Shown here: positions 1-64,000 of the stretch, in pieces | How the letters are laid out: every line of letters starts with the position of its first letter | Numbering within the stretch: position 1 is the first letter of the stretch | NCBI RefSeq assembly: GCF_008271465.1 | Contig: NZ_VMDU01000006.1 | Location: 1-64,000, forward strand | DNA length: 64,000 bases | Direction of reading: 5' to 3' | From: Tabrizicola flagellatus | GTDB lineage: Bacteria; Pseudomonadota; Alphaproteobacteria; Rhodobacterales; Rhodobacteraceae | Notes under the pieces: model-generated | Told to the model about the DNA's origin: nothing | What the model saw: the letters and a program-made list of their open reading frames with translations, nothing else | Database searches by the model: none | Program-made: the position numbers and the translations under genes

Positions 1-3000
1 GACCCTCCTGCCCGAACAGCGCGTCGGTCTCGGTCCCGCCATAGAGCGAATCCTCCCCGAACGAGCCATAGAGCCAGTCGATCCCCTGCCCGCCGTATAA
101 CAGGTCGTTTCCATAACTGCCGTCGAGGTTGTCGCCGCCGTTGTCGCCGTAGAGCGAGTCGTTGCCGAAGCCGCCGAACAGCGCATCGGTCTCGGTGCCG
201 CCTTCCAGCCGGTCCTCGCCATCGCCGCCGAACAGCCAGTCCACTCCGGCGCCGCCGTAGAGCCGGTCATTGCCCACCTCGCCTTGCAGGTTGTCACCGC
301 CGTTGCCGCCGATCAGCGTGTCGTCGCCCGTGCCGCCCCAGAGCGCATCGGTGTCGTCCCCGCCGTCAAGGCTGTCGTTGCCGGCGTCGCCATAGAGCCA
401 GTCCAGCCCCGCCAGCCCCGACAGCGTGTCGTTTCCCGCCCCCGCGGCCAAGGTGTTGTCCAGCGTGTTGCCGGCGCCCAGGACGCTGACCGCCGAGGTG
501 AACACCAGGATTTCCAGGTTGGCGCCCAGGGTGCAGCTCACCAGCGTGGTCCGCACCGTGTCGGTCCCCGCGCCGGCGGCCTCGACCACCACATCCCCGG
601 CCACGTCGATGATGTAGAGGTCATTCCCAAGACCACCCTCCAGGCGGTCCGACCCGGTGCCGCCGTCGAGGCTGTCGTCGCCCGTCCCGCCATAGAGCGT
701 GTCGTTGCCGATCCCGCCATCCAGCCAGTCGCTGTCGTCGTCGCCATACAGCAGGTCGTTGCCGTCGCCGCCGAGGATCGTGTCGAGGCCCGACCCGCCC
801 TCCAGCCGGTCGTTGCCGGCCCCGCCGTCGAGGAGATCGTTGCCAAGACCGCCGAAGAGCATGTCGTCGCCCAGCCTGCCCTCCAGCACATCCTCGGCAT
901 CACCGCCATAGAGAAGATCGTTGCCGTCCCCGCCGAGCAGACGGTCGTTCCCGCTGCCGCCCTCCAGCCGGTCGTTGCCGACCCCGCCATCCAGCAGGTC
1001 GTCGCCATCGCCGCCGTAAAGACTGTCGAGCCCGTCCTCGCCGTAGAGCGTATCGTTGCCTAGCCGGCCCTCGAGTATGTCGTTGCCCAGCCCGCCCGCC
1101 AGCAGGTTCGCCTGCCCGTCGCCGTGCAGCGTGTCGGCACCGCTGCCGCCGGTCACGCCCTCGATCTCATGGAACAGATCGCCCAGCGCAAAGCCGGTGG
1201 AAAGGGACGGAGTCTCCAGATCGGCCCGCAAGGCGGTGGTGCTGTCGGCGTAGGATGCGATGTCAAACCCTGCGCCGCCGTAGAGGATGTCGGACCCGCT
1301 GCCGCCCAACAGGACGTCGTTGCCATCGCCGCCGAACAGGATGTCGTTCCCCGCCCGCCCGGACAGGCTGTCGTTTCCCTCCCCGCCGTATAGCCGGTTT
1401 GCGGCCGTGTCGCCGGCAAGCGTGTCGTTGAAGGACGTGCCCTCCAGATCCTCGACCGCCACGAACACATCGCCCTGCGCCTCGCCCGTGTTCAGCCCGG
1501 GCGTCGTCAGGTCGGCCAGCACACCCGCCGCGGCCCCGGCATAGCTGGCCAGATCCACTCCCGCCCCGCCTTCCAGCCGGTCCGCCCCCGCGCCGCCGAT
1601 CAGCGTGTCGTCGCCGTCACCGCCGTAAAGCAGGTCATTGCCCGCCCCGCCCGTCAGCCAGTCGGCCCCGCCGAGGCCCGAAAGGGTGTCATTGCCGGTT
1701 CCACCCTGGACAGTCTCTGCCGCAGTCGAGCCCGAGAAGCTGTCGGCGAAGGCGGTCAGGATGAACCCTTCGATGGTGAGGAACACATCGCCCAGCGCCT
1801 CGCCCTGGTTCTGGCTGGACGTGACCAGGTCGATCCGGACCGCAGCGGTGGCCGTATCGTAGCTGACGATGTCGATGCCGTTGCCGCCCTCCAGCCGGTC
1901 CGCGCCCTCGCCGCCGATCAGCGTGTCGTTGCCGTCGCCGCCATAGAGGCTGTCATTGCCGCTGCGCCCCTCGAGCCGGTCGTGCCCGTCCACGCCGTGC
2001 AGGACGTTGGCCTGCGCGTCGCCGAGAAGCGTGTCCGCGCCTGCGCCGCCTTCCATGTCCTCGATCGAGACATAGCTGTCGCCCGCCGCCTCGCCGGTGT
2101 TCAGGCCCGGATTGGCCAGATCAGCAAGCACGGCGGTCGTTGCCTCGCGGTAGCTGGCCCGGTCACGGCCGGCGCCGCCGTCCAGAATGTCGGCCCCGAG
2201 CCCGCCCAGCAGGGTGTCGTTGCCGTTGCCGCCGAACAGGCTGTCGGCGCCGGCGCCGGCGCTCAGCCGGTCGTTTCCGTCCAGCCCGTCGATCCGGTTG
2301 TCGACCGCATTGCCGGTCAATGTGTCGGAGAAGTGGGATCCGGTGATCCCCTCGATCGAGATGTAGATCTGCCCGGCCGCCAGTTGCGTGTTCTGGCTCG
2401 GCACATCGAGGTTGACCCGGACCCCGGCCGTGGCCCCGGTGAGGACGATGGTGTCGAACCCCGCGCCGCCGTTGATCGTGTCCGCCCCGGTCGAGACCAG
2501 GAACAGGTCATCACCGGCCGTTCCGGTGATGAAGTCGATCTGGTTGGTGCCATAGAGCATGTTCTCGGGGTCGGGCGGCGTCGGCAGCGCGTGCCAGAGG
2601 CCGATGAAATCGCGCAGCTGGAAATTGCCCGGCATCAGCGGCATGCCGTTCGACGAGATCAGCTCCAGCGTCTCGTCGCCGTAGGAGATCAGCGCGCCAA
2701 TGGCGGTGGCGGTGATGGTCAGCGCGGCCAGCGAATGGATGCGGCCCCAGGCAGACAGGTCGATCCGGTCGATGCCGAACTGGAAGTCGGCGATCACGTC
2801 ATGCGCGGCATCGGCGCCCAGCACGAAGATGTCGGCCCCCGCCCCGCCGTACAGCGTGTCGCAGCCGCCGCCATCCGCCAGGATGTCGTTGCCCTGATCG
2901 CCCTGGATCACCTCGGCTCCGTCGCCGCCTACGATCATGTCCGATCCGGCCGCGCCAGTCAGCGTGTCGCCCGAAGCCCCGCCGCTCTGGATGGGCGCCA

Positions 3001-4078
3001 GCGTGCCGGGGTCGATCTGCAACCGGGTGATGCCGGCGCCCTCGGTGGCGATGAACAGCTCGATCACCCCGTTCACCACCCGCGCGGTCATGGCGGTGAT
3101 GTTGTCGTAGGGCAGGCCCTGGCCGGCGAGGAGCTGGCCGCAGTTGACCAGCCGGCCGTCGGGCATCAGCGTCATCACCGTCAGCCCGTCGTCGCCACCG
3201 CCGGCGATGACGAAGACCCGGTCGCCGACCTGGGCGGTGGCCAGCGTCAGCACCGACTGGAAGCGGGTATCCAGCGTGTCGATCACATGGTCGGTCACGG
3301 TCATCGCCCCGTCGGCAGTCAGGGCGATGACGCTGATCGACGAGGAATTGGGCGAGGCGACGAGCAGGTAGCTGGTCCCCGCCATCTCGACCACCCGGAC
3401 CGCCGAGGGGTCGGCGATGCCCAGCCCCTGCGGCGCGCCGATCACGGTCGGATTGCCCAGCGTTCCGTTGGCGGCGATCGGGAAGGCGCGCACCACGTCG
3501 GCCTCCAGCGAGAGGCTGACCAGAAAGCGTTGCCCGGCCACGGTGACCGGGATCATGTCGCCGATGTCGATGCCGGTATGCGGACCGTCCAGCACCTTCG
3601 ATCCGACCAGGGTCATCGTGCCGTTGGCGGCCACCGAATAGGTGTGGATCGTGCTGTCGCCCATCCGCGCGGCGTAGAAATAGGTCGTGCCGCCGACCTG
3701 CGCCACGCATTGTGCCGAGATCGCGCCCGAGAGGCTGCCCGGCAGCTGGATCGGGCTGTTCAGCGCGCCGGTCCCGGAGATGCCGAAGGCGTTGACCCCG
3801 GCCTGGTTCGCCCCGGTCACGATCAGGTGGGTGGTGCCGTTGATGACCACGGTCTCGATCGTTGCCGGGGCCGGCAGGGCTGTCCCGGGGGCGATGTTTT
3901 CCTGGTCGAGCAGCGTCATCGACGCCCCGACTTCCAGCGCGAGGACGCCGCCGCCAGCCCGGGTCGCGGTGTAAAGCAGCGTCTTGCCGCCCTGCACCAC
4001 AAGCTCCAGATCGCAGATTCCGGAGATCACGTTCAGCGGCGCCGCCGTGAACGTCTCCACCACCAGAAAGTTGATCAC
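1..4078 (-). CDS. Giant RTX (GGxGxDxxx) calcium-binding repeat protein, partial
   Basis: Reading the minus strand from a GTG at 4078 gives an open frame of 1359 codons with no stop to the window edge, so the C-terminus is missing. Residues 1 to about 330 look like a beta-propeller or lactonase-like domain of short beta-rich repeats (for example [15 protein letters not shown] near the start). From about residue 365 the protein becomes RTX nonapeptides of the type [11 protein letters not shown], which bind calcium in parallel beta-rolls. One block resembles the serralysin C-terminal region ([11 protein letters not shown], about 430). About five units of roughly 100 residues, each starting like DxxSY...GVLADL and followed by nonapeptides, form a higher-order repeat. 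Such proteins are usually exported by type I secretion through a C-terminal signal, which lies outside the window, and no T1SS genes are visible. Start is uncertain: no ATG is near and other GTG/TTG codons lie upstream in frame. Exact role (adhesin, S-layer-like or enzyme) unknown. Confidence 0.9.
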
Positions 4079-4254
4079 TTCCGGCCCCGAACACACCCAT
4101 GTACCCAAGGGTAAGGATGCCGGTCGAAGTCCTAATGCCGGGTGATCCGATCAGGGCGGAAACGCGGCAAGTGGACAGGATTTTCGGCAAAGCCGAGCGG
4201 TCAGGCCCGACTGCGCTCCGCACCGGCCAATCCGGGTCGGCGCGACGCAGGCGT

Positions 4255-5013
4255 TCAGACGAACTGTTCGCCGATCAGCCGTTCCTCCAGCCCGTGACCG
4301 GGGTCGAACAAGAGCCGGTGGCGCACGCTGTCCTCCGAGCGCACCTCGACGCTGACGACATCGCGGACCGAGGACCGGCTATCGGCATCGGCCATGACCG
4401 GGCGCTTCTCCGCCTCGATCACGTCAAACCGCACCAGGGCTGTCCGGGGCAACAGCGCCCCCCGCCAGCGCCGCGGTCGGAAGGCCGACATCGCGGTCAG
4501 CGCCAGCACGTCCGACCCGATGGGCAGGATCGGCCCATGCGCCGAGTAGTTGTAGGCGGTGGATCCCGCCGGGGTCGCCACCAGCGCCCCGTCGCAGACC
4601 AGTTCGTCCATCCGCACCCGCCCGTCGATGGAAACCCGCAGCTTTGCCGCCTGCGGACCCTGGCGCAGAAGCGAAACCTCGTTGATCGCCAGCGCCTCGG
4701 TCACGCGGCCCTTCGCATTCTGCGCCCGCATTGCCAGAGGATTGATCACCGTCTCCTCCGCCGCCCGCAGCCGCTCGATCAGCCCGTCCTCGGCATAGGC
4801 GTTCATCAGGAAGCCGATCGTGCCGCAGTTCATGCCATAGACCGGCAACCGCCGCCCATGCGCCGCGTGCAGGGTCTGCAACATGAACCCGTCGCCGCCC
4901 AGCGCCACGATCACCTCGGCCGACCGTGCGTCGGCCTGGCCGTAGCGCGCCGTCAGCGCCGCAAAGGCCTTGACCGCCGCCTCTGCCTTGCTCGCCGTGA
5001 ATCTGATGCGCAC
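4255..5013 (-). CDS. nadK: NAD kinase
   Basis: ATP-NAD kinase, phosphorylating NAD to NADP in the cytoplasm. The 252-residue product carries the diagnostic GGDG motif (residues 39-42, in [14 protein letters not shown]), the downstream NE pair in [11 protein letters not shown], and the glycine-rich [16 protein letters not shown] segment of the C-terminal domain. An upstream ATG at 5055 is in frame, but I prefer the GTG at 5013 because GGAGGGG sits about 5 nt before it and the resulting N-terminus ([13 protein letters not shown]) matches the family's short beta strand. Length is typical of alphaproteobacterial NadK. It stands alone, 177 bases upstream of the RTX gene on the same strand and downstream of the Sel1 protein gene. 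Confidence 0.95.
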
Positions 5014-5129
5014 TTGAGCCCCTCCCGACCGGCTGCCCAGTCTTGTCCGGGACACGCAGCGAACTCAACCCCTGTCCCCGCATCCAGCCCGACGCCCGCC
5101 AGTTCCTCCGGCCCTGGCCGGCTGCCCGT

Positions 5130-5660
5130 TCAGCAGAGGCTGTCCACACCCAGGTCACAGGCGCGGTCGAACAGCCGGGTCGCCCGGGCGCCATCCTGCG
5201 GCACGCCGTCCCCCGCCTGATACATCAGGCCCAGGTTGCGACAGGCAGGACCGCTGCCCCCGTCGCACCCCAGCCGGTAATGACGCGCGGCCTGCGCCGG
5301 ATCCCGGTCAAGCCCGGTGCCGGTGTAATAGGCCCAACCAAGGTTGCCGCAGGCCCGGCCATAGCCCTTGTCGCACCCATCCCGCAGCAGCGGGATCGCC
5401 CGATCCGGATCGGCCGCCTGGCCGAGACCGACCAGATAGCTCATCCCGAGATCCGAACATGAGATGACATTCCCCAGGTCGCACCCCTTGCGGATGAATT
5501 TCAGAAGCAGCGCATCGTCGCCGGCCGCCTGCGCCGCACGCGAACCGGCGAGGCAGGCATCCTGGTCGCCGGCATGACAAGCCTGCCAATCGTCGGCACG
5601 GGCAGCAGACGCCGACAGCACAAGCGCCAGCAAGGACGCACGGACGACCATCCCCGTCAC
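5130..5660 (-). CDS. Secreted Sel1-repeat protein (cysteine-rich, Hcp-like)
   Basis: A 176-residue protein with an N-terminal signal peptide ([18 protein letters not shown]) followed by about four Sel1-like alpha/alpha repeats, for example [37 protein letters not shown] and [19 protein letters not shown]. Each repeat is flanked by paired cysteines ([40 protein letters not shown]), the pattern of Helicobacter cysteine-rich (Hcp) proteins, so disulfide-stabilised repeats in the periplasm are likely. Such scaffolds bind peptides or proteins; the partner here is unknown. The GTG start at 5660 has GGAGG 7 nt upstream, whereas the longer ATG (5684) start would place charged residues before the signal peptide. 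Confidence 0.85.
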
Positions 5661-5888
5661 AGACTTGCCTCCTTCCCGGCACAAGGTCTTTCACGTCGCA
5701 CTCTGACCATGGACGCATCCCGCCGCAAGCCGGCGACAGATGCCGCTGTGGGGCGAGGGCGCAGCCGCGTCCGTCACCTGCGGCAAGAATATTTCGCGGC
5801 CGGTGCCGGACCTGTCGCTTTCTTGCCTTTCCCGTCGCATCCGCTTGGTCTAAATACCGCCGCACACCCACGCCCGGAGGACCTGACG

Positions 5889-7184
<1,296 letters not shown>

Positions 7185-7471
7185 GGGCGAACGCCCGGCA
7201 GGGTGGGTAAACTGTCCACATTGCTGCGACCGAAAGGGCCGTGTCCTCCATCGAGCAGGCACCACGACAGTCGATGTAGTCGCTCTTTAACGCCACTTCA
7301 TCAGCCGAAGTTTGGATGAATGCCGTTGCAAAGCGCCTTTCCGGGGGGTGGGCAGGGCACCGCCCAGCGGCGCAATTGCGCTTGGATTCCGGGCGAAAAT
7401 CTCTTCTATTCCGGCTTGGTGCCGCTAGGAGCGGTCCACCCTGAAACACAATCGGCCAAAGGGAACCCCGA
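7185..7471. other. Intergenic stretch, no gene seen
   Basis: I find no convincing coding frame or RNA gene here. Just after the glyA stop a short GGGC/GCCC hairpin is possible but weak and has no T-run. From about 7440 the base composition shifts to low GC, continuing into the frameshifted gene beyond. Confidence 0.5.
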
Positions 7472-7797
7472 TCACCGGCAAGTTGCAGCAAGCAAGATTC
7501 CGCCCGGGAAGATGCCAATCACAACGATTAATAGCATCAATAGACTGAACACCCAGCGGCAGATTACACATCGCGGGTAATTTTGCTCTGCCCAGACATG
7601 AATCTGCAACAGAACAAGACATATGCCTGCCAATGTCACCCAACCTGCCCAAAAATTCCAAGACAAAGATTGCTGACCGCACCCAATATCGCGAAGCAGC
7701 AAGATAGCTCCGGCAATCGTAAGAGTATTAGCAGCAACCCCCCCCAAGTCTTCAATAAATCCGATACATCATGGAAAGCCAAATCTTGAAGTTTCAT
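7472..7797 (-). pseudogene. Small membrane protein gene broken by a frameshift at an 8-G run
   Basis: On the minus strand an ATG at 7797 (MKLQDLAFHDVSDLLKTWGG) is preceded by AGAAGG with 8 nt spacing, a good ribosome site. After 20 codons the frame crosses eight consecutive G (plus-strand C run, 7738-7745). In the initiated frame translation would end after about 53 residues. Shifting by +1 or -2 at the run joins it to VAANTLTIAGAILLLRD and continues to a TGA at 7472-7474, giving about 108 residues with three hydrophobic helices and several cysteines (CGQQS, CLVLL, CVICRW). GC content is far below the neighbouring genes, which suggests acquisition by transfer. The broken reading could be a true pseudogene, a phase-variable tract or a sequencing error. 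No family recognised. Confidence 0.5.
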
Positions 7798-8225
7798 TCA
7801 TGTATCCTTCTGGAGACGCAACAAATCAAAGGTAAAACTATGCGCTCCATGCGGACGTGGCAAGACAACCAGTTACTGAAGAGCAAAACTGTGCGACACA
7901 CGTTTCAACAAGGCAGTACTGAGAAATATGAAGGAATATGGCCAGGTTCGCCGCGCATGGTTGACGTCCCACCCCCCCGGCGCGCGTAGAGACGGCAGGA
8001 AGACGCAAGGAAAATGGTAATAAGACGCCGTCTTCCCCCGGAATTCATCTGGTTAACACAGCGTTCCCAAGGGGCTGATGCTCCTTGTGGCACCCGTTGC
8101 GGCACCCCTTGAGAAAACTCGCGTAAGCTTTCCTTGACCGCAGGCATTGACCCCTCGGGCGATCCCCACCTTGACGCCGCGACCCTTCCCCAGTCACATC
8201 CGCCGACCTCAACCGGCAGGGCCAG
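7798..8225. other. Intergenic region, partly low GC
   Basis: No supported gene. The first 170 bases continue the low-GC patch; the rest returns to high GC. A perfect short palindrome AAGACG-C-CGTCTT lies at 8022-8034, and a short direct repeat of GGCACCC occurs near 8089-8107. I cannot assign a function to either. Confidence 0.4.
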
Positions 8226-9098
8226 ATGACCACCCCCGACACCCGCTCCCTCGAACACCGCATGGGCGACTGGGCCCGGGCCCGGCTGCCCTTCGCGGTG
8301 GCCGAACTCGTGATGTTCGTCCTGAAACAGGGCTGGGCCTGCCTCTTCGGCGGTCTCCTCCTCCTCGCGATCCTCGGGACCAAGGCCATCTGGCAACCAG
8401 ACTGGCCGCTCCACCGTTATGACGCGCTGTTCCTGTTTGCCATCGCCACGCAAGGGGTCTTCCTTGCGACCAAGCTGGAAACCTGGGAAGAAGCCCGCGT
8501 CATTCTCCTGTTCCACCTCACCGGCACGGCGATGGAATGGTTCAAGGTCAGCGCCGGCTCCTGGGCCTACCCCGAGCCGGGGATCTTCAAGCTGATGGGT
8601 GTGCCCCTCTTCTCGGGCTTCATGTATGCCGCCGTGGGCAGCTACATGGCGCGCGTCATCCGCGTTTTCGACATGGCCTTCGCGCCCTACCCGCGCTTTC
8701 CGCTGACCGTGGCGCTGGCCGCCGCGATCTACCTCAACTTCTTCGCCCACCATTTCCTGCCCGACATCCGCCTGGCGCTGTTCGTCGCGACCGTGGCGCT
8801 TTACGGCCGCACGCGGATCTGGTTCCGCATCCACGACCGGCACTGGTGGATGCCCTTGCCCGTCGCCGCCTTCCTGTCGGCGCTGGCGCTCTGGGTGGCC
8901 GAGAACGTGGGCACCGCGACCGGCACCTGGATCTACTCGGGCCAGATCCAGGGCGAAATGGTCAGCTTCGCCAAGCTCGGCTCGTGGTATCTGCTGCTTT
9001 ACGTCGCCTTCGTCACGGTGACGCTGGTCACCCGCCGGGCGCTGCATGCCCGGGCACTGGACCCGGGCCCATCCGGGGAAATCCTTGCGAAATCGTAA
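8226..9098 (+). CDS. DUF817 family integral membrane protein
   Basis: A 290-residue polytopic membrane protein with about eight hydrophobic segments (for example LFGGLLLLAILGTKAIW, FLFAIATQGVFLATKL). Conserved-looking intramembrane stretches include TGTAMEWFKVSAGSWAYPEPG, FAHHFLPDIR and FRIHDRHWWMP. This pattern and length match the DUF817 family (YoaT-like), whose function is not established. The histidines and tryptophans in the loops could bind metal or haem, but that is inference. It is followed by a strong convergent hairpin at 9138-9158. Confidence 0.8.
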   Translation: MTTPDTRSLEHRMGDWARARLPFAVAELVMFVLKQGWACLFGGLLLLAILGTKAIWQPDWPLHRYDALFLFAIATQGVFLATKLETWEEARVILLFHLTGTAMEWFKVSAGSWAYPEPGIFKLMGVPLFSGFMYAAVGSYMARVIRVFDMAFAPYPRFPLTVALAAAIYLNFFAHHFLPDIRLALFVATVALYGRTRIWFRIHDRHWWMPLPVAAFLSALALWVAENVGTATGTWIYSGQIQGEMVSFAKLGSWYLLLYVAFVTVTLVTRRALHARALDPGPSGEILAKS

Positions 9099-9137
9099 AG
9101 GCTGAAACCCAGGCCCTTGTTCTGGAAACCACTCCGG

Positions 9138-9158
9138 CCCTGTCCACCGTGGACAGGG
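9138..9158. terminator. Bidirectional hairpin between convergent genes
   Basis: CCCTGTCC-ACCGT-GGACAGGG forms an eight-base-pair stem with a five-base loop exactly between two convergent genes. It ends only 2 bases before the stop codon of the minus-strand gene. There is no long T-run, so termination strength is uncertain. Confidence 0.6.
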
Positions 9159-9160
9159 TC

Positions 9161-9532
9161 TCAGAAGTAGCCCCGCCAGGCCAGGAAGCCGAAGATGGCC
9201 ACGGCCAGCACCAGCACCCCGAAGCCGACCGAGCCGACAATGCCCGCGAACAGGTCGCGCCGGCGGCTCACCGGGTCGATCGCGATCAGATGCTTCAGGC
9301 AGACATCGTAGGCCTCGGTCACCTCGCCCATGTCGATCTGCCCCAGAAGCTTGGGGTTCTGCGCCTTCTGGGCCGCGCCGGCCAGCAGCCTGCCCGCATC
9401 GCGCACCTTGCGCGGCAAGAGGCGACCGGCCCGCTTCAGCTTTGCGGCGAGTCCCTTGCCGCCCAGCCCCAGCCTCTCTTCCAGAAGCTGCGCCACCCGA
9501 TCCGCCATCTGCTGGATCGTCACCGCACTCAT
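9161..9532 (-). CDS. Conserved small protein with C-terminal membrane anchor
   Basis: A 123-residue protein: an amphipathic N-terminal part (MSAVTIQQMADRVAQLLEER), a lysine/arginine-rich middle predicted helical, and one C-terminal transmembrane helix (FAGIVGSVGFGVLVLAVAIFGFLAW). The start ATG at 9532 has GGAGG upstream at about 8 nt and is preferred over the in-frame ATG at 9547. I do not recognise a named family. The topology suggests a tail-anchored cytoplasmic protein. Confidence 0.75.
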   Translation of the reverse strand: MSAVTIQQMADRVAQLLEERLGLGGKGLAAKLKRAGRLLPRKVRDAGRLLAGAAQKAQNPKLLGQIDMGEVTEAYDVCLKHLIAIDPVSRRRDLFAGIVGSVGFGVLVLAVAIFGFLAWRGYF

Positions 9533-9642
9533 CTTGTCACCCTCCACCGCCCCCGCAGAACCTAGTGTCGTTTGCCGGGACGATCAACCGCCCTGCGTCG
9601 GGTTCACTGGCCTGAAGCTCTCGAAATCGCTATGGAAAACCC

Positions 9643-10416
9643 ATGCTCGCCACGATTCGCCACCCCGCCGCAGCGGCCCCCGAGGCCCCGACCCTGGTCA
9701 TCGCGCACGGCCTCTACGGCTCGGGCCGGAACTGGGGCGTCATAGCCCGCCGCCTGGCCGACCGGCGCGAGGTGGTGGCGGTGGACATGCGCAACCATGG
9801 CGATAGCCCGCGCTTTCCGACCCAGAGCTATCCCGAGATGGCCGCCGACCTGGCCGATGTGATCGAGAGCCTAGGGCCGCAGCCGGTGGACCTCTTGGGC
9901 CATTCGATGGGAGGGAAGGCCGCGATGCAACTCGCGCTGACCCGCCCCGAGCTGATCCGCCGCCTGATCGTCGCGGACATCGCCCCCGTGGCCTATGCCC
10001 ATGACCAGACCCGCAACGCCCGTGCCATGGCCGAGATCGACCTGTCGCGGATCACCACGCGGGCCGAGGCGGACGCAGCCCTGTCGGCCCGGATCGACGA
10101 CCCCGCCCTGCGCGCCTTCTTCCTGCAATCGCTCGATCTGCGCCAGCGCCCGCCGCGCTGGCGGCTGAACCTGCCGGTGCTGGAAGCCGAGATGCCGAAG
10201 ATCGTCGGCTGGCCGGGAACCCTGGGCGTGTTCGACCACCCCGCCCTGTTCCTGACCGGCGCCGAAAGCCGCTATGTCCTGCCCGAACACCGCGAGACGA
10301 TCCGCGCCTTGTTCCCGAAGGCGCGCTTCGCGAAGATCCCCGGCGCGGGCCACTGGCTGCATGCCGAAAAGCCACGCGAGTTCGAGGAGACCGTCCGGGT
10401 CTTTCTGGAAGCCTAG
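9643..10416 (+). CDS. Alpha/beta hydrolase, YbfF-type esterase
   Basis: A 257-residue alpha/beta-fold hydrolase. The nucleophile elbow GHSMGG places the serine at residue 88, the oxyanion-hole HG is in IAHGLYGSGRNW (about 22-23), and the catalytic histidine is His237 in PGAGHWLHAEKP. The order and spacing match the short-chain acyl esterase family containing E. coli YbfF. Substrate unknown. Its end overlaps the end of the convergent small gene at 10413 by 4 bases. Confidence 0.9.
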   Translation: MLATIRHPAAAAPEAPTLVIAHGLYGSGRNWGVIARRLADRREVVAVDMRNHGDSPRFPTQSYPEMAADLADVIESLGPQPVDLLGHSMGGKAAMQLALTRPELIRRLIVADIAPVAYAHDQTRNARAMAEIDLSRITTRAEADAALSARIDDPALRAFFLQSLDLRQRPPRWRLNLPVLEAEMPKIVGWPGTLGVFDHPALFLTGAESRYVLPEHRETIRALFPKARFAKIPGAGHWLHAEKPREFEETVRVFLEA

Positions 10417-10589
10417 CCTTCGATCTGCCGGGCGATCAGCCAGCTGACCGGCAGGGCAAGGGCCGCTCCGGCCGCTGCCGCCCCGACGATCGGCCAGAGC
10501 GTGTCATAGCCCAAGGTCAGGACCAGAATGACCCCCGATCCCGCCAGGGCGGTGCCGATCATCGAAAACAGGATCATCATCAGGCGCAT
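10413..10589 (-). CDS. 58-residue two-helix membrane protein
   Basis: Short open frame with an excellent ribosome site: AGGAGG seven bases before the ATG at 10589. The product is nearly all hydrophobic, two helices (MILFSMIGTALAGSGVILVLTL and IVGAAAAGAALALPVSWLIA) followed by a short basic tail. Size and layout resemble small inner-membrane proteins found as single genes in Rhodobacterales. Function unknown. Confidence 0.7.
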   Translation of the reverse strand: MRLMMILFSMIGTALAGSGVILVLTLGYDTLWPIVGAAAAGAALALPVSWLIARQIEG

Positions 10590-10660
10590 CGCGAAGCCTC
10601 CTGCAAGTCGCGCATCGGAAAAAGCATATCCGGGCCGCGCCTCTGCCGCCTTGATCGGCG

Positions 10661-11841
10661 TCAATCCGCTGCGGCTGAGGCGGCTACCAGCACCTGCCGC
10701 AGGGCCGTTTCCATGAGGGGCACCGGATTGCCCTTCATCGACGAGGCCGAGAGCGCCGCCCCCGCGATCTCGGCATGGCGGGCGGGCTCTACCCCCAGCG
10801 CGGCAAGGTCCGGCAGGCCCGAGACCCGGGCCCAGGCCTGCAGCGCCAGGGGGGCCTCGTCGGCGGTCACGCCCAGCACCTCGGCGAGGATCGCGCAGAC
10901 TTCGTCCAGCCGGGCGCGCGCCGCGCCCATGGCCGCCGCCCGGTTCGCGGCCAGGACCGGACCCAGGAGCGCCCCGCAGATCGCGCCATGGGCCGCGCCC
11001 GTCATCCCGCCGATCACTCCGGCCAGCCCGTGCACCGCGCCAAGACCTGCATTGGCCAGCGCCAGCCCGCCGCAGAGGCTGGTCCAGGCCATCCGGTCGC
11101 GCGCCGCTGCGTCCTCGTCCTGCATCAGCCGGATCAGCGCCGCGAGCCCGGGCCCGATCGTGGGCCGCGCAAGCGCGTCGGTGTAGGGCGTCGCCTTGAC
11201 CGAGACATAGGGCTCGATCACCTGCGTCACTGCGTCGAGACCCGAGGCCAGCGTCACCCCCCGCGGGCAACCGTCCGTCAGCGCCGGATCGACGATGGCC
11301 AGCCGCGCCACCATCCGGTCGTCGCGCAAGGAAACCTTGCGACCCTCGACCGCGATGACCGCGTTCTTCGTCACCTCAGCCCCCGTCCCCGCCGTGGTCG
11401 GGATCGCGACGAAGGGCAGTGGATCGGCCGTCAGCGGCCGGCCCTTGCCCACGACTTCCAGGTGATCCAGCGGCCCGGAGGGCGCCGGGATCAGCGCCGC
11501 CAGCGCCTTGCCCAGGTCCAGCGCCGCCCCGCCGCCGAGGGCCACCACGCAGTCGGGGCGGTACGCGCGGGCGGTGGCCAGGGCGGCCTCGAGGTCGGCG
11601 AGGGAGGGTTCGCCCGCGCAGGGCAGGGCCAGGGTCTCCGGCCCCAGCGCCTCGATCAGCCAGGCGGCGCGGGCGGGGTTTGCGCCGTGGACGACCAGCA
11701 CGCGGCCACCGAAGGCGCGGATCAGACCTGGTGCCTTCGCCGCCTCGCCCCTGCCAAAGAGGATGCGGCCGGGCTGGGTGATGGCGAAGGCCGCTGGCAA
11801 CCCGGGAATTCTCGCCGAAAATTCCCGGGCGCGCGGAGCCG

Positions 11842-11845
<4 letters not shown>
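10661..11845 (-). CDS. Iron-containing alcohol dehydrogenase, coupled to glpK
   Basis: A 394-residue group III (Fe-type) alcohol dehydrogenase or maleylacetate-reductase-like protein. Motifs seen: the nucleotide-binding [14 protein letters not shown] (around residue 100), [19 protein letters not shown], and the metal-binding region with [11 protein letters not shown] and [11 protein letters not shown]. The ATG at 11845 overlaps the glpK stop as ATGA, so it should be translationally coupled to glycerol kinase, implying a glycerol-related job such as oxidation of glycerol, dihydroxyacetone or a propanediol. A 29-base palindrome lies in its first codons (11801-11829). The alternative is that translation really begins at a TTG just after that palindrome. 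Substrate cannot be decided from sequence. Confidence 0.88.
11801..11829. repeat. 29-base palindrome inside the alcohol dehydrogenase N-terminus
   Basis: CCCGGGAATT pairs with AATTCCCGGG around a TCG-c-CGA core, with a single mismatch. It encodes residues REFSARIPG in the annotated frame and starts about 13 bases after the glpK stop codon. A sister element with the same length and core lies at 41107-41135, between genes. Confidence 0.75.
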
Positions 11846-13326
<1,481 letters not shown>

Positions 13327-13348
13327 GTCTGTGGCCTGCCGGAAGATG

Positions 13349-13363
13349 TGTCCACGGTGGACA
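13349..13363. promoter_or_regulatory. 15-base palindrome upstream of glpK
   Basis: TGTCCACGGTGGACA, 23 bases before the glpK start codon. It is the exact reverse complement of the core of the hairpin at 9141-9155. It could be an operator or a small dispersed repeat. Confidence 0.35.
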
Positions 13364-13501
13364 ATCGCTGGAGTAGCAAGAATTACAAGGGCTTGGTCGC
13401 GGGCGTTAGGGAAATCTCAAGGTTTGGATCCGTGCCGGAAAACCCGTCGCGCGACGCGGAGTTCTTGAAAACTCCGGACCGGAGCCTTTGAAGGCTCCGA
13501 T

Positions 13502-13523
13502 CCGATTTCTTCGAAGAAATCGG
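13502..13523. repeat. TTCGAA-centred palindrome after glpV
   Basis: A perfect 22-base palindrome (CCGATTTC TTCGAAGAAATCGG). Two further imperfect inverted repeats (about 13457-13476 and 13480-13500) precede it, so the glpV-glpK gap is a string of hairpins. Confidence 0.7.
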
Positions 13524-13556
13524 TCCCGGGCGGAACGGGTGCGCGCCGCCCGGGAC
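13523..13556. terminator. Hairpin immediately downstream of glpV
   Basis: GTCCCGGGCGG pairs perfectly with CCGCCCGGGAC over 11 bases with a 12-base loop, beginning 10 bases after the glpV stop. It lacks a T-run. It probably protects the 3' end of the transporter message or attenuates read-through into glpK. Confidence 0.6.
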
Positions 13557-13565
13557 CATTTCGGC

Positions 13566-15287
<1,722 letters not shown>

Positions 15288-15368
15288 GTGAATCCTCCCA
15301 GATTTGAGACGTTTGCCTTGGTCTTGCCCGGTCCGGTGGCCCGATCCGGGGTCGTCAGTGCCCCTTGC

Positions 15369-15773
15369 CTACACCCAGCGGAAGACCGCGGCGGCATAGG
15401 CGAGGGAGAGGAGAAGCGCGCCCCAGAGTGCGTCGGGACCCGCGAAGTAGAGCCAGGCCAGGTGGATGAAGGCCGAGCCCAGAAGGGTGATGAACAGCCG
15501 GTCGCCGCGCGTCGTCTCGATCCGCAGGATGCCCACGCGGGGGGTCTCCGGGAAGCGGATGGCGAGCAGCGTCATCAGGATGAGAAGCGCGGCGATGCAC
15601 CAGAAGAACAGCGCGACGGGGAAGGTCCAGGCCATCCAGAAGCCGGGGATCAGCTGGCCGGTCCAGTCCTTGACGCCATCCTTCACCGGCACGGCGGCGT
15701 AGAGCATGGCGAGGATGGCCAGCATGATCGCCGCGATGACGAGGTAGATCGTGGTCCAGCGCGAAGCGGTCAT
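15369..15773 (-). CDS. glpU: DUF2160 membrane protein of the glycerol transporter
   Basis: A 134-residue protein with four hydrophobic segments (TIYLVIAAIMLAILAMLYAAV, FPVALFFWCIAALLILMTLLA, LFITLLGSAFIHLAWLYF, LWGALLLSLAYAAAVF). Genes of this DUF2160 type sit between glpQ and glpV in glycerol ABC operons. Its precise role is unknown, probably an accessory membrane subunit. Its start lies 2 bases after the glpQ stop. Confidence 0.85.
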   Translation of the reverse strand: MTASRWTTIYLVIAAIMLAILAMLYAAVPVKDGVKDWTGQLIPGFWMAWTFPVALFFWCIAALLILMTLLAIRFPETPRVGILRIETTRGDRLFITLLGSAFIHLAWLYFAGPDALWGALLLSLAYAAAVFRWV

Positions 15774-15775
15774 GG

Positions 15776-16578
15776 TCACACCCTCCCCAGGGCGAAGCCC
15801 TTGGCGATGTAGTTGCGGACGAAGTAGATCACGAGCGCGCCCGGAACGATGGTCAGGACCCCGGCGGCGGCAAGCACGCCCCAGTCCATGCCCGAGGCGG
15901 ATACGGTCCGGGTCATCGTCGCGGCGATCGGCTTGGCGTCGGTGGTGGTCAGCGTGCGCGAGAGCAGAAGCTCGACCCAGGAGAACATGAAGCAGAAGAA
16001 GGCCGCGACGCCGATCCCGCTGGCGATGAGCGGCATGAAGATCTTCACGAAGAAGGTCGGGAAGGAATAGCCGTCGATATAGGCGGTCTCGTCGATTTCC
16101 TTGGGCACCCCGCGCATGAAGCCTTCCAGGATCCAGACGGCCAGCGGCACGTTGAACAGGCAATGCGCCAGCGCGACCGCGATGTGGGTATCGATCAGGT
16201 TCATCGCGGAATAGAGCTGGAAGAAGGGCAGCGCAAAGACGGCCGGGGGGGCCATGCGGTTCGTAAGCAGCCAGAAGAACAGGTGCTTGTCGCCCATGAA
16301 GCTGTAGCGGCTGAAGGCATAGGCCGCGGGCAGGGCCACGGTGATCGAGATGACCGTGTTCAGCACCACATAGATCAGGCTGTTGACATAGCCCATGTAC
16401 CAGGACGGGTCGGTCAGGATGACCATGTAGTTGCGGAAGGTCAGGTTCTGCGGGAACAGCGTGAAGGACGAGGTGATCTCGGTGTTCGTCTTCAGGCTCA
16501 TGTTCACCAGCCAGTAGATCGGCACCAGCAGGAACAGCAGATAGATCGTCATCACGATGGCATTGGACCGGATGCGCA

Positions 16579-16579
<1 letters not shown>
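15776..16579 (-). CDS. glpQ: Glycerol ABC transporter permease
   Basis: A 267-residue inner-membrane permease of the MalG type with six predicted helices. The cytoplasmic EAA loop that docks on the ATPases is visible as GVPKEIDETAYIDGYSF. The ATG overlaps the stop of glpP (TGATG), so the two permeases are translationally coupled. Confidence 0.92.
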
Positions 16580-17451
<872 letters not shown>

Positions 17452-17454
17452 GGC

Positions 17455-18525
17455 TCAGCTCCCCAGCGGCGCGACGCGCCAGTCGTTGGCATAGACGTTG
17501 ATCTTGGCGGGCGCGAAGGCGACGCGGGGGTAGGGCGGAACGGTCATCCCCTCGGGCAGGATCGCGTTCAGCGGCTGGCCATGGAATTCTGCCCGGACGA
17601 TGCGATGGCGGCCCACGTCCTCGACCCGTTTCACGGTGACCGGCAGCCCTTCGTCCGAAATGGCGACATAGTCCGGGCGGATGCCGATCTGGGTGCGGCC
17701 AGTTGTTGGCCCGTAGGCCGCACCCAGCGGCACCGAGACGCCTTGCAGGCGCGCCTCGGATCCTGCGATCTCGGCGTCGAGGAGGTTCATCCCCGGCGAG
17801 CCGATGAAATAGCCGACGAAGGTATGGGCCGGGGTCTCGAACAGCTCTTCCGGCGTGCCCATCTGGACGACGCGGCCCTCGTGCATCACCACGACCTTGT
17901 CCGCGAAGGTCAGCGCCTCGGTCTGGTCGTGGGTGACGTAGATCATCGTGTGGCCGAATTCGCGGTGCAGCGATTTCAGCTGCGTGCGCAGTTCCCATTT
18001 CATGTGGGGGTCGATGACGGTGAGCGGCTCGTCGAAGAGGATCGCGTTCACGTCCTCGCGCACCATGCCGCGGCCGAGGCTGATCTTCTGCTTGGCATCC
18101 GCGGTCAGCCCGCGCGCCTTGCGGTTCAGGTCGGCCTCCATGCCGATCATCTTCGCGATCTGGTCCACCCGGCGGGCGATATAGGCCGCATCCATGCCCC
18201 GGTTGCGCAGCGGAAAGGCCAGATTGTCGCGCACGGTCATCGTGTCGTAGACCACCGGGAACTGGAACACCTGCGCGATGTTGCGTTCCGTGGTCGGCGC
18301 GTCGGTCACGTCGCGGTCGCCGAACAGCACCCGGCCCTGGCTGGGGCGCAGAAGGCCCGAGATGATGTTCAGAAGCGTGGTCTTGCCGCAGCCCGAGGCG
18401 CCGAGCAGCGCATAGGCCCCGCCGTCGTCCCAGACATGGTCCATCTCCTTCAGCGCATAATCCGCGTCCGAGGTCGGGTTCGGCAGGTAGCTGTGGGCCA
18501 GGTTGGAAAGCGTGATCCGGGACAT
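17455..18525 (-). CDS. glpT: Glycerol ABC transporter ATPase, non-canonical signature
   Basis: A 356-residue MalK-like ATPase. Walker A is GASGCGKTT and Walker B is AILFDEP, with the switch histidine in YVTHDQTEAL and a C-terminal TOBE-like domain. The usual LSGGQ signature is replaced by LTADAKQKISLGRGMV, so the signature side of one ATP site is degenerate. I believe this is characteristic of GlpT, which is thought to act with the canonical GlpS as a heterodimer. The ATG at 18525 is chosen because it lies next to the glpS stop (18527). Confidence 0.9.
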   Translation of the reverse strand: MSRITLSNLAHSYLPNPTSDADYALKEMDHVWDDGGAYALLGASGCGKTTLLNIISGLLRPSQGRVLFGDRDVTDAPTTERNIAQVFQFPVVYDTMTVRDNLAFPLRNRGMDAAYIARRVDQIAKMIGMEADLNRKARGLTADAKQKISLGRGMVREDVNAILFDEPLTVIDPHMKWELRTQLKSLHREFGHTMIYVTHDQTEALTFADKVVVMHEGRVVQMGTPEELFETPAHTFVGYFIGSPGMNLLDAEIAGSEARLQGVSVPLGAAYGPTTGRTQIGIRPDYVAISDEGLPVTVKRVEDVGRHRIVRAEFHGQPLNAILPEGMTVPPYPRVAFAPAKINVYANDWRVAPLGS

Positions 18526-18526
18526 G

Positions 18527-19615
<1,089 letters not shown>

Positions 19616-19625
19616 TCCCAGCCCC

Positions 19626-21215
19626 CTATTCCGCCGCCGGGCGCGCGGCCCGGGCGGCGTCCGCCATGAAGCGGTCCAAAGTCTCGATCTGGTCGGCGGT
19701 CATCCGCAGGCCCAGCTTGGAGCGCCGCCAGACCACGTCGGCCGCGCTGCTTGCGTATTCGTGGTTCATCAGCCAGCGCACCTCGGCTTCGCTGAGCGTG
19801 GCGCCGAAGTCCTGGCCCAGCGCCTCGGCTGTGGTGGCGCTGCCCAGGATCCGTTCGGCGTCGGTCCCATAGGCGCGCACCAGTCGAGCAGCCCAGTAGT
19901 CGGTCAGGAACGGGTGGTTCTGCTTCAGCCGCGCGGTCAGCGCCGCCACCCCGTCATGCGGGAAGTCGCCGCCCGGCAAGGGCACGCGGGCCGTCCATGC
20001 AGCTTTCGCGTGCGGAAAGAAGGGCGCGAGTTTCGCCAGCGCGGATTCGGCCAGGCGGCGATAGGTGGTGATCTTGCCGCCGAAGACGTTCAGAAGCGGT
20101 GCGCCGTTCCGGTCGAGCGACAGGACATAGTCGCGCGTCGCCGCCGTGGCCGACTTGGCGCCGTCGTTGTAGAGCGGCCGGACGCCGGAATAGGTCCAGA
20201 CCACGTCGTCGCGCGTCACCGGACGGTCGAAATACTCCGAGGCGAAGGCCAGGAGATAATCGCGCTCTTCGTCGGTGCAATGGGCATCCCGGGGGGCGCC
20301 CTTGTGGTCCTTGTCGGTGGTGCCGATCAGGGTGAAGTCCTGTTCGTAGGGAATGGCGAAGATGATCCGCCCATCCGAGCCCTGGAAGAAGTAGCAGCGG
20401 TCGTGGTCGAAAAGCCTTTTCGTCACGATGTGCGATCCCCGGACCAGTCGCACGCCTTCCGACGAGTTGATCCGGGCCACGTTGCGGATTACCTCTTCGA
20501 CCCAGGGTCCGCCGGCGTTCACCAGGGCGCGGGCCCGGTGGATTTCGCGGCCGTGGGGCCCTTCGGTGGTGACCTGCCAGAGATCCCCCTGGCGGTCGGC
20601 GCTGGTGACGCGGGTGCGGGTCAGGATGCGCGCGCCGCGCTGCGCCGCGTCGCGGGCGTTCAGCGCGACGAGCCGCGAATCCTCGACCCAGCAGTCGGAG
20701 TATTCGAAGGCCTTGGTGAACTTCGGCTTCAGCGGCCGCCCGGCGGGATCATTGCGCAGGTCCAGCGTGCGCGTCGCGGGCAGGATCTTGCGCCCGCCCA
20801 TCGTGTCGTAGAGGAACAGCCCCAGCCGGATCAGCCAGTCGGGCCGCCGCCCGCGCGCCCAGGGCATGACCCAGCCGAGGAGCCGCGAGGTCGGCGTGTC
20901 GCTGTCGAAGCGCATGTCGGGCGAGAGCGGCAGGACGAAGCGCATGGGCCAGCTGATGTGCGGCATGGCGACGAGGAGCGTCTCGCGTTCCTCCAGCGCC
21001 TCGCGGACGAGGCGGAACTCGAAATATTCGAGGTAGCGCAAGCCGCCGTGAAACAGCTTGGTCGAGGCCGAGGAGGTGCCTTGCGCCAGGTCGCCCTGTT
21101 CGGCCAGCGTCACCGTAAGGCCGCGACCGACGGCATCGCGGGCGATGCCGCAGCCGTTGATCCCGCCGCCGATGATGAAAAGGTCGCTGACGACCCCGGC
21201 CGATGCCTCTGTCAC
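19626..21215 (-). CDS. glpD: Glycerol-3-phosphate dehydrogenase (FAD, membrane-associated)
   Basis: Aerobic GlpD oxidises sn-glycerol-3-phosphate to dihydroxyacetone phosphate and passes electrons to quinone. The 529-residue product has the FAD dinucleotide-binding loop LFIIGGGINGCGIARDAVGRG near the N-terminus, the family segment SSASTKLFHGGLRYLE, and LLNVFGGKITTYRRLAE in the substrate domain. The GTG at 21215 is preferred because GGAGGAA lies 5 bases before it; the longer ATG frame (21272) adds residues unlike GlpD. It heads the glp transporter operon and is divergent from glpR. Confidence 0.97.
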   Translation of the reverse strand: MTEASAGVVSDLFIIGGGINGCGIARDAVGRGLTVTLAEQGDLAQGTSSASTKLFHGGLRYLEYFEFRLVREALEERETLLVAMPHISWPMRFVLPLSPDMRFDSDTPTSRLLGWVMPWARGRRPDWLIRLGLFLYDTMGGRKILPATRTLDLRNDPAGRPLKPKFTKAFEYSDCWVEDSRLVALNARDAAQRGARILTRTRVTSADRQGDLWQVTTEGPHGREIHRARALVNAGGPWVEEVIRNVARINSSEGVRLVRGSHIVTKRLFDHDRCYFFQGSDGRIIFAIPYEQDFTLIGTTDKDHKGAPRDAHCTDEERDYLLAFASEYFDRPVTRDDVVWTYSGVRPLYNDGAKSATAATRDYVLSLDRNGAPLLNVFGGKITTYRRLAESALAKLAPFFPHAKAAWTARVPLPGGDFPHDGVAALTARLKQNHPFLTDYWAARLVRAYGTDAERILGSATTAEALGQDFGATLSEAEVRWLMNHEYASSAADVVWRRSKLGLRMTADQIETLDRFMADAARAARPAAE

Positions 21216-21274
21216 CTGAGTTCCTCCCCCGTCGCATAGCTGCGCCGAATGGCACCACGACGTCAATGACATTT

Positions 21275-21379
21275 TTTCGTTTTAGCGCGTTTTTATGTGA
21301 AACGAACATCTGCGCGCAAATTCCGGCGCCAACGCTGCGATTGCACGGTGATCTTTCTGCAAACGCAAACAAACGAAAC
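21275..21379. promoter_or_regulatory. Probable GlpR operator region between glpD and glpR
   Basis: The 247-base divergent intergenic region holds TTCGTTT at 21276-21282 and its inverse AAACGAA at 21300-21306, plus a third AAACGAA at 21371-21377 preceded by the related AAACGCAA. Repeated 7-mers of this kind are typical DeoR-family operators, and their position fits control of both glpD and glpR. The assignment is inferred from position and repetition. Confidence 0.55.
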
Positions 21380-21462
21380 GGATCGCACGGTTGCAGAAAA
21401 TCGCTGACAGGTGCTGTCCGTCGTGGCAGAAGGCGGGGAATCGCAGCGGGAAGGACCACGCA

Positions 21463-22224
21463 GTGGCGCTGAATTTCCGGCAGACCGAGATCCTGGAACT
21501 GGCCCGGGCCGAGGGTCGCGTCATGGTCGAGGACCTGGCGCAGCGCTTCGACGTGACCTTGCAGACGATCCGCCGCGACCTGGCCGATCTGGCCGATGCG
21601 GGGCATCTGGACCGGGTGCATGGCGGGGCGATGCTGCGGACAGGCGTGGCCAACATCGGCTACGAGGCGCGGCGGCGGATGAACGAGGGCGCCAAGGCCG
21701 CCATCGCCAAGGCCTGCGCGGCGGCTATCCCGGACAATTGCAGCCTGATCCTGAACCTCGGCACCACGACCGAGGCGGTGGCGCGCGAGCTTCTGACGCA
21801 TCGCAACATCACCGTCATCACCAACAACATGAACGTGGCGAACATCCTGGTCGCCAATCCGGGCTGCGAGATCGTGGTGGCCGGCGGCGCGCTGCGGCGG
21901 ACGGACGGGGGCCTGGTGGGCGAGCTGACCACCCAGTTCTTCGAGCAGTTCAAGGTCGATTACGCGGTGATCGGCGCCTCGGCGCTGGACCGCGACGGCG
22001 ACCTGCTGGACTTCGACCTGGCCGAGGTGCGGGTGTCGAAGGCGATCATCCGCCAGTCGCGCAAGGTGTTCCTGGTGGCCGACCATTCCAAGCTGGACCG
22101 CTCGGCTCCGGCGCGACTGGCCTCGCTGGCGGAAATCACCGCGCTATACACCGACCAGCCCCTGCCCGCAGAGCTCATGCGCAAATGCGCCGACTGGGGA
22201 ACCGAGGTGCAGGTCACCGGCTAG
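21463..22224 (+). CDS. glpR: DeoR-family repressor of glycerol genes
   Basis: A 253-residue regulator with an N-terminal DeoR helix-turn-helix (RVMVEDLAQRFDVTLQTIRR) and a C-terminal sugar-phosphate-sensing domain (LILNLGTTTEAVARELL, ITNNMNVANIL, EIVVAGGALRRTDGGLVG). GlpR-type repressors release DNA on binding glycerol-3-phosphate. The GTG start at 21463 has AAGGA 7 bases upstream and gives the family N-terminus ALNFRQTEILELAR. It is divergent from glpD. Confidence 0.95.
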   Translation: MALNFRQTEILELARAEGRVMVEDLAQRFDVTLQTIRRDLADLADAGHLDRVHGGAMLRTGVANIGYEARRRMNEGAKAAIAKACAAAIPDNCSLILNLGTTTEAVARELLTHRNITVITNNMNVANILVANPGCEIVVAGGALRRTDGGLVGELTTQFFEQFKVDYAVIGASALDRDGDLLDFDLAEVRVSKAIIRQSRKVFLVADHSKLDRSAPARLASLAEITALYTDQPLPAELMRKCADWGTEVQVTG

Positions 22225-23354
22225 GCCGCAAGGAGCGGCGCCATCTGGCGGGCAAAGCCGTCCGAGGCGACCCAGGTGCGCAGCCGGTCGAAGGCCTGCG
22301 AGGCGATCCGTTCGCGCAGCGGCGCGTCGCCCAGCAGGCGGCGCAGGACGTCGGACAGGTCCGACAGATCCCAGGCCAGGGGCACATAGGTCTCCCAGGG
22401 GACAAAGATGTCGGGGTTGGTCTCCACATGGCTCATGTCGGGTTTCAGCACCACCGCGCCCGAGATCACCGCCTCGAAATCGCGCCAGCAGACCTCGCCA
22501 TAGCCGAAGGGGCTGAAGCAGATCTTGCTGTGGCGCAGTTCGGACAGGAACTGCGCGATATGCACGCCCATGCCGCGCACCACGGTCATCCCGGAAAGAG
22601 CGGCGGCGGCCGCATCGGCCTCGGCCCGCATGGCACTGTACCAGGGCGTGCCGTTCACGTCGAAGCGCGCATGCAGGTCGATGTCGCGCCCCCGGAACGA
22701 GGGCGGGCGTTGCAGGAGGGTGGGCAGGATCGTGGGCGCGGTGACGAAGGACGGGCCGACGACCAGCTTGTCGAGGAAGCCGGTCGGGATCGGGAAGCAG
22801 ACCTCCGGCTCGGGCAGGTTCAGCCTGCGGGCATAGTGGTCCGTCAGGTTCGTGTCGCCCAGCGTCGGCCGGCCATAGGCGCCGCGGTCACGCAGCACAT
22901 GCTTCTTGACGTAGAGATCCACCGTGCCATCCATGCGCGCGGCATTGCGCAGGTCGGTCGGCGCGAACCAGTCGAGACAAGCGATCCGGGCGCCCGGATG
23001 GTCGTCCCGCAGCCGGTCGAACAGGCGGGCAAGATCGGTGTCGGATACGTCGAAGGGGGTCTGAAAGGCGACCACGGTCGCGCCCCGCGCGGCGACCGGG
23101 CGACCGGCCAGCATGTCGCCCAGATCCGCCTCGCGGATTTCGGTCCCGTAGAGCCGCATGAAGTCGGGGGCGTAATGGTGGAACGGATAGATCTGGCTTT
23201 GCGGCAACCGCTCGGGCTGGGTCACCAGGAGCAGGCGCGACCGCGCATCGGGCGAAAAGGGCTGCGCCATGGCCTGCCGGCGGAACCGGTCGGCCCGGCG
23301 GCGGTCGAGGAACTTGCGGATTCGGATGAGCTGTGCCTCAAGCGCCAAGGACAT
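22221..23354 (-). CDS. Glycosyltransferase-like protein
   Basis: A 377-residue protein whose C-terminal half resembles the glycosyltransferase 1-like or exostosin C-terminal domain: HIAQFLSELRHSKICFSPFGYGEVCWRDFEAVISGAVVLKPDMSHVETNPD contains the usual acidic residue in FEAVISGAV. The N-terminal half (LLLVTQPERLPQSQIYPF) is less recognisable. It overlaps the upstream amidotransferase gene by 17 bases, so the two act together, perhaps in assembling a surface glycan or glycoconjugate. The 3' end overlaps convergent glpR by 4 bases. Confidence 0.7.
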   Translation of the reverse strand: MSLALEAQLIRIRKFLDRRRADRFRRQAMAQPFSPDARSRLLLVTQPERLPQSQIYPFHHYAPDFMRLYGTEIREADLGDMLAGRPVAARGATVVAFQTPFDVSDTDLARLFDRLRDDHPGARIACLDWFAPTDLRNAARMDGTVDLYVKKHVLRDRGAYGRPTLGDTNLTDHYARRLNLPEPEVCFPIPTGFLDKLVVGPSFVTAPTILPTLLQRPPSFRGRDIDLHARFDVNGTPWYSAMRAEADAAAAALSGMTVVRGMGVHIAQFLSELRHSKICFSPFGYGEVCWRDFEAVISGAVVLKPDMSHVETNPDIFVPWETYVPLAWDLSDLSDVLRRLLGDAPLRERIASQAFDRLRTWVASDGFARQMAPLLAA

Positions 23355-24930
23355 CGGTCACCACCCTTTCGCCTTTCGGCGCCTTGCTCCGAAGCCGGTC
23401 CTCGAGCGCGATGAGCCGTCGGGCTTCGTCGGCAGTCATCGTCGTGACGAAATGGTCGTGCAGCCGGTAGATGTCGGCGGGTTTGCGGTGCAGCGGCTGT
23501 CGGGACAAGAGCTGACGCATCGCCCCGATCGGTCGGTCCGGTTGCGCCATTGCCGCCACGCGCAGGCCGTCCAGCAGGTTTGCCATCCGCGCCCAGCGCA
23601 GGCGCGGCAGGGGCGGGTTGCGGAACCCTTCGGCATAGGGAATGTCGGCGAAGGCCGGATAGGCCCGGGCGATGGCGTCGTCGTGCAGCCGCTGGTCGCG
23701 CGTGACCGCAAAGGGCAGCGAAAGGCCCAGTTCCACGAACTCGGGCGAAAGGAAGGGGCAGCCGACCCGCGCCGCGGGGCCGAGGATGCCGGTCGAGACG
23801 AAGGCGATCTCGCGCCGCGTCCGGTTCCAGAACCAGAAGGCCTGATATGGGTCGGGCGCGGCGTCGAAGGCGCGGATCGCCTCGGCGATGCGGGCGATGG
23901 CGGCCTCTTCGAGGTCGGGCGAATGGATCGCCCCGGCCCCGCCCGGATGACCGGGGCGGCTGATGACGCTGCCGTGGCCTGCGACGAGGCGACGGGCGAT
24001 GCCGTCATAGTCGCCCTGGCGGGCACGGTCGAAGAAATCGGCCGCCGAATCGTCGGGATTGGTCAGGATGTCGCCGCCGATCCCGTCCAATGCCGCCACA
24101 CCCGGAGTGCCGGAGAGGTAGTCGTGCATCGGCATCATCTGCGCATGTTCGTCGGCGCAGAACTGGGTCAGGAGCATCGCGCGCAGCGCATCGCGCAGCC
24201 GGCGGCGCGGATGGCCGAGCAGGCCGTGGCGCACGCCCCCCCGTTCCGTCAGCGCCCGCGCCGCCTGCACCTCGCGATCCAGGATCTGCCCCCCCTGATG
24301 AAAGGTTGCCGCCATGTCGGGCTTGCGGCCCTGGTGCAGCATTTCCAGAAGGATGTGGCGCGAATCCCGGCCGCCGGACAGCGGCAGGACGACCGGCCCG
24401 TCCCAGTCGGCCAGAAAGCGGCGGATGGCTGCGCGCGGCACCTCGATGAAGGCTTCGACCGCCTGCGACCGGCTCAACCCGGCCTCGCGCGGGATGGGCA
24501 GGTTGCCGGAAACGCTTGCCACCCCGTCGCGCCAGACCAGCCTGCCAGCGGGAGGCAGCACCTTGATGTGCCGGAAGGGCGTGTCCTCTCCCAGAAAGTG
24601 CCCGATGCGGTGAAAGACGGCCAGAGCAACGGGGTCCGGTTCGGCATCGGCCCCAAGCGCCAGGAGTTGCAGGATCGAGGCCGAGACGGCGATCTCGGAC
24701 CCCTTGCTGTAATAGAACAGGCTGAAATAGCCCAGTGCATCGACCTCGGCGGTCAGGGTGCGGCCGTCCCAGTCCCAGCCGCCATGCAGGCCGAGCGCGG
24801 TATCCGGCGGCGTGGGTCGGTGGCCGAGCCGGGCCGTTGCAGCACCGGACAGCGCCACCCCGGCCGGCCCGTGGCGCAGATGCAGGACCGGGGCAAGGGC
24901 TGCGCAAGGCATGACGGCAACGCGGCGCAC
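23338..24930 (-). CDS. Asparagine-synthetase-like amidotransferase
   Basis: About 530 residues. The C-terminal two thirds form an asparagine synthase domain with the ATP pyrophosphatase loop LPLSGGRDSRHILLEML. The N-terminal third looks like a remnant of the class II glutaminase domain (YFSLFYYSKGSEIAVSASIL, VLPPAGRLVW) but does not begin with the catalytic cysteine, so glutamine-dependent ammonia release is unlikely. Enzymes like this often amidate a carboxylate on a sugar or peptide. The start is uncertain: GTG at 24930 has GAGG 5 bases upstream; ATG at 24912 is also possible. Co-oriented and overlapping with the glycosyltransferase gene. Confidence 0.75.
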   Translation of the reverse strand: MRRVAVMPCAALAPVLHLRHGPAGVALSGAATARLGHRPTPPDTALGLHGGWDWDGRTLTAEVDALGYFSLFYYSKGSEIAVSASILQLLALGADAEPDPVALAVFHRIGHFLGEDTPFRHIKVLPPAGRLVWRDGVASVSGNLPIPREAGLSRSQAVEAFIEVPRAAIRRFLADWDGPVVLPLSGGRDSRHILLEMLHQGRKPDMAATFHQGGQILDREVQAARALTERGGVRHGLLGHPRRRLRDALRAMLLTQFCADEHAQMMPMHDYLSGTPGVAALDGIGGDILTNPDDSAADFFDRARQGDYDGIARRLVAGHGSVISRPGHPGGAGAIHSPDLEEAAIARIAEAIRAFDAAPDPYQAFWFWNRTRREIAFVSTGILGPAARVGCPFLSPEFVELGLSLPFAVTRDQRLHDDAIARAYPAFADIPYAEGFRNPPLPRLRWARMANLLDGLRVAAMAQPDRPIGAMRQLLSRQPLHRKPADIYRLHDHFVTTMTADEARRLIALEDRLRSKAPKGERVVTDVLGA

Positions 24931-25270
24931 CTGCGCCTCGGCGTTCCCGGAGATGCGGCTGGACGGAGGCGAGCCGGTCAAGAGCCGTCCCGGGTGCCGA
25001 GATGATTCCTGATGGGTGAACGGATCCAGGCGGTTTGCAATGCACTTACTCCAATGACAGGCGCGACCCCGTTCCACGTCTGCCACGCAGGCGTTCCCGA
25101 TGTCGGCTTCCGTTGAGAATTCCGGAAATGTCGCCCGATAACGCCTGTTGATCAAGCCTTTTGTGCGCAACCCTCGCGTGTCCGACACTCGGCCCTGACC
25201 GGCCCGCGGCGCGGGGTCGAGACCGTTTCGGCGCCCTGTCGGCGCCGGTGGCCGCACCCGGCCCGCGAAT
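24931..25270. other. Intergenic region, nothing assigned
   Basis: I see no supported coding frame or RNA gene. It should contain the promoter of the amidotransferase/glycosyltransferase pair. A short palindrome, GTGTC-CGACAC-like, occurs near 25177-25188, with no clear role. Confidence 0.4.
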
Positions 25271-25990
25271 TCAGGACAGGCGCGCGACAAGGGGAAAGGC
25301 GTGCATGTCGGCAAAGGTGCAGAACTCGATGCCGCCCAGCACGATCTCGGGCTGGAGGGCGGCAAGCTCCTCGGCCAGCCTCGCCGAGAGATCGGCCATT
25401 GCGGCGGCCTCGGACGGCGTCAGCCAGCGCAGGAGATAGGCCAGCGTGATGTGGAAGCGGTAATCGGCGAAGTCGGGGCGGCGGATCCCGGTCACGGCGC
25501 GCAGGGTCTCGCGCGCGGTGCGGAGCGCGGTCTCGTCCGCCTCGGTCGCGCCGGTGACCTGCACGGTCGTTCCCGCGAAGATCCCGGTCGGTCGGATGGC
25601 GGTGGCCGAGGGCAGGTTCACCCCGGCAAGGCGGGGCAGGAAGTGGTCGGTGGCGGCCTCGACCGGCAGGGCGGGGTCGAGGCCCTCGGGCCAGCGCCCG
25701 CCGGTCCGGTCGCGGTCGGTCACGCCCTCGAAGACGGTCATGTGATAGGAGGAGGGCGGCAGGAAGGCATAGGCGCCGGCGGGGGCGGCGGCGCGGAGAT
25801 GGGCGGCGGTGGCGGTCAGCGCCTCGTGCGCCGGGCCGGGCGGGATATGGCAGATGAAGGTATTGCCGGCATAGGGCATGACAGCGCCCTCGGGCGTGAA
25901 CTTCTGCCCGACCGCGGCGGGCGCGGCGCCGCCCGTCGCAGTCCCGGTCAGCCAGGCGAGCGTCGCGGTCCGGTCTGTCGCCATGGTCAT
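25271..25990 (-). CDS. DUF1868 2H-phosphoesterase (LigT-like)
   Basis: A 239-residue protein with the two HxTx motifs that define the 2H phosphoesterase superfamily: YHMTVFEG in the first half and FHITLAYLL in the second. This layout fits DUF1868. Members cleave cyclic or 2'-5'-linked phosphodiesters. It overlaps the end of ugpC by 4 bases and is the last gene of the ugp operon, so I infer it processes an imported phosphodiester or a product of one. No enzymatic activity is established for the family as far as I know. Confidence 0.85.
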
Positions 25991-27096
25991 GCCGTCACCG
26001 CGACCGGGGTTTCGGCCGCCTGCGGCTCGATCCGCCGGCCGGTGTCGGCGTCGAAGAGATGCAGGGCGCCCAGGGGCACCGAGACGCCGATCGGGGCGCC
26101 TTCGGCCGGGCGGACCTTTTCGCTGCTGAGGACGGAAAGGGGCAGGTCCTCGACCATCAGGTGATAGAGGCGTTCGGCGCCCAGTTCCTCGACGAAATCC
26201 ACCCGCGCGTCGATCTGGCCCTTGCCGGGCGCGGTCAGCGACAGGGTCTCGGGGCGCAGGCCCGCCTGGACCAGCCGCCCGGCCGCCGCCTGCGCCAGCG
26301 CGCGCGGCAGGGGCAGCGCCGCACCGGACTCGAGCATCAGCGCCTGGCGGCCGGCATCGACCCGGCCGGGCAGGAAGCTCATCGCCGGGCTGCCGATGAA
26401 GCCTGCGACGTAAAGGCTGGCCGGGCGGTCGTAGATCTCGTCCGGGGTGCCGACCTGTTCGATGGTGCCCTTGTTCATCACCACCAGCCGGTCGGCCAGC
26501 GTCATGCCCTCGTGCTGGTCGTGGGTGACGAAGATCGAGGTGGCCTTGATGCGGGTGTGGATGCGGCGGATCTCGTGCCGCATCTGGACCCGCAGCTTGG
26601 CATCGAGGTTGGAAAGCGGTTCGTCGAAGAGGAACACCTTCGGCTCGCGGATGATGGCGCGGGCCATGGCGACGCGCTGGCGCTGGCCGCCGGAGAGCTG
26701 CCCCGGACGGCGGTCGAGGAAATCGCCCAGCCCGACCGAGGCGGCGGTGGCCGCGATGCGGGCCTGACGTTCCGCCTTCGGCACGCCCGCGACCTTCAGC
26801 GCATAGCCGATGTTTTCCGCGACCGTCATGTGCGGATAGAGCGCGTAGTTCTGGAACACCATGGCGCAGCCGCGTTCGCGGGGTTCGAGGTCGTTCACCA
26901 CCTGCCCGGCGATGGCGATCTCACCGGCGGTGATCTCTTCCAGCCCGGCGATCAGGCGCAGGAGCGTGGACTTGCCGCAGCCCGAGGGGCCGAGGATGAC
27001 GACGAACTCGCCGTTGCGGATGGTCAGGTTGACCCCTTCCATGATCCTGGTCTTGCCATAGGTCTTGGCGACGTTGCGGATGGCGATCTCGGCCAT
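25987..27096 (-). CDS. ugpC: sn-Glycerol-3-phosphate ABC transporter ATPase
   Basis: A 369-residue MalK/UgpC-type ATPase: Walker [10 protein letters not shown], signature [15 protein letters not shown], Walker [13 protein letters not shown], switch region [14 protein letters not shown], then a TOBE domain. It works with UgpA/UgpE in the inner membrane and UgpB in the periplasm. It follows ugpE by 9 bases and overlaps the DUF1868 gene. Confidence 0.93.
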
Positions 27097-27105
27097 GGGA
27101 GCCCC

Positions 27106-28035
27106 CTACTTGTCGGTGTTGATGAGGCCGCGCACGAACCAGCGCTGCATGAAGATGACGACGGCGATCGGCGGCAGCATGACGACAAGGGTCGCGGCCA
27201 TGGCGAGGTGCCAGGTCGGCGTGCCGCCGCCGGTGGTCAGCTGGTCGGGCACGAGGTCGGACAACTGCACGACGACCATGCCGTAATTCGCCCGGTCGGT
27301 GATGACCAGGAGCGGCCAGAGATACTGGTTCCAGGCATAGACGAACATGATCGTCGCCAGCGCCGCGATGTTGGTCTTGGACAAGGGGATCAGCACGTCC
27401 CACAGGAAGCGCAAGGGGCCCGCGCCGTCCATCCGCGCGGCCTCGACCAGCTCGTCCGGGATGGTCAGGAAGAACTGGCGGTAGAGGAAGGTGCCGGTGG
27501 CGGTGGCGACAAGGGGCAGGATCAGGCCGGTGTAGCTGTTCAGGAGGTTCCATTCGAGGCTGACCTCGATGCCCGACAACGTGTTCAGAAGCCAGCTGAT
27601 GCCGGTTGCGTCGAGGATGGTCTGGAAGGGTGACAGCGCGTTGGCGGCGACCGCGTAGGTCGGGACGATGCGGACCTCCAAGGGCAGCATCAGGGTGATG
27701 AAGATCGCCCAGAAGATCAGCATCCGGCCGCGGAAGTCGAAGAACACGAGCGCGAAGGCGGTGATGCAGGCCAGCGTGACCTTGCCCACCACCACGCCCA
27801 CCGCGACGATGAAGGAGTTGACGAATTTCGGCCCGAAGTCCGATTGCGCCCAGGCTTCCTTGAGGTTCGGCCAGAACTGGTCGCCGGGCCAGAGCTCGAC
27901 CGGGGCGGTGTTGACCTCCTGCAGGGTCAGGGTCGCGGCGACGATGGCCAGCCAGACCGGCACGAGGATGATCGCGAGGCCGAGGCCCAGGATCAGGTGC
28001 GTCATCAGGTTCAGGACGGGGGTGCGTTCGATCAT
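27106..28035 (-). CDS. ugpE: sn-Glycerol-3-phosphate ABC transporter permease
   Basis: A 309-residue permease with six helices and the EAA loop TIPDELVEAARMDGAGPLRF. The last segment LPPIAVVIFMQRWFVRGLINTDK resembles E. coli UgpE, which ends similarly. It is 9 bases downstream of ugpA. Confidence 0.93.
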   Translation of the reverse strand: MIERTPVLNLMTHLILGLGLAIILVPVWLAIVAATLTLQEVNTAPVELWPGDQFWPNLKEAWAQSDFGPKFVNSFIVAVGVVVGKVTLACITAFALVFFDFRGRMLIFWAIFITLMLPLEVRIVPTYAVAANALSPFQTILDATGISWLLNTLSGIEVSLEWNLLNSYTGLILPLVATATGTFLYRQFFLTIPDELVEAARMDGAGPLRFLWDVLIPLSKTNIAALATIMFVYAWNQYLWPLLVITDRANYGMVVVQLSDLVPDQLTTGGGTPTWHLAMAATLVVMLPPIAVVIFMQRWFVRGLINTDK

Positions 28036-28044
28036 GGGGCGCCC

Positions 28045-28926
28045 TCAGGTGTAATGCACGCGCCGCTCGATGTAGCGGAACTGGATGAAGGTCAGCGCCA
28101 TGACGAGGCACATCAGGATGATCGACTGCGCGGCGGCGCCGGAATAGTCGAAGCCGCGGAAGCCGTCGGAATAGATCTTGTAGACCATCAGGTCCGTCGC
28201 CCGGAACGGCCCGCCCCCGGTCAGCGTGTCCACGATGCCGAAGCTGTCGGTGAAACTGTCGGTGATGTTGATGACCAGAAGGAAGAAGAAGGTCGGCGTC
28301 AGGAGCGGCAGTTGCAGGTCGATCATCCGGCGCAGGGGGCGCGCGCCGTCCATGGCGGCGGCCTCCGTCAGGCTGCGGGGAATCGCCTGAAGCGCGGCGA
28401 GGAAGAAGATGAAGCTGTAGGAGACCTGCTTCCACGCCCCGGCGATGACGATTGCGGTCACCGCCTGCCAGGGATGTTTCGACAGATCCCACCAGCCGGG
28501 CGAGATGGTGTTGATGTAGCTGAAGATGCCGGCGCCGGGGTTGAAGACGAACTGGAAGGCAAGGCCCACGGCGGGGGCGGCCACGGCATAGGGCCAGATG
28601 ATGCCGATGCGCCAGACGCGGTAGCCGGCAAGCTGGCGGTCCACGAACAGCGCGAGCGTCAGCGCCATCCCCATGGCCAGAATGGTGGTGGCCAGCGCGT
28701 AGATCACCGAGACCCGGACCGAGCCCCAGTAATAGGGGTCCGACAGCACCTTGCGGAAATTGTCGAAGCCGACCCAGGTGTTGCCGCCGCCCCAGGGCTG
28801 TTCCAGCGTGAAGGCCCAGTAGAGCGCCTGCGCCGAGGGCCAGTAGAAGAAGGTGAAGATCACCAGAAGCTGCGGGGCCAGCAGAAGCGGCACGATCCAG
28901 CTGAACTTGAAATGGGCGCGGCGCAT
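28045..28926 (-). CDS. ugpA: sn-Glycerol-3-phosphate ABC transporter permease
   Basis: A 293-residue permease, almost the same length as E. coli UgpA (295). Six helices; EAA loop IPRSLTEAAAMDGARPLRRM; periplasmic loop FGIVDTLTGGGPFRATDLMV. The ATG at 28926 begins MRRAHFKFSWIVPLLL, a normal permease N-terminus; an upstream in-frame start (29031) would add proline-rich unrelated residues. Confidence 0.93.
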   Translation of the reverse strand: MRRAHFKFSWIVPLLLAPQLLVIFTFFYWPSAQALYWAFTLEQPWGGGNTWVGFDNFRKVLSDPYYWGSVRVSVIYALATTILAMGMALTLALFVDRQLAGYRVWRIGIIWPYAVAAPAVGLAFQFVFNPGAGIFSYINTISPGWWDLSKHPWQAVTAIVIAGAWKQVSYSFIFFLAALQAIPRSLTEAAAMDGARPLRRMIDLQLPLLTPTFFFLLVINITDSFTDSFGIVDTLTGGGPFRATDLMVYKIYSDGFRGFDYSGAAAQSIILMCLVMALTFIQFRYIERRVHYT

Positions 28927-28996
28927 GGGGTCTCCGGCAGAAGGGAGGGGCGCGGCAGGAGGCCGCCGCGCCCGCGGGTCGCAAGGATCGAGGCGA

Positions 28997-30325
28997 TTAC
29001 GGGAAGGACTTGCCCGGATAGGTCGCGGCAAAGCGCTTCAGATGGTCGTTGCCGCGGGCAACGGCGGTGTCCAGCGCCTCCTTCATCGTCTTCTGGCCGG
29101 CCAGCGCGGCCTCGACCTCGGCCGTCCATTCGGCGCGGATCTGGATGAAGCTGCCGAGACGGATGCCGCGGGTCAGGGGCGTCGGTTCGGTCCAGGTCAG
29201 CGACTTCATGGCGATGTCGCGGTTGATGTAGGGTTCCTTGTCGTAGAAGCCTTCGGCCTTCAGCGCCTCGTAGGTGGACTTGGTCACCGGGATGTAGCCC
29301 GAGTTCTCCAGCAGGAACTGCTGTTCCGGCTTGGTGGCGATGAAGGCCAGATAGGCCGCCGCGCCCTTGTATTCCTCGTCGGTCTTGCCCGAGAGCACCC
29401 AGAGCGAGGCGCCACCGACGACGGTGTTCTTGCGCTCCACCCCTTCGTAGGTCGGGATGATCTGCACGTCCCAGGCGAAGGCGGGCTTCAGCTTGTGGAC
29501 GGTGTTGTGGTCGGCGATGGACGAGAAGAACACCGCGCATTCGCCTTCGACAAAGCTGTCGCGCGAGGATTTGCCGGCCGCGGGCGTGCGCAGCTGGGCC
29601 AGGCCCTCGTCGAGCCAGCGCTTGATGTTTTCCATGTGCTGGACGTGCAGCGTGGTGTTGAACAGAAGCTCGCTGTCCAGGCCGTCATAGCCGTTGTTGT
29701 TCGAGGCCACCGGCACGCCATGGGCCATGGAGAACTGTTCCAGGTCGATCCAGGACGAGGGCGCATAGGCGTAGGGGCAGTCCACGCCCGCGGTCTTCAG
29801 CGCCTTGAAGGCGGCTTCCATGCCTTCCCAGGTGATCGGCGCCTCGGTCAGGCCGGCCTTGGCGAAGAGGTCCTTGTTCCAGTAGTAGACCGGGGTCGAG
29901 GAGTTCCAGGGCATCGAGAAGAACTCGCCCGACTTCGACGAATAGTAGTTGGCGATGCCGGGGAAATAGTCGGCCCAGTCGATGGTCACGCCGGTGTCGG
30001 CCATCAGCTTGGTGACCGGATAGAATTCGCCCGACATCATCAGGTCGGCGGTGCCGGCGTCGAAGGATTGCAGAAGCGTCGGGTGCTTGCCGGCGCGGAA
30101 GGCGGCAATGGTGTTCTGCACGGCCTTTTCATAGCCGTCCTGGCCGACGCAGACGGCCTCGTACTGGTCCTGGCTCGCGTTGAAGCGATTGCAGGTTTCC
30201 GCCACCACGGCGCCCAGGTCGCCGGTCAGGCCATACCAGTATTCGAATTTCGCACGCTCGGCCGAAGCGGTGCCGGCCGTGGCGGCGAGGGCCACAAGCG
30301 TGGCGGTCGCAAGCTTTTGGGTCAT
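28997..30325 (-). CDS. ugpB: sn-Glycerol-3-phosphate-binding protein
   Basis: A 442-residue periplasmic binding protein with a signal peptide (MTQKLATATLVALAATAGTASA). It aligns by eye with E. coli UgpB along its length: NAIAAFRAGKHPTLLQSFDAG-like region, SMPWNSSTPVYYWNKDLF, NNNGYDGLDSELLFN, VVGGASLWVLSGK and EALDTAVARGN all have direct counterparts. UgpB binds glycerol-3-phosphate and glycerophosphodiesters such as glycerophosphocholine. First gene of the ugp operon, behind a PhoB box. The ATG at 30325 is preferred over the longer 30406 start. Confidence 0.96.
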   Translation of the reverse strand: MTQKLATATLVALAATAGTASAERAKFEYWYGLTGDLGAVVAETCNRFNASQDQYEAVCVGQDGYEKAVQNTIAAFRAGKHPTLLQSFDAGTADLMMSGEFYPVTKLMADTGVTIDWADYFPGIANYYSSKSGEFFSMPWNSSTPVYYWNKDLFAKAGLTEAPITWEGMEAAFKALKTAGVDCPYAYAPSSWIDLEQFSMAHGVPVASNNNGYDGLDSELLFNTTLHVQHMENIKRWLDEGLAQLRTPAAGKSSRDSFVEGECAVFFSSIADHNTVHKLKPAFAWDVQIIPTYEGVERKNTVVGGASLWVLSGKTDEEYKGAAAYLAFIATKPEQQFLLENSGYIPVTKSTYEALKAEGFYDKEPYINRDIAMKSLTWTEPTPLTRGIRLGSFIQIRAEWTAEVEAALAGQKTMKEALDTAVARGNDHLKRFAATYPGKSFP

Positions 30326-30380
30326 CGTCCCTGTCTCCGTTGTGGAAGGTTGGATCGCGGCGCCCTTATGCGGGGATTCG

Positions 30381-30398
30381 ATGACGGATTGACGACAG
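30381..30398 (-). promoter_or_regulatory. PhoB box of the ugp operon
   Basis: On the minus strand: CTGTCGT-CAAT-CCGTCAT, two 7-base direct repeats each matching CTGTCAT at 6 of 7 positions, with exactly the 4-base spacer of a Pho box. Ten bases downstream stands CATAAG, a reasonable -10 element at the spacing used by PhoB-activated promoters. The box ends 56 bases before the ugpB start codon. Confidence 0.8.
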
Positions 30399-30450
30399 AC
30401 AGGCAAAAATACCTATACGAAACATAGTGTTAGGAAAAATCGCTCCATAT

Positions 30451-30473
30451 CCTTGCCGGAACCGGCCGGCAGG
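30451..30473 (-). terminator. Possible terminator of the phosphodiesterase unit
   Basis: A GC-rich inverted repeat (CCTGCCGG...CCGGCAAGG on the minus strand, one bulge) lies about 33 bases after the phosphodiesterase stop, with a run of five T some 10 bases further on. Weak but sensibly placed before the PhoB box. Confidence 0.4.
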
Positions 30474-30505
30474 GGCGGAAAGGCTTCGGTTTTGGCCGCC
30501 GGGTC

Positions 30506-31309
30506 CTAGTGGAACAGGCCCGGCGCCATGGTCAGGTGGCGTTCGCCGTGATCCTGGAAATGCACGGTGACGCCTTCGGGATGCAGCAGGACCACGGCCA
30601 TCTGTGCCGGGCCCTCCAGCTGGCGCTGGCGGCCCGGCACGCCCGGCACATGCGGCGTGACGGAATAGTGCGAGCCTGCCAGCGTGGTCATCGGGATGCC
30701 CTTCCAGACCGCCGAAGTCGGCAGGTGGACATGGCCCGCGATGACCTGCCGCACCTCGGGGTGGCGGGTCAGCACCTGGACGTAGTCGGTAGCGTTTTCC
30801 AGGATGATCGCATCGACCGGCAGGAACAGCGGGTTCGCGTGGTGGTGCTGGACGATGATGACCGGGCGGTCTGCGGCCTCGTCCAGCCGGGCGGCGAGCC
30901 AGTCGAGCCGGCCCCGGCAAAGGCGCCCCCCGACCAGCCCCGGTTCGGTCGTGTCGAGCAGGACGATCCGGTGCCCGCCCGCATCGAAGGCGGTGGAGAC
31001 GCGGCCCAGCGGGTCGTCGAGAGCCTCGCCGAAGACCGACAGGAAGGCCGCGCGGTCGTCGTGGTTGCCGAGGGTCAGGTAGACCGGCATCGGCAGGTCG
31101 GAGATCAGGTCGTGCAGGTGGCGGTAGGCCGCGACCTCGCCCCGGTCGGCGAGATCCCCCGCCAGAAGGACGAAGGCCGCGTCGGCATGGTCGCGCTGGA
31201 TCGTGTCCAGCGCCTCGCGGGTGCGCGCGCCGGTGTCCAGCCCGTTCACCGGCACGCCGGGGGCAGAGAGGTGCAGGTCGGACAGGATGACGAATTTCAG
31301 CGGGTTCAT
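30506..31309 (-). CDS. Class III metallophosphodiesterase (GpdQ/CpdA-like)
   Basis: A 267-residue calcineurin-like phosphoesterase. The five metal-site motifs are present in order: DLHLS, LLAGDLADRGE, LTLGNHDDRAAF, VQHHHANPLF and AGHVHLPTS. Size and motif spelling match GpdQ glycerophosphodiesterase and CpdA cAMP phosphodiesterase. Beside ugpBAEC, hydrolysis of imported glycerophosphodiesters to glycerol-3-phosphate is the most economical role. An alternative is the PlcP-like phospholipid hydrolase used for lipid remodelling under phosphate limitation. Its ATG overlaps the stop of the upstream TIM-barrel gene (ATGA). Confidence 0.88.
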   Translation of the reverse strand: MNPLKFVILSDLHLSAPGVPVNGLDTGARTREALDTIQRDHADAAFVLLAGDLADRGEVAAYRHLHDLISDLPMPVYLTLGNHDDRAAFLSVFGEALDDPLGRVSTAFDAGGHRIVLLDTTEPGLVGGRLCRGRLDWLAARLDEAADRPVIIVQHHHANPLFLPVDAIILENATDYVQVLTRHPEVRQVIAGHVHLPTSAVWKGIPMTTLAGSHYSVTPHVPGVPGRQRQLEGPAQMAVVLLHPEGVTVHFQDHGERHLTMAPGLFH

Positions 31310-32133
31310 TCCGCAAGCCCCATCGCCTTGAGATACTGCGCCGAGGGGATCACGCCCGCCTTGTCGCGCAGTTCCAGGATCATGCGCGGATTGGCCCCGG
31401 CGGCGCGGGCCTGGGCCAGCGCGGCGAAGACCGAGGGCCAGAGGATCGTGCCATGGCCGATCTGCCAGTGCCGGTCGGCGAAGCCGTCGGCGTCCTGCAG
31501 GTGGACATGGCCCAGACGACCGGCAGCGGCGCGGATGTAGAAGTCCACCGGCGGCGCCCCGGTCGAGATGTGGGCGTAATGCGCATGCCCGGTGTCCACC
31601 GACAGTTCCAGCGCCTGCCAGCCCAGCTCGGCGCAGAGCATGGCGCGGTCGGTGGGCTCCATGTCCTCGATGTTCTCCAGCACGAAGGTCACGCCCATGT
31701 CCTCGGCCCGCCTCAGCGCCCCGCCCAGCGTGTCGCGGGCGGCTTCCAGCATCCGGGCGGTGTCGGAGGGATAGAGACCGCGGTGGTTGTAGCCCCAGGT
31801 GGTGAAGGGCGAATGGATCACGACATGCGTGCCGTTCACCGCGGCGCAGACATCCAGCGCCTGCTCCATCCGGCGGGCGACGATGCGGCGCACCTCGGGG
31901 TCGTAGGAGGCGATGGTGAAGCCCCAGAACGGCCCATGGATGCCACGGCGGCCCTCGTGGCCGTCGAGCAGCCGGTTCACCTCGTCGGCCAGGCCGGACC
32001 AGTCGCCGTCGAGCACCGACACCTCGACGAAATGTTGCAGTTCGAGGTCGCGCGGGGCCTCGAGCAGCCAGTGGCGGTGGGCGGCGAGGCTGTCGCGGCA
32101 AAGTGCGGCGCCGAGGATCGGTCGTGAAGTCAT
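31306..32133 (-). CDS. Sugar phosphate isomerase/epimerase-like TIM barrel
   Basis: A 275-residue xylose-isomerase-like TIM barrel (AP endonuclease family 2 fold). Recognisable strand ends with metal ligands are THVVIHSPF, VTFVLENIEDM, LELSVDTGHAHYAH, GHVHLQDADG and RMILELRDK. Enzymes of this family isomerise or dehydrate sugars and inositols. It is translationally coupled to the phosphodiesterase, so it might process the alcohol moiety released from a phosphodiester (for example an inositol), which is inference. ATG at 32133 has AGGA upstream. Confidence 0.8.
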   Translation of the reverse strand: MTSRPILGAALCRDSLAAHRHWLLEAPRDLELQHFVEVSVLDGDWSGLADEVNRLLDGHEGRRGIHGPFWGFTIASYDPEVRRIVARRMEQALDVCAAVNGTHVVIHSPFTTWGYNHRGLYPSDTARMLEAARDTLGGALRRAEDMGVTFVLENIEDMEPTDRAMLCAELGWQALELSVDTGHAHYAHISTGAPPVDFYIRAAAGRLGHVHLQDADGFADRHWQIGHGTILWPSVFAALAQARAAGANPRMILELRDKAGVIPSAQYLKAMGLAE

Positions 32134-32202
32134 GTCGGGAGATTCCTGCGTCTGTGACGCGGGGATGCTGCCGGGACGATGCGACAGGGACGTGCAATCC
32201 GG

Positions 32203-32220
32203 ATGAAAGATTCGCGACAG
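32203..32220 (-). promoter_or_regulatory. Candidate second PhoB box
   Basis: Minus strand: CTGTCGC-GAAT-CTTTCAT. The second half matches CTGTCAT at 6 of 7 positions, the first at 5 of 7, and the spacer is exactly 4. No clear -10 element follows at the right distance. It lies in the divergent region between the TIM-barrel/phosphodiesterase unit and the envelope operon at 32333. Confidence 0.45.
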
Positions 32221-32332
32221 GCTGACGCGCGCCGCCCGGCCCGAGGCGGGCTGGCAACCGCCGACAGGAAGCGATAGAGTCGCCGGACCGACCCTTCGCA
32301 GGATCGTCACGAAACGGGCCTAGGGGTGCCCA

Positions 32333-33184
32333 ATGGCCAAAGACCGGCAGAACGAAATGAACCCAGAACCGGCCTTGCCGCCCGGCACGACGCCGGGCGT
32401 ATCCCTTGTCGTGCCGATGAAGAACGAGGAAGGCGCGATCGGGGCCCTGGTCGAAGGAATCGCCGCGGCGATGGCGGACCGGTCCTGGGAGCTGATCCTG
32501 GTGGACGACGGATCGACCGACCGCACCCGGGAGATCTGCCTGAGCCTTGCTGCAGCCGACGCACGGATCCGGGTGCTGGGCCATCCCGTCTCGGCCGGGC
32601 AGTCGGCCGCGCTGCATTCCGGGGTGCTGGCGGCGCGCGCGCCCATCGTCGCCACGCTGGACGGCGACGGCCAGAACCCGCCGGAGAACCTGCCCCGCCT
32701 GATCGCGCCGCTGGTCGGCCCCGGCGCCGACCCGGCCTGCGGCCTGGTCGCGGGACAGCGGGTCGGGCGCAAGGACACCTGGTCCAAGCGCCTTGCCTCG
32801 CGCGCGGCCAATGCCATCCGCTCGGCCGTGCTGCGCGACGGGACGCGCGACACAGGCTGCGGGCTGAAGGCCTTTCGCCGCGATGCCTTCCTGGCCCTGC
32901 CCTATTTCGACCACATGCACCGTTACCTGCCGGCGCTGTTCGCGCGCGACGGCTGGCAGGTCGCGCATGTGGACGTGACCCATGCCCCGCGCCAGAGCGG
33001 CCGGTCGAAATACGGCAACCTGGACCGGGCGCTGGTCGGGATCGTCGATCTTTTCGGCGTTGCCTGGCTGATCCGCCGTCGCAAGCGGGCGCGGGCGCAG
33101 ATGCTGACCACTGAGACCAGATCCGAACCCGCCCCTGCCGAGGCACGGCCGGTTCCTGTTGCGGGAGATAAAGTCAATGCGTGA
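32333..33184 (+). CDS. Family 2 glycosyltransferase, polyprenyl-phosphate sugar synthase type
   Basis: A GT2 enzyme of the dolichol-phosphate-mannose synthase/ArnC/RgtE type, 283 residues (275 if the ATG at 32357 is used). Seen: VSLVVPMKNEEGAIGALV, LILVDDGSTDRT, the metal-binding DGDGQNPPE, and the RYLPALFARDGW and RQSGRSKYG regions typical of the family. These enzymes transfer a sugar from a nucleotide sugar to undecaprenyl phosphate on the cytoplasmic face. No C-terminal transmembrane pair is fused; the next gene supplies a small membrane protein instead. First gene of a six-gene overlapping operon. Confidence 0.9.
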   Translation: MAKDRQNEMNPEPALPPGTTPGVSLVVPMKNEEGAIGALVEGIAAAMADRSWELILVDDGSTDRTREICLSLAAADARIRVLGHPVSAGQSAALHSGVLAARAPIVATLDGDGQNPPENLPRLIAPLVGPGADPACGLVAGQRVGRKDTWSKRLASRAANAIRSAVLRDGTRDTGCGLKAFRRDAFLALPYFDHMHRYLPALFARDGWQVAHVDVTHAPRQSGRSKYGNLDRALVGIVDLFGVAWLIRRRKRARAQMLTTETRSEPAPAEARPVPVAGDKVNA

Positions 33185-33500
33185 AACACTCTGGGCCTGG
33201 CTGCATGTGCAGAGCTGGCAGGAATTCACCTGGGTGATGATCGGGCTGACCGGCCAGCTTCTGTTCACCGCGCGCTTCCTGGTGCAGTGGATCGCGTCCG
33301 AGCGCGAGAAGCGGTCGGTGATCCCGCTGGCCTTCTGGTACTTCTCGACGGCGGGGGGGCTGGTGCTTCTGTCCTATGCGCTCTGGCGGCGCGACCCGGT
33401 GTTCATCCTGGGCCAGTCGATGGGGTTGTTCATCTATCTCCGCAATCTGTGGCTGATCCATGCCGAGCACCCCGACCGCGCGGCCAATGCCGGCAACTGA
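33177..33500 (+). CDS. LABN-domain small membrane protein
   Basis: A 107-residue membrane protein matching the lipid-A-disaccharide synthase N-terminal-like (LABN) domain: TWVMIGLTGQLLFTARFLVQWIASEREKRSVIP, then FWYFSTAGGLVLLSYALW and GQSMGLFIYLRNLWLI. Three helices. The ATG at 33177 overlaps the GT2 stop by 8 bases and has GGGAG upstream. LABN proteins commonly adjoin GT2 polyprenyl-phosphate transferases; a role in anchoring the enzyme or moving the lipid-linked sugar across the membrane is plausible but unproven. Confidence 0.88.
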   Translation: MRETLWAWLHVQSWQEFTWVMIGLTGQLLFTARFLVQWIASEREKRSVIPLAFWYFSTAGGLVLLSYALWRRDPVFILGQSMGLFIYLRNLWLIHAEHPDRAANAGN

Positions 33501-34941
33501 CCGCGCGGGTCAGGTCTTCGCGGGTGGCGCCTTCTTCCTTGCGCTCGGCCTGATCGGTTTCCGGATCGCCCTTGCCCTTCTGGACCTGACCGAGCTTTCG
33601 ACCGACGAGGCGCAATACTGGTTCTGGGGCCAGACGCTGGAATTCGGCGCCTATTCCAAGCCGCCGCTGATCGGCTGGATCCTGCGGGCTGCAACCGAGC
33701 TTCTCGGCCAGAGCGTCTGGGCCGTGCGACTGCCTGCCGTGCTGTTTCACGCCGCGACGGCGGGCGTGATCTTCCTTGCCGCCCGCCGAATGGCTCCGCG
33801 CCCGGTGGCCGAACTGGCGGCGCTGCTGTACCTCGTCGCACCGGCGGTGACGCTGGGGTCGGCGGTGATGACCACCGACACGCCGATGCTCCTGGCGGCG
33901 GCGGTGGCGCTCTGGGCACAGCTGCGCGCCGGAGAGGCGCGGCTGGCCGGAGGCCGCGACCGCGCGGCGGCCGTCATCCTGGGCCTTGCGCTGGGGCTGG
34001 GGATCCTGGCCAAGCATGCGATGCTGTTCTGGCTGGCCGGCGGCCTGGCCGCCGCCGTCCTGTCGCCCGGGCTGCGCCCGGGGCGGTCCGACGCGGCGCT
34101 CGCGCTGGCGGTGATGCTGGTCGTCGTCGCGCCACATGTAGTCTGGCTGCGGCAGCACGGTTTCATCACGCTGCACCATGTCGAGGACATCACCGCCGGC
34201 GGCGGGCTGTCGCTGCTACGCCCGCTGCGCTTTCTGGCCGAGCAGTTCCTGGTCGCCGGGCCGATCCTGTTCCCGGCGATGATCCTGGGGCTGGTGGCGG
34301 GGGGAGCGCCGGCGGGGGTGGCGGCGCTGGCGCTGGTGCCGCTGGTCATCGTGGTGGGGCAGGCCGCCAAGGGCCCGGCCCTTGCCAACTGGGCGGTTCT
34401 GTATCTGGTGCCCGGAGCGATCCTGGGGGCGCTGTGGCTGGTGCGGCACCGTGCGCTGGCCCGGCTGGCGCTGGGGCTGGGGCTGCTGGTTGCGCTGGCC
34501 CTGCCCATGATGAAGGCCTTCGGAACCGGGGTGCAGCGGCCCGACGGACGCCCGGTCCTGTCGCGCTATCTGGGCCACGGCGAGATCGCCACCTGGGCGC
34601 TGGAAACGGCGCGGGAGGCCGGCGCACAGGCCCTGGTCTCACAGGACCGCGACCTCCTGGCCGATCTGTCCTGGTTCGGCGCGACGGGAGGACTGGCGAT
34701 CCGCGCCGTCCCGCCAAAGGGCCTGCCCGCACATCACTGGGAGATGACCGCCCCCTACGACCCCGCCCGGGACGGCTGTGCGGTGCTGCTTCTGCGCGCA
34801 GGCGCCGCGCTGCCCGTCGCCGAGGCCGCCGAGATCGCCCGTCTGGTCGCCCCACCCGGCTTTGCCGGAGGACAGGAGCTGGTGCTTTACCGCCTGCCCG
34901 GCCCGGCCTGCCCAGCCGCCCTGCAGTCACCGGAGCCCTGA
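33487..34941 (+). CDS. ArnT-like membrane glycosyltransferase (GT83/PMT_2), copy 1
   Basis: A 484-residue polytopic protein of the ArnT/PMT_2 type with about ten helices. The first periplasmic loop has LLDLTELSTDEAQYWFW, where the DE pair is the usual catalytic carboxylate position, followed by FGAYSKPPLIGWI. Such enzymes move a sugar from undecaprenyl phosphate to lipid A or core LPS on the periplasmic face. ATG at 33487 overlaps the LABN gene by 14 bases; an ATG at 33460 is also in frame. Confidence 0.88.
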   Translation: MPATDRAGQVFAGGAFFLALGLIGFRIALALLDLTELSTDEAQYWFWGQTLEFGAYSKPPLIGWILRAATELLGQSVWAVRLPAVLFHAATAGVIFLAARRMAPRPVAELAALLYLVAPAVTLGSAVMTTDTPMLLAAAVALWAQLRAGEARLAGGRDRAAAVILGLALGLGILAKHAMLFWLAGGLAAAVLSPGLRPGRSDAALALAVMLVVVAPHVVWLRQHGFITLHHVEDITAGGGLSLLRPLRFLAEQFLVAGPILFPAMILGLVAGGAPAGVAALALVPLVIVVGQAAKGPALANWAVLYLVPGAILGALWLVRHRALARLALGLGLLVALALPMMKAFGTGVQRPDGRPVLSRYLGHGEIATWALETAREAGAQALVSQDRDLLADLSWFGATGGLAIRAVPPKGLPAHHWEMTAPYDPARDGCAVLLLRAGAALPVAEAAEIARLVAPPGFAGGQELVLYRLPGPACPAALQSPEP

Positions 34942-34942
34942 C

Positions 34943-35689
34943 ATGAGCTACCAGCGCCTCGTGATCGCCTATCTGCTGGTCTTCATCCTGGCGCAGGCCG
35001 TCTTCGCCGCCTTTCCCGGCATCGACCTTGCGGTGTCGCGCCTGTTCGCGGTCGAAGGCGGCGGGTTCACCTGGGCCACGGGGCCGGGTCGGACGATCAA
35101 CCTGACACTCCGCCGGCTGGGCGAGATCGTCACGCTGATCCTGATCCTGGCCTATCTGGCCGGCCTGTTCCTCAGCCGGTTCAGAGGGGACGACCTTCGG
35201 CTTGTGGCCTATCCGGTCCTCAGCGTGGCGCTGGCAAGCGGCGTCATCGCCAACCTGCTGCTGAAACATCATGTCGGCCGCGCCCGCCCGGACACCCTGG
35301 CCGAGTTCGGCGGCACCGCAGACTTCTCCCCGGCCTGGCAGGTGGTGCAGGAATGCGTGCGCAACTGTTCCTTCACGTCGGGAGAGGTGGCGCTGGCCGC
35401 CGGGCTGGCCCTGCCGATCCTGGCGATCCTCTGGCCGCATCTGACGCGCCGGGGAGCGCGTCTGCTGGCCATCGGAGCGGCGGTCGGCTACATCGCGCTG
35501 GTCTCGCTGCTGCGCATCGGACTGGGCCGGCATTTTCTCAGCGATGCGGTGTTTTCGGTGCTGTTCGGCGCCGGCGCGGCGCTGGCGCTTTACCCCGTCC
35601 TGCGCATAGATGCCGCCCGGCGCCATCTGCCCCAGTGGGTCGAGCGCCGGTCCCGGCCGCAATCGGGCGAACGGAGAGGCGTGCATTGA
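34943..35689 (+). CDS. PAP2-family phosphatase, copy 1 (altered SGH motif)
   Basis: A 248-residue membrane phosphatase with about six helices. Motif 1 KHHVGRARP fits KX6RP, motif 3 RIGLGRHFLSD fits RX5HX3D with the nucleophilic histidine, but motif 2 reads CSFTSGE where PSGH is usual, so the general-acid histidine position carries glutamate. Family members include LpxE, LpxF and undecaprenyl-pyrophosphate phosphatases. Sits one base after the first ArnT-like gene and overlaps the next start. Confidence 0.88.
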   Translation: MSYQRLVIAYLLVFILAQAVFAAFPGIDLAVSRLFAVEGGGFTWATGPGRTINLTLRRLGEIVTLILILAYLAGLFLSRFRGDDLRLVAYPVLSVALASGVIANLLLKHHVGRARPDTLAEFGGTADFSPAWQVVQECVRNCSFTSGEVALAAGLALPILAILWPHLTRRGARLLAIGAAVGYIALVSLLRIGLGRHFLSDAVFSVLFGAGAALALYPVLRIDAARRHLPQWVERRSRPQSGERRGVH

Positions 35690-37338
35690 CGACTCTTTCC
35701 GCGCCGCATCCCGTCACCGGCACGCGCGCCGCCTGGCACTGGCTGGCGCTGGCGCTCTTCGCGCTTCTGGCCTTCCTGCCAGCGCAGTCGGCCCTGCCGG
35801 TCACCGACCGCGACGAGGCGCGTTTCGTTCAGGCCAGCCGGCAGATGGTGGAAAGCCGCGACTTCGTGGACATCCGCTTTCAGGACGAGCCCCGGCACAA
35901 GAAGCCGGTCGGAATCTACTGGCTGCAAAGCGCCGCCGTCCTGGCGGCGGGCGGCGGGCCGGATGCACCGCTCTGGGTCTACCGGCTGCCCTCGCTTGCC
36001 GGGGCGGTGCTGTCGGTGCTGCTGGTGGCGGTGGCGGGGGCGCCGCTGTTCGGGCGGAGACCGGCATTGCTGGCGGCGGCGCTTTTCGCGGGAACCCTGG
36101 TGATCGGCGGCGAGGCGCGGATCGCCAAGACCGATGCGGCGCTTCTGGCGACGACCCTGGCCGCGCAGGCGGTGCTGGCGCGGCTCTATCTGCGCGAAAC
36201 GGTCGGACGGCCGGCGGTCTGGGGCTTCTGGCTGGCGATCGCGGCCGGACTGCTGATCAAGGGGCCGATCGGGCCGATGGTGCCGGGGCTGACGGCACTG
36301 GCACTGGTGGCGCTGGACCGGCGGGCGGGCTGGCTGCGCCCGCTGGCCGCACCGCTGCCGATCGCCGCCGCGCTGGCGCTGGTCCTGCCCTGGGTCCTGG
36401 CGATCACGCTGCGCACGGAGGGGGCCTTCTGGACCGGATCGGTCGGCGCCGACCTTCTGCCGAAGATCGCCGCGGGACAGGAGGGGAAGGGCGCCCCGCC
36501 GGGAACCTATCTGCTGGCTCTGCCCGTGACCTTCTGGCCGGCGCTGCCGCTCTTGATCCTGGCGCTGCCGGCGATCTGGCGGGCACGGCGAGCGCCGGCG
36601 ACGCGGTTCTGCCTGGCCTGGGCGATCCCGGTCTGGCTGGTCTACGAGGCGGTGCCGACCAAGCTGATCCACTACACGCTGCCCGCCCTGCCCGCGCTGG
36701 CCCTTCTTGCCGTGGGGCACCTGCCGGCGACGGCAAGCGCGGTCCCGCGCCTCTTGCGGGGGCTGGCGGTGCTGGCCTTCCTGCCCGGTCTTGCCCTAGG
36801 CGGTTTCGTCCTGAACTACAGCGCAAATGCAGGCGACCGGGCCGCAGCGGCGCTGGTGCTGGCCGGACTTGCGGGGGCGGTCATCGCGGGTGGCCTGGCG
36901 ATCCGCTTCTGGCGACGGTCCCAGCCCGTGGGCCTTGTCGCGGCACTGGCGGCGGCAGGGGTGATCCTGCATGGGGCGCTGATCTCGGCCGCGGCGCGGA
37001 TGCCGCAGCTCTGGCCGACCGAGGCGGCAATGGCACTGGCCGGCGAGGTCGCCGCCGGGCAGGGTTGCGACCGGCCACGGCTGACCGGATGGGGCTATCA
37101 GGAACCCTCGCTGGTCTGGCGCGGGGGACGCGATACCCGGCTGCTGCCGGCCTCGGCCCCGGTGCAAGAGGCGATCCGCCCCGGCGCCTGCCAGGTTGTC
37201 ATCCACCTGCGCGACGCTTCGCCCGATCTTGACGCAGAGACCCCGGGATGTCAGCTGACCGGAACGGTCGAGGGATTGGCCATCGGGGCGGGCAAGTGGG
37301 TGACGCTGGACATTCTGGATTGCCGGGGGACACCGTGA
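35686..37338 (+). CDS. ArnT-like membrane glycosyltransferase (GT83/PMT_2), copy 2
   Basis: A 550-residue ArnT-like protein. The first loop has ALPVTDRDEARFVQASRQM with the catalytic DE pair, then FQDEPRHKKPVGIYWLQ, a motif strongly conserved in ArnT and rhizobial Rgt transferases. About eleven helices and a short C-terminal periplasmic domain. The TTG start at 35686 overlaps the PAP2 stop (TTGA) and has GGAGAGG 6 bases upstream. Distinct in sequence from the first ArnT-like protein of this operon, so it probably adds sugar at a different site. Confidence 0.9.
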   Translation: MTTLSAPHPVTGTRAAWHWLALALFALLAFLPAQSALPVTDRDEARFVQASRQMVESRDFVDIRFQDEPRHKKPVGIYWLQSAAVLAAGGGPDAPLWVYRLPSLAGAVLSVLLVAVAGAPLFGRRPALLAAALFAGTLVIGGEARIAKTDAALLATTLAAQAVLARLYLRETVGRPAVWGFWLAIAAGLLIKGPIGPMVPGLTALALVALDRRAGWLRPLAAPLPIAAALALVLPWVLAITLRTEGAFWTGSVGADLLPKIAAGQEGKGAPPGTYLLALPVTFWPALPLLILALPAIWRARRAPATRFCLAWAIPVWLVYEAVPTKLIHYTLPALPALALLAVGHLPATASAVPRLLRGLAVLAFLPGLALGGFVLNYSANAGDRAAAALVLAGLAGAVIAGGLAIRFWRRSQPVGLVAALAAAGVILHGALISAAARMPQLWPTEAAMALAGEVAAGQGCDRPRLTGWGYQEPSLVWRGGRDTRLLPASAPVQEAIRPGACQVVIHLRDASPDLDAETPGCQLTGTVEGLAIGAGKWVTLDILDCRGTP

Positions 37339-38198
37339 AACACGCCGGATCGGGGGAGGAGCTGCTGACTCAGGTCCGGCCAGAGGAGGCGACTTCGGCC
37401 GCACCGGCACCCGTTCCAAACCTGGCTGCGGGGCAGAGCCGGCTGTCGCTGGCCATCAGCCTGGCCTGTGCCCTGTTCCTGGTGGCGGTGGCCGTCGACC
37501 CCGTGGTGCGCGACTACGCCCGCTCGCTGGACCCGACCCTGGTCGGTGCCCTGCGCCTTGCGACCGAGTTCGGCAACTCGGCCTGGCCATTGGGTATCGG
37601 GCTGCTCCTTCTGGCCTGCATCGCCCTGGCGCGACGCAGGATCCCGGACGATCCGTCCGGGTCCCTCGCGCAGTTGCGCTCGACGTTGATGTTCATGATC
37701 GCCTCGGTCGCGGTCAGCGGCATCCTGGCCAATCTGGCGAAGAACGTCATCGGCCGCGCCCGCCCCTCTGCCATGCCCGATATCGGCGTGCTGGAGTTTT
37801 CCCCCCTGGCGCTGATGCCGAGCTGGGCCGCGTTCCCGTCGGGACATGCCACGACCGCAACCGCCTGCGCCGTGGCGCTGGCGCTGTCCTGCCCGCGCTA
37901 CGCCTGGGCCTGGCTTTCGGTTGGCGGCATCGCCGCGCTGTCGCGGCCTTTCCTGGCCGTGCACTGGATGAGCGATGCGCTGGCCGGGATGGTCCTGGGC
38001 ACCGTGATCACGTTGGCCATCCGCAAGGCGATGCTGGCCCGCGGGCACCGTTTCGGAGTCGAGCCGGGCGCATTGGCCCAAAGCCTTGCCGCCGCCCTGG
38101 CCGAGATCGGCGGACTGGCCGGCAAGGGCCTTGGCCTGGGACAGTCCGCGCTGAGGGCGTTTCGGCGCAAGGCGTTCCCCGGCCGGACCGAGGACTGA
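37335..38198 (+). CDS. PAP2-family phosphatase, copy 2 (canonical)
   Basis: A 287-residue membrane phosphatase with all three motifs intact: KNVIGRARP, FPSGHATTA, and SRPFLAVHWMSD. The N-terminus has a hydrophilic extension of about 40 residues. The GTG start at 37335 overlaps the stop of the preceding transferase (GTGA). Last gene of the operon; the tRNA gene 62 bases further is on the other strand. LpxE/LpxF-type lipid A dephosphorylation is the likely role given the neighbours; recycling of undecaprenyl pyrophosphate is the alternative. Confidence 0.9.
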   Translation: MKHAGSGEELLTQVRPEEATSAAPAPVPNLAAGQSRLSLAISLACALFLVAVAVDPVVRDYARSLDPTLVGALRLATEFGNSAWPLGIGLLLLACIALARRRIPDDPSGSLAQLRSTLMFMIASVAVSGILANLAKNVIGRARPSAMPDIGVLEFSPLALMPSWAAFPSGHATTATACAVALALSCPRYAWAWLSVGGIAALSRPFLAVHWMSDALAGMVLGTVITLAIRKAMLARGHRFGVEPGALAQSLAAALAEIGGLAGKGLGLGQSALRAFRRKAFPGRTED

Positions 38199-38259
38199 GC
38201 CGTCGCAGGCCACGACCCGACCCTTTTGGACCGGCGTCAGATCACTGTCCTGGGAAAAC

Positions 38260-38335
38260 TGGTGGAGCAGAGGGGGATCGAACCCCTGACCTTATCATTG
38301 CGAACGATACGCTCTCCCAACTGAGCTACTGCCCC
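38260..38335 (-). tRNA. tRNA-Ala (CGC)
   Basis: The minus strand folds into a standard 76-nt cloverleaf with encoded CCA. Acceptor GGGGCAG/CTGCTCC contains the G3-U70 wobble pair that identifies alanine tRNA. The anticodon loop TTCGCAA gives CGC, which reads GCG. The T arm AGGGG-TTCGATC-CCCCT is perfect. Confidence 0.97.
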
Positions 38336-38394
38336 ATCCGCAGAGCGCTATTCAGCGCAAATCCCGGGGAGTGTCAAGCCGCGTCGGCGCCGGA

Positions 38395-38838
38395 TCAGCG
38401 TGCATGCTGACGGACGAAGGCCACGATGTCCGCAGCAGGACGCGCCCCGGCCAGCCGCGCGACCTCGCGTCCGTTCCGGTAGAGGATCAGAGCGGGGATG
38501 CCGCGGATGCCGGCACGCGCCGAGATCTCCTGGTGCTGATCGGTGTTCAGCTTCCCCAGCCGCGCCTCTTGCGCCAGCACCTTCGCAGCCTTGGCGAATT
38601 CCGGGGCCATCGCCCGGCACGGGCCGCACCAGGGCGCCCAGTAATCGACGAGAACCGGAAGGCTGTCGCCCCGCGTCATCTTGTCATGGGTGGCAGCGTC
38701 CAGTTCGGCGACCTCGCCATTTACGAGGACGGCCCCGCAGACCCCGCATTTGGGCGCATCGCCCAATCGGGACGCGGGCACACGATTCGCCTGGCCACAG
38801 GCGGTGCAGGTCAGTTTCAGGGCATCGGCTACAGGCAT
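38395..38838 (-). CDS. trxC: Thioredoxin 2 (zinc-finger thioredoxin)
   Basis: A 147-residue TrxC-type thioredoxin. N-terminal zinc ribbon with CTACGQANRVP and CGVCGA; then a thioredoxin domain with active site YWAPWCGPCRAMAPEF and the cis-proline loop GIRGIPALILY. Reduces cytoplasmic disulfides, commonly under oxidative stress. ATG at 38838 chosen because GAGG lies 6 bases upstream. Confidence 0.96.
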   Translation of the reverse strand: MPVADALKLTCTACGQANRVPASRLGDAPKCGVCGAVLVNGEVAELDAATHDKMTRGDSLPVLVDYWAPWCGPCRAMAPEFAKAAKVLAQEARLGKLNTDQHQEISARAGIRGIPALILYRNGREVARLAGARPAADIVAFVRQHAR

Positions 38839-38912
38839 GGCAGACCTCACAGCTAGTCAGCTTTGAAGATGTGTTCGCTACAGAGGTTGCGCAAGGGGGC
38901 AGGCATGAGGCG

Positions 38913-39230
38913 TCAGAGAAAATCCTCTTCCTCGCCCGCGACGTCGATGCCGAGCGCGTCGAGGCCGGCTTCCAGGTTCTCGGCCAGATGCGGCATGCCC
39001 ATCAGGTAATCGGCCGTGGGGGTCGTGGCCTCGGCAACCGCGGTGGCCACGGCCTCGTCAAAGTCCTCGGGTTCGAAGGCGCCCCGACCGACCCAGGCGA
39101 CCGCGGTCAGTTGCGCCTTTTCATCATCGTTCAGCGCATCGATGAACGCATGCAGCTCGGCGTCACCGACGCCGGCCTCGCGCGCCAGGTAGATGACATG
39201 CACGACCTTCTGCGGGCTGATTTCCAGCAT
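38913..39230 (-). CDS. DUF3775 protein
   Basis: A 105-residue acidic cytoplasmic protein (MLEISPQKVVHVIYLAREAG... ending GEEEDFL) matching the DUF3775 family of alphaproteobacteria. Mostly helical by appearance, no catalytic motif. Function unknown. Upstream of trxC on the same strand, 74 bases apart. Confidence 0.8.
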   Translation of the reverse strand: MLEISPQKVVHVIYLAREAGVGDAELHAFIDALNDDEKAQLTAVAWVGRGAFEPEDFDEAVATAVAEATTPTADYLMGMPHLAENLEAGLDALGIDVAGEEEDFL

Positions 39231-39290
39231 GGCGGGCCTCCCTTTCCGGGACCATGGTCGCGCATGCCGCGCCCCGGCGCAAGCGATGCG

Positions 39291-39626
39291 TCAAGGGATA
39301 GCTGCCCCAATCGCCCAGACTGTCAATCCATGCGCCAGAGCCCCGGCAAGCGTCGCCAGCACGACCGAACGGCCTGCGGCATAGGCAGCGAGCACTGCCA
39401 GCGTGCCCACCGCGACCGGCGCGAACGCGCGCATCTCGGGCGACAGCGTCGGCAGGATCGCCGCGACGAACAGCGTGGCGATGGCGGCGGGTCCGGTGGC
39501 CGACAGGAACCGCTCCAGCCAGCCGCTGGCGGCCATGCGGTCGCTGCGCAGGATCACCGGCAGGGCGCGGAAGGCCCAGTTCGCGGCCCCGGCCATCAGG
39601 GCGACGGTCAGCAGCTCCCAGTTCAT
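39291..39626 (-). CDS. azlD: AzlD-family branched-chain amino acid exporter subunit
   Basis: A 111-residue membrane protein with four helices (LLTVALMAGAANWAFRALPVIL, GPAAIATLFVAAILPTL, VGTLAVLAAYAAGRSVVLATLAGALAHGL). Pairs with AzlC to export branched-chain amino acids or analogues. Its ATG overlaps the azlC stop (ATGA). Confidence 0.9.
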   Translation of the reverse strand: MNWELLTVALMAGAANWAFRALPVILRSDRMAASGWLERFLSATGPAAIATLFVAAILPTLSPEMRAFAPVAVGTLAVLAAYAAGRSVVLATLAGALAHGLTVWAIGAAIP

Positions 39627-40309
39627 CGGCGCACCAGCCCGGCCAGCGCCCCGGCCAGCATCCCCATCAGGATGCCGCTGGTCGCGCTGATGGCCAGCGT
39701 CGCCGCCACCGTCACCAGGCCTGCCACCGCGATGACGGGCAACTGGCGACGGCTGAGGATCGACAGGAGCAGAGCGAGGAACAGGGCCGGCAACATGAAG
39801 CCGAGGCCGGCACTGAGCGCGGGCCAGCCGTCCAGCGCGCCGCCCCCGGCCAGCGCCCCGACGACCGTGCCACCGACCCAGGCCGCATAGGCCCCGATCC
39901 CGAGGCCCGACATCCAGGCCTCGGAGAACCGCTGCCCGCGGGCCAGCGCGCCCAGCGCCTGGCCGAAGACCTCGTCGGTCAGGCCGAAGGCCCAGGCCCA
40001 GGCATGGCGGGTCGAGGCGCCCTCCCCGGCCTCGCGCATCAGGGCGGGGCCGTAAAGCACATGGCGCAGGTTCATCGCGATCAGGGTGAAGGCCGTGACC
40101 AGGACCGGCGCCGCGCTGGACAGGAGCGCAAGCGCCAGGAACTGCGAGGCCCCGGCATAGATCAGCAGCGACAGGGCAAAGGCCTCGGTCGCGGTAAACC
40201 CGGCACGGGTCGCGGCCACGCCGAAAGAGAAGGCGATCGGAAAGTAGCCCAGGACGATGGGCAGGCTTGCGGCCAGTCCGGCAAGGAAGGTGGGCTTGGT
40301 CGCGGTCAT
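39623..40309 (-). CDS. azlC: AzlC-family branched-chain amino acid exporter subunit
   Basis: A 228-residue membrane protein. Family signature FPIAFSFGVAATRAGFTATEAFALSLLIYAGASQF lies near the N-terminus (residues about 22-56), with MNLRHVLYGPALM after it. ATG at 40309 and an adjacent GTG at 40312 are both possible starts; no clear ribosome site. Coupled to azlD. Confidence 0.92.
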   Translation of the reverse strand: MTATKPTFLAGLAASLPIVLGYFPIAFSFGVAATRAGFTATEAFALSLLIYAGASQFLALALLSSAAPVLVTAFTLIAMNLRHVLYGPALMREAGEGASTRHAWAWAFGLTDEVFGQALGALARGQRFSEAWMSGLGIGAYAAWVGGTVVGALAGGGALDGWPALSAGLGFMLPALFLALLLSILSRRQLPVIAVAGLVTVAATLAISATSGILMGMLAGALAGLVRR

Positions 40310-40439
40310 CACCGGGCAGGGCTAGCGCGGGCGGGGGGCTTTGGTCAATGGCCGGTTCCGCTCTGGAAAGCCTGACTTGTGGCTGCCGTCCCGGCCCGCC
40401 ACCCTGACCCGAGCCAGCCCCCAGCCAAAGGACCGGAAC

Positions 40440-41093
40440 ATGCGCCTTCCCACCCTTGCCGCGGTCGTCGCAACGGCCACCTTCGCCCCCGCCCATGCCC
40501 AGGTCCGCGAGATCCCCGGAACCGGGTTCGAGGCCGGCAACTGGATCGGGGGCGCCTATACGGATGCCGACGGCAAGTTCTCGTACTGCTACGCCACGGT
40601 CAGCTACATGAACGGCCAGACGCTCTGGCTGGGGCTTTATCCCAACGACACCCTGTCGATCCTGCTTTCGCAGCCGGATGTCCGGTTCAAGCCGGGACAG
40701 ACCTTCGAGCTCTGGGTGATGATGGAAACCGGCCTGCCGATGATCGGCAAGGGCGAAGCCTGGGACGAGACTTACGGCGGGATCACCTACACGGGGATCG
40801 AGGCGACGGTCGATTTCCTGAACAGCGGCCGCTACCTGCGGATGCTGGGCATGGGAATCGACGACGGGTTCGACGTGGATGGCATCGGCCCGGCGCTGGT
40901 GCAGGCGCAGGACTGCCTGGCCAGGCAGGGCGCGGCGGCCGGCCGGCTGCCGGGAGGCGAGCCCGCAGTCAAGTCGCCGCCCGCCGTGCCGGGCCTGACC
41001 AAACCCAGGACCAGCGGCATCGGCGCGGAGGGGGGCGCTTCACCCCGACCCGGGGGTGCCTTGGGCACCCCCGTGCCGAAACCGCAACCCTGA
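40440..41093 (+). CDS. Secreted protein of unknown function with Pro/Gly-rich tail
   Basis: A 217-residue protein with a cleavable signal peptide (MRLPTLAAVVATATFAPAHAQ). The globular part has many aromatic beta-like strands (YCYATVSYMNGQTLWLGLYP, TFELWVMMETGLPMIG) and two cysteines. The last 55 residues are proline- and glycine-rich and look disordered. I do not recognise the family. Followed by a perfect convergent palindrome before gcvP. Confidence 0.75.
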   Translation: MRLPTLAAVVATATFAPAHAQVREIPGTGFEAGNWIGGAYTDADGKFSYCYATVSYMNGQTLWLGLYPNDTLSILLSQPDVRFKPGQTFELWVMMETGLPMIGKGEAWDETYGGITYTGIEATVDFLNSGRYLRMLGMGIDDGFDVDGIGPALVQAQDCLARQGAAAGRLPGGEPAVKSPPAVPGLTKPRTSGIGAEGGASPRPGGALGTPVPKPQP

Positions 41094-41106
41094 CGGCAGG
41101 ACCAAC

Positions 41107-41135
41107 CCCAGGAATTTTCGACGAAAATTCCTGGG
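41107..41135. terminator. Perfect 29-base palindrome between convergent genes
   Basis: CCCAGGAATTTTCG-A-CGAAAATTCCTGGG, a 14-base-pair stem with a one-base centre, 13 bases after the secreted-protein stop and 6 bases before the gcvP stop. It should act as a two-way terminator or mRNA stabiliser. Same core as the element at 11801-11829. Confidence 0.7.
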
Positions 41136-41141
41136 CTGCGC

Positions 41142-44009
41142 CTATTCCGCGGCTTCGGCGTAGGCTTCGACCGGCGGACAGGTGCAGACCAGGTTCCGGT
41201 CGCCATAGACGTTGTCCACCCGCCCGACCGGCGGCCAGTACTTGTCCACCCGGAACGACCCCGGCGGGAAGCAGCCCGTCTCGCGGCTGTACTTGCGGTC
41301 CCACTCGCCCACCAGCGCGGCTACCGTGTGCGGGGCATGGCGCAGCGGGCTGTCCTCGGCCGCGATCTCGCCCTTCTCGACCGCGCGGATCTCCTCGCGG
41401 ATCGACAGAAGCGCGGTGATGAAGCGGTCGATCTCGGCCTTGGTCTCGGATTCGGTCGGTTCCACCATCAGCGTCCCCGCCACGGGCCAGGACATGGTCG
41501 GCGCGTGGAAACCGTTGTCGATCAGACGCTTGGCGATGTCGTCCACGGTGACGCCCGCCTCGGCAAAGGGGCGGGTGTCGAGGATGCATTCATGCGCGAC
41601 GCGGCCCTTGTTGCCCATGAAGAGGATCGGGTAGTGCCCGGAAAGCCGCGCCGCGATGTAGTTCGCGTTCAGGATCGCCACGCGGGTTGCCTGGGTCAGC
41701 CCCGGCCCTCCCATCATCAGGCAATAGGCCCAGCTGATCAGCAGGATCGAGGCCGATCCATAGGGCGCCGCCGACACGGTGCCCTGGTCGGTGCTCTTCA
41801 GCCCGCCGCCTTCGGGATTGTCCGTTTCCGGATGCCCCGGCAGATACGGCGCGAGATGGGCCTTCACACCGATCGGCCCCATGCCCGGCCCCCCGCCGCC
41901 ATGCGGGATGGCGAAGGTCTTGTGCAGGTTCAGGTGGCTCACGTCGCCGCCGATCTCGCCGGGTTTCACGAGGCCCACGAGCGCGTTCATGTTCGCCCCG
42001 TCGATATAGACCTGCCCGCCGTGGTCATGGGTGATCCGGCAGATCTCGCGCACCGTTTCCTCGAACACGCCATGGGTAGAGGGGTAGGTGATCATGCAGG
42101 CCGCCAGCCTGTCGCCCGCCGCCTCGGCCTTGGCGCGGAAATCCTCGACATCCACGTCGCCGTTCGGCGCCGACTTCACCACGACCACCTCCATCCCCGC
42201 CATCTGCGCCGAGGCCGGGTTGGTGCCATGCGCCGAGGTCGGGATCAGGCAGACCTTGCGGTCGTGGTCGCCCCGCGCCCGGTGGTAGGCGAGGATGGTC
42301 AGAAGCCCCGCATATTCCCCCTGCGCGCCCGAGTTCGGCTGCATCGAAAAGGCGTCGTAGCCGGTGATCTCGCACAGCTTCCGGCTGAGGTCATTGATCG
42401 CCTCGTGATACCCCGCCGCCTGGTCGCGCGGGACGAAGGGGTGCAGGGACGAAAATTCCGGCCAGGTGATCGGCATCATCTCGGCCGCCGCGTTCAGCTT
42501 CATCGTGCAGGAGCCGAGCGGGATCATCGCCCGGTCGAGCGCCAGATCGCGGTCGGACAGCCGGCGCATGTAACGCATCATTTCCGACTCGGCCCGGTTC
42601 ATGTGGAAGACCGGATGGGTCAGATAGTCCGACGTGCGCAGCATTTCTTCCGGGAAGCCCAGGGTGGCGCGGTGCGGCGGCACGCCGTCGATCCCGAAGG
42701 CGCGCAGGACCTTGACCAGCACCCTTTCGTCGGTGGTCTCGTCGAGGCTGATGCCCACCCGGTCGTTGCCGATCTTGCGGAAGTTCAGCCCCTCGTTGCG
42801 GGCGGCCGCAAGGATGCCGGCCTGACCGACGCCGACCTCGATGGTTATCGTGTCGAAAAAGGCCTTCGGGTCAACCTTCGCCCCCGCTGCCTTCAGCGCA
42901 CGGGCAAGCCGCTGGGTCAGGAAGTGCACCCGTTCCGCAATCGCGCGCAGGCCCTTCGGCCCGTGGAACACCGCATACATCGAGGCCATGACGGCCAGAA
43001 GCGCCTGCGCCGTGCAGACGTTCGAGGTGGCCTTCTCGCGCCGGATGTGCTGCTCGCGGGTTTGCAGGGACAGCCGGTAGGCCTTGTTCCCCTGCGCGTC
43101 GATCGACACCCCGACGATCCGGCCCGGCATCTGCCGCTTGTGGGCATCCTTCACCGCCATGAAGGCCGCATGCGGCCCGCCATAGCCCATCGGCACGCCA
43201 AAGCGCTGCGCGCTGCCGATGGCGATGTCCGCCCCCATCGCACCCGGTTCCTTCAGCATGCACAGCGCGAGGAGGTCCGTCGCCATGATCGCAATGGCCC
43301 CCGCCGCGTGCAGCGAAGCGATGCGCTGGGTGAAGTCGGTTACATGGCCGTAGCTGGAGGGATACTGGAAGATCGCGCCGAAGACCTGCTTCGGATCAAG
43401 CTTGCGGACATCGTCCTCGATGATCTCGATCCCCAGGGGAAGCGCCCGGGTCTTGATGACGGCGATGGTCTGGGGATGGCAGAAGCGGTCGACGAAAAAG
43501 GCTTTCGCCTTCGATTTCGCCACCCGCTCGGCCATCGTCATGGCTTCCGCCGCCGCCGTCGCCTCGTCCAGCAGGCTGGCGTTCGCCACGTCCAGGCCGG
43601 TCAGGTCACAGACCATGGTCTGGAAATTCAGGAGAGCCTCGAGCCGGCCCTGCGCGATCTCGGGCTGATAGGGCGTGTAGGCCGTGTACCAGGCCGGGTT
43701 CTCCAGGATGTTCCGCTGGATCGCCGGTGGCGTCACGGTGCCGTAGTAGCCCTGGCCGATCAGCGAGGTCATCACGCGGTTCTTCGCAGCGACCTCCTTC
43801 ATCCGGGCCAGCAGCTCATGCTCGGCAAGCGGAGCCCAGGTCAGCGGCTGGGATTGCCGGATCGACGGCGGCACGGTCTGGTCGATGAGTTCGTCCAGGG
43901 TTCGGACACCGACGGCGGCCAGCATCTCCTCCATCTCGACCGGCGAGGGACCGATGTGGCGGCGGTTGGCAAAGTCGTAGGGGTTGTAGTCTGTGGGCGT
44001 GAAGGTCAT
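41142..44009 (-). CDS. gcvP: Glycine dehydrogenase (decarboxylating), P protein
   Basis: A 955-residue single-chain P protein of the glycine cleavage system, which decarboxylates glycine on PLP and loads the aminomethyl group on GcvH. The PLP lysine is in [18 protein letters not shown], and the N-terminal family block [15 protein letters not shown] is present. ATG at 44009 gives [17 protein letters not shown]; the longer start at 44096 would cover the palindromes and is rejected. Length is standard (E. coli 957). Confidence 0.98.
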
Positions 44010-44036
44010 GGCGCGGGCCTCTGGCATGGGGCGGAC

Positions 44037-44080
44037 AAATTCCTTCGAAGGAATTTGCAAAACTTTTCGAAAAGTTTTGC
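44037..44080. repeat. Tandem TTCGAA-centred palindromes between gcvH and gcvP
   Basis: Two perfect palindromes abut: a 20-base one (44037-44056) and a 24-base one (44057-44080), both centred on TTCGAA. The same two-unit architecture recurs at 56110-56156. Likely RNA hairpins that set relative gcvH and gcvP levels. Confidence 0.8.
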
Positions 44081-44113
44081 CCGGCGCGAGGTCCACACCG
44101 GGCGCGGTGCAGG

Positions 44114-44473
44114 TCAGCCGATCAGGTCCTGATACTCGTCCTCGTCCATGAACTGGTCGAGGACCGACAGGTCATCGACCCGCATCTTGAAGAACCAGGC
44201 GGCGCCCGTCGGGTCCTCGTTCACCAACCCAGGGTTGTCCACCAGCTTCTGGTTCACCGCGACGATCTCGCCGTCCACCGGGGCCAGGATGTCGCTTGCC
44301 GCCTTGACGCTTTCGATCACGCAGACCTCGTCGCCCTCGGCCACCTGCGTCTCGGGCTCGGGCAGTTCCACGAAGACCACGTCGCCCAGCTGGGTCGCGG
44401 CATGTTCGGTGATGCCGACGACCACGAGGTCACCCTCGACGCGCAGCCATTCATGTTCCTTGGTGTATTTCAT
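44114..44473 (-). CDS. gcvH: Glycine cleavage system H protein
   Basis: A 119-residue lipoyl carrier protein. The lipoylated lysine is Lys57 in [16 protein letters not shown], and [19 protein letters not shown] is the usual preceding hairpin. Shuttles the aminomethyl group from GcvP to GcvT. Ten bases after gcvT, same operon. Confidence 0.98.
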
Positions 44474-44483
44474 CGGTCAGTCC

Positions 44484-45605
44484 TCAGAGCTTGTAGGTTG
44501 TCGGTTGGAACGGCATCTCGGTCACGGTCACGGGCAGGCGCTTGCCGCGCACCTCGCCCATGAGTTCGGTGCCGATGCTAGCATGGGCGCGGGCAACATA
44601 GCCCATCGCAATCGGAGCATTCACCGAAGGTCCGAACCCGCCGGAGGTCACTTTTCCGACAGGCGTACCATCCGGGGCGAAAAGCTCCACGCCCTCGCGC
44701 ATCGGCGCGCGGCCTTCGGGCCTCAGGCCGACACGGAGCCGCGCCGGCCCCTCGGCCAGTTCCCGCAGGATCCGCTGCGCACCCGGGAAACCGCCCTCGC
44801 GCGCGCCGCCCGCGCGGCGGGACTTCTGGATCGCCCAGGTCAGGTTGGCCTCGACCGGGCTGGTCGCGGTGTCGATGTCATGGCCGTAGAGGCAAAGCCC
44901 CGCCTCCAGTCGCAGGCTGTCGCGCGCGCCAAGGCCGATCGGGGCCACTCCGGATTGGGCCAGCAGCCGTCGCGCGAAGGCCTCCGCCTGCGCCTCGGGG
45001 ACCGAGACCTCGAAACCGTCCTCGCCGGTATAACCCGACCGGCTGACCCAGATCTCGCCGATCACCCGGTGATCCATGAAGCGCATCGCGGCGACGCCCG
45101 GGACGAGCGCCTCGAGCGCCGCCTCGGCCCCCGGGCCCTGGAGCGCAAGGAGCGCCCGGTCGGTCACCGGTTCCACCGCAACCCCCGGCATCATCGCCGT
45201 CATGTGGGCGATGTCCGCCGCCTTGCAGGCCGCGTTGACCACGACATACAGGTGATCCCCGCGGTTGGTGAACATCAGGTCGTCGAGGATCCCGCCCGCG
45301 TGATTGGTGAAGAGGCCATACCGCTGCCGCCCTTCGGCGAGACCAAGGACGTCGACCGGCATCAGCGCCTCGAAGGCAAGCTTCAGCTCGTCGATCGTCC
45401 CCTTCGGCCGCAGGATGACCTGGCCCATGTGGCTGACATCGAACAGACCCGCCGCAGCGCGCGTGTGCAGATGTTCCTTCAGCACCCCCTCGGGGTACTG
45501 AACCGGCATCCGGTAGCCCGCGAAGGGCACCATCTTGCCGCCCAATTCTTCATGCAGGGCCTCCAGCCCCAGGTGAAGAAGCTCCTGCTCTTCCAGGTCG
45601 GCCAT
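44484..45605 (-). CDS. gcvT: Aminomethyltransferase, T protein
   Basis: A 373-residue T protein that transfers the C1 unit from GcvH to tetrahydrofolate and releases ammonia. Seen: KMVPFAGYRMPVQYPEGVLKEH, GLFDVSHMGQV, RSGYTGEDGFEVSVP and LRLEAGLCLYGHDID. The ATG at 45605 has GGGAGGGG 5 bases upstream; an ATG at 45695 would overlap the riboswitch and is unlikely. First gene of gcvTHP. Confidence 0.97.
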   Translation of the reverse strand: MADLEEQELLHLGLEALHEELGGKMVPFAGYRMPVQYPEGVLKEHLHTRAAAGLFDVSHMGQVILRPKGTIDELKLAFEALMPVDVLGLAEGRQRYGLFTNHAGGILDDLMFTNRGDHLYVVVNAACKAADIAHMTAMMPGVAVEPVTDRALLALQGPGAEAALEALVPGVAAMRFMDHRVIGEIWVSRSGYTGEDGFEVSVPEAQAEAFARRLLAQSGVAPIGLGARDSLRLEAGLCLYGHDIDTATSPVEANLTWAIQKSRRAGGAREGGFPGAQRILRELAEGPARLRVGLRPEGRAPMREGVELFAPDGTPVGKVTSGGFGPSVNAPIAMGYVARAHASIGTELMGEVRGKRLPVTVTEMPFQPTTYKL

Positions 45606-45676
45606 GGCCGCCCCTCCCATGTCTGGCCGGAGAAACGCACCGGCACCGTCAGGCGGGCCAATCCCCACCCCTCGAT

Positions 45677-45865
45677 GCCCCCTCTGTCCCTGCACCCCAA
45701 GGTGCGCCTGAGATCGTTATCCCTTCGGCGTCCCGGACCCGGCCGGGAACTCTCCAGAGTCTGTCGTCAGCTACGGTCCCTTGCGCCTGAGAGTTTACCG
45801 GGGCGGTTGCTCCTTCGGCACCGACGGCCCTGTTGAGCCCGACGGATTCTCCCGAACCTGACAGC
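45677..45865 (-). promoter_or_regulatory. Tandem glycine riboswitch before gcvT
   Basis: Read on the minus strand, aptamer 1 (about 45757-45862) begins GGTTCGGGAGAATCC and contains GCCGAAGGAGCAACC, ACTCTCAGGC and AAGGGACCG. Aptamer 2 (about 45682-45756) follows directly with CTGGAGAG, GCCGAAGGGATAA, ATCTCAGGC and GGGACAGAGG. These are the conserved blocks of the glycine (gcvT) riboswitch in its two-aptamer form. It ends about 72 bases before the gcvT start, so translational or early transcriptional control by glycine is expected. Confidence 0.95.
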
Positions 45866-45948
45866 GTCTGATTAGCCCATCGCCCCGCGGGCGGGCAAGC
45901 GAAAAACGGGATACGATGGTATGCCGCGCGGTCCCCGAAGGTGGCGGA

Positions 45949-46896
45949 TCAGGACGCCAGCAGCACCCGCGTCTCGTAGTCCTTCAGCGTCATCCGCGCG
46001 GCCTGGCAGGATCCGGCCCCTTCGCGCTCAGGGCACGATCGCAGCATTTCTGCACGCTGCGCATCGGGGATGCCCGCAATCCCATGCCGGCTCGGCTGAT
46101 GACTTTCCAGCCAGAGCCCCTGCGTCCGCACGATCTGATGGCGATCAAACATGATCTGCACATAGGTCAACGCCTGCATCCGCTGTCTGACGTTGCGCCA
46201 TCCGAGGAGCTGGATGGCGGGAACCAGCACCTCTTCGGCGCCGAAAAGCAGCTCGCAGACGGCGCCACCGAACAGGACCCGGTGCTGCGGCGAGACCCGG
46301 ATCACGCGTTCCGGCAGACCGGGACCAAGGGCGCCGGGCGGGATTTCGACCGGCTTCAGGCCGGGATCGGCCAGAACCTCGGCCAGCCCGACCGCACGCC
46401 GGGCGATCCGGCGGACAGGCTGCGGCCCATCGTCCAGCGTCAGGACCGGATCGCCGGGGCGCAGGCTTGCGACCGGGCGCGGCCCCTCGGGCGTCTCGAT
46501 CAGGGTGCCGGCGGAAAAGCAGGGAATGAGGTGCTCGATCTCGGCAAGGCTCATCGCGCCGGGGACCGCACCTGACCGGTCATGGAAGGTGACAAGGCCG
46601 GTGTTCCGGTCCCCGCCGATGCAGTTCACCCGGCCCCCGGACCAGTCGTTTCCCAGAAGATCCAGCCGACCGTGGTCGCCGCGACCGCCGCCGCCGTCTG
46701 CACTGTCGCCCCCGGAGACGTCTCCGTCCCCCACAACGAAGACGTCACGACGCTCGCCCGCGAACGGCTTCTCGGTTCCGGCGCCGCAAGGGATGACGTG
46801 GTCGCGATCCCCACCTTCGGTCGGGTCGCCCGGCGCCGCGCCCTGGCGCGAAGCGTTGCTGACCAGCTCGGGCAGTCTGTGGCCGGTCTTTGCCAT
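45949..46896 (-). CDS. Stand-alone Hint (hedgehog/intein-type) domain protein
   Basis: A 315-residue protein. The Hint domain starts at CFSAGTLIETPEGPRPVASL (cysteine at about residue 126), continues with LRPGDPVLTLDDGPQPVRRI, and reaches RVSPQHRVLF and VQIMFDRHQIVRTQGLWLES, the histidine blocks expected of Hint_2 proteins. The first 110 residues are glycine- and aspartate-rich and could bind calcium loosely. In Rhodobacterales such proteins are often secreted and may self-cleave after the N-terminal part, which is inference here. ATG at 46896 has GGAGG 5 bases upstream. Confidence 0.85.
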   Translation of the reverse strand: MAKTGHRLPELVSNASRQGAAPGDPTEGGDRDHVIPCGAGTEKPFAGERRDVFVVGDGDVSGGDSADGGGGRGDHGRLDLLGNDWSGGRVNCIGGDRNTGLVTFHDRSGAVPGAMSLAEIEHLIPCFSAGTLIETPEGPRPVASLRPGDPVLTLDDGPQPVRRIARRAVGLAEVLADPGLKPVEIPPGALGPGLPERVIRVSPQHRVLFGGAVCELLFGAEEVLVPAIQLLGWRNVRQRMQALTYVQIMFDRHQIVRTQGLWLESHQPSRHGIAGIPDAQRAEMLRSCPEREGAGSCQAARMTLKDYETRVLLAS

Positions 46897-46983
46897 CGAC
46901 ACCTCCTCGTCCGTTGCGGGATCGGTTTAGCATCAAGCCGTTGACCGGAACTTAACACGAACGTCCGCGCAGCGATGTGCCGT

Positions 46984-48384
46984 TCAGACGCGCCGTGCGC
47001 CGGGGCCGGCCATCGGTTCCGTCTCGGGCAGCGATCCGGTGCGACCGGGGCCGGGCGTGACGGCAGGGGCCCGGATCGCCACCAGGGCCAGCCAGGCCGC
47101 GGCCAGCCCGAAGATCACCCCGCCGATGGCCTGCCCGACCAGCACGCCCTGCGCCCCCCAAAGACTGCCAAGCCACAGGGCCAGCGGGACGGTCCCCAGC
47201 GTGTGCCGGCCCCAATTCACCACCGTGGACCAGAAGGGTCGCCCGAGATTGTTGCAGACCGCATTGCCGACGAAGATCATCCCGTTGAAGAACCACAGCA
47301 ACGCCAAGGGCCCGCAGAACAGGTAGACCAGGTCGCGTGTCAGCCCCTCGGCCCGGAACGCATCCGCGATCGGAGCCCGCAGCGCGAAAAGCAGGGCCGA
47401 GACCACCAGGATCACCAGTCCGGTAAACACCAGCCCGTCCAGGAAGGCCCGACGCACCCGGTCCATCCGGCCGGCCCCGAAGTTCTGCCCGATGATCGGC
47501 CCGATGGCACCGGAGAGCGCGAAGATCACCCCGAAGGCTACGGGTGTCAGGCGACCCGCGATCGCCATGCCCGCCACCGCCGCCTCGCCATAGGTGCTGG
47601 TGGCGCGGGTGACGAAGGCCTGGCCCACGGGCGTTGCCACCTGGGTCAGGATCGCAGGCACCGCGATCGCCCAGACCGGCCCCATGTCGGCCACCACCTG
47701 TCCCGGCGTCGGCCGGTCGAACCCGCCGTATTTCGCCGTGATCGGCCGCAGCGCCATCACCGCGATCACCACCCGCGCGGCCACGCTCGCCAGCGCGGCC
47801 CCGGTCAGTTCCCACCCCAGGCCGAAGATCAGGATCGGGTCCAGCACCGCCGTCGCCACCGCCCCCCAGACCGTGGCCATCATCGCCGCCCGCGCATCGC
47901 CATGGCTGCGCAGGATCGCCCCGCCCACCATGCCCACCATCAAGAGGGGCTGCGAAGGCACCACGATGGCCAGGAAATGCACCGCCAGGTCATGCGTCTC
48001 GCCCGTGGCGCCCAGAAGGCTGACCAACGGCGACAGCGCCAGCCAGACCACCGCCGCGAACAGCGAGCCGAAGACGAAGCCCAGCACCAGCCCGGTCGTC
48101 GCCTTCTCGCGCGCCAGCGCCGGATCGCGCGCGCCCAGCGCCCGTGCGACTAGGGCGCCCACGGCGATCGACATGCCGATCCCGAAACTCGTGGTGAAGA
48201 AAAGGATCGCCCCGGCATAGCCGATCGCCGCCGCCAGCTCCTCGCGCCCCAGAAGGGCGATGTAGACCATGTTGACCAGATCGACGACGAAGACCGCCAT
48301 CAGCCCGACCGACGAGGTCAGAGCCATCACCGACACATGCCGGAACAGGTTCCCCTCGACGAACTTCGCCTGCGGCCCGGCCAT
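46984..48384 (-). CDS. MATE family efflux transporter
   Basis: A 466-residue transporter with about twelve helices of the MATE fold, in two related halves (LTSSVGLMAVFVVDLVNMVYIALLG versus VPAILTQVATPVGQAFVTRA). Exchanges Na+ or H+ for organic cations or drugs. Substrate unknown. Same strand as gltX and 76 bases from it. Confidence 0.92.
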   Translation of the reverse strand: MAGPQAKFVEGNLFRHVSVMALTSSVGLMAVFVVDLVNMVYIALLGREELAAAIGYAGAILFFTTSFGIGMSIAVGALVARALGARDPALAREKATTGLVLGFVFGSLFAAVVWLALSPLVSLLGATGETHDLAVHFLAIVVPSQPLLMVGMVGGAILRSHGDARAAMMATVWGAVATAVLDPILIFGLGWELTGAALASVAARVVIAVMALRPITAKYGGFDRPTPGQVVADMGPVWAIAVPAILTQVATPVGQAFVTRATSTYGEAAVAGMAIAGRLTPVAFGVIFALSGAIGPIIGQNFGAGRMDRVRRAFLDGLVFTGLVILVVSALLFALRAPIADAFRAEGLTRDLVYLFCGPLALLWFFNGMIFVGNAVCNNLGRPFWSTVVNWGRHTLGTVPLALWLGSLWGAQGVLVGQAIGGVIFGLAAAWLALVAIRAPAVTPGPGRTGSLPETEPMAGPGARRV

Positions 48385-48460
48385 GTGCCAGCCCCTTCTT
48401 CCGTTCCCAAATATCCTCGGGGGTCCGGGGGCAGACGGCCCCCGGCGGTTGCCCGAGGGC

Positions 48461-49786
48461 TCAGACGCTCGGCACCTTGCGCAGAAGCGGCATGACTTCG
48501 GCCATCTCGGGCCCAGCGTCGCGCCCCGTGAGCGCCCGGCGCAGCGGGCGGAACAGATCCTTGCCCTTGCGGCCCGTGGCCTCTTTTACAGCGGCCGTCC
48601 ACTCGCCCCAGGTTCCCTGCGTCCAGGGCTTCGGCGGCAGCATCGCCAGGGCCTGCCGGACAAAGTCGCGGTCGGCCTCGTCCACCACCGGCTCGGCCCC
48701 GTCGCGGAACAGCGTCCACCAGTCGCCCAGATCGGCCAGCACCGTGATGTTGCCCTTGGCCACCGCCCAGAAGGCCTCGGCCTCGGCCTCCGGCACGCCC
48801 AGCGCCGCGATCCGGTCCTTGACGGCCGCGAAGGGCAGCGACTGGACATGGTGGCGGGTCAGCGGGAACAGGTCCTCGGCGTCGAACTTGGTCGGCGCGG
48901 TCCCGAAGGAGCCCACGTCGAACCCGGCGATCAGCTCCTCCATGCTCGAGGCCAGTTCCACCGGCTTCGACGACCCCAGCCGCGCCATCAGCGACAGAAG
49001 CGCCATCGGCTCCACCCCCCGCGCCCGCAGGTCGCGCAAGGACAGAACCCCCAGCCGCTTGGACAGTTCCTCGCCCTGCGGCCCGGTCAGGAGGGAATGG
49101 TGCGCGAAGGTCGGCGGCGTGCCGCCCAGCGCCTTCATGATCTGGATCTGCGTCGCGGTGTTCGTCACATGGTCCGCCCCCCGCACGATGTGGGTCACGC
49201 CCATGTCCACGTCGTCCACCGACGAGGCGAAGGTATAGAGCACCTGGCCATCCGCCTTGATCAGCACCGGGTCCGAAACCGAGGCCGCATCAATGGAAAT
49301 CGGCCCGATGATCCCGTCGGTCCATTCGATCCGCTCCTGGTCCAGCTTGAAGCGCCAGTAGCCCTGCCGCCCCTCGGCGCGGTAGGCGGCCTTCTGGTCC
49401 TCGGTCAGGCTGAGGGCGGCCCGGTCATAGACCGGGGGCTTGCCCATGTTCAGCTGCTTCTTGCGCTTCAGGTCCAGCTCCACCGGCGTCTCGAAACATT
49501 CGTAGAACCGCCCCGCGGCCTTCAGTTGCTCGGCGGCCTCGGCATAGCGGGCAAGCCGCTTCGACTGCTGCTCGACCCGGTCCCAGGTCAGACCCAGCCA
49601 GGTCAGATCCTCCTTCAGCCCGTCGATGTATTCCTGCTTCGAGCGTTCCTGGTCGGTGTCGTCCAGCCGCAGGATGAAGGTGCCGCCGTTCTGCCGCGCG
49701 ATGAGGTAGTTCATCAGCGCGGTGCGCAGGTTGCCGACATGGATCCAGCCGGTGGGCGAGGGGGCAAAGCGGGTGGTGACGGTCAT
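48461..49786 (-). CDS. gltX: Glutamate--tRNA ligase
   Basis: Class I aminoacyl-tRNA synthetase, 441 residues. HIGH-type signature in RFAPSPTGWIHVGNLRTAL (residues about 6-24) and KMSKS-type loop GEELSKRLGVLSL (SKR form). Charges tRNA-Glu, and in organisms without GlnRS also tRNA-Gln. Alphaproteobacteria commonly have two GltX proteins; this shorter one may be one of such a pair, which cannot be settled from the window. Confidence 0.96.
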   Translation of the reverse strand: MTVTTRFAPSPTGWIHVGNLRTALMNYLIARQNGGTFILRLDDTDQERSKQEYIDGLKEDLTWLGLTWDRVEQQSKRLARYAEAAEQLKAAGRFYECFETPVELDLKRKKQLNMGKPPVYDRAALSLTEDQKAAYRAEGRQGYWRFKLDQERIEWTDGIIGPISIDAASVSDPVLIKADGQVLYTFASSVDDVDMGVTHIVRGADHVTNTATQIQIMKALGGTPPTFAHHSLLTGPQGEELSKRLGVLSLRDLRARGVEPMALLSLMARLGSSKPVELASSMEELIAGFDVGSFGTAPTKFDAEDLFPLTRHHVQSLPFAAVKDRIAALGVPEAEAEAFWAVAKGNITVLADLGDWWTLFRDGAEPVVDEADRDFVRQALAMLPPKPWTQGTWGEWTAAVKEATGRKGKDLFRPLRRALTGRDAGPEMAEVMPLLRKVPSV

Positions 49787-49931
49787 CGGGGCGGCTCCTT
49801 GAACCGCCCTTCCCTGTCACAAGCCCCCGGATTTGTCCAGTTGACCCGCCGCACAGTCCCGGTCCGCGGCAGCGCCGCCGTCGGGGGTTCGATGCCCCCG
49901 GCGGCGGCTCCCCCTACGGCCGCCGCACATT

Positions 49932-49979
49932 CCGGTTGACATAGTCCGCTTTTTACTTAACAAAGCAAGTATCAACCGG
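49932..49979 (+). promoter_or_regulatory. Promoter/operator with nested inverted repeats before hpaF
   Basis: TTGACA at 49936-49941 can serve as a -35 box, though no good -10 follows (nearest TTAACA or AACAAA). The stretch has an outer inverted repeat CCGGTTGA (49932-49939) / TCAACCGG (49972-49979) and an inner one TACTT (49954-49958) / AAGTA (49967-49971). This fits an operator for a dimeric regulator; HpaR-type MarR proteins control such operons elsewhere, but no regulator gene is in the window. Confidence 0.5.
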
Positions 49980-49988
49980 GCCGCACCG

Positions 49989-50377
49989 ATGCCGCATATC
50001 CAGATCGACTATTCCCCGAACCTGGAAGACCGCCTCGACATCGCGGGCCTCTGCCGGACCTTGCGCGATGCCGCCGCCGCGACGGGGATCCTGCCGCTCG
50101 CCGGGATACGCGTCCGCGCCACGGCCTGCACCCATGTCGTGATCGCCGACGGCAACCCGGACCACGCCTTCCTCGACATCTCGCTCCGGCTTCGCGGCGG
50201 GCGCAGCGCCGAGGACAAGGCCCGCGCCACGGCCGAGATCTTCGCCGCCGCCGAAACCTTCTGCGCCGAGGTCCTTGCCACCTCCTCCTTCATGCTGTCC
50301 TTCGAGATGCGCGACATCGACCCCGCACTTTCGCCCAAGACCTCCTCCATCCGCCGCTACCTGCCGGGAGACAGCCA

Positions 50378-50381
<4 letters not shown>
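49989..50381 (+). CDS. hpaF: 5-carboxymethyl-2-hydroxymuconate delta-isomerase
   Basis: A 130-residue member of the CHMI (tautomerase-like) family: starts MPHIQIDYSPNLEDRLDI with the Pro at position 2 that acts as catalytic base, and has ATACTHVVIADGNPDHAFLDISLRLRGGR. Isomerises 5-carboxymethyl-2-hydroxymuconate in homoprotocatechuate degradation. Overlaps hpaE by 4 bases. Confidence 0.93.
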
Positions 50382-51883
<1,502 letters not shown>

Positions 51884-51895
51884 GGAGGAGGACCG

Positions 51896-52876
51896 ATGCC
51901 CATTCCCGCCCCGAACCTGACCCCGCCCTTCAACATCGTCCGCCTCAGCCATGTCGAGCTGCGCGTCACCGACCTGGCCTGGAGCCGCGCCTATTACGTC
52001 GATACGCTGGGCCTTCAGGTCACGCACGAAGTCCCCGACGCGCTTTACCTGCGCGGGATGGAGGAGCGCGGGCATCACTCGATGATCCTGCGCCGTGCGG
52101 CGGAGCCTTCGGTGGGCACCCTCGGCTTCAAGGTCTGGTCGGAAGAGGACCTCGACCGCGCCGCGCACTGGTTCGCGGGCCGGGGCCTGCCGGTCGCCTG
52201 GACCGAACGCCCCTTCATGGGGCGGGTGCTGGCCACGCGCGACCCCTGGGGCGTGCCGCTGGAGTTCTATGCGAAGATGGACCGTCTGCCCCCGATCCAT
52301 CAGCAGTATCGGCTTTATCGCGGGGTCAAGCCGCTGCGCATCGACCATTTCAACCTGTTCTCATCGAATGTCGATCAGGCGGTGGCCTTCTACGGCGACA
52401 TGGGCTTCCGCGTCACCGAATACACCGCCGACGAGGAGACGGGCCGCACCTGGGCCGCCTGGATGCACCGCAAGGGCGGGGTGCATGACATCGCCTTCAC
52501 CAACGGCACCGGGCCGCGGCTGCATCACACCGCCTTCTGGGTGCCGACCCCCCTGAACATCATCGACCTTCTCGACCTGATGTCCACCACCGGCTACCTT
52601 GCCCATATCGAACGCGGACCGGGCCGTCACGGCATCTCGAACGCCTTCTTCCTGTACATTCGCGACAAGGACGGGCACCGGACGGAGCTCTACTGCTCGG
52701 ACTACCAGACCTGCGACCCGGACCTGGAACCGATCAAGTGGGACCTGAAGGATCCGCAGCGCCAGACGCTCTGGGGCGCCCCGGCGCCGCGCTCCTGGTT
52801 CGAGCTGGGGTCCGCCTTTGACGGCGCGGCGCTGGCCGAGAGCGACCTGAAGGCCACCCCGATCGTCGCGCCATGA
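51896..52876 (+). CDS. hpaD: 3,4-dihydroxyphenylacetate 2,3-dioxygenase (type I extradiol)
   Basis: A 326-residue extradiol dioxygenase with two VOC domains. Metal ligands appear to be His151 (LRIDHFNLF), His210 (PRLHHTAFW) and Glu264 (HRTELYCSD), matching the Brevibacterium/Arthrobacter homoprotocatechuate dioxygenases in spacing. It is not the LigB-type HpaD of E. coli. Cleaves homoprotocatechuate to the semialdehyde used by HpaE. Preceded by GGAGGAGG. Confidence 0.93.
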   Translation: MPIPAPNLTPPFNIVRLSHVELRVTDLAWSRAYYVDTLGLQVTHEVPDALYLRGMEERGHHSMILRRAAEPSVGTLGFKVWSEEDLDRAAHWFAGRGLPVAWTERPFMGRVLATRDPWGVPLEFYAKMDRLPPIHQQYRLYRGVKPLRIDHFNLFSSNVDQAVAFYGDMGFRVTEYTADEETGRTWAAWMHRKGGVHDIAFTNGTGPRLHHTAFWVPTPLNIIDLLDLMSTTGYLAHIERGPGRHGISNAFFLYIRDKDGHRTELYCSDYQTCDPDLEPIKWDLKDPQRQTLWGAPAPRSWFELGSAFDGAALAESDLKATPIVAP

Positions 52877-53733
52877 CCGGCAATCTCGTCACCTTCACCG
52901 CGAACGGGCGGCAGCTCTGGGGCGTGACCGCGCCGGGCGGGGTGGTCGCGCTGTCGGACGAGTTCCCCCAGTGGCAAACGTTGCGCTGCGTGATCGAGGC
53001 CGGGGCCATCGACCGGGTGCTGAACGCCGCCGCCGGCCGCCCGGCCAGCCATGCCGAGGGCAGCTTCGCCTGGGACATCCCCGTGCCCGACCCCGAGAAG
53101 ATCATCTGCGTCGGCGTCAACTTCCCCGACCGCAACGCCGAATACCGCGACGGGCAGGAGGCGCCGGCCTTCATGTCGCTCTTCCCCCGCTTTGCCCGCA
53201 GCTTCACCGGGCATGGCGCGCCCCTGATCCGCCCGCCGGAAAGCGACCAGCTCGACTACGAAGGCGAGATCGCCGTCGTCATCGGCACGGCAGGTCGCCG
53301 CATCCCCGAGGCGCAGGCGCTGTCCCATATCGCCGCGCTGACGTTGTGCAACGAAGGCACGATCCGCGACTGGGTGCGACATGCCAAGTTCAACGTCACG
53401 CAAGGCAAGAACTGGGAGCGCTCGGGCGCCATGGGGCCCTGGCTCGTGCCCTTCCGCGACCCGGCGCAGATCCTCGACATCGCGCTGGAGACCCGCGTGA
53501 ACGGCGCGCCGCGCCAGTCGGACCGCACCGGGCGGATGCTCTTCCCGGTGGCACGGCAGATCGCCTATATCTCGACCTTCACCACGCTGGTGCCGGGGGA
53601 CATCATCGTCACCGGCACGCCCACCGGCGCAGGCGCGCGGCTGGAGCCTCCGGTCTGGCTGAAACCGGGCGACGTGGTCGAGGTCAGCGCCGAGGGGATC
53701 GGGACGCTGCGCAACGGGGTGGCCGACGAATGA
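52873..53733 (+). CDS. hpaG: Fumarylacetoacetate-hydrolase-family decarboxylase/isomerase
   Basis: A 286-residue FAH-fold protein, single domain. Core motifs IICVGVNFPDRNAEY, DQLDYEGEIAVVIG (metal-binding DYEGE) and IIVTGTPTGAGARLEPPVWLKPGD. By position this should be the 5-oxopent-3-ene-1,2,5-tricarboxylate decarboxylase. The E. coli enzyme has two fused domains; here there is one. The gene symbol is inferred from operon context. Confidence 0.82.
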   Translation: MTGNLVTFTANGRQLWGVTAPGGVVALSDEFPQWQTLRCVIEAGAIDRVLNAAAGRPASHAEGSFAWDIPVPDPEKIICVGVNFPDRNAEYRDGQEAPAFMSLFPRFARSFTGHGAPLIRPPESDQLDYEGEIAVVIGTAGRRIPEAQALSHIAALTLCNEGTIRDWVRHAKFNVTQGKNWERSGAMGPWLVPFRDPAQILDIALETRVNGAPRQSDRTGRMLFPVARQIAYISTFTTLVPGDIIVTGTPTGAGARLEPPVWLKPGDVVEVSAEGIGTLRNGVADE

Positions 53734-54530
53734 ACGGGCCCGAGATCGAAGCCGCCGCCGAGATGCTGTTTCAGGCCGAACGGACCGGCCGGCAATGCGG
53801 GCTGTTGTCGCTTCTCCATCCGGGGATGACGCTGGACGAGGCCTATGCCGTGCAGGCGGCGCTGGTCGCGCGCAAACGCGCGGCGGGGGCGCGGGTCATC
53901 GGCTGGAAGATCGGCCTGACCAGCCGCGCCATGCAGCAGGCGCTGGGGATCGACACACCCGATTCCGGCGTGCTTATGGACGACATGCTGTTTGCCCATG
54001 GCGCGACCGTGCCGAGGGGCCGCTTCATCCAGCCCAGGGTGGAGGCCGAGATCGCCTTTGCCACCCGCGCCCCCCTGCACGGGCTGGAGGTGACGCGCGA
54101 CGAGGTGCTGGCCGCGACCGACTGGGTGGCCCCCGCGCTCGAGATCCTCGACACCCGCATCCTGCGCGCCGATCCGGCGACGGGCCGGGCGCGGATCATC
54201 ACCGACACGGTCAGCGACAATGCCGCCAATGCCGGGATCGTGCTGGGACCCGAACGCCATGCCGCCGATGCCTTCGACCTGCGCTGGGTCGGAGCCATCG
54301 TCACCCGCGACGGGGTGGTCGAGGAAACCGGCCTCGGGGCAGGCGTGCTGAACGATCCGGTGACCGGGATCCTTTGGCTGGTCCATCGCCTGGCCCGCTA
54401 TGGCGAGGGGGTCGAGGCTGGTCAGATCCTGCTTTCCGGGTCCTTCATCCGGCCCGTCGAGGCCCCGCCCGGCAGCCGGTTCCACGCCGATTTCGGCCCC
54501 TTCGGTGCGGTCGGGCTGGCCTTCGGCTGA
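53730..54530 (+). CDS. hpaH: 2-oxo-hept-4-ene-1,7-dioate hydratase
   Basis: A 266-residue hydratase of the FAH superfamily (MhpD/HpaH type; E. coli HpaH has 267). Typical blocks: VIGWKIGLTSRAMQQALGI, QPRVEAEIAFATRAPLHG, TDWVAPALEILDTRI and DTVSDNAANAGIVLG. Adds water to the decarboxylated product. Overlaps hpaG by 4 bases. The following aldolase (HpaI), the hydroxylase (HpaBC) and a regulator are absent from the window. Confidence 0.93.
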   Translation: MNGPEIEAAAEMLFQAERTGRQCGLLSLLHPGMTLDEAYAVQAALVARKRAAGARVIGWKIGLTSRAMQQALGIDTPDSGVLMDDMLFAHGATVPRGRFIQPRVEAEIAFATRAPLHGLEVTRDEVLAATDWVAPALEILDTRILRADPATGRARIITDTVSDNAANAGIVLGPERHAADAFDLRWVGAIVTRDGVVEETGLGAGVLNDPVTGILWLVHRLARYGEGVEAGQILLSGSFIRPVEAPPGSRFHADFGPFGAVGLAFG

Positions 54531-54615
54531 GGCGCCGCCCAGGCTCCGCCCCTGCCGCGGCAAAATGCGTTGCCCGCCCCTTCAACCCCACGGAATTCCT
54601 TCCTATCTCTGACGG

Positions 54616-55026
54616 ATGACGAATCCCGCACCCGACAGCATCGCCCCCTCGCTCGCCTTCATCGAACAGCTGGCGCACGAGGCGGTTTCCACCTTGCCCG
54701 AACCCTTCCGCGAACCCGCGACCCATGTCCGCCTGCGGGTCGAGGAGTTTCCCGACGACACCATGCTGGAGGAGCTGGACATCGAGGATGCCTTCGACCT
54801 GACCGGCCTCTACGACGGCATCCCGCTGACCGAGAAATCCACCGCCGAGCAGGTGACGCGCCCCGATGTCATCTGGCTATTCCGCCGTCCGATCCTCGAC
54901 GAATGGGCCGAACGCGGCGATGTCTCGATCCAGGATCTGGTCGGGCATGTCGTGGTGCACGAACTGGCGCATCATTTCGGCTGGACCGACGACCAGATCG
55001 CCGCCATCGACCGCTGGTGGGAATAA
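54616..55026 (+). CDS. Zincin-like metallopeptidase
   Basis: A 136-residue protein with the zinc-protease motif HELAHHFGWTDDQI (His115 onward: HExxH plus a downstream Asp), characteristic of the small Zincin_1 family. Acidic, no signal peptide, so cytoplasmic. Substrate unknown. Confidence 0.9.
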   Translation: MTNPAPDSIAPSLAFIEQLAHEAVSTLPEPFREPATHVRLRVEEFPDDTMLEELDIEDAFDLTGLYDGIPLTEKSTAEQVTRPDVIWLFRRPILDEWAERGDVSIQDLVGHVVVHELAHHFGWTDDQIAAIDRWWE

Positions 55027-55146
55027 GTGGGTTCCCGGCCCTGATGCACAGGGCATGTGCAGAAGCGCCCCCGAGATGACGGCCCTGTGACCTGCCGCAG
55101 GCGGAAGCCGGCCTATCCTTCCGCTATCAACAGCATGGAGGATACC

Positions 55147-56100
55147 ATGACCGACCACGTCGCGGGCCGCACCACCGGCCTGTCCCGCCGTCAGGCCCTG
55201 TTCGCCACGGCAACCCTGCCCCTTGCCGCCACCCTGCCCCTGCCCGCCGCGGCGCAGGAGAAGATGCAGGGCTCGGGCTTCGCGCCCTGGAACCGCTTCA
55301 AGCTGGGCGCCTTCGAGGTCACGACGCTGCTCGCCGGCACCCGCGCCGGCGACAATCCGCAGGAAACCTTCGGCACCAACGCCTCCCCCGAAGACTTTGC
55401 CGCGCTGTCGGCGGCAAACTTCATCCCCGCCGACCGGACGCAGAACTTCTTCACGCCCACCGTGGTGAATACCGGGGCCGAGATCGTGCTGTTCGACACC
55501 GGCCTTGCCGCCGAGGCCACGCTGGCCGCGCTGACCGCCGCCGGGATGACGCCGGACATGGTGGATGTCGTCGTGCTGACCCACATGCACGGCGACCATA
55601 TCGGCGGGCTGATGGGCGCGGACGGCACCACGCCGACCTTCGCCAATGCGCGCTATGTCACCGGCGCCGCCGAGCACAACCACTGGTCGGGCGCTGCGAA
55701 CGAAGGCTTCGACAGGAACGTGAAGCCCCTGAACGACAAGTTTGCCTTCCTCGACGATGGCGGCTCGGTTGCCTCGGGCATCACTGCAATGGCCGCCTTC
55801 GGCCATTCCCCCGGTCACATGGCCTATCAGGTGGAATCGGAAGGCCAGCGCCTGATGATCACCGCCGATACCGCCAACCACTATGTCTGGTCGTTGCAGA
55901 AACCCGACTGGGAGGTTCGCTTCGACATGGACAAGGCCGCCGCAGCAGCCACGCGCAAGCGGGTCTTCGGCCAGATCGCCGCCGACCGCATCCCCTTCAT
56001 CGGCTACCACATGCCCTTCCCCGGCGTGGGCTATGTCGAGGCGATGGGCGAGGGCTTCCGCTATGTGCCCGCCAGCTACCAGCTGATGCTGAACGGCTGA
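55147..56100 (+). CDS. Tat-exported MBL-fold hydrolase
   Basis: A 317-residue metallo-beta-lactamase-fold protein with a twin-arginine signal (TGLSRRQALFATATLPLAATLPLPAAA). Metal motif HMHGDH at 146-151, then GAAEHNHWS, FGHSPGHMAYQ and ITADTANHY. Resembles periplasmic lactonase or phosphodiesterase-like MBL enzymes; substrate unknown. ATG at 55147 has GGAGG upstream at about 7 bases. Confidence 0.88.
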   Translation: MTDHVAGRTTGLSRRQALFATATLPLAATLPLPAAAQEKMQGSGFAPWNRFKLGAFEVTTLLAGTRAGDNPQETFGTNASPEDFAALSAANFIPADRTQNFFTPTVVNTGAEIVLFDTGLAAEATLAALTAAGMTPDMVDVVVLTHMHGDHIGGLMGADGTTPTFANARYVTGAAEHNHWSGAANEGFDRNVKPLNDKFAFLDDGGSVASGITAMAAFGHSPGHMAYQVESEGQRLMITADTANHYVWSLQKPDWEVRFDMDKAAAAATRKRVFGQIAADRIPFIGYHMPFPGVGYVEAMGEGFRYVPASYQLMLNG

Positions 56101-56109
56101 GTGCGGGAG

Positions 56110-56156
56110 CCAGAATCCTTCGAAGGATTCTGGCAAAAGTTTTCGAAAACTTTTGC
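56110..56156. repeat. Tandem TTCGAA-centred palindromes after the MBL hydrolase
   Basis: Two perfect 24-base palindromes share one base: CCAGAATCCTTCGAAGGATTCTGG (56110-56133) and one centred at TTTTCGAAAA (56133-56156). Same design as 44037-44080. Begins 10 bases after the hydrolase stop, so probably a transcript 3' end. Confidence 0.8.
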
Positions 56157-56233
56157 CCCCGGCCTCGCGTGCCGGGGGCGGTTCCATTTCGGCGCGAAGG
56201 GTTTATGATAGCGGTAACACGAACAGGTGCCGC

Positions 56234-57181
56234 ATGACCCAAGCCCCGATCCTGACCCTGACGCTGAACCCCGCGCTCGACATGGCGACCGAGGTGCACG
56301 AGCTGATCCCCGGCCAGAAGCTGCGCTGCACCGAGCCCCTGCTCGATCCCGGCGGCGGCGGGCTGAACGTCAGCCGCGCGATCAAGGCGCTGGGCGGCGA
56401 CAGCCTGGCGCTGGTGGCGATCGGCGGGCTGACCGGCGACCGGCTGGCCGGGCTGATCCGGGCGGAAGGCGTCACCTTCCTGTCCATCCTCGGCCCCGGC
56501 GAGACGCGCCAGTCGCTGACAGTGAACGAGGTGACCACCGGCAAGCAGTACCGCTTCATGTTGCCCGGTCCCGTCTGGGGCGAGGCGGAACGCGCCCGCG
56601 TCTTCACCCTTCTGCGCGCCACCGCGCGTCCCGGTGGGATCTCGGTGATCTCGGGCAGCCAGCCGCCGGGCGTGCCGGTCGATTTCCCGGCCCAGCTGGC
56701 GGCCTCGATGCCGGAATCGCGCGTGGTGCTCGACACCTCGGGCGCAACCCTGTCCGAGGCGGTGCGCCATCCGATCCCCGGGCTTGAGGTTCTGCGCATG
56801 GACGGCCCCGAGGGCGAAGAGCTTGCCGGGCGTCCGCTGCCCACGCTGCAGGATACCGCGGAATTCGCGCAGTCGCTGGTCCACAGGGGCGTCGCCAGGA
56901 CGGTGATCGTGGCGCGCGGGGCCGAGGGCAACGTGCTGGCCGATGCCGGGCAGCGGCTCTTCGCGAGGGCCGCGAAGGTGCGCGTCAAGTCCACCGTCGG
57001 CGCCGGCGACAGTTTCGTCGCTGCCTTCGTCCTGGCCCTTGCCCGCGGCCAGTCCAACGCCGAGGCGCTGGCCATGGGATCGGCCGCGGCCTCGGCCGCC
57101 GTCACCACCGACGCGACCCAGCTCTGCCGGCCCGAGGACGTGATGCGGCTTCTGCCGGAATGCGTGGTCAGCGCCGCCTGA
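56234..57181 (+). CDS. pfkB: Phosphofructokinase 2-type PfkB kinase
   Basis: A 315-residue ribokinase-family kinase close to E. coli PfkB: ILTLTLNPALDMATEVHEL, GQKLRCTEPLLDPGGGGLNVSRAI and the PfkB signature 2 STVGAGDSFVAAFVLAL with the catalytic Asp. Likely phosphorylates fructose-6-phosphate, with tagatose-6-phosphate or fructose-1-phosphate as alternatives. The ATG at 56234 fits the family start. Confidence 0.9.
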   Translation: MTQAPILTLTLNPALDMATEVHELIPGQKLRCTEPLLDPGGGGLNVSRAIKALGGDSLALVAIGGLTGDRLAGLIRAEGVTFLSILGPGETRQSLTVNEVTTGKQYRFMLPGPVWGEAERARVFTLLRATARPGGISVISGSQPPGVPVDFPAQLAASMPESRVVLDTSGATLSEAVRHPIPGLEVLRMDGPEGEELAGRPLPTLQDTAEFAQSLVHRGVARTVIVARGAEGNVLADAGQRLFARAAKVRVKSTVGAGDSFVAAFVLALARGQSNAEALAMGSAAASAAVTTDATQLCRPEDVMRLLPECVVSAA

Positions 57182-57238
57182 CGGCCTGACCGGGCAAGCG
57201 CCCTTCCCTTGCCCTGCGCCCGCCGCTAAGTCTGGCCC

Positions 57239-58324
57239 ATGCGCCAGACCCTGACCGAGATCTACGAGGCCCGCGTGGCAGCAGGCAGCCTGCGGGCCGA
57301 TCCGGCCCAGCATGCCGTCCTGCCCCGGCTCGAGGCATTGCGCAGCTGGCTCGAGGCCAATGCCACCCGCCGCGTCGGCCTGTTCGCCGGCCTCTTCGCG
57401 AGGCCCGTCGCCCCGCCGCGCGGCCTTTACCTCTGGGGCGGGGTCGGGCGCGGCAAGTCGATGCTGATGGACCTCTTCACCGAGGCGACCGCCATCGAGC
57501 AGAAACGTCGCGTGCATTTCCACGCCTTCATGCAGGAGGTGCACCGCGGCATGCATGCCGCCCGGCAACGCGGGGTCGAGGACGCACTGGCCCCGGTCGC
57601 GGCCGAGATGGCACGCGACCTGCGCCTTCTGGCCTTCGACGAGATGCAGATCACCGACATCGCCGATGCCATGATCGTCGGCCGTCTGTTCGAAAAGCTC
57701 TTCGCCGCCGGCATCGTGATCGTCACCACCTCGAACCGCCCGCCGGTCGACCTCTACAAGGACGGGCTCAGCCGGGCGCTGTTCCTGCCCTTCATCGCGA
57801 TGCTGGAGGAGAAGCTGGAGGTGGTGGAACTGGAAAGTCCGACCGACTATCGCCAGCACCGCCTGGAAGGCGCGCAGGTCTATTTCCACCCCGCTCGCAC
57901 CGCCACGGCCGAGATCGCCGCGATCTGGACCGACCTGACCGGCGGCGCCCCGGAAGCCCCCCTTGCGCTGGAGGTCAACGGCCGCCAGGTCGTCCTGCCG
58001 CGCTTTGCCAGCGGGATCGGGCGCGCCAGCTTCTGGGACCTGTGCTCGAAACCGCTCGGGCCCGCCGACTATCTGGCCATTGCTCGCGCGGTCCGGGTGC
58101 TAATCCTGGAAGACATCCCGCAACTGTCCTCGGCGAACTACAACGAGGCGAAACGCTTCGTGACGCTGATCGACGCGCTCTACGAGGCGAAGGTCCGCCT
58201 GATCGCCTCGGCAGCCGACGTGCCGGAACGGCTTTACCTCGAAGGCGAGGGCTCGTTCGAATTCGAACGCACCGCCAGCCGCCTGCGCGAGATGCAGGGC
58301 GCGGACTGGGGCCATCAGCTGTGA
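57239..58324 (+). CDS. zapE: Cell division protein ZapE (AFG1-like ATPase)
   Basis: A 361-residue AFG1/ZapE ATPase: Walker A YLWGGVGRGKSMLMDLF, Walker B LLAFDEMQITDI, and VIVTTSNRPPVDLYKDGL as sensor region. Acts at the division site with FtsZ in E. coli or in membrane protein quality control as Afg1. Full length. Confidence 0.95.
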   Translation: MRQTLTEIYEARVAAGSLRADPAQHAVLPRLEALRSWLEANATRRVGLFAGLFARPVAPPRGLYLWGGVGRGKSMLMDLFTEATAIEQKRRVHFHAFMQEVHRGMHAARQRGVEDALAPVAAEMARDLRLLAFDEMQITDIADAMIVGRLFEKLFAAGIVIVTTSNRPPVDLYKDGLSRALFLPFIAMLEEKLEVVELESPTDYRQHRLEGAQVYFHPARTATAEIAAIWTDLTGGAPEAPLALEVNGRQVVLPRFASGIGRASFWDLCSKPLGPADYLAIARAVRVLILEDIPQLSSANYNEAKRFVTLIDALYEAKVRLIASAADVPERLYLEGEGSFEFERTASRLREMQGADWGHQL

Positions 58325-58483
58325 GGTCAAGGGAAGGCACTCACCCGAAGCGGGGGCAGGACGCAATCGCCACACTCCAGCCGGGGGCCCCCCAGGATGA
58401 ACGACCGCCCGAGCCCTCACGGCCGGCGTTCTGCCCGGCGCATGGCGCTGGATCGGGATGGGCGGCAAGGTGCGGAATGGCGC

Positions 58484-59530
58484 CTACTCTGGCTGGAACC
58501 CGGCGATCAGGCGGCGGAGACCAAGCAGCGCGCCGGCAGCAATCGCGGCAATCGTGACGGGCCCCGACCAGGCCAGCGTGGCGAATCCGGTGACGCCCTG
58601 TCCGACCGAGCAGCCCATCGCGACCACGCCGCCGATTCCCATCAGCGCAGCGCCGCCGACCTGGCGGCCCAGTTCCCGCGGGTCCTCGCAGGCTTCCCAG
58701 CGGAACATGCCTCGGATGGTCGAGCCGATCAGCGAGCCGACCATCACCCCGACCACCGAGCCGACCGAGAAGGTGATGCCGCCGGCAGTCGAGGTCATCA
58801 GGAAGATCAGCGTCCGCCCGACCGGCGCGGTGAAGGAGGGGCCCTCGACCGCGACCTCGCCCAGGCTTTCGGCGGCAAGCCAGGTCGTGCCCATGAAGCA
58901 CCAGGCCACGGCCAGCCCGGCCGCGACACCCCAGGCGATCTGGCGCGGGCTCTGCCGCAGGTCCCTGTGCGCCAGGGCCCAGGCCAGGAAGAAGAGCGCG
59001 ATGCAGGCAATCACCAGGACGGGCGGCATGCCCAGCTGGCCGAGGTCATGGACGATGCCCTGCGGCCCGGTCGCCTCGGGCTGCGGAAAGAGCAGCACCC
59101 GCAGCGGGGCCAGAGGGCCGGAGAGCGCGATGAAGCCGAAGATGCCCATGACCACGACCACGACCAGCGAGCGCAGGTCGCCGCCGCCGAAGCGGACCAG
59201 CGCGCCGAAGCCGCAGTTGCCGGCCAACGCCATGCCGTAGCCGAAGACCAGCCCGCCCAGGACCGAGCCGAGCGCGTTCCATTCGAGGCTGTGGTAGAAG
59301 GTGGCCGACAGGTCGATCAGCCCGGCCATCGCGCCGAACTGCGTGGCGAGGATCGCCACGCCCAGCACGATGCCCCAGAGCCGGAGCCGGGTCTGGTCGC
59401 CGCCATAGGCCGCCGATTCCAGCGCACCGAGCGTGCAGAAGTCGCCCAGCCGCGCCGCGAGGCCCAGCACCAGCCCGCCCGCAAGGCCCACAAGGGCCGC
59501 CAGCACGCCAATCGGAACCGCATCCAGCAT
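58484..59530 (-). CDS. soxT: YeeE/YedE-family sulfur transporter of the sox cluster
   Basis: A 348-residue membrane protein with about nine helices and conserved cysteine motifs LAGNCGFGALVRFGGGDLRSL and MGCSVGQGVTG of the YeeE/YedE family, which conduct thiosulfate or sulfur species. Homologues beside soxR are called soxT. Same direction as soxS-soxR. ATG at 59530 has GGAGAGG upstream and avoids an arginine-rich, non-membrane extension. Confidence 0.88.
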   Translation of the reverse strand: MLDAVPIGVLAALVGLAGGLVLGLAARLGDFCTLGALESAAYGGDQTRLRLWGIVLGVAILATQFGAMAGLIDLSATFYHSLEWNALGSVLGGLVFGYGMALAGNCGFGALVRFGGGDLRSLVVVVVMGIFGFIALSGPLAPLRVLLFPQPEATGPQGIVHDLGQLGMPPVLVIACIALFFLAWALAHRDLRQSPRQIAWGVAAGLAVAWCFMGTTWLAAESLGEVAVEGPSFTAPVGRTLIFLMTSTAGGITFSVGSVVGVMVGSLIGSTIRGMFRWEACEDPRELGRQVGGAALMGIGGVVAMGCSVGQGVTGFATLAWSGPVTIAAIAAGALLGLRRLIAGFQPE

Positions 59531-59552
59531 TCGCCCTCTCCTTGCCGTCCGC

Positions 59553-59918
59553 TCAGCCCTGGTCGGTCCCGTCGTAGAGTCGGGCGAGCAGTTCGATGAT
59601 CGCCGCAGCCTTCGGATCGAGCAGCGAATAGAAGATCGCTTGACCCTCGCGCCGGGCGCTGACCAGCCCCTCCAGCCGCAGCCGCGCCAGTTGTTGGCTG
59701 ACGATAGCCTGACGCGCCGACAACAGCTTTTCAAGTTCGGTGACGCTTTTCGGCCCGGTTCGCAGGCAACACAGGATCGTGAGACGCCCGTCGTGGCCCA
59801 TGGCCTTCAGAAGGGTCGAGGCCTCTTCGGCGGAAGCAACCAGTCCGCGCAAGTCGGGAGCCTCGCCCGCTGCGGCGCTTTGTGCCAATTCCTCTGTCGG
59901 CGGAAGCGGCTTGTCCAC
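59553..59918 (-). CDS. soxR: ArsR-family repressor of sox genes
   Basis: A 121-residue winged-helix regulator of the ArsR family (DNA-helix region SARQAIVSQQLARLRLEGLVSARREG). In Paracoccus the ArsR-type SoxR represses the sox operons. Cysteines 50 and 51 are adjacent in RLTILCCLRTG; no cysteine follows in the C-terminal helix, unlike the spaced cysteine pair I recall for BigR/SqrR. GTG at 59918 is my choice; an ATG at 59990 would add 24 residues including one more cysteine. Confidence 0.88.
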   Translation of the reverse strand: MDKPLPPTEELAQSAAAGEAPDLRGLVASAEEASTLLKAMGHDGRLTILCCLRTGPKSVTELEKLLSARQAIVSQQLARLRLEGLVSARREGQAIFYSLLDPKAAAIIELLARLYDGTDQG

Positions 59919-60032
59919 CCTGGTCCTGTCCCCGACTTCTCCCCCCGCCCGTAATGCTATCACCCCGGCGAAAGGGCAACCCTCGATCATGAGCCGTGCA
60001 TGTCGTAGGCCCTCGGGCGCGGCATGTCTGCC

Positions 60033-60386
60033 TCAGTCGGCCGCCTCGGTGATCAGCTCCGCCAGCAGCGGCCAGAAGAAATCGGCGCCCGGATAACCCT
60101 CGATCCGGCCGGTCTCGACCCCGGCGGCCACCAGCACGAAGGTCGGCGTATAGACCGGCGGCGCATCCAGCGTCAGGTCGGGGGGCAGGGGCTCGCGCAG
60201 TTGCAGGCGGCGCAGGGGGGCGGCCTTGCCCTCGGCGGTCAGCGGATACTGCGGCGCGATCTCCTGGTCCCAGCGGGCGCAGTAGATGCAGCCGGGCTGC
60301 TCGAACATCAGGAGTTCCAGCCCCTCCGCCCCCGCCCGGAGCGGCGCCAGCAGGAGACCGAGCATCAGCAGAAGGCGAGCAGCCAC
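60033..60386 (-). CDS. soxS: Periplasmic thioredoxin SoxS
   Basis: A 117-residue exported thioredoxin-like protein with a signal peptide (MAARLLLMLGLLLAPLRAGA) and redox motif CIYC in FEQPGCIYCARWDQEI. SoxS in Paracoccus keeps the SoxY cysteine reactive. Divergent from soxV, upstream of soxR. Confidence 0.92.
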   Translation of the reverse strand: MAARLLLMLGLLLAPLRAGAEGLELLMFEQPGCIYCARWDQEIAPQYPLTAEGKAAPLRRLQLREPLPPDLTLDAPPVYTPTFVLVAAGVETGRIEGYPGADFFWPLLAELITEAAD

Positions 60387-60401
60387 GTTGACAGCCTCAT
60401 A

Positions 60402-60416
60402 GAAACATAGAACTAT
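60402..60416. promoter_or_regulatory. Candidate SoxR site between soxS and soxV
   Basis: GAAACATAGAACTAT contains ATAG-AA-CTAT and matches 12 of 15 bases of a site in the soxW-soxX gap (61795-61809). Both regions are those bound by SoxR in Paracoccus pantotrophus. Confidence 0.55.
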
Positions 60417-60469
60417 CGTAATCTACCTTTGCCCTTCCGGCAAGGTGCGCTTCCCGGGGAGGAGAGGCG

Positions 60470-61207
60470 ATGCTGGACATATCATTCGGCGGCGCGGCGC
60501 TGGCGGGACTGCTGTCCTTCCTGTCGCCCTGCATCCTGCCGATGGTGCCGTTCTATCTGTCCTACATGGCGGGCCTTTCGGTGCGCGAGCTGCGCGAGGG
60601 CGGCACCGTGGCCCCGGGCGCGCGCGTGCGGCTGGTGGTGCAGGCGGTGGCCTTCGCACTGGGGGTGACGACGATCTTCGTCCTGCTCGGCCTTGGCGCG
60701 ACGGCGCTTGGCCGCAGCTTTGCCCAGTGGAAGGAGCCGCTGTCCTATGTCGCCGCCGCGGTTCTGATCCTCTTCGGGCTGCATTTCCTAGGCGTGCTGC
60801 GAATCGGGTTTCTCTACCGCGAGGCGCGGGTGGAAAGCGCGGGCAACCCGCGCACCCTGGCCGGGGCCTACCTGATGGGGCTTGCCTTCGGCTTCGGCTG
60901 GACGCCCTGCGTCGGCCCGGCGCTGGCGGCGATCCTGATGGTCGCCTCGGGGATGGGCGACCTGTGGCGGGGTGGGATGCTGCTCTTGGTCTATGGCCTG
61001 TCGATGACGCTGCCCTTCGTGGTGGCGGCGCTCTTCGCCGGGCCGTTCCTGGCCTGGGTCGCCCGCCACCGCGCGCTGATGGGCCATGTGGAAAAGGCGA
61101 TGGGTGTGATGCTGATCGTCTTCGGTATCCTCATTGCCACCAACACCGTGAATCTGATCGCCGACTGGATGATCCGCAATTTCGACTGGTCCGCGACCCT
61201 GACCTGA
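60470..61207 (+). CDS. soxV: CcdA-type thiol-disulfide transporter SoxV
   Basis: A 245-residue six-helix protein of the CcdA/DsbD membrane family. The redox cysteines lie in FLSPCILPMVPFYLSYM (first helix) and GWTPCVGPALAAIL (fourth helix). Passes reductant from cytoplasmic thioredoxin to periplasmic SoxW/SoxS. ATG at 60470 has GGAGGAGAGG just before it. Confidence 0.96.
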   Translation: MLDISFGGAALAGLLSFLSPCILPMVPFYLSYMAGLSVRELREGGTVAPGARVRLVVQAVAFALGVTTIFVLLGLGATALGRSFAQWKEPLSYVAAAVLILFGLHFLGVLRIGFLYREARVESAGNPRTLAGAYLMGLAFGFGWTPCVGPALAAILMVASGMGDLWRGGMLLLVYGLSMTLPFVVAALFAGPFLAWVARHRALMGHVEKAMGVMLIVFGILIATNTVNLIADWMIRNFDWSATLT

Positions 61208-61219
61208 CAGGAGACACCG

Positions 61220-61783
61220 ATGCTGCGCCGCCTTGCACTTGCCGCCGCCCTTGCCCTTTCCACCCCGGCCGTTGCTGTCGAACTCGGCGACGACGGCCTG
61301 CACAAGCCCGAATGGCTGCGCGAGACCTTCAAGGACCTGCGCGAGGACCTGGCCGAGGCCAATGCCGAGGGCAAGCGGCTGATGCTGATCTACGAACAGC
61401 GCGGCTGCATCTATTGCACCGAGATGCACGAGAAGGTGTTCACCGACCCCGCGATCGAGGCGCTGATCCGCGAGCATTACTTCGTGGTGCAGCTTAACCT
61501 GTTCGGAGATGTGGAAGTGACCGATTTTGACGGCACCGTCCTGTCGGAGAAGGCCATGGCGATGCGCTGGGGCGTCATGTTCACGCCGACGCTGATCTTC
61601 CTGCCCGAAGAGGTGCCCGAAGGCGCGACTACGCCCGAGGCCGCCGTTGCGATGATGCCCGGATCCTTCGGCAAGGGCACGACCGAGGCCCTGCTGATCT
61701 GGGTGCGCGACCACGGCTACGAGTCGGGCGAGAACTTCCAGAAATTCGTCGCCGAACGCATGTCGCAGGGGCAGCAGCCCTAG
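61220..61783 (+). CDS. soxW: Periplasmic thioredoxin SoxW
   Basis: A 187-residue exported thioredoxin with signal peptide (MLRRLALAAALALSTPAVA) and CIYC in YEQRGCIYCTEMHEKVF; cis-Pro loop VMFTPTLIFLP. Electron acceptor of SoxV. Twelve bases after soxV. Confidence 0.95.
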   Translation: MLRRLALAAALALSTPAVAVELGDDGLHKPEWLRETFKDLREDLAEANAEGKRLMLIYEQRGCIYCTEMHEKVFTDPAIEALIREHYFVVQLNLFGDVEVTDFDGTVLSEKAMAMRWGVMFTPTLIFLPEEVPEGATTPEAAVAMMPGSFGKGTTEALLIWVRDHGYESGENFQKFVAERMSQGQQP

Positions 61784-61794
61784 CCAAGTTCTTA

Positions 61795-61823
61795 GGAACA
61801 TAGCAATATAGGGTTCCTGCTAT
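61795..61823. promoter_or_regulatory. Candidate SoxR operator before soxX
   Basis: Contains GGAACATAGCAATAT (61795-61809), matching the soxS-soxV site, and an inverted repeat ATAGCA (61800-61805) / TGCTAT (61818-61823). The 106-base gap up to soxX is AT-rich compared with its surroundings, consistent with a promoter. Confidence 0.55.
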
Positions 61824-61889
61824 ATTTTTGTTGCGAGACCTTCCGATTCATCTCATAGTCGTATGCGGAGGAATACAGGGAGGATGAAG

Positions 61890-62363
61890 ATGACATGCCA
61901 GCCTTGCTTGGCGACAGCGGTTCTGCTGTCTCTTGCGATGCCAGCCCTGGCCGAGGTCGCGCCCAAGGACGTGGTCTACAACGAAGGCAAGATCGAGGCG
62001 TCCCTGACCGGGACCCCGGGCGATCCTGCCAATGGAATCAAGGTGATGACGACGAATGCCCTGGGCAACTGCGTCGCGTGCCACACCATTGCCGCCCTGC
62101 CGGACGTGCAGTTTCCCGGCAACATCGCCCCGCCGCTGGACGGCGTGGCCAGCCGCTGGTCCGAAGCGGAACTCCGCGGCATCGTTGCCAACGCCAAGAT
62201 GACCTTCGAGGGCACCTTCATGCCGGCCTTCTACAAGACCGAAGGGTTCATCCGCCCCGGGGCCGGCTATACCGGCAAGGCGCCCGAGGGTGACCTGCCC
62301 CCGATCCTGACCGGCCAGCAGATCGAGGATGTGGTGGCCTACCTGCTCACCCTCAAGGAATGA
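61890..62363 (+). CDS. soxX: Sulfur oxidation cytochrome c SoxX
   Basis: A 157-residue monohaem cytochrome c with signal peptide ending at AMPALA. Haem motif CVACH at residues 61-65 (NALGNCVACHTIAALP), distal Met candidates in TFMPAFY. Forms the SoxXA complex that couples thiosulfate to SoxY. The ATG at 61890 is placed 6 bases after GGGAGG; ATGs at 61863 and 61884 are less well spaced. Confidence 0.95.
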   Translation: MTCQPCLATAVLLSLAMPALAEVAPKDVVYNEGKIEASLTGTPGDPANGIKVMTTNALGNCVACHTIAALPDVQFPGNIAPPLDGVASRWSEAELRGIVANAKMTFEGTFMPAFYKTEGFIRPGAGYTGKAPEGDLPPILTGQQIEDVVAYLLTLKE

Positions 62364-62404
62364 TGGGCCCGACCGACCGGCCCCAGACAGACAGGAGATT
62401 TCCC

Positions 62405-62824
62405 GTGACCCTCAGCAGACGCAAAGCCCTGACGCTCGGCCTCGGCGGCATCGCCTTCGCCGCCATGCCCGGCCTGTCCGCCGCCGCAACCATCGAGGAG
62501 CTGACCACCGCCTTCACCGGCGGGGCGGCCCCCGGCAGCGGCGGCATCACCCTGACCACCCCGGAGATCGCAGAGAACGGCAACACGGTTCCGGTCTCGG
62601 TCGATGCGCCCGGCGCAGTGGCGATCATGCTTCTGGCCAACGGCAACCCGGAACCGGCGGTGGCCACCTTCACCTTCGGTCCGGCCGCCGGCCGCCAGTT
62701 CGCCGCCACCCGCATCCGTCTGGCCAAGACCCAGGACGTGATCGCCCTGGCCAAGATGGCCGACGGTTCGATCGTCCAGGCCCAGGCCACCGTCAAGGTC
62801 ACCATCGGCGGCTGCGGCGGCTGA
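62405..62824 (+). CDS. soxY: Sulfur carrier protein SoxY
   Basis: A 139-residue Tat-exported protein (SRRKALTLGLGGIAFAAM). Ends with the substrate-carrying motif GGCGG, whose cysteine bears the thiosulfate-derived sulfur. The GTG at 62405 has AGGAG upstream; the 62360 frame start would precede the Tat signal with unrelated residues. Confidence 0.96.
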   Translation: MTLSRRKALTLGLGGIAFAAMPGLSAAATIEELTTAFTGGAAPGSGGITLTTPEIAENGNTVPVSVDAPGAVAIMLLANGNPEPAVATFTFGPAAGRQFAATRIRLAKTQDVIALAKMADGSIVQAQATVKVTIGGCGG

Positions 62825-62846
62825 GACAGAGAACAGGAGAGACACC

Positions 62847-63176
62847 ATGGTCGAAGAAGTCAAACCCCGGGTGAAAGTTCCCAAGTCCGCCGCCGCGGGA
62901 GAGGTGGTCACCATCAAGGCGCTGATCTCGCACAGCATGGAATCCGGTCAGCGCAAGGACAAGGACGGCAACCTGATCCCCCGCAAGATCATCAACCGCT
63001 TCACCTGCGACCTGAACGGGGTCAACGTGATCGACGTCGCCATCGACCCGGCCGTGTCGACCAACCCCTATTTCGAGTTCGATGCCAGGGTGGACGCAGC
63101 CGGCGAGTTCAAATTCACCTGGTACGACGACGACGGCTCGGTCTACGAGGACGTCAAGCCGATCGCGATCGGCTAG
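62847..63176 (+). CDS. soxZ: SoxZ, partner of SoxY
   Basis: A 109-residue beta-sandwich protein without signal peptide (KVPKSAAAGEVVTIKALISHSMESGQ), exported as a complex with SoxY. Full length. Preceded by AGGAGAG. Confidence 0.96.
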   Translation: MVEEVKPRVKVPKSAAAGEVVTIKALISHSMESGQRKDKDGNLIPRKIINRFTCDLNGVNVIDVAIDPAVSTNPYFEFDARVDAAGEFKFTWYDDDGSVYEDVKPIAIG

Positions 63177-63202
63177 CGGTCGGCACAGGGGAGGAGAAAG
63201 CC

Positions 63203-64000
63203 ATGCACCGCACCACAACAGCCATTGCCGCACTTGCCTGCGGCCTCGCCCTTTCCGGCGCGGCCCTTGCCGATCCGGTCGAGGACACGCTGGTCATCGA
63301 CAGCGAGAACGGGCCGATCGAGATCGTCACCAAGGCCCCCGCGCCGGAGTTCCTGAAGGACAAGATGGATACCATCTATTCCGGCTGGCTCTACCGCGAG
63401 GACGAGACCCGCGATCTGGAGCGCGACGATTTCGACAATCCCGGCATGGTCTATGTGGATCGGGGCCTGGATCTGTGGAACTCGCCCATCGGCAAGAACG
63501 GCGAAAGCTGCGCCGGCTGCCACCAGGGCCCGGAAAGCATGGCCGGCCTGCGCGCGGTGACGCCGCGCGTGGACGAAAAGACCGGCGCGCTGATGACGGT
63601 CGAGAACTACATCGACGAATGCGTGACCGAGCGCATGGGGCTGGAGTCCTGGAACTGGACCGGCAACGAGATGAAGGACATGCTGGCGCTGATCTCGATG
63701 CAGTCGCGCGGGATGATCGTCAACGTCGCCATCGACGGTCCCGCCGCCCCGTTCTGGGAAAAGGGCAAGGAACTTTACTACACCCGCTTCGGCCAGCTGG
63801 AGATGTCCTGCGCCTCCTGCCACGAGGACAACCAGGGCATGTTCATCCGCGCCGACCACCTCAGCCAGGGCCAGATCAACGGCTTCCCGACCTACCGGCT
63901 GAAGGATGCGGGGATCCTGTCCGCCCAGCAGCGCTTTGTCGGCTGCGTGCGCGACACCCGGGCCGAGACGTTCAAGCCCAACTCGGACGAGTTCAAGGCG
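63203..64000 (+). CDS. soxA: Sulfur oxidation cytochrome c SoxA, partial
   Basis: First 266 codons of SoxA; the window ends inside the gene. Signal peptide MHRTTTAIAALACGLALSGAALA. Two haem motifs: CAGCH at 103-107 and CASCH at 203-207, so this is the dihaem form. The likely active-site cysteine, Cys248, is in RFVGCVRDTRAE. Pairs with SoxX. ATG preceded by GAGGAG. Confidence 0.96.
   Translation, partial: MHRTTTAIAALACGLALSGAALADPVEDTLVIDSENGPIEIVTKAPAPEFLKDKMDTIYSGWLYREDETRDLERDDFDNPGMVYVDRGLDLWNSPIGKNGESCAGCHQGPESMAGLRAVTPRVDEKTGALMTVENYIDECVTERMGLESWNWTGNEMKDMLALISMQSRGMIVNVAIDGPAAPFWEKGKELYYTRFGQLEMSCASCHEDNQGMFIRADHLSQGQINGFPTYRLKDAGILSAQQRFVGCVRDTRAETFKPNSDEFKA

Follow-up and report, generated by a model that had tools for sequence, protein, structure and literature searches.

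A six-gene operon of Tabrizicola flagellatus that may replace both lipid A phosphates by sugars, with a SemiSWEET-fold candidate flippase

Introduction

Phosphate-free lipid A changes the charge of the membrane, the binding of metals and recognition by the host. In Mesorhizobium, the rgtE-rgtF-lpxE genes were reported to equip lipid A with an alpha-(1,1)-galacturonate (cited as Brown et al. 2013). In M. loti, the cluster was published with rgtE (MAFF_RS01125), rgtF (RS01135) and lpxE (RS01140), and neither lpxF nor rgtD was reportedly found in this organism. For the 4'-end system of R. leguminosarum, the published lengths of LpxF and RgtD are 257 and 473 aa. The membrane crossing of polyprenyl- and dolichol-phosphate monosaccharides is a poorly understood step, from bacteria to humans. 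The PQ-loop protein MPDU1 was described as required for all known mammalian monosaccharide-P-dolichol-dependent transferase reactions (PMC3281891).

In the present work, one locus of Tabrizicola flagellatus was analyzed within a window of 64,000 nt, which is the whole stretch of DNA studied. Its GT2, its transferase of RgtF size and one PAP2 follow one another as in the Mesorhizobium cluster, and in M. huakuii NBRC 15243 a LABN gene was also present between the GT2 and the transferase. Unlike in Mesorhizobium, an extra transferase and an LpxF-like PAP2 were inserted between LABN and the RgtF-like gene. PAPa and GT39a were likened to LpxF and RgtD of R. leguminosarum by their similar published lengths; unlike in that system, the proposed 4'- and 1-end genes of the window were in one operon.

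The preferred reading, to which we assign a probability of roughly 0.58, is that the product of the operon is lipid A with the 1- and 4'-phosphates replaced by sugars, so that a whole two-ended conversion would be encoded in one unit. GT2 would put a nucleotide sugar on polyprenyl phosphate at the inner leaflet, and LABN, a half transporter acting as a dimer, would carry the lipid-linked sugar to the outer leaflet. At the periplasmic face, PAPa would strip the 4'-phosphate and GT39a would add a sugar there, while PAPb and GT39b would do the same at the 1-position. No lipid A data for T. flagellatus were found in the literature.

Organization and recurrence of the operon

Six open reading frames on the plus strand, spanning 32333-38198, were identified from the ORF listing and Pfam (Table 1). 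With the chosen starts, GT2 and LABN overlapped by 8 nt, LABN and GT39a by 14 nt (or by 41 nt from ATG 33460), and PAPa/GT39b and GT39b/PAPb by 4 nt each, while GT39a and PAPa were separated by a gap of 1 nt. The earlier note had proposed a six-gene operon with overlapping or one-base-spaced genes, and all six ORFs, their families and their junctions were confirmed. The two transferases were covered by the broad Pfam families PMT_2 (GT39a) and PMT_2 with PMT (GT39b). The promoter scan returned 0 promoter-like sites against 0.2 expected, and the terminator scan 1 terminator-like site against 2.3 expected.

Table 1. Predicted genes of the operon and the tRNA gene that bounds it downstream, with window positions
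Feature	Position	Strand	Description
GT2	32333..33184	+	283 aa; putative RgtE-like polyprenyl-phosphate sugar synthase; PF00535 3.4e-29
LABN	33177..33500	+	107 aa; predicted three-helix SemiSWEET-fold membrane protein, candidate flippase; PF07578 1.1e-33
GT39a	33487..34941	+	484 aa (493 aa from ATG 33460); putative ArnT/RgtD-type polytopic transferase, proposed 4'-end; PMT_2 1.3e-23
PAPa	34943..35689	+	248 aa; LpxF-like PAP2, proposed lipid A 4'-phosphatase; Pfam PAP2 1.4e-18
GT39b	35686..37338	+	550 aa, TTG start; RgtF-like, proposed 1-end transferase; PMT_2/PMT 2.8e-9/4.2e-6
PAPb	37335..38198	+	287 aa, GTG start; LpxE-like by gene order; Pfam PAP2 2.8e-20
tRNA-Ala(CGC)	38260..38335	-	downstream bound of operon

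The search for this gene order in other genomes, which the same note had suggested, recovered all six families together in two further genomes of the genus (L046 and L047). Since the six-family set recurred in these genomes and the GT2-LABN pair recurred across the class, the grouping of the genes was considered to exceed chance. In L047, GT39a was broken across two frames. A congener carried a different cassette, LABN-GT2-PMT_2, at the tRNA-Ala site, with no PAP2 match.

The sugar donor and the proposed 1-end module

The GT2 of the window shared 46% identity (7e-64) with the GT2 at the rgtE position of the M. huakuii NBRC 15243 locus (L167), and 53-58% identity with its counterparts from Azospirillum lipoferum, Afipia and Bradyrhizobium altum. 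Homology to the Mesorhizobium rgtE-position gene suggested that it is RgtE-like, and the transferred sugar is most likely, as a guess, a uronic acid such as galacturonate. The ORF list for the region around the dehydrogenase gene of the window genome did not establish an epimerase next to it.

GT39b aligned over 551 columns with the transferase at the rgtF position of L167 (38% identity, 4e-92), a gene called rgtF from its order and size, and PAPb aligned over 172 columns with the PAP2 at the lpxE position (36% identity, 3e-17). The order in L167, GT2-LABN-GT39b-PAPb, was the relative order in the window and matched the rgtE-rgtF-lpxE order published for M. loti, and the 1-end was thus assigned from homology and gene order. 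GT39b is of the RgtF type and would be the lipid A 1-end transferase. It scored 9.7e-24 (84 bits) on the NCBIfam ArnT model and 5.3e-6 against the solved ArnT 5EZM. All four genes were present in 36 of the 80 RgtF-type loci examined, the best 80 of 549 confirmed. The order GT2-LABN-GT39b was also found in Azospirillum lipoferum 4B, a species cited for C-1 galacturonate. In Nitrobacter, no PAPb adjoined GT39b, which counts against the model.

PAPb carried the canonical PAP2 motifs in the alignment. In a tree of PAP2 rows from ten of the named loci, which contained neither the PAPa of L063 and L086 nor one half each of L070, L089 and L098 (missed by the motif pattern), the PAPb side separated from PAPa at 100/100, and no supported fork joined the PAPb of the window with the Mesorhizobium PAP2. 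It was considered that PAPb may instead recycle undecaprenyl diphosphate and PAPa may be a broad lipid phosphatase, with one or no lipid A end capped. The nearest NCBIfam model of PAPb was indeed the undecaprenyl-diphosphatase SepP (1e-12, under the cut-off), PAPb was absent from 41 of the 80 RgtF-type loci (again the best 80 of 549 confirmed), and LpxE enzymes were reported to be active on undecaprenyl pyrophosphate too (PMC6581854). Against this, PAPb had the place that lpxE takes in the Mesorhizobium locus, and in L075 a single protein of 468 aa, located between GT39a and GT39b, was PAPa fused to PAPb. In addition, the transfer of sugar from polyprenyl phosphate frees a monophosphate, so an extra diphosphatase would be unneeded. 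The recycling explanation was judged unlikely, and removal of the lipid A 1-phosphate by PAPb is preferred.

The proposed 4'-end module

PAPa matched the NCBIfam LpxF model NF045633 with 1.6e-21 and 77 bits, far under the curated cut-off of 400 bits, and four of its relatives scored 94-133 bits. In the tree, PAPa formed a clade of 9 rows with 100/100 support, in which the N-terminal half of the PAPa-PAPb fusion was located. The motif-2 histidine is conserved PAP2-wide; at this position PAPa had an acidic residue (Glu in 7/8, Asp in 1/8; SGE in the window), and the His-Asp of motif 3 was retained. The low LpxF score and this acidic residue count against the model. GT39a scored 4.4e-7 (29 bits) on the ArnT model, so that both transferases stayed under its curated cut-off of 567 bits. 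Solved-structure searches with GT39a and with PAPa returned none at E up to 1, and no match to GT39a was obtained in the plasmid search.

Among the 79 LABN loci, both modules recurred: the adjacent pairs were GT39a-PAPa in 11 cases (the split GT39a of L047 was perhaps counted twice among the neighbor pairs), GT39b-PAPb in 11, GT39b-PAPa in 6 and GT39a-PAPb in 1. These sequence comparisons suggested that GT39a and PAPa form a separate LpxF-like module. Strong matches to both were obtained in Afipia, in Nitrobacter and in two Bradyrhizobium, but not in two Phyllobacterium and one Mesorhizobium, for which M. carmichaelinearum was used in place of the L167 genome. This presence and absence agreed with the lipid A published for their kin. 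In the Phyllobacterium paper, LpxF homologues were reported in four other Phyllobacterium strains, whereas no PAPa was seen in our two, so PAPa may not equal the rhizobial LpxF. Several further observations count against the model: GT39a belongs to a broad family, of which each Nitrobacteraceae genome had 3 to 6 matches, PAPa occurred without GT39a in Niveispirillum and Cohaesibacter, GT39a occurred without PAPa in Maricaulis, and in Azospirillum brasilense the PAPa match was only 9.5e-6, with no PAPb within 6 kb.

A further possibility considered was that the targets of the transferases are LPS core, O antigen or protein instead of lipid A. The weak ArnT similarity of GT39a and its lack of a solved relative, the LABN-GT2 pair of Paenibacillus and the congener cassette without PAP2 are in line with this explanation. 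On the other side, each transferase mostly adjoined its own kind of PAP2 and GT39b was RgtF-type, and we regard such targets as quite unlikely, with protein O-glycosylation likewise held to be less likely than action on lipid A. With lipid A preferred as the target, the earlier proposal of one donor synthase and a phosphatase-transferase module for each end was largely supported, GT39b being a full-length homologue of the Mesorhizobium rgtF-position transferase. Its description of two "ArnT-like" transferases held for GT39b and fitted GT39a more poorly. Its assignment of modules to ends stood by homology and order for the 1-end, while the 4'-end would follow from LpxF-like scores far under the cut-off (the suggested HMM comparison did give a match of PAPa to LpxF) and from presence and absence in a few named genomes.

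Fold and residues of LABN

The AlphaFold model of LABN had three helices with a mean pLDDT of 87.4. In Foldseek, ranks 1-15 were all SemiSWEET or SWEET proteins, with a probability of 0.99-1.00 and a target TM up to 0.85; the best E was 0.018 and none was <=0.001. In the PDB profile search, SemiSWEETs made up 7 of the 10 listed sequences (best 0.0043), three of the names being taken from the Foldseek listing. LABN is thus predicted to fold as a three-helix bundle superposing on SemiSWEET, and the Pfam MtN3-like clan includes Lab-N (PMC4499210).

Most of the SemiSWEET gate residues were kept in LABN: F34, F53 and W54 of the inner gate and Y67 of the outer gate were constant in 70/70 sequences, R/K71 occurred in 67/70 and D/E73 in 70/70, and one inner-gate Phe was Ser. 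Unlike in SemiSWEET, the pocket and PQ-loop residues (E. coli numbering, PMC4309421) of the sugar transporters were not kept, Asn66 being replaced by an invariant Gln, Trp50 mostly by Leu or Thr and the hinge Pro21 by Val in 60/70, the last of which counts against a transporter, and helix 1 carried an invariant Arg.

Based on context and predicted fold, LABN may flip the polyprenyl-phosphate sugar. LABN (PF07578) would then add a new flippase family for polyprenyl-phosphate monosaccharides to GtrA and the SMR-type ArnE/F, working as a dimer of SemiSWEET fold with a pocket re-tooled for lipid-linked sugar phosphate. In this operon, one LABN would serve both lipid A-end transferases; we put the chance of this reading somewhat short of even. 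In function, LABN would correspond in bacteria to the eukaryotic MPDU1, to which it was likened, from the description of MPDU1, as a protein of the same superfamily. Literature searches found no paper assigning LABN a role, and we know of no LABN with demonstrated flipping. A 107-residue protein with a recognizable fold, encoded next to the synthase and the transferases in many bacterial genomes, opens the crossing question to direct tests in a simple system and is also relevant to MPDU1, whose gene is that of a human glycosylation disorder.

Genomic partners of LABN

The 79 alphaproteobacterial LABN loci comprised 73 of 82 LAB_N places and 6 genus places; the others of the 82 were the window's own, 6 strong (G191, G052, G243, G253, G028 and G146) and 2 weak. 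A GT2 was found within 400 nt of LABN in 65/79 loci, and LABN within 200 nt of GT2 in 70 of the best 80 of 549 confirmed RgtF-type loci. The use of LABN as partner, which the earlier note had taken for a distinct variant, proved to be the usual arrangement, M. huakuii included. In 9/79 loci the other five families were all unseen within 9 kb, which counts against the model.

Alternatively, LABN may act in the membrane by positioning or activating GT2 or the GT39 enzymes, and another protein would be the flippase. LABN adjoined GT2, lacked the hinge proline, and also matched part of PRK01021, the lipid-A-disaccharide synthase model, where flipping is not expected; MPDU1 itself was reported as of unknown function (PMC3281891). 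Moreover, Caulobacter vibrioides of the control set had no LAB_N match and Maricaulis had no LABN, both of which count against the model; C. crescentus was published with a galacturonate backbone at both ends, as in Oligotropha. Opposed to this explanation are the transporter fold predicted for LABN, the largely retained gate and the invariant Gln in the pocket, and we consider it possible, at odds well below even. Flipping by LABN is still preferred. Next to the GT2-GT39b of Maricaulis, LysE-type and VTT-domain proteins were observed.

ArnC-ArnEF-ArnT and GtrB-GtrA-Gtr resemble the operon in combining a synthase, small membrane protein(s) and a GT-C transferase; unlike in these systems, the small protein of the window is LABN, with its predicted SemiSWEET fold. 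GtrA as flippase was set aside, with no GtrA match in the window genome. Among the best-scoring 30 of a larger set of GtrA loci, scanned with about 1.5 kb on either side, a GT2 of the broad family was present in 17/30 and LABN in 0/30.

Paenibacillus is Gram-positive and hence without lipid A. Its gene order was UDP-glucose dehydrogenase-epimerase-GT2-LABN, and LABN was also paired with GT2 in two Fusobacteria; given these pairings, the suggestion of the Pfam name that LABN is part of a lipid A enzyme was rejected. Among the controls, LAB_N matches were obtained in Bacteroides ihuae and Methanocaldococcus jannaschii, above the cut-off in one of the two.

Organization of the six-gene operon

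The six-gene operon described in the earlier note was confirmed. Six genes were found on the same strand of the window (see the table), their Pfam domains in gene order were of the expected families (GT2, LAB_N, PMT_2, PAP2, PMT_2/PMT and PAP2), and the successive junctions were -8, -14 (or -41), +1, -4 and -4 nt, that is, overlapping or 1 nt apart. The genes are called GT2, LABN, GT39a, PAPa, GT39b and PAPb, in which "GT39" is a label only. In the window genome, one LAB_N match, three PAP2 matches (two in the operon) and one UDP-glucose/GDP-mannose dehydrogenase above the cut-off were detected, and GtrA had no match. The reading in which each end of lipid A is served by its own phosphatase and transferase was largely supported: the order GT2-LABN-GT39b-PAPb was that of Mesorhizobium huakuii and GT39a-PAPa was a recurring pair, but PAPa scored below the LpxF cut-off. 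In this operon, enzymes of known lipid A capping types are combined in a new way.

Solute-binding protein, phosphoesterase and TIM-barrel genes, as in the window, also adjoined the operon in the congeneric locus L046.

Positions of the operon, its surroundings and features of the compared loci
Feature	Locus	Position	Strand	Remark
ABC transporter genes (permease, solute-binding protein) and calcineurin-like phosphoesterase	window	28045-31267	-	divergent from operon
TIM-barrel gene	window	31306-32127	-	divergent, upstream of operon
Six-gene operon	window	32333-38198	+
PAPa	window	34943-35689	+
tRNA-Ala(CGC)/thioredoxin boundary	window	38190-38400
tRNA-Ala(CGC)	window	38260-38335	-	downstream of operon
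Split GT39a	L047	~1.4-2.9 kb		two frames
LABN-GT2-PMT_2 cassette	L051	8746-12160
Two-domain PAP2 protein	L075	4868-6274	-	halves PAPa-like and PAPb-like
ORF next after LABN	L115	8481-8933	-
ORF next after LABN	L118	8112-8561	-
GT2-GT39b	L160	5159-8375		Maricaulis

Conservation of the two transferase and phosphatase pairs

The named genomes were scanned with the GT39b alignment, and the best 80 of 549 confirmed relatives were used as RgtF-type loci, some of which ended at contig ends. Among these best 80, GT2 was present in 73, LABN in 72 and PAPb in 39, and all three accompanied GT39b in 36. In M. huakuii NBRC 15243 (L167), the identity to the window was 46% for GT2, 55% for LABN, 38% for GT39b and 36% over 172 columns for PAPb. 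This strain is presumably the same as IFO 15243, and we take the phosphate of its lipid A to be at 4'. Lipid A with galacturonate and phosphate has been reported for IFO 15243T (PMC7663294). In M. loti, rgtE (244 aa), rgtF (547-549 aa) and lpxE (271 aa) have been reported as MAFF_RS01125, RS01135 and RS01140 (PMC5644692, PMC7795004), and the numbering leaves a gene between rgtE and rgtF, which the available portions of these two papers do not mention; this gene is predicted to be LABN. The order GT39b-PAPb-GT2-LABN of Afipia clevelandensis (L197) agreed with the published gene numbers of Oligotropha carboxidovorans (c19730 rgtE, c19740 lpxE, c19750 rgtF). Azospirillum lipoferum 4B, a species cited as having galacturonate at C-1, carried GT2-LABN-GT39b, and in Nitrobacter GT39b was found without an adjoining PAPb.

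In the module proposed for the 4' end, window PAPa scored 77 bits and four relatives 94-133 bits with the LpxF model, all below the 400-bit cut-off; by its sequence PAPa is regarded as LpxF-like. An acidic residue replaced the usual PAP2 His of motif 2 in all eight aligned proteins (7 Glu, 1 Asp), and the His and Asp of motif 3 were retained. Adjacent pairs in the 79 LABN neighbourhoods were GT39a-PAPa (11), GT39b-PAPb (11), GT39b-PAPa (6) and GT39a-PAPb (1), and the crossed pairs came from loci with both pairs side by side (L046, L047, L108) or with a two-domain PAP2 (L070, L075, L089, L098). L108, from another family, contained GT39b-PAPb-GT39a-PAPa beside a divergent GT2-LABN. L075 encoded, over both strands, GT39a, a 468-aa protein, GT39b, GT2 and LABN. 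The N half of the 468-aa protein was LpxF-like (1.4e-38) and the C half SepP-like (2.6e-6), and in a tree of 36 rows the former grouped with PAPa and the latter with PAPb, the two groups separating at 100/100. Such a fusion is expected if both phosphatases serve one pathway. Its PAPa half retained the motif-2 His, unlike window PAPa and relatives.

The two-domain PAP2 proteins of L070, L075, L089 and L098 measured 468-563 aa from stop to stop. L115 and L118 had GT39b-GT39a and no PAP2 match; in both, LABN was followed by a further ORF of ~150 aa whose N terminus looks hydrophobic.

Genomic partners and predicted fold of LABN

LAB_N matched in 81 of 289 sampled genomes of the class. The view that a LABN partner makes this operon a distinct variant was not upheld: GT2 lay within 400 nt of LABN on the same strand in 65 of the 79 fetched LABN loci (upstream in 64), and within 200 nt in 70 of the best 80 of 549 RgtF-type loci. 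GT39 was located within 5 kb of LABN in 62 of the 79 loci, together with the nearby GT2 in 57, and PAP2 within 6 kb in 22, while nine showed no other operon family within 9 kb. GT2-LABN pairs were also detected in Ilyobacter, in Cetobacterium, accompanied by a UDP-glucose/GDP-mannose dehydrogenase and by a gene whose annotation is GDP-mannose 4,6-dehydratase, and in Paenibacillus cellulosilyticus (UDP-glucose dehydrogenase, epimerase, GT2, LABN), which points to a general role of LABN with polyprenyl-linked sugars, perhaps often uronic acids. GT2 was found at 17 of the 30 best-scoring GtrA loci, with lower scores (35-117 bits versus about 200-360), and LABN at none of the 30, in a one-way comparison in which GtrA loci were examined for LABN.

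The alignment of 70 LABN sequences (RgtF-type-locus proteins and that of the window) gave an AlphaFold model with three helices and mean pLDDT of 87.4. Foldseek ranks 1-15 were all SemiSWEET or SWEET proteins, with probabilities of 0.99-1.00; the best E value was 0.018, and no match was at or under 0.001. Against PDB, the top match of the LABN profile was E. coli SemiSWEET (0.0043), and SemiSWEETs made up 7 of the 10 sequences listed at E up to 10. With the SWEET family MtN3_slv, 33 of the 70 LABN members gave a match at an E value no higher than 10 (best 3.3e-4). This kinship is already known, since Lab-N is reported in Pfam's MtN3-like clan (PMC4499210).

Residues were compared with those described for SemiSWEET (PMC4309421) through a HMMER alignment; such a comparison was not seen in print. 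Inner-gate F19, M39 and Y40 corresponded to invariant F34, F53 and W54 of LABN, and F43 to invariant S57. Outer-gate Y53, R57 and D59 corresponded to Y67 (70/70), R/K71 (67/70) and D/E73 (70/70). In the pocket, N66 became Q80 in 70/70, and W50 mostly Leu (43) or Thr (23). The PQ-loop Gln was invariant (Q37), as were Q27, R33, E42, Y87, R89 and N90, and the hinge Pro was replaced by Val in 60/70. The head group of monoolein, a lipid, is reported in the SemiSWEET pocket (PMC4309421), which makes a lipid-linked substrate of LABN less far-fetched. The parallel with MPDU1 is striking: LABN belongs to the same superfamily, and its gene has those of a polyprenyl-phosphate sugar synthase and of transferases of the GT-C type as neighbours. 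No paper proposing it was found in the accessible portion of open-licence PubMed Central. LABN is a testable candidate for a missing flippase family.

In L160, GT2-GT39b occurred without LABN, and the next gene downstream encodes a VTT-domain membrane protein, which may serve as an alternative lipid carrier transporter.

Distribution of PAPa, GT39a and the operon

PAPa and GT39a alignments were searched against the window genome and 13 named genomes. Strong matches to both were obtained in Afipia clevelandensis, Nitrobacter sp. 62-23, Bradyrhizobium altum and B. acaciae (PAPa match at a contig end); each had 3 to 6 GT39a-family matches, so this family is broad. For their kin, sugars at both ends (O. 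carboxidovorans) and a backbone bearing three mannoses (B. elkanii) are published. Phyllobacterium brassicacearum matched neither profile; P. trifolii lipid A is reported with galacturonate at C-1 and 4'-phosphate in part. Homologues of LpxF in four further Phyllobacterium strains, reported in the same paper, count against the pattern. Ca. P. onerii had no PAPa match and GT39a at 6.3e-13. The matches in Mesorhizobium carmichaelinearum were 3.8e-9 (PAPa) and 1.6e-15 (GT39a), the former probably being its PAPb because it lay on the same contig within 3 kb of LABN. Undecisive genomes were Niveispirillum and Cohaesibacter (PAPa only), Maricaulis (GT39a only, 1.1e-136), Azospirillum brasilense (PAPa 9.5e-6, no GT39a), and Chelatococcus and Microvirga (neither profile matched). 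The distribution is in line with the published lipid A of kin, as a hint only because the comparison does not correct for relatedness.

Within the genus, LABN was present in 6 of 25 genomes searched, including that of the window. L046 and L047 retained all six genes and L049 GT2-LABN-GT39a-PAPa only; the trait is patchy. The congener L051 (genome G022) shared the tRNA-Ala(CGC)/thioredoxin boundary but had a different cassette there, so the site looks like a swap point and may exchange sugar-transfer cassettes. The split GT39a of L047 (genome G001) is possibly a frameshift or sequencing error.
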